NCBI GenBank assembly: GCA_018818165.1
Contig: JAHISP010000016.1
Coordinates: 1-40,884, forward strand
Reading direction: 5' to 3'
DNA: 40,884 nucleotides
DNA from: Bacteroidota bacterium
GTDB lineage: Bacteria > Bacteroidota > Ignavibacteria > Ignavibacteriales > Melioribacteraceae
Made by a program: the position numbers and the translations under genes. The stretch's first letter is position 1. Every line of letters starts with the position of its first letter. Under the pieces are notes generated by a model, which saw only the letters and a program-made list of their open reading frames with translations, was not told the origin of the DNA and did not search any database. Positions 1-40,884 of the stretch are shown here, piece after piece.

Positions 1-1
1 A

Positions 2-1084
2 GATCAAAGTTCAGCAACAAGTAGTGGTTGGGTAAAAATAGAAACTGCAGTAAGTGAAATATCTTTACCAGAAGATTCCTATAAAACCATAGTAAGAGTA
101 GTAGGTGGAAAAGATGCAACAGGTACAGTATGGGCAGATAACTTTGTCTTTACCGGACGAGATGGTTGGGCAGGACAAATTTGGAATACACAAGTAGGTG
201 TACCAACAGGTTGGTTTTATTGGTTGCCTCCAAATGGTGGAAATGATGGACAATTAACTAAAGGTTATGAGAATACAATAATAACAGATGAAACAGCATA
301 TCAAGGATTATACTCATTAAAGTTTAAGGATTTAGAAGGACTTGGTGATGGATTTGTTGGAACAGTTAAATACCCAATTGGTAAGGCAGTTCCAGGTGCA
401 GCTCCTGTGAGAGCAACGGAATACTCTACTGATATGATGGATGTATCTTCTCTTCAAAATGTTAAAGTTGGTGATATAATTAGAATAAGCGTATGGATAA
501 AAGGTGAAAATTTACAACCAGATTCAGCACTATCCGCAGGTGATCAATGGTCAGTATCATTAACACCAATATTCCATGATAGAGAAGGCAATACAAACGG
601 TTGGGGACAGATATGGGCTTCAGATATGCCATTTGTTTTCCCAAATGCAACATCGTTTGATTGGATGCCTTTCTACAAAGATGTTGAAGTAGTAGAAGGC
701 GCAACATCAATAAGTGTGAGATTACATCCATTAGGTAAATTTCAAGGAACAGTTTGGATGGACGCATTGAAAATATCTGTAATTAGTCCTACAGATGTCA
801 ATGGTGATAATACAATTCCTAATACATTTTCATTATCACAAAATTATCCAAATCCTTTTAACCCAACTACAATAATTCAATACTCAATTAAAGAAGTATC
901 TAATGTTAAATTGAGAGTTTATGATATGTTGGGTAGAGAAATTAAAACTCTTGTAAATCAACAGCAATCTGCTGGAAGATACAACATTGAGTTTAATGCC
1001 GCTAATCTTTCAAGTGGTGTTTATTTTTACAGAATAGAAGCTGGTAACTTTGTTGCTTCTAAAAAATTATTGTTACTTAAATAG
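2..1084 (+). CDS. 3' part of a secreted protein with tandem beta-sandwich modules and a T9SS sorting tail
   Basis: The frame is open from base 2, so the gene is cut by the left edge and its start is not visible; 360 residues remain. Two similar beta-rich modules can be seen. One ends at about residues 41-51 (GTVWADNFVF) and the second at about residues 249-259 (GTVWMDALKIS). Both resemble jelly-roll, carbohydrate-binding-type modules. Residues 274-360 are a canonical Por secretion-system C-terminal domain: LSQNYPNPFNP, then RVYDMLGREI, then SGVYFYRIEAG and a Lys/Leu-rich end. In this family the tail directs export through the type IX system to the cell surface. The catalytic part, if any, is off the window. 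An internal TTG at 224 could be mistaken for the start, but there is no stop upstream in the frame. Carbohydrate binding is inferred from fold-like pattern only. Confidence 0.85.
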   Translation, partial: DQSSATSSGWVKIETAVSEISLPEDSYKTIVRVVGGKDATGTVWADNFVFTGRDGWAGQIWNTQVGVPTGWFYWLPPNGGNDGQLTKGYENTIITDETAYQGLYSLKFKDLEGLGDGFVGTVKYPIGKAVPGAAPVRATEYSTDMMDVSSLQNVKVGDIIRISVWIKGENLQPDSALSAGDQWSVSLTPIFHDREGNTNGWGQIWASDMPFVFPNATSFDWMPFYKDVEVVEGATSISVRLHPLGKFQGTVWMDALKISVISPTDVNGDNTIPNTFSLSQNYPNPFNPTTIIQYSIKEVSNVKLRVYDMLGREIKTLVNQQQSAGRYNIEFNAANLSSGVYFYRIEAGNFVASKKLLLLK

Positions 1085-1091
1085 TGTCAAA

Positions 1092-1117
1092 TGGGGATAC
1101 TGAAGTTAGTATCCCCA
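1092..1117 (+). terminator. Intrinsic terminator after the T9SS-tailed gene
   Basis: A perfect 10-bp stem (1092-1101 with 1108-1117; arm TGGGGATACT) closes a 6-base loop and is followed by an AT-rich run ending in TTTT. It starts 8 bases after the stop codon at 1084. Confidence 0.75.
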
Positions 1118-1148
1118 ATATTTTAACTAGGATTAATTAAAATTATTT

Positions 1149-1201
1149 AACCCAACTTCTCAATGTGATGTACAACTGAGAAGGTCACAAGAAGTTGGGT
1201 T
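1149..1201 (+). terminator. Long hairpin with an alternative internal pairing
   Basis: Arms 1149-1160 and 1190-1201 are perfectly complementary (AACCCAACTTCT with AGAAGTTGGGTT) and are followed by a TATTTT tract, as in a terminator. Inside, CTTCTCA (1156-1162) can instead pair with TGAGAAG (1177-1183), which would open the inner part of the long stem. It lies between the hairpin at 1092-1117 and the TonB receptor gene. It may be a second terminator, or a leader structure of the next operon. Confidence 0.5.
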
Positions 1202-1232
1202 TATTTTCTGATGTGAGAAATAATAACAACAG

Positions 1233-1261
1233 TTGAAGAATTTGCTAATTGGATTTAATAA
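1233..1261 (+). promoter_or_regulatory. Candidate promoter for the TonB receptor operon
   Basis: TTGAAG (1233-1238) and TAATAA (1256-1261) are separated by 17 bases, a sigma-70-like arrangement, 36 bases upstream of the GTG start at 1298 and downstream of both hairpins. In such AT-rich DNA this pattern can arise by chance. Confidence 0.3.
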
Positions 1262-1297
1262 TTAAATAAAACATGTAATAAATAATAGGTGTTTTAG

Positions 1298-3985
1298 GTG
1301 TTCACAAATAAGATAAATAAGATTTGTATAATTACATTTTCCATTTTCTTTCTAGTTAGTAGTTTTACTTTTGCAGGCACTACTGGAAAGATTGCCGGAA
1401 AGGTAATTGATGGGAGTAATAATGAACCCCTTATAGCGGCTAATGTTTTTGTAGTAGGTACTAATTATGGAGCTGCTGCTGATTTTGAAGGAAATTACTT
1501 TATAATTAATTTGCCTCCGGGAGTATATCAATTACGAATCTCTATGATTGGTTATTCAACCAAAATAATAAGCGAAGTTAGAGTTTCTGTAGACCAGACA
1601 ACAAAAATAGATGTGGAACTGTTTGAAGATACGATACAATTGGCAGATGTTGTAGTATCGGCTGCGAAACCAATTGTTCGAAAAGATTTAACCTCCACTG
1701 AATCTAAAGTTAGTGGTGATGATATTTCTATGCTGCCTTTGGATGATGTTAGTGCGGTTGTAAATCTTCAAGCTGGCGTTATTGATGGGCATTTTAGAGG
1801 CGGTAGAAGTAATGAAGTAAAATATTTGATAGATGGAATTGCTGTTAATGATGTTTATTCTGGTTCTTCAGCTATGGAAGTTGAAGTTAATAGTATTGAG
1901 GAAATTCAAGTTTTAACTGGTACTTTTAATGCAGAATACGGTGAAGCAATGTCTGGAGTTGTAAATCAAATTACAAAAATTGCTAATAATAAATATGAGG
2001 GAAGTATATCAGGCTATTTAAGTGATTATTTTACATCTAGATCTGAATTGTTTCAAAATATCGAACATATCTCTCCGACTGATAATTATAATATTCAAGG
2101 TAATTTTAGTGGTCCTATTCCTGGAACAGATGGTTTTGTAAAATTCTTTTTATCAGGTCGCTATGTAAAAGATGATGGTTATCTATATGGTAAACGGGTT
2201 TTTGATCCTTCTGATTCTTCCGATTTTTCCACAAATAATAGTGAAGATTGGTATATCGGTTCTACTGGTGATAATAAATTTGTTCCAATGAATTCAAGTC
2301 AAAGATATACAATGCAAGGAAAGTTATCCTTTGATGTTGGCTCTGGAAAGGGAATTGTATTAAATGGTATGGTTCAAAATAATGAGTATAGAGATTATAA
2401 TCATCAGTATCAATTAAATCCTGATGGAGATTACCAAAAATTTCAAAAAAGTTATCTTGGAAGCATTAGTTATACTCAAGTGATTAGTAACGCAGCATTT
2501 CTTGATTTTGTTGGCTCATACTTCCTTTCGGACTATAATCAATATGTATTTGAAGATCCTCTTGACAGTAGATATGTTGATCCTAAAAGAAAAGCAGATG
2601 TAAGTGGAAATGCATTTCTAACTGGTGGAACAGAAAATTGGCATTTTAATCACACAACTACTACACTTTCTGGTAAAGTTGATTTTACGTTTCAAGCAAA
2701 TAATATTCACCAATTCAAAGCTGGAATTGAATTTTTGCACCATGATTTATCATATGAAGATTATCAAATTATAATTGATGTTTCAACAGATTTCAACCCA
2801 ACTTTACCTGAGCCAGGTGCATTTAATTTTAACATTTATAATGCTAATCCATATCAATTTGCTGGTTATATTCAAGATAAAATTGAGTTAGACTATCTTA
2901 TTGTAAATGTAGGTTTACGTTTCGACTATTTTGAACCTGATGGTGATTACTTAAAAAATCCAAATAGAATTGCAGAAATTGATCAATTTACTTCACCATT
3001 TCCTGATTCGTTAGTTTCTAAAGCATCATCTAAATATCAATTAAGTCCGAGAATTGGATTATCATACCCAATTTCAGATAGAGGAGCAATTCATATAAGT
3101 TATGGCCATTTTTTCCAAATACCGCCATTTGAATATCTTTATAGAAATCCAAATTTTAGAATTCCATTAACTGGAGATTTTCCAGAAAACATCGGTAATA
3201 CAATTGGCAATACTGACTTAAAACCTCAGCAGACAATTATGTATGAAATTGGTTTACAGCAAGAATTATTTGATAATTTTGGTGCAACTTTAACAGTATA
3301 TCATAAAGATATTAGAAATTTACTTGCGACCGAAATTTATATTAAAAACGAATTTAGAAAATTTAGCAAACTTGTTAATAGAGATTATGCTTCAGTAAAT
3401 GGTTTAACTTTATCTTTCGAGAAGAAATTCAATGATGGTTTTGGTGCAACAATTGATTATACCTTTCAAGTAGCAAAAGGTAATGCTTCAGATCCTAATG
3501 ATGCATTCAATAAAGCTCAAGCAAATCCACCAATAGAAGCAAACAAAACTTTAGCTTATTTGGATTGGGACAGAACACATTCATTTAATTTTACGTTAAC
3601 TGCTGGCACTCCTGGTGATTATATTATAAGTATGATTGGGAAATATGGAACTGGTTTACCATACACTCCATCTATTCAAAATCAAAGAACTGGACTTGAA
3701 AATAGTGATAGAAGACCAGACTTTTTTAATATGGATGTTTTCTTAACAAAACAATTTAATTTCTTTGGAGTTAGTACTTCTGCATTTATTAGAATTTTCA
3801 ATTTGTTAGATACTGCAAACGAACTTAATGTTTTTTCTGATACTGGAAGAGCTGGATACACTTTGGAATTAACAAGAAGTCAGGAAGCACCACGTGGAGT
3901 TAATACTCTTGAAGAATATTTCTCTCGTCCAGATTTTTATTCTGCTCCTAGATCGATAAACATTGGAATGAATGTAAATTTATGA
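1298..3985 (+). CDS. TonB-dependent outer-membrane receptor with CarboxypepD_reg-like domain
   Basis: 895 residues. Residues 1-26 form a signal peptide. Residues 30-115 match the carboxypeptidase-regulatory-like domain found at the N-terminus of SusC/Oar-type receptors (GKIAGKVIDGSNNEPLIAANV, DFEGNYFIINLPPGVYQLRIS). Residues 120-235 form the plug (VVVSAAKP, YLIDGIAVNDV, GTFNAEYGEAMSGVVNQITK), and the remainder is a 22-strand-type beta barrel. The family imports ligands across the outer membrane using TonB energy. The start is GTG at 1298. A TAG stop lies directly before it in the same frame, and the signal peptide begins immediately, so there is no better choice. It is first in a run with the 4008, 7284 and 8323 genes. 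The ligand cannot be read from sequence; a glycan is inferred from the enzymes downstream. Confidence 0.92.
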   Translation: MFTNKINKICIITFSIFFLVSSFTFAGTTGKIAGKVIDGSNNEPLIAANVFVVGTNYGAAADFEGNYFIINLPPGVYQLRISMIGYSTKIISEVRVSVDQTTKIDVELFEDTIQLADVVVSAAKPIVRKDLTSTESKVSGDDISMLPLDDVSAVVNLQAGVIDGHFRGGRSNEVKYLIDGIAVNDVYSGSSAMEVEVNSIEEIQVLTGTFNAEYGEAMSGVVNQITKIANNKYEGSISGYLSDYFTSRSELFQNIEHISPTDNYNIQGNFSGPIPGTDGFVKFFLSGRYVKDDGYLYGKRVFDPSDSSDFSTNNSEDWYIGSTGDNKFVPMNSSQRYTMQGKLSFDVGSGKGIVLNGMVQNNEYRDYNHQYQLNPDGDYQKFQKSYLGSISYTQVISNAAFLDFVGSYFLSDYNQYVFEDPLDSRYVDPKRKADVSGNAFLTGGTENWHFNHTTTTLSGKVDFTFQANNIHQFKAGIEFLHHDLSYEDYQIIIDVSTDFNPTLPEPGAFNFNIYNANPYQFAGYIQDKIELDYLIVNVGLRFDYFEPDGDYLKNPNRIAEIDQFTSPFPDSLVSKASSKYQLSPRIGLSYPISDRGAIHISYGHFFQIPPFEYLYRNPNFRIPLTGDFPENIGNTIGNTDLKPQQTIMYEIGLQQELFDNFGATLTVYHKDIRNLLATEIYIKNEFRKFSKLVNRDYASVNGLTLSFEKKFNDGFGATIDYTFQVAKGNASDPNDAFNKAQANPPIEANKTLAYLDWDRTHSFNFTLTAGTPGDYIISMIGKYGTGLPYTPSIQNQRTGLENSDRRPDFFNMDVFLTKQFNFFGVSTSAFIRIFNLLDTANELNVFSDTGRAGYTLELTRSQEAPRGVNTLEEYFSRPDFYSAPRSINIGMNVNL

Positions 3986-3996
3986 TGCATATAATC

Positions 3997-4001
3997 GGAG
4001 G
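3997..4001 (+). promoter_or_regulatory. Ribosome binding site fixing a GTG start
   Basis: GGAGG lies 6 bases before GTG at 4008. This full-strength Shine-Dalgarno supports the non-ATG start, which also begins a good signal peptide. Confidence 0.8.
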
Positions 4002-4007
4002 TAATAA

Positions 4008-7000
4008 GTGATTTCGCATTCAAAATATTTAAAACTAGCTGCTTTAGTTTTTGTAATTGGATTATTTTCTATACAAAATACTTTTGCACAAATAATTGTT
4101 GATAAATCTAAAGGTGATAATAACCAAACGCGAAAAGGCTTCATGGATGGAAACTTGGTCGCAACGGTTTATTACAATTTTGGAGAAATTGCCGATTGGG
4201 AAAATGAAGCAAGCCGCAGTGGAGTTTGGCCAAAAGGAACTAATCATACATATATAGATGGTTGTGCTATAATTGTCCAAGCTGAGGCAATAACTCCAGG
4301 TGGAAAACTTATCCATCCACTGGAATCAAACTATTACGAATTTACAAGATATGATGTTGCTACTGGAATTACATATGGTTGGTGGCCACTTCCTGGATAT
4401 GCAGCACCTTACTCAGCAATTCCTGCCAGAAGTGATATTCTAGAATCTTGGCCTTTAACTTGGCCTGATAGAACATCAGATTGGGATGGCAATTGGAATG
4501 GCTTTTTCGGTAATGGAGTTCAGAATGCCGATGTAGAAACATATTTTGTTTTTGATGATCATCTTGATAGGGAATATCTTAATGACTACAACTTTATGCC
4601 AGACAATGAAGACCCTGATAGAGGTGGACTTGGAATGCAAGTTAAAGCACGTGGATTTCAATGGTCGCAAGTTTTAGCAGAAGATGTAATTTTTTGGTAT
4701 TATGAAATCACAAATATGGGTACAACTGATTACGAAAAAACTCTTTTTGCGCAATATATTGATTGGGGAATTGGAGGTCATGATAACTCATCAAATAATG
4801 CAGGCGATTATAATGAGCTACTTGATATGTCTTATGCATGGTCAACAACTTCTTTCGGAAGTCCTGGTAATTGGAGTCCTGTTGGTTTGGCTGGTTACGC
4901 TTTTCTTGAAAGTCCAGGTATGCCCAACGATAGTAAAGATAATGATACTGATGGTTTAACAGATGAGAAAAGGAATAATGATGCTTCTGAAATTATCGAA
5001 AGCGCAAATCAAGATCCATATTTAAGAGATGTATTTCAGGATACAACAAAATTCAAGGAGTTTTATGGGGTTTCATGGAAAAAACATTGGGATGCTGATG
5101 AAAATGGAAATTGGACAGTTTATTTTGATGTAAATGAAAATAATACTTGGGATAAAGGCGAACCGCTAAATGATGATGTTGGAACTGATGGCTTAGGACC
5201 ATTCGATGATGGCTATAATGGTGCAGATGAAGATGGAACAGAAGCAAATGGAAGACCAGATCAAGGCGAGCCTAATTTTGGAATTTTAGATAAAGATGAA
5301 TCAGATCAATTGGGATTAACGGGTTTTGCTATTTATCCAGTACATAAGTATGAACTTAATAGGGATGAGGAAAATTGGCAAGTACTTTCCGGTCTTCCAG
5401 CCCCTCATGGAGAAACACTTGTTGGAGTAAATTTATCAAATTATTTTTCTAGTTCTTTGTTTGGAATGAAAGGGAGAAATTCATATTCATCGGAAACTGG
5501 TAAAATTGAAGAAAGTGGGGAAACACAAAGATTTTCTATGGCTTTAATATTTGGCATTGATAAAGATGATTTATTCCGACGTAAAAAAACAGTTCAGCAA
5601 ATTTATAATGCAAGTTATCGTTTTGCAAAGCCACCGGAAAAGCCACTCCTTACTGCAATTGCTGGGGATGGGAAAGTTACTCTTTATTGGGATAATAGAG
5701 CTGAAAAAACATTTGATGCTTTTTATCAAAGGTACAATTTTGAAGGTTATAGAATTTATAGATCAACAGAAGCAAATTTTATTGAAAGTAAAACAATTAC
5801 TGATGCATACGGCAAAGCTACTTTTAGAAAACCTCTTGTACAGTTTGATTTAATTGATGGAATTAAAGGACTTCACCCTATTGATGTAAATGGAGCCTTA
5901 TTTAATTTAGGTACTGATTCTGGATTGAAACATTCATATACTGACAGCACTGTGCAGAATGGTCAAACATATTATTACGCTGTTTCTGCTTATGATAAAG
6001 GATTTATTATCACTAATGTTGAAGGTTCTGTAGAAGGCATTCCACCTTCAGAAACGGCAACAATATTTAGAACTGACGTAAATGGAAATATAACAGTTGA
6101 TGTTAATACTGCAGTAATTACTCCAAGAGCCCCTGCTGCTGGTTATGTCGCACCCGAGATTTCAGAACTATTTGTTTCTGGTCCTGCAACAGGTGTCGTT
6201 TCAATAGATGTTCTTGATCAAGATTCTGTTAAAAATTTCCACTCGTATAGATTGGAATTCGAAAATGATGAACCTTTTAATAATGGTGCTAAACCTTTCT
6301 ATTCCTTAATTGATTATACCGATAAAGACACTTTAATTAATAATATTCAACTTGCTGGCTTGGAAGAACAAACAATAGTGACAGATGGTTTTTCGATGAA
6401 TATTAAAAATGATTCACTAGTTCAAGTAGATAATGATAAAACAAAATGGTTAAATGGAAATAGTAATTTTATTATGTCTGTGGGTTTTGATTCTCGCTTT
6501 TCTGCTGCATATCAAGGGAAAAGAGTTGATTATCCTGCAGATTTTAAAATTACTTTAACTGAACCTGGACAAGGTCAAATATCCTATCCTGCAACTGCAT
6601 TTAGCCAACCAATACAATCAAATGTATTAGTTGAGAACTTAACAGAAAATAAAGAAAGCATTCAATTTATTTTTAGAGATGAAAACAAGAATTTAATATT
6701 TGACGAAGGTGATGCTATATTTATTGTATATGGAGATTCTGCCGGCAAACCAGTAGTTAACAGAAATGATATTCGAGTTACTTGGTCTTTATCAATAATT
6801 AGAGATACTACAATTGCTGAAGAACTTCAGAAGGCTCCTGAGTTTGGAGATGTCTTTAAAATAGTAACAAAAAAGCCATATAGAACTGGTGAATATATCG
6901 AGTTTGTTACAAAATCGCAAGGTTTTGATAAATCAAAAGCTAGCTCAGATCTAGAAAATATTTACGTTGTTCCAAATCCATATTCTGGAGCTGCAAGTTG

Positions 7001-7262
7001 GGAAAGAACCTCAAATAGTGTTGGAAGAGGGGAAAGAAAAATACAATTTATGAATCTACCAAATAAATGTACAATTAGAATATATAGTTTAAATGGAAAA
7101 TTAGTACAGACATTAATTCATAATACAACTTTTTCTGATGGTCAGGAAGCTTGGAATTTAATTTCAAAAGATGGAATGGATATAGCTTATGGAGTTTATG
7201 TGTTTCATATTGATGCTCCTGGCATTGGCGAAAAAATTGGTCGATTTGCAATAATAAAATAA
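4008..7262 (+). CDS. Large exported protein with Fn3-like domain and T9SS-like tail, possible partner of the TonB receptor
   Basis: 1084 residues, starting at GTG behind GGAGG. Residues 1-27 form a signal peptide ending NTFAQ. The N-terminal 350 residues are rich in Trp, Gly and Asp and match no family I can name. Residues 360-435 are strongly acidic with DxDxNG-type loops (DADENGNW, DVNENNTWDKGEP), suggesting calcium sites. Residues 541-665 look like a fibronectin type III domain (GDGKVTLYWDN, FEGYRIYRS, YYYAVSAYDKG). From residue 985 there is a variant sorting tail (YVVPNPYSG, IRIYSLNGKLV, DIAYGVYVFHID). The gene starts 22 bases after the receptor stop and is followed 21 bases later by a PorV/PorQ-type gene, so a joint role at the outer membrane is likely. 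It occupies the place of a SusD gene but shows no SusD features. Confidence 0.8.
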   Translation: MISHSKYLKLAALVFVIGLFSIQNTFAQIIVDKSKGDNNQTRKGFMDGNLVATVYYNFGEIADWENEASRSGVWPKGTNHTYIDGCAIIVQAEAITPGGKLIHPLESNYYEFTRYDVATGITYGWWPLPGYAAPYSAIPARSDILESWPLTWPDRTSDWDGNWNGFFGNGVQNADVETYFVFDDHLDREYLNDYNFMPDNEDPDRGGLGMQVKARGFQWSQVLAEDVIFWYYEITNMGTTDYEKTLFAQYIDWGIGGHDNSSNNAGDYNELLDMSYAWSTTSFGSPGNWSPVGLAGYAFLESPGMPNDSKDNDTDGLTDEKRNNDASEIIESANQDPYLRDVFQDTTKFKEFYGVSWKKHWDADENGNWTVYFDVNENNTWDKGEPLNDDVGTDGLGPFDDGYNGADEDGTEANGRPDQGEPNFGILDKDESDQLGLTGFAIYPVHKYELNRDEENWQVLSGLPAPHGETLVGVNLSNYFSSSLFGMKGRNSYSSETGKIEESGETQRFSMALIFGIDKDDLFRRKKTVQQIYNASYRFAKPPEKPLLTAIAGDGKVTLYWDNRAEKTFDAFYQRYNFEGYRIYRSTEANFIESKTITDAYGKATFRKPLVQFDLIDGIKGLHPIDVNGALFNLGTDSGLKHSYTDSTVQNGQTYYYAVSAYDKGFIITNVEGSVEGIPPSETATIFRTDVNGNITVDVNTAVITPRAPAAGYVAPEISELFVSGPATGVVSIDVLDQDSVKNFHSYRLEFENDEPFNNGAKPFYSLIDYTDKDTLINNIQLAGLEEQTIVTDGFSMNIKNDSLVQVDNDKTKWLNGNSNFIMSVGFDSRFSAAYQGKRVDYPADFKITLTEPGQGQISYPATAFSQPIQSNVLVENLTENKESIQFIFRDENKNLIFDEGDAIFIVYGDSAGKPVVNRNDIRVTWSLSIIRDTTIAEELQKAPEFGDVFKIVTKKPYRTGEYIEFVTKSQGFDKSKASSDLENIYVVPNPYSGAASWERTSNSVGRGERKIQFMNLPNKCTIRIYSLNGKLVQTLIHNTTFSDGQEAWNLISKDGMDIAYGVYVFHIDAPGIGEKIGRFAIIK

Positions 7263-7283
7263 TTAATATTTCTTGGTATAATT

Positions 7284-8315
7284 ATGTTCAATAAACAACT
7301 AAAAGCAAGTATTATAATATTTATGTTAATTAGCATTACTGCTTTACATGGACAAAAAGTTTCAAATTCTGGTACAACTGCTGCTAATTTTTTGGAAGTT
7401 CCAGTTGGAGCTTCTGCAGTGGGAATAGGTGGCGCATTTGTTAGTATTGCAAATGATGCCAGTGCATTATTTTGGAATTCTTCTGGAATAGCTAATTTAG
7501 ATAAAAACGAGCTTATCTTAAATCATATTGATTGGATAGGTGGCACAAAACATGATTTTGCTGGTATTGTTATAAATCTGCAAAATTATGGAAATTTAGG
7601 AATTAGTTTCACGTCTCTTTCTATGGATGATATGATTGTTAGAACAGTTGAAAAACCTGATGGAACTGGGGAACTATTTACTGCTAATGACATTTCAATG
7701 GGAATAACTTATTCGCGAACTTTAACCGATAGATTTTCAATTGGTTTTACTGCCAAATATATTCAACAAAGTATTTGGCATATGAATGCATCGGCTTTTG
7801 CAATAGATATTGGTACGTTATTTAAAACTGATCTTTTAGGCGGACTTGTAATTGGTGCATCACTTTCTAATTTTGGAACACCAATGACGCTGCAAGGTAG
7901 AGATGCAAGATATTTCATACGAGTTGATGATTCAAAACTTGGCTCAAATGAAAGTATTCCTACAAATATTGAAATGGATACTTGGGAATTGCCGTTAGTA
8001 TTCAGAATTGGAGTTTCAACATATGTTTATCAATCGCCTACAAATTCATTTCTAATTGCAGTAGATGCTGTTCATCCAAATAATAATTATCCAAGTGTTA
8101 ATATTGGTTCGCAATTTTCATTTATGGATTATTTCTTTCTAAGAATTGGTTACAATGAGCTTTTCCTTACAGATGCTGAAGGTGGTTTGACTTTTGGAGT
8201 TGGTTTAAATTCCAAAATGCTTTTTAGTGAAGCTATTGCTAGTTTTGATTATGCCTACAGAAATTTTGGGCGTCTTGAAAACATCCATGTATTTTCATTA
8301 AATATTAAATATTAA
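7284..8315 (+). CDS. PorV/PorQ-family outer-membrane barrel protein
   Basis: 343 residues. A signal peptide (about 1-23, ending ALHGQ) precedes the family's typical opening: FLEVPVGASAVGIGGAFVSIANDASALFWNSSG-type sequence, here at residues 33-64. The rest alternates short hydrophobic strands with polar turns and ends in an amphipathic strand (VFSLNIKY), as expected for a 14-strand FadL-like barrel. PorV and PorQ are T9SS components that shuttle or process cargo at the outer membrane. Ignavibacteria carry many such paralogues next to TonB receptors, so this one may serve the tail-bearing protein encoded just upstream. It is not possible to say whether it belongs to the secretion machine proper or to a locus-specific relative. 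Confidence 0.85.
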   Translation: MFNKQLKASIIIFMLISITALHGQKVSNSGTTAANFLEVPVGASAVGIGGAFVSIANDASALFWNSSGIANLDKNELILNHIDWIGGTKHDFAGIVINLQNYGNLGISFTSLSMDDMIVRTVEKPDGTGELFTANDISMGITYSRTLTDRFSIGFTAKYIQQSIWHMNASAFAIDIGTLFKTDLLGGLVIGASLSNFGTPMTLQGRDARYFIRVDDSKLGSNESIPTNIEMDTWELPLVFRIGVSTYVYQSPTNSFLIAVDAVHPNNNYPSVNIGSQFSFMDYFFLRIGYNELFLTDAEGGLTFGVGLNSKMLFSEAIASFDYAYRNFGRLENIHVFSLNIKY

Positions 8316-8322
8316 GGTTAAT

Positions 8323-9840
8323 ATGATTGCGGTAATTGTATTTATATTAATGTTTTTCCAAAATATTCAAAGCACTGAACTTAAAAGTAATCAGCATAAT
8401 GTTGCTAATAGCAACGTTGATTCTGAAGTTGTGGCTAGTGTTGGGAATATTGAAATAACAATGGAAGAGTTTAAACTTAATTATGAATTCGGTCCAGTAT
8501 TCACTAAAAAACTAAATAATTCGAAAGAGAAGCATCTTAATTATATGTTAAACGAAAAATTGTTTGCTTTGGAAGCAGAGGCAATTGCTCTAGATACAAC
8601 TCGCCAAGTGCTAAATTTTCTAAGTACAATTAATTCAGATCTTGCTACAGATGAACTTTATAAGGATGAAATATTTAGTAAAGTTGAAATATTGGATAGA
8701 GAAATTGATTCAGTAATTGTAAGAAAAAGTACAGATGTAAAAGTTAAATGGCTATTTTCTGAATCAGAGTTTGAAATAAACTCACTCGATTTAAAATTAA
8801 AAAGTGGAATACCTTTTGATAGTCTATTCTATCAGCAATATAAGTCAAAAAAAGAAATTGATAGCAAAGAATTAAAAACTAGCCGATATTTATTGGGGAA
8901 AAATACTCCAGGCTTAGGAAAAATAGTTGATACGCTTGAGAATAAAAAATATTCTAAACCAACACTTATGGAAGATGGTTATTATATAATTTATCTGGAA
9001 AATTTTAATCATCAACCAATTCTCACGGAAACAGATTATATAAGATTAAAAACAGAAGCAACAGATGCAGTTAAAATGATGAAGATGAATTCTATTTCTG
9101 ATAAATATGTTGATAGACTAATGACATTTAATGAACCAATAATTAGAAGCACCGCATTTAGAATATTACGATCATATCTGAGTAATTACATCTTAAAAAA
9201 AGAATTATACGAACAATGGTCGCTGCAAAAAAAAATGGATGAAGCTTTAGCAGAACTTGATAATAAAAGCAAAAGCGATATTAGTAAACTATTACTGGTT
9301 AAGATGAAATCGACTGAAGTTACTATTAGTCAATTTTTAGAGTGGTTTTGGCTTCGAGACCAATACATAAAATTTGATCATAGTTCATTGGAAGCATATA
9401 CACTTTCTCTAAAAGATATTGTCTTTAGAATGGTTAGGGATGATCTATTGACAAATACTGCAAAAGAGAAAGGATATTTTGAGTCAGATGTGGTTGAAAA
9501 ACAATTTTCATGGTGGCGTGAAAAAGTACTATCCAGTGCCTATAAAAATTATTTAAGAAATACTATTACTGTAAGTTCGGATGAAGTAGCACCACATGAA
9601 GGGAATGAAAAAGACAGAAATATAGATATTGAAAGTGAATATACTGCAAAACTGTTTAGAACTATTCAGAAGCTTAGAAAAAAATATCCAATAGTAATTC
9701 ACAAAGATATACTCGATAATATAATTGTTTCTGAAGAAGAAAATCCAAGTGCTATAAGTCTTTACACGGTAAAAAAGGGAGGTTTAATCCCTCGAACACC
9801 TTATCCAACAATTGATAGCGACTGGGCAAATTGGGAATAA
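8323..9840 (+). CDS. SurA/PpiC-like periplasmic folding factor with degenerate parvulin domain
   Basis: 505 residues, starting at ATG 8323 with AGG five bases upstream. A short signal peptide is followed by a SurA-like N-terminal pattern at about residues 38-85 (VVASVGNIEITMEEFKLNYE, then HLNYMLNEKLFALEAE). Residues 150-230 follow the outline of a parvulin rotamase (KVKWLFSESEFE, SRYLLGKNTPGLGKIVDTLE, DGYYIIYLENF), but the active-site residues are not recognisable, so it probably acts as a holdase or chaperone. The C-terminal half is helical and charged. It lies 7 bases after the PorV/PorQ gene, and its stop nearly abuts the binding-protein gene. A chaperone for the barrel proteins encoded upstream is the natural inference. 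Confidence 0.7.
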   Translation: MIAVIVFILMFFQNIQSTELKSNQHNVANSNVDSEVVASVGNIEITMEEFKLNYEFGPVFTKKLNNSKEKHLNYMLNEKLFALEAEAIALDTTRQVLNFLSTINSDLATDELYKDEIFSKVEILDREIDSVIVRKSTDVKVKWLFSESEFEINSLDLKLKSGIPFDSLFYQQYKSKKEIDSKELKTSRYLLGKNTPGLGKIVDTLENKKYSKPTLMEDGYYIIYLENFNHQPILTETDYIRLKTEATDAVKMMKMNSISDKYVDRLMTFNEPIIRSTAFRILRSYLSNYILKKELYEQWSLQKKMDEALAELDNKSKSDISKLLLVKMKSTEVTISQFLEWFWLRDQYIKFDHSSLEAYTLSLKDIVFRMVRDDLLTNTAKEKGYFESDVVEKQFSWWREKVLSSAYKNYLRNTITVSSDEVAPHEGNEKDRNIDIESEYTAKLFRTIQKLRKKYPIVIHKDILDNIIVSEEENPSAISLYTVKKGGLIPRTPYPTIDSDWANWE

Positions 9841-9841
9841 T

Positions 9842-11131
9842 ATGCATATGATGAAAATAAATATATTTTTTGGACTTCTTTTATTCATTTTATTTGGTTG
9901 TTCTTCATCCAATGAAAAAAAGGAATATGAACTTCTTTATTGGAGTTCTAATAATTCTCAAGAAATAGAGTTTGCAAAAATGGTTATTAGTAAATGGAAT
10001 GCAATGCACCCAGAAGCAAAAGTTCAATACCAACCAGTTCCAGAAGGACAATCGAGTGAAGAAATTATTTTAGCAGCAGTTGTTGGGCAGACAACACCAG
10101 ATGTTTATTCAAATATGTGGCAGGGTGATGTTGAAATTTATGCAGAGTCTGGCTCGCTTGTGGCTTTAGATACATTAGAAGGATTTGATGAATATATTTA
10201 TGATAGATGCGATACTTCCGTGATGGTTGAAAATACATCGCTTGATAATCACATATACCAAATCCCTTGGAAGATAAATCCTATTTTGATGATTTATAAT
10301 AAAAATCATATTAAAAATCTTGGACTAGATCATGCTCCATCAACTTATGATGAGTATTTTGACGCAGCTGAAAAATTTAAGAAGGATAAAGATGGCGATG
10401 GATATGTTGATCAGTGGTTTGGATATTCTGAGGTACTAGTAACTTGGTGGCAAAGGTTTTTCGATTTTTATCCATTGTATTTGGCTGCTTCTGGCGGACA
10501 ACCTTTAATAAAAAATAACAAAGCTGATTTTGATAATGAATATGCAGTTAACGTATTTAAATTTTTAAGAGAATTATATAAGCAAAAATATTTTCCTCAA
10601 GAACGTTTGGCAGCAAGAGAAGACCCATTTTTGTCTGGTACTATTGTTACTAGGTTTACTGGTCCATGGGAAATATCTCATGCTGAAAAATATAAACCTG
10701 ATGGATTTGAATATGGATTTCAACATATTCCAGTTCCCGCTGGTTTTAAAGGACCAATTTACACATATGGTGATCCTAAAAATATTGTAATATTTAATAC
10801 TTGCAAAAAGCCTAACTTAGCATTTCAGTTTGCTAAGTTCCTTACAAGCAAAAAGAACGATTTTCAATTACTCAAACTTACTTCGCAATATCCAAGAAGA
10901 AAAGATCTTCTTACTGATTCTTTATTTGTGAACTATTTTGAAAAAAATCCAGAACTTAGAGTGTTTGCAGAACAAGCAAAATATGTAAGGGGTACAGATG
11001 CTTCTTCGGTATTAAAGGAAGTTTTTGATATCATTTCACAAGAATATGAAGCTTGTGTAATTTACGGGACAAAAACTCCTGAAGAAGCAATTAAAGATGC
11101 TGCATTTGCAGTTAATTTATTGAACTTATAA
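9842..11131 (+). CDS. Sugar ABC transporter substrate-binding lipoprotein (SBP family 1)
   Basis: 429 residues from ATG 9842. The first 20 residues form a lipoprotein signal with a lipobox ending FGC (Cys20), so the mature protein is membrane-anchored. The body follows the MalE/UgpB-type fold: YELLYWSSNN, EIEFAKMVISKWNAMHP, VVGQTTPDVYSNMWQGD, YQIPWKINPILMIYNKN, GPWEIS, and a helical C-terminus. Start choice: GGGA at 9833-9836 favours ATG 9842, although ATG 9848 and 9851 are in frame and give the same lipobox. A TTG at 9812 is open but would overlap the previous gene without need. It heads the importer with the permeases at 11234 and 12182. The substrate is probably an oligosaccharide, inferred from the GH130 and GH2 enzymes nearby. 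Confidence 0.92.
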   Translation: MHMMKINIFFGLLLFILFGCSSSNEKKEYELLYWSSNNSQEIEFAKMVISKWNAMHPEAKVQYQPVPEGQSSEEIILAAVVGQTTPDVYSNMWQGDVEIYAESGSLVALDTLEGFDEYIYDRCDTSVMVENTSLDNHIYQIPWKINPILMIYNKNHIKNLGLDHAPSTYDEYFDAAEKFKKDKDGDGYVDQWFGYSEVLVTWWQRFFDFYPLYLAASGGQPLIKNNKADFDNEYAVNVFKFLRELYKQKYFPQERLAAREDPFLSGTIVTRFTGPWEISHAEKYKPDGFEYGFQHIPVPAGFKGPIYTYGDPKNIVIFNTCKKPNLAFQFAKFLTSKKNDFQLLKLTSQYPRRKDLLTDSLFVNYFEKNPELRVFAEQAKYVRGTDASSVLKEVFDIISQEYEACVIYGTKTPEEAIKDAAFAVNLLNL

Positions 11132-11150
11132 TTATGAATTATGAATTATG
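11130..11150 (+). repeat. Three tandem copies of AATTATG
   Basis: Three perfect 7-bp units run from the last bases of the binding-protein stop codon to 11150. The third unit overlaps the start of the 89-bp leader element and supplies the ATG of its small open frame. Confidence 0.85.
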
Positions 11151-11233
11151 AAACGAGCAAACAAAATGATTACCAGACTAATAAATGATTATAATTTGAG
11201 TTACATCTGGCAAAAATTAACAATGATAAACAG
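11145..11233 (+). repeat. Leader element copy A, upstream of the first permease
   Basis: This 89-bp stretch aligns without gaps to 12093-12181 with 69 of 89 bases identical. The first 21 bases (ATTATGAAACGAG...) and the last 49 (including GAGTTACATCTGGC) are nearly the same, while the centre differs. Similarity stops at the permease start codon. The copy contains a 29-codon open frame (11148-11237, MKRANK... to ...SYIWQKLT...NR) whose TGA overlaps the permease ATG as ATGA. There is no Shine-Dalgarno before the permease ATG. It may be a cis-acting RNA element, a leader peptide for translational coupling, or a dispersed DNA repeat. Confidence 0.85.
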
Positions 11234-12091
11234 ATGAAAACTAGAAAAATAACCCCATATCTACTTGTAGCACCATATATACTGCACTTCGTTGTATTTG
11301 TAGCGTTTCCTGTTATATTCTCAATTGTTTTAACATTTCATAAATGGAATATAATTTCGCCTATGAAATTTTCTGGTTTAGATAATTATGTTAGACTTTT
11401 TAACGATACTCTGTTTCTAAAATCAATAATGAACACTTTTGTTTTTTTACTTATCCATATTCCTCTTCAAATATTTGTTGCGTTAATATTAGCAGAAATT
11501 CTTAATCAAAAAATATTTATGCGAGGATTTTTTAGAGCCGCTTTCTTTATGCCTGTAGTAGTTTCTGGTGTTGTTGTAACAATGCTTTGGCAACAAATGT
11601 TCGCATTCGATACTGGTTTGCTTAATAGAGTTTTGACCACAATCGGTTTGGATAAAGTTGGCTGGCTTGTTGACCCAGATATTGCAATGTCATCAATTGC
11701 TGTTATGGCAACTTGGAAAAATGTTGGATTATATGTAATACTATTTTTAGTTGGTTTACAAACCGTTCCACCTCACTATTATGAAGCTGCTGATTTAGAA
11801 GGTGCAAACAGATTTCAGAAGTTCTTTTACATAACTCTTCCTATGATTAAACCAACCATGTTTATGGTTATTATTCTTTCTACAATTGGTGGATTTTCAT
11901 TATTTATTGAACCATATATTATGACAGGCGGCGGTCCGCTGAACAGTACTATTTCTGCCGTCCTCTATATTTACAAGCAAGGATTTTTCTATTATCATAT
12001 GGGTTATGCTTCAACACTTGGATTGTTTTTTGCTTTAATAATTTTACTTGTAATTGTAATACAGAAAAAATTTATTGAGAGAGAAAAATAG
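11234..12091 (+). CDS. Sugar ABC transporter permease, MalF/UgpA type
   Basis: 285 residues with six predicted membrane segments. The first begins at about residue 9 (YLLVAPYILHFVVFVAFPVI). The cytoplasmic EAA loop that contacts the ATPase is at residues 184-201 (EAADLEGANRFQKFFYIT), followed by LP and two more helices. It pairs with the MalG-type permease at 12182 and the binding protein at 9842. The start at ATG 11234 has no Shine-Dalgarno and overlaps the stop of a 29-codon frame in the upstream leader element, so initiation may depend on coupling. The cognate ATPase is not adjacent; the best candidate is at 28394. Confidence 0.95.
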   Translation: MKTRKITPYLLVAPYILHFVVFVAFPVIFSIVLTFHKWNIISPMKFSGLDNYVRLFNDTLFLKSIMNTFVFLLIHIPLQIFVALILAEILNQKIFMRGFFRAAFFMPVVVSGVVVTMLWQQMFAFDTGLLNRVLTTIGLDKVGWLVDPDIAMSSIAVMATWKNVGLYVILFLVGLQTVPPHYYEAADLEGANRFQKFFYITLPMIKPTMFMVIILSTIGGFSLFIEPYIMTGGGPLNSTISAVLYIYKQGFFYYHMGYASTLGLFFALIILLVIVIQKKFIEREK

Positions 12092-12092
12092 T

Positions 12093-12181
12093 ATTATGAA
12101 ACGAGTAAGCAAAGATTTTTATTCACAAGCTAATGATTGTAATGCGAGTTACATCTGGCAAAAATTAACTATTATAAACAG
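12093..12181 (+). repeat. Leader element copy B, upstream of the second permease
   Basis: Second copy of the 89-bp element, filling the whole gap between the two permease genes apart from one base. It too carries a 29-codon frame (12096-12185, MKRVSKD... to ...SYIWQKLTIINR) ending in an ATGA overlap with the next gene. Of the 20 differences from copy A, only 5 fall in third codon positions of this frame, so the comparison does not show protein-level conservation. Confidence 0.85.
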
Positions 12182-12991
12182 ATGAAAAAACTAATATTTT
12201 ATACCGTACTTTTATTTGCAGCACTCTCATTCATTTATCCTTTTATTTGGATGATAAGTGCATCACTTGCTCCTGAAAGTGAAATAGGAAGTTTGGTGCT
12301 ATTTCCAAACACTTTTACTTTGGATAGTTATACTCAAATGTTTTCAAAAATTCCTATTGGAAGGGCATTGTTCAATAGCATTTTGGTTTCTACATTAGTT
12401 ACTATCGGAGTTTTAGTATTTGGTTCAATGGTTGGGTATGCGCTTTCAAAATTGGAATTTAAGGGAAGGGAATTAATATTTTACGTTATAATTTTTACAA
12501 TGACACTTCCATTTCAGATTACTTTAATTCCACAATATATTTTAATGGTCAAATTTGGATGGGTTGATACCTACGCTGCGTTAATTGTGCCATATCTTAT
12601 GAACGCTTTGGCAATAATTATGTTTAGGCAGTATTTCAAAAGTATTCCTACTGATTTGCTAGATGCAGCTAGAATTGATGGATGTGGGGAACTTAGAATA
12701 CTTTTTACTATACTTTGGCCAAACGCATTGCCAGCAATTGTTACAATTGGAATATTGACATTTATGGCATCTTGGAATGAAGTTTTATGGCCATTAATTG
12801 TAATACGTGATGAAAGTTTAATGACAATGCCACAACTTGTTACATTATTTGCAGTGGGTGGAAGAGCAGATGCACAATTAGGTGTAAAACTTGCCTCTGC
12901 TATTTTACTAGCACTTCCAATAATGATTGCGTACCTATTTTTTCAAAAATACTTTATACAAAGTATGGCTTCAACAGGACTTAAAGAATAG
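12182..12991 (+). CDS. Sugar ABC transporter permease, MalG/UgpE type
   Basis: 269 residues with six predicted membrane helices and the inner-membrane EAA loop at residues 161-181 (DAARIDGCGE, then FTILWPNALP). The opening (FYTVLLFAALSFIYPFIWMISASLAPESEI) is typical of the MalG half of family 1 sugar importers. ATG 12182 directly follows leader element B, with the same ATGA overlap and no Shine-Dalgarno, as for the first permease. With the binding protein and first permease it makes the membrane part of one importer. Confidence 0.95.
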   Translation: MKKLIFYTVLLFAALSFIYPFIWMISASLAPESEIGSLVLFPNTFTLDSYTQMFSKIPIGRALFNSILVSTLVTIGVLVFGSMVGYALSKLEFKGRELIFYVIIFTMTLPFQITLIPQYILMVKFGWVDTYAALIVPYLMNALAIIMFRQYFKSIPTDLLDAARIDGCGELRILFTILWPNALPAIVTIGILTFMASWNEVLWPLIVIRDESLMTMPQLVTLFAVGGRADAQLGVKLASAILLALPIMIAYLFFQKYFIQSMASTGLKE

Positions 12992-13037
12992 AAAAATTAT
13001 TTGTAGAGTTACAATGTTTTAGTAGATAATGAACTGG

Positions 13038-13057
13038 TTCTCTAAGTAAATAGAGAA
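13038..13057 (+). terminator. Hairpin in the leader of the GT4 fusion gene
   Basis: TTCTCTA (13038-13044) pairs with TAGAGAA (13051-13057) around a 6-base loop, and two G-T pairs can extend the stem. It sits 24 bases before the ATG at 13082. The following bases are only moderately T-rich, so it could attenuate transcription from the importer genes or hold an RNA end rather than terminate fully. Confidence 0.35.
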
Positions 13058-13081
13058 TTAGGATTTTAGAGTGAATTTAAA

Positions 13082-15418
13082 ATGAATAAAAAAAATATCC
13101 CAAATAAAATTGCATTTATAGGTGATTACTTACCCCGAAAGTGCGGTATTGCAACTTTTACATCCGATATATTTACAAGTATCAATGTTCAATATCCTAA
13201 AAATAATTGCTTTGTAATTGCAGTTAATGATACTAAGGAGGGTTATAATTATCCCAAAGAAGTTAAATTTGAAATAGAAGAACAAGAACTAGCTTCATAT
13301 CAACGAGCTGCGGATTTTATCAATTTCAACAATATCGAAGTTGTTTCACTTCAGCACGAATTTGGAATTTATGGTGGTAAATCTGGAAGTCATATTCTTG
13401 CACTTTTAAGAGATTTGCATGTTCCGGTTGTAACTACATTTCATACAATTTTAGAAAAGCCAACACATGGACAATTCTTAGTAATGAAGGAAATTATTAA
13501 ACTTTCTGCCCGTCTAGTTACTATGACGGAAAAAGGTAAATCTTTTCTTACAGAAATTTATAAAGCTCCGGTTGGGAAAATTGATATTATTCCTCATGGA
13601 ATTCCAGAGATGTCTTTTGTTGACCCTAATTTTTACAAGGACCAATTTGGAGTTGAAGGAAAACAAGTGATCTTAACCTTTGGACTTCTTTCTCCACAAA
13701 AGGGAATTGAAAATGTTTTAAAAGCAATGCCTGAAGTTTTAAAAGAATTTCCGAATGTAGTATATGTAATTCTTGGAGCAACTCATCCAAATCTTGTGAA
13801 GGAGCACGGAGAAATTTATAGAATGAGTCTTGAGCGGATGTCTGCTGATCTTGGAATTAAAAAGAATGTAATATTCTATAACAGATTTGTTGAAATAGAA
13901 GAACTAAAAGCTTTCATTGGAATGTGTGATATTTATATTACTCCTTACAATAATAAAGCACAAATAACTTCAGGAACACTTGCTTATGCTTTCGGATGCG
14001 GGAAAAGTGTAATTTCTACACCTTACTGGCATGCAGAAGAACTTTTAGCGGATGGAAGAGGAATTTTAGTCCCTTTTGTGGATTCAAAAGCTATTTCAAC
14101 GGAAATAATTAGTTTATTGAAAGATGACAAACGCCGCCACGCAATGAGAAAAAAAGCTTATTTGCTTGGTCGTAAAATGATTTGGAGTGAAACAGCTAAA
14201 ATATATTTGGATTCATTTAAAAAAGCGAGGCTTCCAAAAAATGAAAAATATCCCCGAATATTTGCTGTAAAAACTCTTGAAGAAAAAAGGGAAGAACTTC
14301 CCAAGATTAGATTAAATCATTTAATCAGAATGACAGATTCAACAGGTTTATATCATCATGCAATTGGGTCAATTCCTAATTATGGTGAAGGTTATTGTAC
14401 TGACGATAACGCAAGAGCACTTCTGCTTTCAGTTCTACTTGAGGAGACATATCCAGATAATGAAATAATTCAGAATCTATCTAGCCGTTATTCTGCTTTT
14501 GTTAACTATGCTTTTGATAAAAGAACTAAGCGCTTTAGAAATTTTATGAGCTATGATAGAAAATGGATTGAAGATGAGGGTTCCGATGATTGCCAAGGTA
14601 GATCAATTTGGGCTTTGGGGACTTGTGCAGGCAGATCAAAATATCCTAATTTTCATATGTGGGGAACTCAATTATTTAACCAAGCTATTAATTTAGCAGA
14701 AACTTTAACTTCGCCTCGTGCGTGGGCTTATTCTTTGTTAGGCATAAATGAATATTTCAGAAGAATGAGCGGTGACACAATTGCAAATCAGGTAAGAGAT
14801 ACACTTACAAACCGATTGACCAAACTTTATGATTCTGTTGCCGAGGATGAATGGTTTTGGTTTGAAGAAATTTTATCTTATGATAACGCAGTAATTCCTC
14901 GTGCCTTAATTGTAAGTGGACAGTGGACAGAAAATGAGAAAGCTTTTGACATTGGATTGAAATCCTTAAGATGGCTTTTAAAAATACAAACCACGGAACA
15001 TGGTAATTTTAGACCAATAGGTTCTAATGGATTTTATCACAAAGGTGGAAACAGAGCAAAATTTGATCAGCCACCAATTGAAGCCTATTCTATGCTATCA
15101 GCCTGTTTAGAAGCTACACGAGCAACCGAAGATAAATTTTGGCTTGAATCTGCCAGAATGATTTTCGAATGGTTTTTAGGTAGAAATGATCTTGAAATTC
15201 CTCTTTATAACACAAAGACTGGCGGGTGCCATGATGCGCTTCATGTTGATAGAATAAACCAAAATCAGGGTAGCGAATCGACACTTGCCTTTTTACTATC
15301 TTTAGTAGAAATGCGCATTATGGAAAATTCTTTTCGTTCATTTGAAAGACTCAAAGGTCTTGAACATCTTGAAAATATAATTGAAAAACAAATAGTAGAT
15401 AAACATGAAAGTAATTAG
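13082..15418 (+). CDS. GT4 glycosyltransferase fused to a C-terminal alpha-helical enzyme-like domain
   Basis: 778 residues, no signal peptide, cytoplasmic. Residues 1-400 are a GT-B glycosyltransferase of family 4: IAFIGDYLPRKCGIATFTSD, VSLQHEFGIYGG, VVTTFHTILEKP, IIPHGI, LTFGLLSPQKGIE, then ITSGTLAYAFGCGKSVISTP and AEELLADGRGILVP. The usual E-x7-E pair is not present in its standard form; TSGTLAYAFGCGK stands there. Residues 410-760 are helical with conserved acidic, Trp and Gly patches (CTDDNARALLL, SIWALG, FLGRNDLEIPLYN, QGSESTLAFLLSL), suggesting an (alpha/alpha) toroid. That part is homologous to the lipoprotein at 17800. The gene overlaps the next GH130 gene by 14 bases, so the two are translated together. 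Mannosyl transfer or mannoside processing is inferred from context, not shown. Confidence 0.85.
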   Translation: MNKKNIPNKIAFIGDYLPRKCGIATFTSDIFTSINVQYPKNNCFVIAVNDTKEGYNYPKEVKFEIEEQELASYQRAADFINFNNIEVVSLQHEFGIYGGKSGSHILALLRDLHVPVVTTFHTILEKPTHGQFLVMKEIIKLSARLVTMTEKGKSFLTEIYKAPVGKIDIIPHGIPEMSFVDPNFYKDQFGVEGKQVILTFGLLSPQKGIENVLKAMPEVLKEFPNVVYVILGATHPNLVKEHGEIYRMSLERMSADLGIKKNVIFYNRFVEIEELKAFIGMCDIYITPYNNKAQITSGTLAYAFGCGKSVISTPYWHAEELLADGRGILVPFVDSKAISTEIISLLKDDKRRHAMRKKAYLLGRKMIWSETAKIYLDSFKKARLPKNEKYPRIFAVKTLEEKREELPKIRLNHLIRMTDSTGLYHHAIGSIPNYGEGYCTDDNARALLLSVLLEETYPDNEIIQNLSSRYSAFVNYAFDKRTKRFRNFMSYDRKWIEDEGSDDCQGRSIWALGTCAGRSKYPNFHMWGTQLFNQAINLAETLTSPRAWAYSLLGINEYFRRMSGDTIANQVRDTLTNRLTKLYDSVAEDEWFWFEEILSYDNAVIPRALIVSGQWTENEKAFDIGLKSLRWLLKIQTTEHGNFRPIGSNGFYHKGGNRAKFDQPPIEAYSMLSACLEATRATEDKFWLESARMIFEWFLGRNDLEIPLYNTKTGGCHDALHVDRINQNQGSESTLAFLLSLVEMRIMENSFRSFERLKGLEHLENIIEKQIVDKHESN

Positions 15419-16853
15419 AACAGAGGTAGTAATTAAACCTGATTATAAAAGAGTTCTCTACAGACCTTTTACAATTACGTCTGAAGAAAGAATAACAAGA
15501 ATTATTGGAAGAATCCTAACTCTTTCTGAAAAGGAAGTTAATAAAGAACTTAAGCAGGTTATGACAGATTTTGAAGAACGGCATCAAAGACTATGGAACT
15601 TTTATCTTAATAGATTTGAGCAGATGAAAAAGTATTTGCTAACTGACCAGCCTTTAAGTGATGAGAGAAAATTTTTAATCGGAGCTTATTTTACACAAGA
15701 ATATTCATTAGAATCGGCTGCACTTTTTAATCCTTCAATGATTTGGCATCCAGATCAATCAAATCTTGCAGAGGGAAGTCGCCGTTTTATTTTAAGCTTA
15801 AGGGCAACAGGTGAGGGACATATTTCATCAATAACTTTTAGGACAGGAGTTATTGATAATGAAAATAATATTAATATTGATATTCCTAGTAGATATGTAA
15901 CTACCTCTGAAAATATTTCAAATCAGATTTTTGAAAAAGCTCTTTTTGAAAAAAAGTTAATTGAACTTGATTTGTTAAATGATTTTGCTCAAAAAGTTAT
16001 TGACAGCTTGGATGAAAATTTTACTTTTGTTGATCTTGAAGAGACCATAAAAATATTATTGCGTACTTATAGAAACAAAGGTGTAGAGAATGAGTTGACT
16101 TCAAAAGCGGTTTTCTCATTAGCACTTTCAAATTATGAAATTCAATACAATTCTGATCAAAGACTCTCTGAACGGGTAATATTTCCTCATTCACCTTCCG
16201 AAATGAATGGAATTGAGGATGCTCGTTTTGTAGAATTTATTGATGAAAATGGACATAAAACTTATTACGCAACTTATACAGCATATGATGGCAAAGTCAT
16301 TTTTCCACAACTTCTTGAGACTAAAGATTTTTTAAATTTTAAGATAAATACATTAAATGGTCCTGAAGTAAAGAATAAAGGAATGGCACTTTTTCCAAGG
16401 AAAATTAACGGACTTTACGCAATGATCTCAAGGCAGGATGGTGAAAATATTTATTTAATGTACTCTGAGCATCTTCATTTCTGGTATACAAAACAGATAA
16501 TTCTAAAACCAACTTATCCATGGGAATTTGTGCAACTGGGTAATTGTGGATCTCCAATAGAAACTGAAGCTGGCTGGTTAGTATTAAGTCATGGTGTTGG
16601 AGCAATGCGTGAATATTCAATGGGTGCATTTTTATTAGATAAAGATGATCCATCTAAAGTTATTGGTAGATTAAAGGAGCCTTTGCTTACGCCAAATGAA
16701 AACGAAAGAGAGGGATATGTCCCTAATGTGGTTTATAGTTGTGGTGGTGCTATCCATGATGATGAACTTATTATCCCTTATGCTATGTCAGATCATGCAA
16801 GCAGCATTGCAAAGGTGAATGTTAAAGAATTAATTGACGAAATGATAAAATGA
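15405..16853 (+). CDS. GH130 family protein, long form (beta-mannoside phosphorylase candidate)
   Basis: 482 residues, cytoplasmic, with ATG inside the end of the previous gene. The five-bladed propeller of GH130 is recognisable: FNPSMIWHPDQSN, RRFILSLRATGEGHISSITFRTG, NGIEDARFVEF (Asp272 is the likely proton donor), KGMALFPRKINGLYAMISRQDGEN, GNCGSPIETEAGWLVLSHGVGAMREYSMGAFLLD-type sequence and YSCGGAI near the end. About 90 N-terminal residues and a helical insertion at 165-235 make it longer than the usual 300-350. GH130 enzymes cleave beta-mannosides, mostly by phosphorolysis giving mannose 1-phosphate. Thermoanaerobacter carries a pair acting on beta-1,2-mannosides of different chain length, a plausible parallel to this gene and the next. 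The linkage here is not established. Confidence 0.87.
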   Translation: MKVIRTEVVIKPDYKRVLYRPFTITSEERITRIIGRILTLSEKEVNKELKQVMTDFEERHQRLWNFYLNRFEQMKKYLLTDQPLSDERKFLIGAYFTQEYSLESAALFNPSMIWHPDQSNLAEGSRRFILSLRATGEGHISSITFRTGVIDNENNINIDIPSRYVTTSENISNQIFEKALFEKKLIELDLLNDFAQKVIDSLDENFTFVDLEETIKILLRTYRNKGVENELTSKAVFSLALSNYEIQYNSDQRLSERVIFPHSPSEMNGIEDARFVEFIDENGHKTYYATYTAYDGKVIFPQLLETKDFLNFKINTLNGPEVKNKGMALFPRKINGLYAMISRQDGENIYLMYSEHLHFWYTKQIILKPTYPWEFVQLGNCGSPIETEAGWLVLSHGVGAMREYSMGAFLLDKDDPSKVIGRLKEPLLTPNENEREGYVPNVVYSCGGAIHDDELIIPYAMSDHASSIAKVNVKELIDEMIK

Positions 16854-16874
16854 TAAAATGATAAAATGAAAAAA
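16843..16874 (+). repeat. Tandem TGATAAAA repeat across a stop codon
   Basis: Three perfect 8-bp units (16843-16866) and a fourth degenerate one follow each other. The stop codon of the long GH130 gene (16851-16853) is the first TGA of the second unit. Loss or gain of later units would leave the protein unchanged. Confidence 0.8.
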
Positions 16875-16887
16875 TAATATAGGCGAT

Positions 16888-17790
16888 ATGAAAATGATTA
16901 GATATGAAAATAATCCTGTTCTTGTAAAAGAAGATGTCCCATTCAAGGTGAATAGTATTTTTAATCCTGGGGCTATTAAGTATAATGATGAATATTTATT
17001 AATGTGCAGAGTAGAAATGCCAATCGGAAGATCTTCATTTCTCATTGCCCGAAGCAAAGATGGTTTTAGTTTTAAGTTGGATACTAAACCAATTTTAACT
17101 CCCGAAGATCACAAGGACTGCTATGAGTATGTTAATTGGGGTATTGAAGATGCTAGGATAACTAGCATTGATAATAAATATTATTTAACGTATACCGGAT
17201 ATTCAAAATATAAACCTGTTGTAATTTTGGCAGAAACCGAAAATTTTAAAACATTTAAAATTCACGGACCTATTTCTGAAGCTTCGAACAAAGATTGTTC
17301 TATATTTCCAGAAAAAATAGATGGATATTATTGGAAGGTAGATAGACCTGAAGCTGAAGAACGTAGGGATATCTGGATAAGTAAGAGTCCAGATTTAATT
17401 CATTGGGGTGGATATTCTGTTTTAATGGAGCCTGAAAAAGGTACATGGGAAGATAACAAAATTGGTGCCTCTACACCTCCTATAAAAACGAAAGATGGAT
17501 GGTTAATGTTATATCATGGTGTAAGGGGATTTGGCATATCATCTTTGTACAAACTCGGAGTTGTTTTGCTTGATTTGAATAATCCAAGAATTGTAAAAGG
17601 TAAAAGCAGAGAACCAATACTTTCTCCTGAAATGGATTATGAACGAATTGGAGATGTAGGAAATGTTGTATTCTCTAATGGTTGGATTAAGGAAGATAAT
17701 GATGATCTTAAAATTTACTACTCGGGTGCTGATATGAATGTTTGCGTTGCAGAGACTTCCATTGATCAACTTGTTGCATTATGTAAATAA
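16888..17790 (+). CDS. GH130 family protein, short form (beta-mannoside phosphorylase candidate)
   Basis: 300 residues, a single compact GH130 propeller without signal peptide. Key stretches are NPVLVKEDVPFKVNSIFNPG, LLMCRVEMPIGRSSFLIARS, WGIEDARITSIDNKYYLTYT (Asp88 as probable proton donor), DCSIFPEKIDGYYWKVDRPE, GASTPPIKTKDGWLMLYHGV and GDVGNVVFSNG. The basic residues and the His in LYHGV sit where GH130 phosphorylases bind phosphate, which favours phosphorylase over hydrolase activity (known of the family, not proven here). It starts 34 bases after the long GH130 gene, separated by the tandem 8-bp repeat. The two paralogues are well diverged, which fits division of labour by chain length. 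Confidence 0.9.
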   Translation: MKMIRYENNPVLVKEDVPFKVNSIFNPGAIKYNDEYLLMCRVEMPIGRSSFLIARSKDGFSFKLDTKPILTPEDHKDCYEYVNWGIEDARITSIDNKYYLTYTGYSKYKPVVILAETENFKTFKIHGPISEASNKDCSIFPEKIDGYYWKVDRPEAEERRDIWISKSPDLIHWGGYSVLMEPEKGTWEDNKIGASTPPIKTKDGWLMLYHGVRGFGISSLYKLGVVLLDLNNPRIVKGKSREPILSPEMDYERIGDVGNVVFSNGWIKEDNDDLKIYYSGADMNVCVAETSIDQLVALCK

Positions 17791-17799
17791 GGTGCTTTT

Positions 17800-19080
17800 A
17801 TGAAACAAAAATATATTATTCATATTATTTTACTAATTGTTATAACTTTTGTCTCATGCAACAGTAAGAGTAGCAATAATTCAGGAAGTAATACATCTCA
17901 CTTGGATCATCTCTATAAGGAAATAAAAGTTGATGAAACTGTGATGGCTATTATTCATATTTATAGTGAATATCCTGACTATCATTATGTCGGTGCAGAA
18001 AATGAAGGTATTGCATGTGTTGATGATGTAGCACGTGCTTTAGTTCTTTATGTTAAGGACTTTGAATATAATGGAAACGTAGAATCTTTAAGAAAGTCAA
18101 AGCAACTTGCAAAATTTATTCTATACATGGAAGCAGAAGATTCCACTTATTATAACTTTGTTTTTGAAGATGGGCAAATTAATAAAACCTATAGAACTAG
18201 TATTTCTGGCTTTCAATGGTGGATGTGGAGAGCATTATGGGCATTAGGTGAAGCTTATCCAACAATTAAAAATGATGATGAAGTTTTAGCAAGCGAAATG
18301 TTGAACTCACTTGATAATGGATTTAGCAAAACAATAAAGCATTATGAAACTTCAGATTTAAGTGATTCTGAAAATGGAATCACTTTCCCCAATTGGCTGC
18401 CAGGTGAATCTGGTATTGACCAAACAGCAGTTTTGATTATGGGTTTATCCTCCTACTATAAAATCAATAAAAGTGAAAATGTTTTAAAATTAATTAATGA
18501 ATTAAGTAATAGTGTTTTAGATGTTCAGCTTGTGTCAAATAACAACTATCCTTACGGAGCATTTTTAAGTTGGAGAAATGTATGGCATGCTTGGGGTAAT
18601 CTGCAAAGTTATTCGCTTTTAAAATCTTATGAGATAAATAAGGACGAGAAATATCTTAACGCTGCACTTCAAGAAATAAATGGGTTTTATAAATACCTAA
18701 ATGAGAACAAATATTATAATGAAATATTCTTCAAAAATAATAATGGTCTTATAGAATACATTTCAAAAAGTAAATATCCACAAATTGCTTATGGAATAAG
18801 ACCAATGGTATATGCTTGTCTGGAAGCTTATAAAATAACGAATGATGAAAAGTATGCTATACAAGCTGGAAAAATTGCACAATGGTTGTTTGGTGATAAT
18901 GATTTAGGAAAAGCTCTTTACAATAGTGAAACTGGAATTTGTTTTGATGGCATTTCGTCGGAGTACCAAATAAATATGAATTCGGGTGCTGAGTCAACGA
19001 TTGAAGCGCTATTATCGCTACTAGAAATTGAACAAAACCAAGTTGCAAAAAAATCTTTAATGGAATATATAAATAAGTGA
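17800..19080 (+). CDS. Lipoprotein with the helical domain found fused to the GT4 enzyme
   Basis: 426 residues. A lipoprotein signal ends VSC with Cys20, followed by a Ser/Asn-rich linker, so the protein is exported and lipid-anchored. Residues 35-425 align along their length with residues 410-760 of the GT4 fusion: CVDDVARALVLYV against CTDDNARALLLSV, WRALWALGEAYP against SIWALG, VYACLEAYKITNDEKY against LSACLEATRATEDKF, WLFGDNDLGKALYNSETGICFDG-type against FLGRNDLEIPLYN, and NSGAESTIEALLSLLE against QGSESTLAFLLSLVE. The fold is probably an (alpha/alpha) toroid as in many glycan-active enzymes. No named family or catalytic pair can be assigned. It starts 9 bases after the short GH130 gene with AAGG upstream. 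Confidence 0.75.
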   Translation: MKQKYIIHIILLIVITFVSCNSKSSNNSGSNTSHLDHLYKEIKVDETVMAIIHIYSEYPDYHYVGAENEGIACVDDVARALVLYVKDFEYNGNVESLRKSKQLAKFILYMEAEDSTYYNFVFEDGQINKTYRTSISGFQWWMWRALWALGEAYPTIKNDDEVLASEMLNSLDNGFSKTIKHYETSDLSDSENGITFPNWLPGESGIDQTAVLIMGLSSYYKINKSENVLKLINELSNSVLDVQLVSNNNYPYGAFLSWRNVWHAWGNLQSYSLLKSYEINKDEKYLNAALQEINGFYKYLNENKYYNEIFFKNNNGLIEYISKSKYPQIAYGIRPMVYACLEAYKITNDEKYAIQAGKIAQWLFGDNDLGKALYNSETGICFDGISSEYQINMNSGAESTIEALLSLLEIEQNQVAKKSLMEYINK

Positions 19081-19145
19081 AAATGATTAAATATTAATTA
19101 TTGCTCTTAAATTCAATAGCTATATTTTTTGGACAAATAATACTT

Positions 19146-21587
19146 ATGGAAAAAATAAAACTCATAAATGATTGGGAATTTAAGTTATTAAATGATAATT
19201 CATATTCCAACAAATCCAAAATTGATCCAGAGAAATGGTACAAAGCAACGGTTCCAGGAACAATTCATACGGATTTATTGGATAATAAACTTATTGAAGA
19301 CCCTTTTTATTCTGATAATGAAACGAGAATAAGCTGGATTGCTGAATGTGACTGGATATACTCAAAAGAGTTTACTTTTGATAAATCAGCAAATGTGGAA
19401 TATCAATTAGTTTTTGATGGATTAGACACAATTGCAGAAATCTATTTGAATGATAATATTGTTGGAAATACAAATAATATGTTCGTTCAATATAAATTTG
19501 ATGTTGCTAAGTATTTGATCAACGGAAAAAATACGCTAAAGATTAAATTAATCTCTCCAAATAAATATAGTATAGATGAAGAAAGCAAGCATTCCAAACT
19601 TCAAGTGGCTTTAAAATCAAATAGAGTTTATATAAGAAAAGCACAATATTCATTCGGTTGGGATTGGGGTCCTGAACTTACAACCTCTGGAATTTGGAAA
19701 GATATTTATATAATAAAAAAACCAAAAGCAGAAATTGAAAGTATTACATTTAATACTATATCAATTACTGGAGATGTGGCAGAAGTTGAAATTATAGTAA
19801 CAATAGAAAATAAAATTAAAGATGAACTTCTGTTAAATATCAAGCTTGATAATAAAGAGCAAATTACTGAAAATAGTATTGCTGTTAAAGGCAAAGAAAA
19901 TACTATTCGATTGTTTGTCAAAAATCCTAAACTGTGGTTTCCAAACGGGGAAGGGGAACAAGAATTATATAAATTGACTTGCCAGCTTTGTAATAAAGAA
20001 AATGTAATTTATAATGAGCAAACAAAAACCGTTGGAATTAGATTAATTGAGCTGTTGCTTGAAAAAAATAATGAACCAGATTTCTTAATAAAAGTTAATG
20101 GGCAGTCTGTTTTTTGCAAAGGTGTAGATTGGATTCCCGCAGATTCATTTTTACCGAGAGTAACCAATGAAAAGTATTTAGATTTACTGACTAAAGCCAA
20201 AGATGCTAATATGAATATGATTAGAGTCTGGGGTGGTGGAATTTATGAAAATGATATTTTTTATGAGTATTGTGATGAACTTGGATTATTGGTCTGGCAA
20301 GATTTTATGTTTGCATGCGGAGCATATCCTGAACATGATAGTATCATAGAAAATATCAAAAACGAGGTAACTCAAAATGTCAACCGATTGCAACATCATC
20401 CTTCAATTGCAATATGGTGTGGAAATAATGAAAATGAGTGGGGATGGTTCCAAGACCAGAAAACTCCAGTTATAGAATTACCTGGCTATAAAATATATAA
20501 TTCAGTTATTCCAAATATTCTAAAATCTATTGACCCCAAAGCAAGTTACTGGCAATCCTCACCTTTTGGTGATGATGAAGATCCAAACTCAACAAATAGT
20601 GGAAATACTCATCATTGGGATATTTGGAGTTTTTGGAAAGACTACACAGAAGTTAAAAATGATAAAAGTCTATTTGTAACTGAATTTGGATTTCAAGGTC
20701 CAGCAAATATTGATACTTTTAATAAATGCATTCCAGAGAAAAATAGAAATGCACAAGACCAAATATTTGAATTTCACAATAAACAAGTTGAGGGTCCAGA
20801 AAGACTATTTAAGTTTTTGTCAGCTCATTTGCCTATCAAAACTAAATGGGAAGATTTTATTTATTTAACTCAACTCAATCAAGGCTTTGCGCTAAAAACA
20901 TGTCTCGAACACTGGAGAACAAATGGCAGAACAAATGGAAGTTTAATTTGGCAATTAAATGATGTTTGGCCTGTAACTAGCTGGTCGCTGATTGATTCAG
21001 ATTCATCGCCTAAAATGTCATATCATTTTGTTAAAAATATATTTTCTCAACAGATTGCATATTTCTCAACTGAGAATAATGATGTCATTTTAAGTGTCCA
21101 AAATCAGAGTAATGATAAATTTATGGGTAGTTGCAAAATATTTTTTATTGATACAGAAACTGGAAATGTGATTCAAGAAATAGAGATAAGTTTAAATTTA
21201 GAAGAAAACAGTAATCAAAAAATAGATTCTTTTTCATCACCACAATATATTAATGACAAAACAATTTTATTTGCGGAGCTTTATAATGAATCCAGCGAAT
21301 TAATTAATTCTAATTATTACAAAAGCCTTCCTTGGAAATATTACACTTTAGCAAAAGCTGAAATATCAATAAAGCTGGTTACGCAAAATGGGAAAAAGTT
21401 TGTTGGAGTAACCAGTGATAAACCATCCTATTTTGTTGATTTATATGCAGAAGGAATTGAGTTCTCAAAAAGAGGTTTTACGATTATGCCGGGAAATGAA
21501 ATTGTGATAGAAATAATAAAAGGTGATACAGTCAATTTGAAAGAAAGTGATATTAAAATATTTTCGTTGAATGATTATCTAAAATAA
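19146..21587 (+). CDS. Beta-mannosidase, GH2 family
   Basis: 813 residues from ATG 19146. Domain order is the GH2 beta-mannosidase one: jelly-roll sugar-binding domain (about 1-185; WYKATVPGTIHTDLLDN, FDGLDTIAEIYLND, SFGWDWGPELTTSGIW), immunoglobulin-like domain (190-290), TIM barrel (295-590) and C-terminal beta domains. The acid/base is Glu429 in WCGNNENEWG and the nucleophile Glu513 in VTEFGFQG; VWGGGIYENDIFYEYCDELGLLVWQDF-type sequence precedes them. The family hydrolyses terminal non-reducing beta-D-mannose. A TTG at 19101 would add 15 residues, but the ATG places the first beta strand (INDWEF) where the family begins, and no convincing signal peptide results either way, so a cytoplasmic location is likely. 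It complements the GH130 pair. Confidence 0.93.
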   Translation: MEKIKLINDWEFKLLNDNSYSNKSKIDPEKWYKATVPGTIHTDLLDNKLIEDPFYSDNETRISWIAECDWIYSKEFTFDKSANVEYQLVFDGLDTIAEIYLNDNIVGNTNNMFVQYKFDVAKYLINGKNTLKIKLISPNKYSIDEESKHSKLQVALKSNRVYIRKAQYSFGWDWGPELTTSGIWKDIYIIKKPKAEIESITFNTISITGDVAEVEIIVTIENKIKDELLLNIKLDNKEQITENSIAVKGKENTIRLFVKNPKLWFPNGEGEQELYKLTCQLCNKENVIYNEQTKTVGIRLIELLLEKNNEPDFLIKVNGQSVFCKGVDWIPADSFLPRVTNEKYLDLLTKAKDANMNMIRVWGGGIYENDIFYEYCDELGLLVWQDFMFACGAYPEHDSIIENIKNEVTQNVNRLQHHPSIAIWCGNNENEWGWFQDQKTPVIELPGYKIYNSVIPNILKSIDPKASYWQSSPFGDDEDPNSTNSGNTHHWDIWSFWKDYTEVKNDKSLFVTEFGFQGPANIDTFNKCIPEKNRNAQDQIFEFHNKQVEGPERLFKFLSAHLPIKTKWEDFIYLTQLNQGFALKTCLEHWRTNGRTNGSLIWQLNDVWPVTSWSLIDSDSSPKMSYHFVKNIFSQQIAYFSTENNDVILSVQNQSNDKFMGSCKIFFIDTETGNVIQEIEISLNLEENSNQKIDSFSSPQYINDKTILFAELYNESSELINSNYYKSLPWKYYTLAKAEISIKLVTQNGKKFVGVTSDKPSYFVDLYAEGIEFSKRGFTIMPGNEIVIEIIKGDTVNLKESDIKIFSLNDYLK

Positions 21588-21600
21588 TTTGGAGTAATAA

Positions 21601-22566
21601 ATGAAGTATATAAATTTAGGAAGAACTGGTTTAAGTGTTAGTAGAATATGTCTCGGGACAATGAACTTTGGCGCAATTACGCCGAAGGAAGACAGCTTTA
21701 CTATTATGAATCACGCACTCGAACTTGGAATTAATTTCTTTGATACAGCTAATGTTTATGGTGGTAAAATTGGAGAGGGAATTACAGAAAAATTAATGGG
21801 AGAATGGTTTGAGCATGATAAAGGAAGAAGAGATAAAATAGTGCTTGCTACAAAAGTATATGGCAATATGGGAAATTTACCAAATGAAAAAAATCTTTCT
21901 GCTTATCATATCAAAAAAGCTTGCGAAGATAGTCTTAAAAGATTAAAAACAGATCACATAGATTTATATCAAATGCATCATGTTGATCGAAATACACCTT
22001 GGGATGAAATACTGCAGGCAACAGATCAGTTAATTCGTGAAGGTAAAATTATTTACGTAGGTAGCAGCAACTTTGCTGGTTGGGATATTGCAACAGCATG
22101 CCAAGAATATAGTAAAAGAAATATGCTTGGATTAGTGAGCGAACAAAGTAAATACAATTTATTCAATAGACAAATTGAACGCGAAGTCATTCCAGCTTGT
22201 GAATATTATGGAGTAGGGATAATTCCTTGGAGTCCACTGGAAGGCGGTTTGCTCGGTGGTATTAAAAAGGTAAACGAAGGTAGAAGAAATACCAGCGAAG
22301 TAATGAACAAATATAAAAAGCATAATAATCAATTGGATAAATGGGAAAACTTTTGTGCGGAAATTGGCGAAGAACCAGCCGACGTTGGACATGCTTGGTT
22401 GATTCATCAACCATCTGTGACAGCGCCAATAATTGGTCCACGTACTTTAGAACAACTTGAAAAATCAATGCGAGTCATTGATTTAAATTTAGATAAAAAT
22501 CAGTTAGATAAACTGGATGAAATATTTCCACCAGCGGGACAAGCCCCACAATACTATGCTTGGTAA
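21601..22566 (+). CDS. Aldo/keto reductase
   Basis: 321 residues, a full-length NADPH-dependent aldo/keto reductase. The opening (YINLGRTGLSVSRICLGTMNFG) and the catalytic tetrad Asp48, Tyr53, Lys85 and His126 are visible, as are the cofactor-binding stretches VGSSNFAGW and IPWSPLEGGLLGG. GGAG-like GGAG sits 6 bases before ATG 21601. It follows the beta-mannosidase gene by 13 bases, so it is probably co-transcribed and may act on a sugar or sugar-derived carbonyl, but the substrate cannot be deduced. Confidence 0.92.
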   Translation: MKYINLGRTGLSVSRICLGTMNFGAITPKEDSFTIMNHALELGINFFDTANVYGGKIGEGITEKLMGEWFEHDKGRRDKIVLATKVYGNMGNLPNEKNLSAYHIKKACEDSLKRLKTDHIDLYQMHHVDRNTPWDEILQATDQLIREGKIIYVGSSNFAGWDIATACQEYSKRNMLGLVSEQSKYNLFNRQIEREVIPACEYYGVGIIPWSPLEGGLLGGIKKVNEGRRNTSEVMNKYKKHNNQLDKWENFCAEIGEEPADVGHAWLIHQPSVTAPIIGPRTLEQLEKSMRVIDLNLDKNQLDKLDEIFPPAGQAPQYYAW

Positions 22567-22630
22567 CTAATGAATAGCGGATTAATTATTTAATATGAAA
22601 ACTGATAAATAAAAAAGAAATGAGTCTCCA

Positions 22631-25600
22631 ATGAAGAGCGTTAGTAAAAATAAATTTAAGATAATTATTTATCTCTTAGCATTGGCGGTGGGGATAGACG
22701 CTCAACAAATTAATATTAATCGTATTAATTTAATGCCCAATTTTCCTTCACCTTATTTAATGAGAAATTGGGAAGACGTAACAAAGGGTTATGATTCACT
22801 AGTTTTTAACTTAGATGTAACTGGTGAATATCTTCCATTAATTCTATTAAATAACAATACTGTTAATTATCCAAGCGATATCAGTTTTGGTTTGCATACA
22901 GTTGTTGGAACTACATCACCCACATCTGGAGAAGCGATAAATGTTTTACCAGCTATAATTGGCGCAAGTTTAGTTGGAATTGATAAAAGTAATCAGAACG
23001 GTTATAATTGGGTTAAAATGTGTCGCGAATATTTTAACAATAGACCAGAACAAAACGTTTATAAAAATCATCCCGTTGATGATACTTATGACGATTGGTG
23101 GTACGAAACAATGCCTAATGTGTTTTTCTATCAGCTTTATGATTTATATCCCAATACTCAAGATTTTAATTTTCAGTTAAGAAGTGTTTCAGATCAATGG
23201 CTCAAAGCAGTTGAGAAAATGGGTGGTAGCGCAACTCCTTGGACAGTACCAAACATGAATTACAGAGGTTGGAATTTAACCACAATGACACCATATAATT
23301 TTGGAGTTAAAGAACCAGAATCAGCGGGTGCTATTGCTTGGCTTTTATATAATGCATACAAAGAAACTAGCGAAGAGAAATATAGAATAGGTGCTGAGTG
23401 GGCAATGGAGTTTCTCAATAATTATCCCACAAATCCATCTTACGAATTGCAGTTGTCTTTTGGTGTATACATGGCAGCAAAGATGAATGCAGAACTCGGC
23501 ACTGAATATAACATTGAGAATATGCTTAATTGGTGCTTCGATGTTGGATATTTAAGAGGTGATGGACAAAGTACAGGCTGGGGAGCAATAGTTGGCACAT
23601 GGGGCGGTCTTGATATATCGGGGGTAATTGGTGAAGAAAACGGTTCAAACGATTATGCATTTTTAATGAATACATTTGAACAAGCTGGTGCATTGCTTCC
23701 TCTATTGCGATATGACGATAGGTTTGCAGATGCACTTGGTAAATGGATGCTAAATGCTGCAAACGCTTCAAGATTGTTTTACACAAATTATCTTCCCGAC
23801 CACAAGCAAGACAGTGAAGAATGGTCGCATCAATATGATACAGACTCATATATAGGTCATGAAGCGATTAGACAATCAAATTATGGGGCATCTCCTTATG
23901 CAACTGGCGATGCTATCAGCGGGGGATGGGGAAAAACAAACCTAGCACTTTATGGCTCTTCTCATGTTGGAATATTTGGTAGCATAATTGATACTACAGA
24001 TGTTAAAGGAATATTAAAATTAGATTTATTGAAAACTGATTTCTTCCGAGATGATGCATATCCAACTTATTTAATTTATAATCCATATGATGTTGAACAG
24101 ACAATATCCTTTGATGTTGGTTTTGCTAGTTGTGATATTTATGAATCCACAAGTAATAGCTTTTTAATATCCGGCATTTCTGGAAATGCACAAATAAGTA
24201 TTCCTGCAAAAAAATCTTATGTAATTGTAATAACTCCCACTGGTGGGGTAAAAAGTTATGAGGGAAATAAATTTCTAGTAGGCAATATAATTGTTGATTA
24301 TACATCTGATAATACAGTTTCCAACAATCCTCCAAGAATTAAAAGTCTGGTAGCAGAACAAAATGAAATTCTGATTAATGATTCCACAGCCATTTATTGC
24401 ACTGCTGTTGACAAAGATGGTGATAACTTGCAATATAAATGGAGTGCAAATACTGGAGCTTTTATTGGAAGTGTAGCAAATGTAATGTGGATTGCTCCCG
24501 ATGACACCGGCAAATATTTTATTAATGTTGAAGTTGATGACGGTAATGGTGAATCGGTATTTAAGCAAATTGAAATACATGTTGTAGCAAAATTTAATTC
24601 TGCTCCATTTATAAATAAGCTTGGTGCTAGTCCAAGAAAAATAGATTTGAACAATACATCAGAAATTGAATGTTTGGCAGTCGATGAAGAAGGTGGTCCA
24701 ATATCATATAGGTGGCAAAGTTCAGTTGGAACTATTGATGGAAGCGGTTCCAAAATTATTTGGACTGCCCCAGGCGAAGAAGGGAATTACAATATAAAAT
24801 GTACCGTAAGTGATCCTGATGGAGCTAGTTATAGCGATAGCATTATAGTTGCAGTAAGAGATTTATCCATTATTCAAGAAGGGAATTTAATATTATTTCT
24901 GCCTTTTAATGGTAATGGACTTGATGAAAGTGGGAATAACAATGTAGTTGCAGTAAATGGTGCAAATCTATCCACCGATAGATTTGGCGCAATTCAAAGT
25001 GCCTATAAGTTTGATGGAACAAGTAATAATATTAGAATCACAAATTCAACACTATTAAATTTCTCACAATATATAACTCTAAATTTTTGGATGTACGTTG
25101 ATAATCTTTATGAACGAGAACAATATCCAATATCACATGGGAATTGGGAAAATAGATGGAAGGTTTCTATTTCAAATAATAGAATTAGATGGACAATAAA
25201 AACTGATGATGGAATTGTCGATCTTGATTCTGAAACTGAGATAACAATTGGAAAATGGTATAACGTTACTGCATTATATTCGGGTTCAGATTTAGAACTG
25301 TACATTAACGGTAGACTTGATGCTTTTAGATATTGGAGTGGAAGTATTTCCAATTCACCTTATGATCTTACTATTGGGCAGGCTTCGCCAAATAACAATC
25401 AAAATAATTTTAGTGGTAAGCTTGATAACATAAAATTGCTTGCCTCGGTACTTCCATTTGATGAAATACAGAAATTGTATGATTTAGAAACATCCATTGA
25501 TGATGAAACAGATAATTTGCCTATTACTTCAACTCTATTTCAAAATTATCCCAATCCATTTAATGGACAAACGATTATTAAATTTCAAATAGGGTCTTTT

Positions 25601-25801
25601 TCCAAAGTATCCATTGAGATATATAATATTCTCGGGCAAAAAGTAGTTTCCTTATTAAATGAAGAAAAGCCTGCTGGTGAATATTCAATTAGTTGGGATG
25701 GAAAAAACAATAGAGGAATTAAAGTAAACACAAGTGTTTATTTTATAAGAATGAAGTCTGGCAATAATACGTTTACGAAGAAGATTGCTTTATTAAAATA
25801 A
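22631..25801 (+). CDS. Secreted multidomain protein: unassigned toroid-like domain, two Ig-like domains, LamG domain, T9SS tail
   Basis: 1056 residues. A signal peptide (1-25, ending IDAQ) is followed by an unassigned region, residues 27-550, with helical repeats, many Trp and acidic residues (YDDWWYETMPNVFF, EPESAGAIAWLLYNAYKET, GDGQSTGWGAIVGTWGG, EEWSHQYDTDSYIGHEA), suggestive of an (alpha/alpha) barrel plus a beta domain. Two PKD/Ig-like repeats follow (566-651 and 655-740; CTAVDKDGDNLQYKWSANTG, CLAVDEEGGPISYRWQSSVG). Residues 754-955 are a concanavalin/LamG-type domain (LFLPFNGNGLDESGNNN, WMYVDNLYEREQYPISHGNW). Residues 967-1056 are a T9SS tail (LFQNYPNPFNGQT, IYNILGQKV, TSVYFIRMKSG). A surface-exposed glycan-active enzyme is the likely role given the locus, but no catalytic residues can be named. 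Confidence 0.8.
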   Translation: MKSVSKNKFKIIIYLLALAVGIDAQQININRINLMPNFPSPYLMRNWEDVTKGYDSLVFNLDVTGEYLPLILLNNNTVNYPSDISFGLHTVVGTTSPTSGEAINVLPAIIGASLVGIDKSNQNGYNWVKMCREYFNNRPEQNVYKNHPVDDTYDDWWYETMPNVFFYQLYDLYPNTQDFNFQLRSVSDQWLKAVEKMGGSATPWTVPNMNYRGWNLTTMTPYNFGVKEPESAGAIAWLLYNAYKETSEEKYRIGAEWAMEFLNNYPTNPSYELQLSFGVYMAAKMNAELGTEYNIENMLNWCFDVGYLRGDGQSTGWGAIVGTWGGLDISGVIGEENGSNDYAFLMNTFEQAGALLPLLRYDDRFADALGKWMLNAANASRLFYTNYLPDHKQDSEEWSHQYDTDSYIGHEAIRQSNYGASPYATGDAISGGWGKTNLALYGSSHVGIFGSIIDTTDVKGILKLDLLKTDFFRDDAYPTYLIYNPYDVEQTISFDVGFASCDIYESTSNSFLISGISGNAQISIPAKKSYVIVITPTGGVKSYEGNKFLVGNIIVDYTSDNTVSNNPPRIKSLVAEQNEILINDSTAIYCTAVDKDGDNLQYKWSANTGAFIGSVANVMWIAPDDTGKYFINVEVDDGNGESVFKQIEIHVVAKFNSAPFINKLGASPRKIDLNNTSEIECLAVDEEGGPISYRWQSSVGTIDGSGSKIIWTAPGEEGNYNIKCTVSDPDGASYSDSIIVAVRDLSIIQEGNLILFLPFNGNGLDESGNNNVVAVNGANLSTDRFGAIQSAYKFDGTSNNIRITNSTLLNFSQYITLNFWMYVDNLYEREQYPISHGNWENRWKVSISNNRIRWTIKTDDGIVDLDSETEITIGKWYNVTALYSGSDLELYINGRLDAFRYWSGSISNSPYDLTIGQASPNNNQNNFSGKLDNIKLLASVLPFDEIQKLYDLETSIDDETDNLPITSTLFQNYPNPFNGQTIIKFQIGSFSKVSIEIYNILGQKVVSLLNEEKPAGEYSISWDGKNNRGIKVNTSVYFIRMKSGNNTFTKKIALLK

Positions 25802-25822
25802 TTCAAAAATTGGGATAGAAAA

Positions 25823-28378
25823 TTGATGAATATCAAAAAAGTATTTTATTACGCTATACTCGGGGCATTGTTCCTTAGCTCTATTGCTGCTTCAAAAGGG
25901 GATGATAAGCTTAAAATAATTAGCACAAAAGAAGTCGGTCAAATTGAAGTTGGCGGACCTTTTGTTGGAATTGAAATACACAAGAGTTTTCCTATGATTA
26001 ATAGGATAAGCTTTTATTATCCAGTTGCCAATAGCATTGATATTAGTGAAGACTATTGGAAACGTGAGCAATATAGAATAATGTCGATGGGGTTAAAAGT
26101 TGGGGATAATCCTAAGATCATGCTCAAAGAGGAGACTTGGAAAGTAAATCAAACTCCATACGATGTTGAATTCAGCAAGGATTTGCAGAGTTCTGAAATT
26201 AATATTAAATATGAATTCTGCAAAAATATACCAGCAATGAGTGCTGAATTTACAATTGAAAACAAATCCGATTCAGTTAAAATATATGAAGTTTATCTAA
26301 GATATGAGTCAATCTTAAAAACAAGTCATACTTATGCAAAACTTGATAGTGGTGTTTCAAACATTCGTGAAAATGGAAAATTAATTTCTGTAGATTATTA
26401 CGAAGCCCAAGCTGGTAATGCACAAGTATTCTTTTATAATGCTGGTGAAGAACCAAGTTATTGTGCTTCAAAATATGTTAAAGGTAACTACTCTAATCCC
26501 GATGATTATTGGTTAAACTCATCTGAACCATTTGAAAAAAAAGGAAAGGATTCAAAACCAGTTGTTGTCTTTGTGTATAAGAAAGAATTACAGCCTGGAG
26601 AGAGTTTCCAAATAACTAATCTTATCGGGTCTGTGAAAATTAGTGAATCAAAAAGAATGCTCTCAAAGTTAACGAAGGATTATGAAAAGGAAATTACAGA
26701 TTATGAAAATTACATTTTAGAAAAATCCACCAATAAAGAAATAATCAAAACGGGAAACAAAAATATTGATTTCACAACAAATTGGGCACTAGCCGTAATG
26801 GCAACAAATGCGCATTATATTGATTCAACAATTGTTCCAATGCCAGCACAGGCTGAATACAATTTCTATTTTACACACGATGCACTTCTTACTGATTTAG
26901 CGGCTGTAAATTTTGATTTGAATAGAGTGAAAAATGATCTCACATTTATTATTAAACATGCGGATTCAAACAATGTAATTCCACATGCATATTATTGGAA
27001 GGATGGAGCATATAAAACTGAATATGCCGGCACAGAAAACTGGAATCACTTTTGGTTTACACTTCTTTGCTCGCGTTATTTAAAGCATTCTGGAGATTTA
27101 GAATTTGCGAAAACACTGTATCCATTCGTTCAAAAAAGTATTAATACAGCAATGAAGAATAAAGAAAATAATCTAATGTACTCCTTTCGTCCAGATTGGT
27201 GGGATATTGGCAGCAACTACGGACCAAGAGCATATATGACTATCCTTGCAATTAAAGCTCTTAGAGAGTACAGCTATTTTGCTTCAGAATTAAATATTGA
27301 TGCTAGCGAAATTCAGAAATATCAAGAAATATCAGATTCTCTTAATTCCAATCTTATCAATAAATTATGGAATGAGGAATTGAATTATCTGACCAGTTTC
27401 TTTGAAGATGGTACCGAGGATAAACATATTTACATGGGTTCAATGCTGGCATCACATTTTGGATTATTGGATGATGAGAAAAATTATCAACTAATGGAAA
27501 CTGCTAAAAAATATCTGTTGGATGAAAAATTAGGTGTTTACACTCTTTATCCAATGGACTTAAACAAACTAGCTGATTATATGGGCTTTGTTGAAGGTGA
27601 AGCTGGTGAGCCATATTATTATGCAAACGGAGGAATTTGGCCTCATGGTAATTCGTGGTATTTGCTCGGATTGATAAGCAATAAAAAGTATGAAGAAGCT
27701 TACAATTTCTTAATTAAAATAATGACTATGGATGGAGTAATTAATAGTCCAAACGGACAGCCAGCAATGTATGAATATAGAATTAGCGACAAAAACAATC
27801 CAGAAAATTATGGAAAGATAGATAAGCCTCAATTTTTATGGGCTGGCGGTTGGTACATTTATTCTCTTTATAATCTGTTTGGCATAAAAGAAAACAATTG
27901 GAATATTTCACTGGAACCATTTTTGCCAAATGATATTGATTCAGTAAATCTAAATATTATGGTAAAAGGTAAATTGATTCCCATCTCAATTAATGGAAAA
28001 GGGAAATATATTTCATCAATTATGTATGATACAAAAGTTGTTCCTTCATATGTATTTAATGATGATAACACAGATTACACTAAGATGTCTGTGGAATTAG
28101 GTGAGCTAAAGATGCCAATGATTTTGAACGCCGAAACTAAAATCATCAATCCAATTTACTTGTCAGAAAGTAAATTACTGGAATTTATGAGTAATTCTTT
28201 TTCAGGTAAAGAAGTTGAGGTAGAAATTATCTCTCCTTTTTCAGTATATAAAGTGTTGAACAACAATATGGAAATTGAACTTCTAAAGCAAAATAAATTG
28301 GAAGATGGAAATTATAAAATACATCTTCGCTACACTCAGAACTCAGAAGGGAATAAAATAGAATTAAGTTTTAACTAA
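25823..28378 (+). CDS. Exported six-hairpin glycosidase-like protein (GH63/94/133-like)
   Basis: 851 residues with a signal peptide (about 1-24). Residues 30-290 are beta-rich, resembling the N-terminal sandwich of six-hairpin glycosidases. Residues 300-690 are helical with recognisable stretches: FYFTHDALLTDLAAVNFD, NVIPHAYYWKDGAY, WWDIGSNYGPRAYMTILAIKALREY-type sequence, and ANGGIWPHGNSWYLLGL at about 599-615, a pattern shared with amylo-1,6-glucosidase-like and GH94 proteins. Residues 700-851 form another beta domain. The usual reading is hydrolysis or phosphorolysis of an oligosaccharide in the periplasm. The exact family is uncertain. It lies 21 bases after the multidomain secreted protein and 15 before the ABC ATPase. 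Confidence 0.72.
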   Translation: MMNIKKVFYYAILGALFLSSIAASKGDDKLKIISTKEVGQIEVGGPFVGIEIHKSFPMINRISFYYPVANSIDISEDYWKREQYRIMSMGLKVGDNPKIMLKEETWKVNQTPYDVEFSKDLQSSEINIKYEFCKNIPAMSAEFTIENKSDSVKIYEVYLRYESILKTSHTYAKLDSGVSNIRENGKLISVDYYEAQAGNAQVFFYNAGEEPSYCASKYVKGNYSNPDDYWLNSSEPFEKKGKDSKPVVVFVYKKELQPGESFQITNLIGSVKISESKRMLSKLTKDYEKEITDYENYILEKSTNKEIIKTGNKNIDFTTNWALAVMATNAHYIDSTIVPMPAQAEYNFYFTHDALLTDLAAVNFDLNRVKNDLTFIIKHADSNNVIPHAYYWKDGAYKTEYAGTENWNHFWFTLLCSRYLKHSGDLEFAKTLYPFVQKSINTAMKNKENNLMYSFRPDWWDIGSNYGPRAYMTILAIKALREYSYFASELNIDASEIQKYQEISDSLNSNLINKLWNEELNYLTSFFEDGTEDKHIYMGSMLASHFGLLDDEKNYQLMETAKKYLLDEKLGVYTLYPMDLNKLADYMGFVEGEAGEPYYYANGGIWPHGNSWYLLGLISNKKYEEAYNFLIKIMTMDGVINSPNGQPAMYEYRISDKNNPENYGKIDKPQFLWAGGWYIYSLYNLFGIKENNWNISLEPFLPNDIDSVNLNIMVKGKLIPISINGKGKYISSIMYDTKVVPSYVFNDDNTDYTKMSVELGELKMPMILNAETKIINPIYLSESKLLEFMSNSFSGKEVEVEIISPFSVYKVLNNNMEIELLKQNKLEDGNYKIHLRYTQNSEGNKIELSFN

Positions 28379-28393
28379 ATAATAAGGTTAACA

Positions 28394-29488
28394 ATGGCGC
28401 ATGTTGAATTAAGAAATATATCAAAGATATATGATGGAAAAGCAAAAGCAGTTGATAGTGTAAGTTTTGAAATTAAAGATAAAGAGTTTGTAGTCTTGGT
28501 TGGTCCATCTGGTTGTGGAAAATCTACAACGCTGCGAATGGTTGCCGGGTTGGAAGAAATTACAAGTGGCGAATTATATATTGATGATAAGCTAGTAAAT
28601 GAAGTGCCACCTAAAGATAGAGATATAGCAATGGTGTTCCAGAATTATGCTCTCTATCCGCACATGTCAGTTTTTGATAACATGGCGTTTGGATTGAAAA
28701 TAAGAAAATATAGTAAGGATGAAATCAAAAAAAGAGTTGATGAAGCCTCGAATATATTGGGTCTTAACGATTTACTACAACGCAAGCCAAAACAGCTCTC
28801 TGGTGGTCAACGTCAGCGTGTAGCATTAGGTAGGGCAATTGTAAGGAAACCAAAAGTATTTCTGTTTGATGAACCTCTTAGTAACTTAGATGCAAAACTA
28901 CGAGTTCAGATGAGAACAGAAATATCCAAGCTTCACAAAAAGTTAGAAGCTACAATGATTTATGTTACTCACGATCAAACAGAAGCAATGACAATGGGCG
29001 ATAGAATTGTTGTAATGAAAGATGGTTTTATAAACCAAATAGCCTCACCAATGGATTTATACAATTATCCCACAAATAAATTTGTAGCTGGTTTTATAGG
29101 TAGTCCGGCAATGAACTTTATTGATGGCAAAATTATATCGGAATCTGGATTGTATTTCGTTAGCTCTGATAAATCAGTTAAAATTCCTATATTGAAAGAA
29201 CAAGCAACTAAATTAGAAAAATGCATTAACACAGAAGTTACAATTGGTGTAAGACCAGAAAATATTTCACTATCCAAAGACGAAGAAAATGATTATCAAA
29301 TATCAACCACTTTGGATGTTGTTGAGCCAATGGGGAACGAAACCATTATTTATTTTAACATTGGTCAAAACCCATTGATTGGCAGAGTTCAATCAAATGA
29401 AATGCTCAATACAAATTCCAATTATAACCTTTATCTAAATTTAGGAAAATTACAATTCTTTGAAGCTGGAACAGAGAATGTAATTTGA
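28394..29488 (+). CDS. Sugar ABC transporter ATPase, MalK/UgpC type
   Basis: 364 residues. Walker A is GPSGCGKST (37-45), the Q loop MVFQNYALYPHM, the signature LSGGQRQRVALGRA, Walker B VFLFDEPLSNLDAK and the switch His in VTHDQTEAMT. A C-terminal regulatory MOP/TOBE-type region (about 240-364; VTIGVRPENISL) marks the MalK/UgpC/MsmX group, which powers sugar importers. It is the only ABC ATPase in the window and lies about 15 kb from the permeases in the same direction, so it probably serves them and may energise other importers too, as MsmX-type ATPases do. AAGG precedes ATG 28394. Confidence 0.95.
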   Translation: MAHVELRNISKIYDGKAKAVDSVSFEIKDKEFVVLVGPSGCGKSTTLRMVAGLEEITSGELYIDDKLVNEVPPKDRDIAMVFQNYALYPHMSVFDNMAFGLKIRKYSKDEIKKRVDEASNILGLNDLLQRKPKQLSGGQRQRVALGRAIVRKPKVFLFDEPLSNLDAKLRVQMRTEISKLHKKLEATMIYVTHDQTEAMTMGDRIVVMKDGFINQIASPMDLYNYPTNKFVAGFIGSPAMNFIDGKIISESGLYFVSSDKSVKIPILKEQATKLEKCINTEVTIGVRPENISLSKDEENDYQISTTLDVVEPMGNETIIYFNIGQNPLIGRVQSNEMLNTNSNYNLYLNLGKLQFFEAGTENVI

Positions 29489-29539
29489 TGAAAATAGTGC
29501 CAATATTTTAAAAGATTACCAGTAAACTTAATTGAAATT

Positions 29540-29574
29540 AGAGTCTCGTAAATTTATCTATTTGTGGAGCCTCT
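29540..29574 (+). terminator. Terminator closing the carbohydrate block
   Basis: AGAGTCTC (29540-29547) pairs with GAGCCTCT (29567-29574) with one internal mismatch, followed by TTTCTTATT. It is 52 bases after the ATPase stop and separates the locus from the housekeeping genes. Confidence 0.55.
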
Positions 29575-29745
29575 TTTCTTATTCCATTCAATATTTGATA
29601 TAACTTTTGTGTAAACCGAAATATGTAGAGTTTTAAATATTACTTATTCATGAAATCTATTTTACTGAAATATCAAGGCACTTCAATTTTAATGGAAGAT
29701 AACAAAGATTTACACTATTTTGCATAGTTAAATTTTACTAATTAA

Positions 29746-31217
<1,472 letters not shown>

Positions 31218-31289
31218 AATAATAAAACATATTTTAATCTAGTACACTTATGAAAAACAAATATTACTATATTGTCATTTAGAATAAAT

Positions 31290-31319
31290 GTGAGAAATCT
31301 TTATAAATAGATTTCTCAC
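31290..31319 (+). terminator. Terminator after yajC
   Basis: A perfect 11-bp stem (GTGAGAAATCT, 31290-31300, with 31309-31319) and an 8-base loop, followed by TTTC. It ends the tgt-yajC unit. Confidence 0.7.
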
Positions 31320-31374
31320 TTTCAAACATTGTTGAAAATGATAGATATTTTTTATAACACTAAAAGATAAAGAC

Positions 31375-32274
31375 ATGAAAACACTTTCTATAAAATCCAA
31401 TTTCCTTGCAATTGAAAAAGAATATTCATCGTATGATAATTCTAAAATAGTTATATACTCTGCACCAATGGAAAACACGGTCAGTTATGGTTCTGGAACT
31501 AAAAATGGTCCAAAGGAAATCCTAAAAGCTTCACATTATGTCGAGTTTTATGACGAAGAAATGGATAACGAGCTTTGTTTTGAAAAAGGAATAGCTACTC
31601 TTCCAATTCATAAATTTGATGAACTTAAATCGAAAAATGCAATTAATAAAATTGAAAAAGACATTTCAAAATTAATTTTAGATGATAAATTTGTTGTTAT
31701 GCTTGGTGGGGAGCATACTGTAACTCTTGGTTCTGTATTAGCGCATCACAAGAAATATGAAGATTTGTCAATTTTGCAATTTGATGCACATTCTGATTTG
31801 CGCGAAAATTATGAAGGTAGCAAATACTCGCATGCATCTGTAATGAGCAGAGTATATGAGTTTAATAAAAATATTGTTCAAGTAGGAATTAGAGCACAAT
31901 GCAAAGACGAAGGCGATTTAATTAAAAAAGATAAAATTAAAACCTTTTATGCGCGCGATATTCGGCAAGCAGAATCTCAAAAGCATTGGCAAAATGAGGT
32001 TGTTAAGAGTCTTTCAAAAAATGTATACATAACTTTTGATATTGACGGACTTGATCCAACAATTGTGCCTGCTACCGGCACACCTGAACCAGGTGGGCTT
32101 TTTTGGGATGAAACTTTAAATTTAATAAAAATGGTTGCAAAGGAAAAAAATATTGTTGGATTTGATCTTGTAGAGCTTGCTCCTTCAAAATATCATGTAA
32201 GCTCTAATTTTATTGCAGCAAAATTAGTATACAAAATGTTGAATTATGCATTTCAGGAAAAAGATTTAAAGTAG
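31375..32274 (+). CDS. speB: Agmatinase/arginase-family ureohydrolase
   Basis: 299 residues. All six manganese ligands of the ureohydrolase family are present: His114 (GGEH), Asp137, His139 and Asp141 (DAHSDLR), and Asp222 and Asp224 (FDIDGLDP). The overall sequence (YGSGTKNGPKEILKAS at the start, GTPEPGGLFWDE near the end) is closest to bacterial agmatinases, which make putrescine and urea from agmatine, although some relatives act on other guanidino compounds, so the symbol is provisional. It stands alone between two gaps. A loose TTGAAA...TATAAC pair at 31332-31358 has a short 15-base spacer and is only a weak promoter candidate. Confidence 0.88.
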   Translation: MKTLSIKSNFLAIEKEYSSYDNSKIVIYSAPMENTVSYGSGTKNGPKEILKASHYVEFYDEEMDNELCFEKGIATLPIHKFDELKSKNAINKIEKDISKLILDDKFVVMLGGEHTVTLGSVLAHHKKYEDLSILQFDAHSDLRENYEGSKYSHASVMSRVYEFNKNIVQVGIRAQCKDEGDLIKKDKIKTFYARDIRQAESQKHWQNEVVKSLSKNVYITFDIDGLDPTIVPATGTPEPGGLFWDETLNLIKMVAKEKNIVGFDLVELAPSKYHVSSNFIAAKLVYKMLNYAFQEKDLK

Positions 32275-32397
32275 ACAATTAGAAGCAAAATATATTATTT
32301 CTTTAATTATTTATTACTACAATTAGTAAAGCTATTATCATGACTGAACTTTTACAAAAATCTCTTTATATTACATTATAAAAAATTAGGTACAACG

Positions 32398-33717
32398 ATG
32401 AAAGCACTTCAGAATATATCAATCCTACTATTACTATTATTTTCCACTCTTCTTGCTCAAAATAACAAAGTTTATCTCGGAGTTATTGAAGGCGACATCG
32501 ATTTAGGATTAACGCCATACGTGAAAAGAGTTATTTCTGATGCGGAAAAAAATAATGCCTCTCTTATAATTTTCAAAATTAACACATTTGGTGGAAGAGT
32601 TGACGCAGCAACACAAATTAAAGATGCAATAATCAATTCTAAAGTTGAAACAGTAGCTTTTATTGATAAACGTGCAATTTCTGCTGGTTCGCTTATTGCT
32701 CTTTCATGTAATAAAATTGTTATGGTTCCGGGAGCATCAATTGGAGCAACAACAGTTGTTGACCAAGCTGGAGAAAAACAATCCGAAAAGGCCCAATCTT
32801 ACATGCGTTCCGAAATGAGATCAACTGCAGAACGCACTGGAAGAAGAACTGATATTGCTGAAGGAATGGTTGATGAACGTATTGAAATTGAAGGACTTGT
32901 TGATAGCACACAACTTATCACTTTAACTTCCAAAGAAGCCATGCATTATGGAATTGCTGATACTATTCTTGTAAATACTCAGGCAATATTAAAGTTTACG
33001 GAAAATGAAAATGCAAAAGTTATTAATCTTGATATAAATTGGGGCGAAGAGTTTATTCGGTTTATTAATAATCCAATAATTACATCTATTTTGATGATGA
33101 TTATAATGGTTGGATTATTTGTTGAAATCAAAACTCCAGGATGGGGAATAGCTGGAACTGCTTCACTTATAGCTCTTGCATTATTTTTTGGGTCTGGATA
33201 TATATTGGAAATTGCTTCTGTTATGGATATTCTCCTTTTTATTATAGGTGTTGTACTTTTATTACTAGAAATATTTGTAATTCCGGGCTTTGGAATATTT
33301 GGCATTGCTGGAATAATACTAATTGTAGCTGGATTATTTATGGGACTAGTTTCAGATTTTCCACTAATTGAAACTAATTTACTTTCAATGGCAATTGTGC
33401 AACTTGCCGCGTCATTTGTGCTAAGCACAATTGTAATATATTTTCTTGCTAAAACTTTACCTAAATCAAACGCATTTAATAAACTAATTCTGAATAAAGG
33501 AATTACTGAAACTTCTGGATATACATCAAAAAAAGAGCTCCAAAACTTAATTGGTATGAATGGAATTGCACTTACAGATTTACGTCCAACTGGTACAGCA
33601 ATTTTTGAAGATAAAAGATTTGATGTTGTTTCACAAGGAGACTATATCTTAAAAGATTCAAAAATTGAAGTAATTAAAGAGGAAGGCTCAAAAATTGTTG
33701 TTAAAATAATTAGCTAA
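32398..33717 (+). CDS. NfeD-family membrane serine protease (ClpP class)
   Basis: 439 residues. Residues 1-20 are a signal sequence. Residues 22-195 form a ClpP-like periplasmic protease domain: FKINTFGGRVDAATQIKDAI, then the probable nucleophile Ser98 in AISAGSLIALSCNKIVMVPG. The usual general-base lysine is not clear; the equivalent helix reads SYMRSEMRSTAERTGR. Four or five membrane helices follow (about 220-360), then a soluble OB-fold NfeD domain (about 380-439; GMNGIALTDLRPTGTAIFEDKRFDVV-type). Full-length NfeD proteins usually pair with stomatin/SPFH proteins and act in membrane quality control; no stomatin gene is adjacent here. Confidence 0.9.
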   Translation: MKALQNISILLLLLFSTLLAQNNKVYLGVIEGDIDLGLTPYVKRVISDAEKNNASLIIFKINTFGGRVDAATQIKDAIINSKVETVAFIDKRAISAGSLIALSCNKIVMVPGASIGATTVVDQAGEKQSEKAQSYMRSEMRSTAERTGRRTDIAEGMVDERIEIEGLVDSTQLITLTSKEAMHYGIADTILVNTQAILKFTENENAKVINLDINWGEEFIRFINNPIITSILMMIIMVGLFVEIKTPGWGIAGTASLIALALFFGSGYILEIASVMDILLFIIGVVLLLLEIFVIPGFGIFGIAGIILIVAGLFMGLVSDFPLIETNLLSMAIVQLAASFVLSTIVIYFLAKTLPKSNAFNKLILNKGITETSGYTSKKELQNLIGMNGIALTDLRPTGTAIFEDKRFDVVSQGDYILKDSKIEVIKEEGSKIVVKIIS

Positions 33718-33783
33718 CATATTATTTTCTTTAAACTTAGCTTATGATATTTAAATAATAAAGATGTGATATATTATCTGTTT

Positions 33784-33805
33784 TTTATGCCAAATTTAGC
33801 ATAAA
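33784..33805 (+). terminator. AT-rich hairpin after the NfeD gene
   Basis: TTTATGC (33784-33790) pairs with GCATAAA (33799-33805) around an 8-base loop, followed by TTTTAATT. It lies 66 bases after the stop. The stem is short and AT-rich, so this is tentative. Confidence 0.35.
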
Positions 33806-33899
33806 TTTTAATTCATTTATTTTAGAAAAGGGTGTAATGCTTAAGCAATTTTATTCCTTTCATTAAAATAATCTATTTGAATTATTTTTAGGATTAATT

Positions 33900-35741
33900 A
33901 TGATTCGTTCAATATTTGTTATTATTATTACAATATTATCAACTTTGGATTTATTTGGAGGTGATTCTGTAAGATTTATAGTTTTTGGGGATAGTCAATT
34001 TGGAAATCCTCCAGAATATGAAAGAATGATATACGAAGCTTCATTATTAAAACCAGATTTTGCCATACAAGTTGGTGATTTAATTAATGGCTACACTCAC
34101 GATAAAGAAAAACTTAGACGCGAGTGGAAAAGATTTAAGGGACAAATTAATCTTCTCAATGCTCCGTTTTATCCAGTTCCAGGAAACCATGATGTTGTAA
34201 CAGACCAAGCAGAAGAAGTTTATGCGGAAACTTGGGGTAAAGAAAAATTACTCTACTCATTAGATAATGGACCAGCACATATAATAGTATTGAATAGTTG
34301 GTGGGAAAGTGATGATGATAGAATTATGGAATGGCAGCGTAACTGGCTAAAAAGTGACCTTGAAAAATATTCAGAACAATTTAATAAAGAAGAACTAGCT
34401 AAAAAGTCAATATTTGTTTTTGTACATAGTCCACTTTGGAAATATCCAGATGAACATAAAGGTAAAAAAGATTGGAATTTGATTCACGATATTTTAAAAC
34501 AATATCCAGTAAAACTTGTTGTTGGTGGACATTCACACGAACATGTTTGGGAAAATAACGATGGAATTAACTATTTAATTATAAACTCTGCTGGCGTTCA
34601 AAGAGAAAATATTCGCGGTGGCAAGTTTTCTGCATTTCTGCATGTAGTTGTTGAAGAAAATGGACATGTAGAATATGCTGCAATAAAAGCTGGTTCAATT
34701 TTCCCTTTGGATACTGTGAATCCCAAAGATAGAATAGAAGCATCAAAGTTCGATATAAAAGAGAAAACAATTCTTATATCAGAATGGAATGTTGGTGAAC
34801 CGATAGACAAACAAATTGATGTTGAAATTGAAAATACTTTGAATGAAGAAATAGTTTATCATTTGGATTGGCAGATTCCATACAAAGCTGATCTTAAAAT
34901 TATTCCAGAAAGTAAATGGATTAATATTCCACCCAAAAGTTCAATTTTCGAATTATTTACTTTTGTTTCATCAAATACACCACCTATTGAACTTATGCCA
35001 TATCTTAATATAACAACTTCGGCAAAATATCGTTCTGGAGTTTTATCAAGAGATTTGGAAGATAAATATAAAAGTGAAAATGTAAATATAGATGGATACA
35101 CACCAGCAATAAAACTAGAAGAAAATTTCACTTATGAAGGACATTATAAGCTTTATCTTCCACCTAAATCTTTAGTGAAGAAGAAAAGTGGGGACATTAA
35201 AATAGATGGTGTTTTTGATGAAAAAGCTTGGATAGAAGCAAATACTTTTTGTTTTGGTGGTAAAACATTAGATGAAGTTAAAACAGAAATTCGCTTATTA
35301 TATAATGATGATTTTCTTTACGTAGCTGCGCGCATGGAAGAGCCATTCCCATCTGGAATTCATACTTCGGCTGAAGGTGAAATTCCATTTACATGGAATG
35401 ATGACGACATAGAATTCTTTTTTGATACACAAAAAAGTCAGATTGATTATACACGACTTTTCCAAAATGCTGCTGGAACACGATTTAACTCTCTTCAAAG
35501 ATGGGTTGAAAATAAGTATTTTGTAAGTAAATATGAAAGCAAGATTGCTATAAATGACGATAATTGGTCATTAGAAATGGAAATACCTTGGTCAGATATT
35601 GACTTAAAAAAAGCACCACTTTCAGGCGATGAATGGGGTTTTAATATTGGAAGAAACCGTCCACAAGGAATGGTAAAACAGTTTACTTGGGCTGGGGGAG
35701 TATATAATCCTCAAAAATATGGAATTTTATTGTTTGAATAA
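33900..35741 (+). CDS. Exported metallophosphoesterase with C-terminal CBM9-like domain
   Basis: 613 residues with a signal peptide (about 1-20). Residues 24-270 are a calcineurin-like phosphoesterase: GDSQ (Asp31, with Gln33 where the family usually has His), GDLING (Asp60), GNHD (Asn96, His97), VHSPLW (His176) and GGHSHEH (His211, His213). Residues 285-400 form a beta domain. Residues 440-613 resemble carbohydrate-binding family 9/DOMON-type modules (IKIDGVFDEKAWIEANTF, LYNDDFLYVAARMEEP, WNDDDIEFFFDTQKS, WGFNIGRNRPQGMVKQFTWAG-type). It is probably periplasmic or surface-located and acts on a phosphate ester linked to a glycan or lipid. The substrate is unknown. The stretch before it (33718-33899) holds only the hairpin noted separately. 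Confidence 0.85.
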   Translation: MIRSIFVIIITILSTLDLFGGDSVRFIVFGDSQFGNPPEYERMIYEASLLKPDFAIQVGDLINGYTHDKEKLRREWKRFKGQINLLNAPFYPVPGNHDVVTDQAEEVYAETWGKEKLLYSLDNGPAHIIVLNSWWESDDDRIMEWQRNWLKSDLEKYSEQFNKEELAKKSIFVFVHSPLWKYPDEHKGKKDWNLIHDILKQYPVKLVVGGHSHEHVWENNDGINYLIINSAGVQRENIRGGKFSAFLHVVVEENGHVEYAAIKAGSIFPLDTVNPKDRIEASKFDIKEKTILISEWNVGEPIDKQIDVEIENTLNEEIVYHLDWQIPYKADLKIIPESKWINIPPKSSIFELFTFVSSNTPPIELMPYLNITTSAKYRSGVLSRDLEDKYKSENVNIDGYTPAIKLEENFTYEGHYKLYLPPKSLVKKKSGDIKIDGVFDEKAWIEANTFCFGGKTLDEVKTEIRLLYNDDFLYVAARMEEPFPSGIHTSAEGEIPFTWNDDDIEFFFDTQKSQIDYTRLFQNAAGTRFNSLQRWVENKYFVSKYESKIAINDDNWSLEMEIPWSDIDLKKAPLSGDEWGFNIGRNRPQGMVKQFTWAGGVYNPQKYGILLFE

Positions 35742-35828
35742 GAAGATTATCAAACAAAGCTATCGAAAAATATGTTTCTTTTTACATATATTTCATTTTA
35801 AATATAATTTTAATAAAATTAGAGTAAA

Positions 35829-36623
35829 ATGCCTAGACTGACAAAAGAAAAAATAAAAAATAAACTTAATTATCATTACAAAGCGTTTGACAGAAAAACC
35901 ATTTCTCCAGATCCTTTAGAATTTCCACATAGATTCAGTGATAAAAATGATATTGAAATATCCGCGTTTCTTGCATCAGTTTTTGCTTATGGAAGCGTAG
36001 TACAAATTCTAAAAACCTTAGAATCTATATTTAGTATCATTGGAAATGAACCTTTTAACTTTGTTATAAACTATAATTATAATAAAGATAAAGTGTTATT
36101 TAAGGATATTAAACACCGGTTTTATACTGGGGAAGATATTGCGGCACTTTTTGCTGGATTAAATGTAATTTATCAGACATATGGTTCATTAAATTATTTA
36201 TTTTTACTCTATTATTTTGAGAAAGCTGATAATATAAAGGGAGCACTTTCTTTTTTTTCAAATAATTTAACAGATATTGTTACAAAATCTTCAAAAATCA
36301 CATCAAGTGGAATTAAATTTATGTTTCCAGACCCATTGAAGGGTAGTGCTTGCAAAAGACAGAATCTTTTTCTTCGCTGGATGATTAGAAACGATGAACT
36401 TGATTTTGGACTCTGGAAAGAAATTCCAACCCGTCAGCTTGTAATTCCTGTTGATACTCATATTGCACAAATTAGTCAAAAATTAAACTTAACTAAACGA
36501 AAAAATGTATCTTGGAAAATGGCAGAAGAAATAACAAATAATTTGAAAAAGTTTGACGAAAATGATCCTGTTAAATATGATTTTGCATTATGTCACATTG
36601 GAATGAGAAAATTAGATTTTTAA
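35829..36623 (+). CDS. TIGR02757 (DUF2400) family protein
   Basis: 264 residues, mostly helical, no signal or membrane segment. The family pattern is seen in PLEFPHRFSDKNDIEISAFLASVFAYGSVVQILKTL-type sequence near the N-terminus, MFPDPLKGSACKRQNLFLRWMIR in the middle, and VIPVDTHIAQISQKLNLTKRK followed by DPVKYDFALCHIGM at the end. The C-terminal part resembles the helix-hairpin-helix region of base-excision DNA glycosylases (PVDTH motif), but no enzymatic function is established. It lies 44 bases before the lipid-kinase gene and is probably co-transcribed. Confidence 0.88.
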   Translation: MPRLTKEKIKNKLNYHYKAFDRKTISPDPLEFPHRFSDKNDIEISAFLASVFAYGSVVQILKTLESIFSIIGNEPFNFVINYNYNKDKVLFKDIKHRFYTGEDIAALFAGLNVIYQTYGSLNYLFLLYYFEKADNIKGALSFFSNNLTDIVTKSSKITSSGIKFMFPDPLKGSACKRQNLFLRWMIRNDELDFGLWKEIPTRQLVIPVDTHIAQISQKLNLTKRKNVSWKMAEEITNNLKKFDENDPVKYDFALCHIGMRKLDF

Positions 36624-36667
36624 TATCCCAACAATTAACCCATTAAACAATTAAAGAATAGTAAGCA

Positions 36668-37597
36668 ATGAAAATAGCTATAATAATAAATCCAGAAGCT
36701 GGGAAGGGTAATGGTAGAAATTTTTTCGATAAAATAAAAGATTTGCTTGAACACAATTCCACTATTGAGTATTTTTTAACTTCAAAACCTTTGCACGCAA
36801 TTGAAATAGCTAAAAATGTTTCTCATTATGATAGAATTATTATTTGTGGAGGTGACGGAACGCTAAATGAAGTAATTAATGGATTTGATATAAATTCCAA
36901 AGCCGTTTTGGGTTTAATTCCAATTGGTTCTGGAAATGACTTTTCGTTATCATTTCACTCAGAGAAAGCTGATAACATGTCTTTATTAAATTATTATTTG
37001 TCAGATAGCCCTAAGATTAGAGAAGTTAATTTTGGAAATGTTAAAATAGTTGATTCAAATGGAAAAGAATTTCATAAAAGATTGATTAACAGTTTTGGAG
37101 TTGGTTTTGATGCTAAAGTAGCATTTTATAATCAACATAACAAAGTCTTTAGTGGTACTTTCTCATATATTTACTCAATTTTAAAATCATTATTTGAGTT
37201 TAATAAAATTGATTTTGATGCAACTTATGATAATAAAAAGATATCAGGTAATGCATTATTTTGTGCAGTTGGAAATGGAAGAAGTATTGGTGGGGGATTA
37301 TATTTAATGCCTAATGCAAAAATAGATGATAATATTCTCAATTTGAGTGTTGTATCAATAAATTCAAGATTTAAGTTATTAACCTTGCTCCCAAAGGCAA
37401 TGTCTAATTCTTTGACCACTAGAAAAGAACTAGTTCAATACGAATTTACTAAATTAAATATTACATTAAATACACCTTTTTATACCCACATTGATGGTGA
37501 AGTTATTACTGATAAAGCTAAAAATATTCAAGTTGATATATCTGATAAAAAATTATATTTTATGTGTAAATATGGAAGAGGTTTAAATGTTTTTTAA
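36668..37597 (+). CDS. YegS/diacylglycerol-kinase-family lipid kinase
   Basis: 309 residues. The catalytic NAD/DAG-kinase fold is shown by INPEAGKGNG (residues 8-16), the nucleotide loop GGDGTLNEVINGF (61-73) and IPIGSGNDF. The second beta domain begins near residue 125 (RLINSFGVGFDAKVAF) and includes NALFCAVGNGRSIGGGLYLMPNAKIDDN-type sequence and HIDGEV. The family phosphorylates diacylglycerol or related lipids at the membrane. Its 3' end overlaps the start of the next small gene by 11 bases. Confidence 0.92.
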   Translation: MKIAIIINPEAGKGNGRNFFDKIKDLLEHNSTIEYFLTSKPLHAIEIAKNVSHYDRIIICGGDGTLNEVINGFDINSKAVLGLIPIGSGNDFSLSFHSEKADNMSLLNYYLSDSPKIREVNFGNVKIVDSNGKEFHKRLINSFGVGFDAKVAFYNQHNKVFSGTFSYIYSILKSLFEFNKIDFDATYDNKKISGNALFCAVGNGRSIGGGLYLMPNAKIDDNILNLSVVSINSRFKLLTLLPKAMSNSLTTRKELVQYEFTKLNITLNTPFYTHIDGEVITDKAKNIQVDISDKKLYFMCKYGRGLNVF

Positions 37598-37790
37598 AAA
37601 GATAAATCACAGAGATTATAATTACATACCTAGGTTTTATAATCCAGACGAAGATAATGCTGAAAGAAGAAAAAAGAAACTTAAGTTTAGAAAAGATTCA
37701 ACTTTAAGAAAGAAAAATCGTGTTCCATTTTTACTTTTAGTTTTTCTTGGTATAATAATCTATTTTATAATAAAACTGAATGGGGCATAA
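37587..37790 (+). CDS. Small basic single-pass membrane protein of unknown function
   Basis: 67 residues. The start ATG overlaps the 3' end of the lipid-kinase gene. Residues 1-46 are very basic with a Lys/Arg cluster (ERRKKKLKFRKD, RKKNR). Residues 47-63 are one hydrophobic helix (VPFLLLVFLGIIIYFII), so an N-in tail-anchored arrangement is likely. I do not recognise the family. The tight overlap with an intact upstream gene, same strand, and coherent topology argue that it is a real gene. Confidence 0.65.
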   Translation: MFFKKINHRDYNYIPRFYNPDEDNAERRKKKLKFRKDSTLRKKNRVPFLLLVFLGIIIYFIIKLNGA

Positions 37791-38097
37791 CTTTGTGATA
37801 ATTGATTAAGACAAGTTAAAAGCTTATTAAATTAGTTTACATAATATACATTATGCGCCTTATCGTTTATTACGGAAATATAACATTCTTTAATCTTGAG
37901 TTAAATATGGATATTAGCAACTAAACTCATCCTTTAGCTACAATTAATATTTCTAATCAGAATTAATTATTAGTTTAGAAGAAATAATATGGAAATATAA
38001 ATAAGTAGAAAATGTTCTGGTTCAAAAATATTTATTATAGTAATATTTCTATTTAGTGAGCAAATATTTTCACCCACTAAATAGAAAAAAAATAATT
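37791..38097. other. Intergenic region between convergent genes
   Basis: 307 bases between the ends of a plus-strand and a minus-strand gene. Apart from the inverted repeat at 38046-38087, nothing is visible: no open frame of note, no RNA gene and no repeat unit. Confidence 0.7.
38046..38087. terminator. Inverted repeat between convergent genes, terminator-like
   Basis: A 13-bp perfect stem (TTTCTATTTAGTG, 38046-38058, with 38075-38087) and a 16-base loop. An A run (38085-38092) adjoins it on the plus strand, so on the minus strand the T run comes before the stem, the wrong order for a classic terminator of the thiolase gene. Its position between convergent genes still favours a role in ending transcription. 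Confidence 0.45.
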
Positions 38098-39330
38098 TCA
38101 TAGCTTTTTATAAATAATCACTGTAACTGTTTTATCATCGCCACCCATATTTATAGTCATTCCATATGGTTTATCATTGTTCAAACTAATTTGGGCTTTA
38201 CCAGCTTTTTCGGTTAATTGCTGCCACATAGTAACTGCTTGGTGAATTCCTGTAGCACCTACTGGATGCCCCCAACCAATTAAACCACCAGTTGTATTAA
38301 ATGGAATAATTCCATTATGCGCAGTATTTCCATTTAACACAAATTCAGGACCTTTGCCGTGCTCCGCAAATCCAATTGCTTCAATTGCCATAATTCCAGC
38401 AATAGAGAAACAGTCGTGAGCTTCAACCGTTCCTATTTGTTCTTTTGTAATTCCAGCCATTTTTAATGCTTTTTTTACAGCATTTTCTGTAGTTAATAAT
38501 CGTGTTGGATCTTCTGGTTTAGTAGTAATATCATCTTCAGATTGCGCAAAAGCAATAATTTCAACTGCATCTTTAATATCGATATTGCATCTTTTTAATC
38601 CTTCTTCAGTTAAAACAACTATTGCAGAAGATGCATCTGAGACTTTAGAGCAATCATAAACTGTTAAATTATCAACAAAAACTTTTCCGCTTGGTTCTAT
38701 TGAAGCTGTTTGCGATAAATTATAATCAGTGTTATGATATTCTTGAGCTGTATCGTCTAAACGTGCGTTATTTATAGCATTTACATACCATTGTATCATA
38801 CCTTTTCTAGTATATTCTTTACCATATTTCTCATAATATTTTCCAGCTCTATCACTAAATTGACCAGGGAAAAAGTGAGCATGTCCATCTTTTCTATCTT
38901 TCCACCAACCCGCAGTTGCTAAATAATCTGCTCCGTAAACAGCTTTAACAGTATTTTGAACCTCAACTCCCAGAGCTAAGATTACCTCACTTTCTTCTGA
39001 AAGTAAGAATTTAATTGAAGTTGCTAACGCTAAACCTCCAGAGCCACATGCTCCCTCAACTCGAGTTGATGGTTTATATTTCAAATCATTATCAATAAAA
39101 GGAGCATATCCTGGCAAATTACCTTGATTATTATATTGTGCAGCATTAAAGTTACTAATAACCGTTTCATCTACGTTTATTGCTCCTCCAATACGCTTTA
39201 AGACCTCCGAACCAGCTTCTTTGACATAATGTTCTAATCCAGGTCTTTCTTTCTTAGGATTAAATTCTTTGCGTCCAGTTCCTAATGAAATTGTATTATA
39301 TCCTGCAGTAATAAATATTTTTTTTTTCAT
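38098..39330 (-). CDS. Thiolase (acetyl-CoA acyltransferase family)
   Basis: 410 residues from ATG 39330. The nucleophile is Cys95 in EGACGSGGLAL. The C-terminal catalytic stretches are EAHDCFSIAG and GGLIGWGHPVGATG. SCP2-type thiolases share the HDCF form. It presumably cleaves 3-ketoacyl-CoA or condenses acyl-CoAs. The start is set by GGGAGG (39338-39343), 7 bases before ATG 39330. An in-frame TTG at 39345 lies upstream but has no ribosome site. The start overlaps the stop of the dehydrogenase gene as TAATG, so the two form a coupled beta-oxidation pair. Confidence 0.92.
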   Translation of the reverse strand: MKKKIFITAGYNTISLGTGRKEFNPKKERPGLEHYVKEAGSEVLKRIGGAINVDETVISNFNAAQYNNQGNLPGYAPFIDNDLKYKPSTRVEGACGSGGLALATSIKFLLSEESEVILALGVEVQNTVKAVYGADYLATAGWWKDRKDGHAHFFPGQFSDRAGKYYEKYGKEYTRKGMIQWYVNAINNARLDDTAQEYHNTDYNLSQTASIEPSGKVFVDNLTVYDCSKVSDASSAIVVLTEEGLKRCNIDIKDAVEIIAFAQSEDDITTKPEDPTRLLTTENAVKKALKMAGITKEQIGTVEAHDCFSIAGIMAIEAIGFAEHGKGPEFVLNGNTAHNGIIPFNTTGGLIGWGHPVGATGIHQAVTMWQQLTEKAGKAQISLNNDKPYGMTINMGGDDKTVTVIIYKKL

Positions 39331-40679
39331 TAGATTTCCTCCCAAGGTAAAAAGTTATTAATTGGACCATAACTATGGAAAAATCCAGTAAGCATAACAT
39401 CATTAACATCTCTTTCAGTTTTAGCAACTTTTTGTTCCACAAGTTTTAATCCAATTTCTCGTGTTCCTTTCATATATTTTTTTGCAATAATAGAACCAAG
39501 AGTTCTGTCTAAACTTAAGTTTTCGAAATATGTTTTTAATAAATCATCTCTATCTTTAACTTTAATAATTTCTTTCCAAATAATATGGTTGTTTGGAAGT
39601 TTACCTATCACTAAATCCATTTTTTTAGAAACTGCATCATAGTCAACATATGTATTATTGTAATAATCAAAAATTCCAATTATTCTTCCTTTATTATATT
39701 TCATAAAACCATCTTTCTGAGAACCATCGGAATTTTGTCCTCCCTTCACTCCCCTCTCAAATAATTGATCGAGCAAATCACTATGAATATTTTCTTCGTT
39801 AAAATAAGGATTCATAACCTCCATAATATACATACAAACATCAATTCCAACATAATCGACTAATTGAAAAATTCCCATTGGCCTAATCATAAAATCTTGT
39901 GAAACTTTATTTACAACATATAGAGCTTCAGGGAAGCCATAATCTGATTTTAGTTCATTTAAAAATCTAATTCCCAAAAGTGCGTCTCGCATAAAATGGC
40001 CATTGCCTATAAAACCAGCTATATCGTTTGAATGGATAATTACTTTACGTAATTTTTTTGCATATTCAAGAGCAAATGTATTTAAATCAGATACTGTATC
40101 TTCTCCATTAATTAATTCAACTAATTTTTGCACAGCTGGAGGATTGTAAAAATGGAATCCAATAATTCTACCATCCAAATCTCCTTTTTCATTTAAATAG
40201 CTTATTGGAACAGAAGAAGTATTTGTAAAGAACCAAGGATTAGTGTTACTATTTTCATCAATTTGCTTAATCAACTTTATTTTTAGATTGGGATTTTCAT
40301 TTACAGCTTCAAAAATTACATTTGAATTGTAGGTAGATTCTATTAAAGTTGAAGGTCTAATTATAGCTAGAACTCGGTGAATATAATCATCAATAATTTC
40401 ATTATTATAAATAAGAGTGTGATTATCGGCATAAATTTCACGTAAGAAATTAATTTTTTTCTCAGCTATTTTTCTACTTTGAACTCGAACATATTCAAGC
40501 AACCCAGCTAACGCTTTATCAGAAATGTCAATGGCATTTAAAATAAAAGTTAAATTACCATTATCTTTTTTGAAACTTAAGTCTGCCATTTCAACAGCAG
40601 TAAGTAGTAAAATACCACTTCCCATTTTGCCAGCAGCTCCGAGAACACTCACATTTGAAAGTCTTTCATCGTAATTCAT
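39330..40679 (-). CDS. 3-hydroxyacyl-CoA dehydrogenase
   Basis: 449 residues. The NAD-binding loop is VLGAAGKMGSGI (residues 12-23), a variant of GxGxMG. The catalytic region shows GFHFYNPPAVQKLVELI and SNDIAGFIGNGHFMRDALLG, and the C-terminal helical domain follows (RPMGIFQLVDYVGIDV). There is no enoyl-CoA hydratase domain, and the protein is longer than simple HBD-type dehydrogenases (about 280-320), with an inserted loop after the first strand pair and about 100 extra C-terminal residues. AAGGA lies 6 bases before the ATG at 40679. It is co-transcribed with the thiolase. Confidence 0.9.
   Translation of the reverse strand: MNYDERLSNVSVLGAAGKMGSGILLLTAVEMADLSFKKDNGNLTFILNAIDISDKALAGLLEYVRVQSRKIAEKKINFLREIYADNHTLIYNNEIIDDYIHRVLAIIRPSTLIESTYNSNVIFEAVNENPNLKIKLIKQIDENSNTNPWFFTNTSSVPISYLNEKGDLDGRIIGFHFYNPPAVQKLVELINGEDTVSDLNTFALEYAKKLRKVIIHSNDIAGFIGNGHFMRDALLGIRFLNELKSDYGFPEALYVVNKVSQDFMIRPMGIFQLVDYVGIDVCMYIMEVMNPYFNEENIHSDLLDQLFERGVKGGQNSDGSQKDGFMKYNKGRIIGIFDYYNNTYVDYDAVSKKMDLVIGKLPNNHIIWKEIIKVKDRDDLLKTYFENLSLDRTLGSIIAKKYMKGTREIGLKLVEQKVAKTERDVNDVMLTGFFHSYGPINNFLPWEEI
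39338..39343 (-). promoter_or_regulatory. Ribosome binding site deciding the thiolase start
   Basis: GGGAGG on the minus strand, 7 bases before ATG 39330, within the last codons of the dehydrogenase gene. Confidence 0.8.
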
Positions 40680-40710
40680 AAAAATTCCTTTTTAAAATTT
40701 GCAATGTAAA

Positions 40711-40739
40711 AAAATAGTTTTTTATTAGTTGAAAGACAA
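40711..40739 (-). promoter_or_regulatory. Candidate promoter of the dehydrogenase-thiolase operon
   Basis: On the minus strand, TTGTCT (40739-40734) and TATTTT (40716-40711) are 17 bases apart, upstream of ATG 40679. It lies close to the probable end of the insertion sequence. Confidence 0.35.
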
Positions 40740-40745
40740 GAATAA

Positions 40746-40767
40746 GGCTACATATTATTTTGATGTG
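40746..40767. mobile_element. Possible terminus of the insertion sequence
   Basis: The DNA between the transposase stop and the dehydrogenase promoter should hold one end of the element. GGCTACATATT at 40746 resembles the GGC-type ends of ISL3-like elements. This is a guess without the partner repeat or the target duplication. Confidence 0.25.
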
Positions 40768-40884
40768 CTAGGCATAATAATTAGCCAATCTAAAAAAGAA
40801 AAAATCTTTATCTCTAGTACCATTATTTGAAGAAATAAATTTCTGTATTTTACTATTTAGTCCTTCAGCTAAAGCATTCGTTGC
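40768..40884 (-). CDS. C-terminal end of an IS transposase (ISAon1/ISL3-like), cut by the window edge
   Basis: The frame is open from the right edge to a TAG at 40770-40768, giving 38 residues: NALAEGLNSKIQKF, then NGTRDKDFFFFRLANYYA at the C-terminus. The pattern N-A-x-A-E-x-x-N-x-K-I, then G-x-R-D-x-x-F-F-x-x-R, is that of the C-terminus of ISAon1/ISL3-type DDE transposases, in which the Glu is the last catalytic acid. The rest of the element lies beyond the window. GGCTAC at 40746 could begin the terminal inverted repeat, but the other end is needed to tell. Confidence 0.75.
   Translation of the reverse strand, partial: ATNALAEGLNSKIQKFISSNNGTRDKDFFFFRLANYYA

Follow-up and report, generated by a model that had tools for sequence, protein, structure and literature searches.

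Why do the two permease genes of one importer each begin behind nearly the same leader? In the window (the whole stretch of DNA analysed, 40,884 nucleotides of contig JAHISP010000016.1), positions 11145-11233 and 12093-12181 align without gaps and are identical at 69 of 89 positions, as an earlier note on this DNA had claimed. The next best match among the 231 pairs of 89-bp leaders from the window's 22 gene starts is 44/89, and a 24-mer common to both leaders was matched twice in the window and never in 100 shuffles. Translation confirmed the two frames of 29 codons (MKR...SYIWQKLT...), in each of which the TGA overlaps the permease ATG, and each leader runs up to the start codon of a gene that encodes a BPD_transp_1 match. 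The 20 differences split 6/9/5 over codon positions 1/2/3, so that third positions are indeed not enriched. No Shine-Dalgarno was seen directly 5' of the malF-like or the malG-like permease; this point of the earlier note also holds, but the malF gene of the sister genome GH35, which has no leader, likewise shows none.

The sister genome provides the empty sites. Both inserts are present in genomes G000 and G001, and both are absent from GH35 (JAQICK010000040.1), the MalF of which is 96% identical. GH35 malF reads aattagaaattATGAAGACTAG and GH35 malG reads aaaaatgattttATGAAAAGATTAG, while G001 at the compared site reads ...aaattATGAA-element-ATGAAAACTAG. This supports copying of the leaders far more recently than the genes, one of the possibilities that the earlier note had raised. 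Another, homogenisation, has not operated since G000 and G001 split: orthologous leaders show 6 and 4 differences over 86 positions, against 20/86 in each genome for paralogous ones (malF versus malG). The two window copies cluster in the tree (support 0.85), yet they are only 78% identical; one may be a descendant of the other, or the two may share a source. GH35, taken as one genome with G003 (all 14 GH35 places share contig numbers and coordinates with G003), carries the element at other places.

Orthologues were inspected for 14 further insertions, plus 7 groups in a later comparison. The flanks could be traced through the junction in at least one relative for the DHFR, glycosyltransferase, FliJ, XerC/D, EamA, L034, PorV-like and TonB-receptor genes, and for the remaining insertions the comparison was limited to the gene start. 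In the RND and Ni-SOD groups a filled orthologue was the sole kind seen, and the CheB insertion appears decayed and common to the genomes compared. The leaders belong to a dispersed family with clean empty sites, and very probably a single structured, non-autonomous miniature mobile element gave rise to both by insertion.

The unit proposed in the earlier note, 89 bp ending at the start codons, stands as a match but not in its limits. The element is most likely shifted to the right, with the present ATG inside it, and the ATGA on its left is most likely the old start codon of each gene (Table 1).

Table 1. Features of the two insertions and of the importer genes around them (window positions).
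Feature	Position	Strand	Evidence
Target ATGA, probable former malF start, now leader-frame start	11148..11151	+	GH35 empty site ...aattagaaattATGAAGACTAG; polarity as at the TonB receptor
Mobile element copy 1 (86 bp), most likely limits; ends CAGATGA and provides the present malF start	11152..11237	+	Repeat family in own genome and genus; absent from GH35
Leader frame 1, 29 codons; TGA 11235-11237 overlaps malF ATG	11148..11237	+	Translation; intact in G001
Stem C of copy 1: CATCTG 11204-11209 with CAGATG 11231-11236, malF ATG included	11204..11236	+	Covarying pair across copies; present in this copy's predicted fold
malF-like permease	11234..12091	+	ORF, BPD_transp_1
Target ATGA, probable former malG start	12096..12099	+	GH35 empty site ...gggaaaaatgattttATGAAAAGATTAG
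Mobile element copy 2 (86 bp), most likely limits; provides the present malG start	12100..12185	+	Repeat family in own genome and genus; absent from GH35
Leader frame 2, 29 codons; TGA 12183-12185 overlaps malG ATG	12096..12185	+	Translation
Stem C of copy 2: CATCTG 12152-12157 with CAGATG 12179-12184	12152..12184	+	Covariation across copies; fold of this copy
malG-like permease	12182..12991	+	ORF, BPD_transp_1
Solute-binding protein 5' of the permeases, probably same importer, outside the element	9848..11131	+	SBP_bac_8/SBP_bac_1

The earlier note had suggested looking for the element in the own and related genomes. With the 89-bp query, every one of five genus genomes had at least 2 places at E≤0.01, and the own genome had 4. 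With a sequence-only model built from 16 copies (150 candidates scored per genome), these five genomes gave 7, 14, 11, 13 and 11 matches at E≤1e-3. The element is multi-copy in 5/5 genus genomes, and it also precedes unrelated genes. Across the family, 44 of 79 genomes have a match at E≤0.1, mostly weak, and six family genomes outside the genus have a best E below 1e-5; in a class-wide sample searched with stricter filters, 11/391 genomes have a match at E≤1e-4. Among these 11 are three genomes of a second genus, in which 67, 34 and 12 matches (counting partial matches) reach E≤1e-3; some of these copies are almost identical to one another. The named relatives of the window are Ignavibacteriales and Melioribacteraceae MAGs. 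No Rfam match up to E 1 was obtained for window positions 11000-12300, and no similar DNA was found in phage and plasmid records. The leaders are very probably two copies of a structured mobile element of Ignavibacteria, roughly 86 bp long and apparently undescribed; no report of such an element, or of start-codon landing in Ignavibacteria, was found among titles and abstract openings outside subscription journals and preprints.

Matches were called full-length when they ran from model position ≤4 to ≥87, which holds for 50/73 matches in the window's genus and family. L005, L006 and L008 were dropped as short chance matches, the L007 copy (= L056) was excluded from the model alignment and included in counts, and the weak family matches L063-L081 were excluded from the context analysis. 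Counts given as independent omit the five G001 copies that have an orthologous insertion in G000 (L049 twice, L030, L083, L053), a correction that covers the G000/G001 pair only. In the second genus 80 full copies were classed, among them L354, an edge duplicate of L312.

Copies were assigned to start codons, intergenic DNA or coding sequence by our own ORF rule, not by annotation. The 50 full copies of the window's genus and family comprise 36 at start codons, 12 intergenic and 2 coding; without the G001 orthologues, the 45 that are left comprise 31, 12 and 2. Control ATGAA sites from the window and the Y1 loci fell into the same classes at 27, 94 and 357, and those of the window alone at 17, 20 and 196. 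The excess at starts gives P 1.5e-8 against all controls and is mild when non-coding sites are compared with the window-only control (31/43 versus 17/37, P 0.02). In the second genus the 80 full copies comprise 35 at starts, 42 intergenic and 3 coding, against 97, 226 and 911 control sites, and at non-coding sites the excess is mild (35/77 versus 97/323, P 0.015). The specificity is thus for the short sequence; the excess at starts is modest in the second genus, and selection after insertion is a sufficient cause of the larger excess in the window's genus. By the ORF rule, copies of the coding class are rare in both sets (2/50 and 3/80). The dispersed repeat considered in the earlier note is thus dispersed as proposed but not scattered at random, since copies sit at NTGA|A and 31/45 independent full copies lie on a start codon.

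In both genera copies lie 3' of NTGA, usually with A next, and have CAGATGA as their right end. The start codons hit are ATGAA, GTGAA and TTGAA; the old start is kept on the left and an in-register ATG stands on the right. The gene of a TonB receptor is filled in G000 and G001, with GTGAA on the left and ATGAA on the right, and empty, with a GTG start, in G002, G003 and G004. This gene is most simply read as having its old start in the left NTGA, with the right ATGA belonging to the element as its end. A patatin gene (L102), with GTGA on the left and ATGA-T on the right and with an empty relative that reads GGGAT, fits the same polarity less certainly. Counts over many copies bear weakly on the polarity. 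Among 64 better-preserved copies (20 from the window's genus and family, 44 from the second genus), 60 have ATGA as their right end; A is the first base in 58/64 on the left and 63/64 on the right, a difference that is not significant (P 0.11), and most copies have ATGAA on both sides. From one clear gene and one weaker, the assignment of the left NTGA to the target and of the right ATGA to the element is well supported, and it follows that nothing would be duplicated on insertion. A duplicated copy might later have changed from GTG to ATG, but the TonB-receptor pattern speaks for an IS200/IS605-like insertion that leaves the target unduplicated. In alignments of copies no terminal inverted repeats were seen by eye (left end A(A/C)CGAGC, right end AAACAGATGA).

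Target base -1 is associated with guide base 60 in both genera (C with T, A or G with G; P 0.0004). The pairs are not Watson-Crick, and a Watson-Crick pairing rule between the two bases was rejected; tandem insertions may be the cause of the association.

Copies range from about 66 to about 300 nt, with conserved stems and changeable capping hairpins. Stem C (CATCTG with CAGATG) takes in the right-hand ATG, an internal CAT being paired with the element's own ATG and covariation lying in the neighbouring pair; the varying pair of this stem is C-G in 63, A-T in 16 and G-C in 10 of 106 distinct rows. In an alignment built with a structure-free model, but with stems picked from the same sequences, 92.5% of the cells of stems A and C pair, versus 88.7% in shuffles, controls that ignore kinship, and at most 35.5% in slid controls. 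Changes on both sides of these stems affect 34 cells versus 9.4 ± 2.4 in shuffles, relatedness of the copies being ignored. The single-copy folding energies of the two window copies are unremarkable (z -0.93 and +0.25).

The fate of the leader frame was followed in 39 copies at starts in the window's genus and family: the 36 full ones together with L051, L061 and L095, which were added by hand and all stop early. Fifteen frames (12 independent) are fused to the host gene, 16 (14 independent) stop no more than 30 nt from the new ATG, and 8 stop early. Early stops are found in 9/12 intergenic copies (P 0.001 versus start copies, 0.004 without G001 orthologues), and age may account for part of this because intergenic copies are on average more decayed. 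All 12 independent fused genes look exported, versus 2/14 of those with a stop near the start (P 1e-5); export was called from a hydrophobicity heuristic judged by eye and from Pfam (22 of the 26 independent genes of the two classes scanned, 20 with a match), and the histidine kinase L016, whose N-terminus has a membrane segment, was scored as not exported. Three of the 8 early-stop genes (L046, L061, L102) look exported too. The fused hosts encode an HlyD-type fusion protein, M23, two PorV-like proteins, Ni-SOD, a TonB receptor, DUF1573, S41, NAGPA, a 3-keto-disaccharide hydrolase, DUF4252 and one protein without a Pfam match. Host genes with a stop near the start encode for the most part cytosolic and membrane proteins, among them CheB, FliJ, XerC/D, a sigma factor, a glycosyltransferase, two histidine kinases and the two permeases of the window. 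The NAGPA gene and the Ni-SOD genes of G000 and G001 have lost the right-hand ATG although their frames are fused, which points to upstream initiation. A ribosome-binding motif precedes the left start in 11/39 copies and the right start in 2/39.

In the second genus the usual left part, ATG AAA CGA GCA TGA (MKRA*), stops at codon 5, and the 35 start leaders comprise 28 with an early stop, 5 with a stop near the ATG and 2 fused ones; initiation straight at the new ATG is probably feasible there. Because most of these leaders stop after a few codons, the leader peptide is not general, and coupled re-initiation at malF and malG, which we infer, is plausible rather than established. The five orthologous leader pairs differ at 31/433 sites versus about 230/792 synonymous sites of their genes (window pair, 10/172 versus 68/368, P 6e-5), and within the pooled leaders synonymous and non-synonymous sites change alike (8/72 versus 23/342, P 0.22). 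Since leaders change less than synonymous sites and show no synonymous preference, the nucleotides (stems, frame length) seem to be constrained rather than the peptide. A conserved leader peptide, which the earlier note had found unsupported by the window pair alone, is supported neither by these counts nor by the codon-5 stop of the second genus.

The following course of events would be consistent with these observations. A copy would land on a start codon, the old start and any ribosome-binding site before it would remain on the left, and the right end would present an in-register ATG; host genes would probably keep working because the element offers this replacement start. At malF and malG the old start would be read as the start of the 29-codon leader, with its TGA overlapping the new permease ATG, and each permease would be made via termination-reinitiation, which stem C, where the new ATG is paired, may enforce. 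In exported hosts an in-frame version (mostly 87 nt) would be read through and add a tail before the signal peptide. Less firmly, movement might proceed by a single-strand mechanism like that of IS200/IS605, the internal CAT serving as guide to the target TG as well as to the ATG of the element itself, and a separate enzyme acting in trans. We tentatively suggest, at somewhat less than even chance, that target recognition by the internal CAT makes start codons natural landing sites, and that its own start and a frame-adjustable leader let the element insert between ribosome-binding site and coding sequence without silencing, as a disposable tail before signal peptides and as a re-initiation leader elsewhere. 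An insertion at a start codon is normally expected to harm translation, and the element appears to make it tolerable, with two outcomes that track protein export. It offers a natural test of the tolerance of re-initiation, of leader structure and of tails before signal peptides, accounts for the N-terminal extensions of 29 residues that open frames of these bacteria show, and implies that a mobilising enzyme is yet to be found.

Other readings have to be weighed against this one. An ordinary MITE-like DNA transposon that makes a 5-bp ATGAA duplication, and hits starts since ATGAA is a very common gene start, would agree with the ATGAA at both ends of most copies, with the merely mild start enrichment in the second genus and with left and right first bases that do not differ significantly in well-preserved copies. 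We regard it as rather unlikely, as no terminal inverted repeat is visible by eye, the TonB receptor and, less surely, the patatin gene keep the target base on the left but have A on the right, and the right ATG is paired by stem C inside the element. Conserved stems with changeable capping hairpins over the observed range of sizes, together with directional ends, could also suggest a mobile RNA, guided internally by the CAT and inserted through reverse splicing or retrotransposition. Known self-splicing introns are far larger than this element, however, and the window copies have no Rfam match, which leaves this reading a slim chance. Slimmer still is that of a regulatory leader selected to balance MalF and MalG and spread by gene conversion. 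The window-pair leaders are indeed more constrained than synonymous sites and stem C holds the start codon, but the close sister lacks both copies and has intact gene starts, and the greater distance between paralogous than orthologous leaders means that there was no recent conversion. The idea in the earlier note that the leader matches the expression of two subunits is unneeded because the element precedes unrelated genes too.

The preferred reading, a non-autonomous mobile element, raises the matter of the enzyme. A Y1 transposase (PF01797) as carrier was rejected: none of the 47 Y1 loci scanned (21 in five genomes of the window's genus, 26 in three of the second) is bounded by element ends. 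At L409 and L427 an element copy is merely near a Y1 locus, and G001 has many copies, yet only one Y1 match. A search for a longer, autonomous copy turned up versions of about 150 to 300 bp (L116, L118, L387, L392, L316); frames were listed for three of them, and the longest that start inside the element have 63 and 66 codons.

Compared with known systems, the element resembles a classical MITE in being small, non-autonomous and multi-copy with empty sites, but no terminal inverted repeats are visible by eye. As to target duplication the signs are mixed: ATGAA stands on both sides of most copies, and the TonB receptor has its ancestral GTG on the left only. IS200/IS605 elements insert 3' of a short target without duplication and with guide pairing, and REPINs have structured ends. 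A probable likeness to IS200/IS605 derivatives would lie in insertion 3' of a short target, which the TonB receptor and, more weakly, the patatin gene support; the difference from these and from REPINs is that none of the 47 loci holds a Y1 transposase with matching ends. According to the available sections of PMC2775950, IS605 ends form stem loops. Rickettsia palindromic elements, as portrayed in the accessible parts of PMC10969869 and PMC2229807, are likewise small (about 100-150 bp) and multi-copy, with an open frame fused in frame to genes, but they have terminal inverted repeats and often lie inside genes. The present element sits at start codons or between genes and gives an ATG, and a second class of copies stops at the new ATG; in-frame insertion within coding sequence, as in the Rickettsia elements, is not its pattern by the ORF rule, given the few full copies classed as coding, and L101 is one weak in-frame candidate. 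ERIC, YPAL/RU-2 and Correia/NEMIS are also small and non-autonomous, with frames fused to host frames and one in a predicted signal peptide; in the sections of PMC2229807 at hand they differ by mostly TA termini, duplications and inverted repeats, and landing on a start codon or supplying a start is not described there. For overlapping ATGA gene pairs, 13/14 tested were strictly coupled by termination-reinitiation (available sections of PMC6728339); the stop/start overlap is alike, but the upstream frame here comes from a mobile element.

Several minor observations concern the copies themselves. The weak match at L101 (G003:C135, 1501-1586) lies in frame within a 901-codon frame and could be an insertion inside a gene, or chance. 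Tandem or nearby copies occur at L119/L019 (G004:C94), L087, L332, L343 and L364, several with one element at the ATGAA end of another. Versions of about 66 nt in the second genus (L375, L391, L394, L390, L374, L401 and others) read ATGAAACGAG, a TCCCGA...TCGGGA hairpin and CGAGTTCCAT..., and their capping hairpin appears exchangeable. L052, L085, L353 and L386 carry an extra hairpin of the type TTCCGAAGGAATGCCTTCGGCA inserted between their stems; it may represent a second family of small repeats. Two short tandem repeats were seen in the window. At 11130-11150, just left of copy 1, AATTATG stands three times in tandem and adds further ATGAA sites upstream of the element, where G001 has AATTAGAAATTATG; at 16826-16882 an 8-bp unit (ATGATAAA) is repeated in tandem over the end of one gene, up to just before the gene start at 16888.
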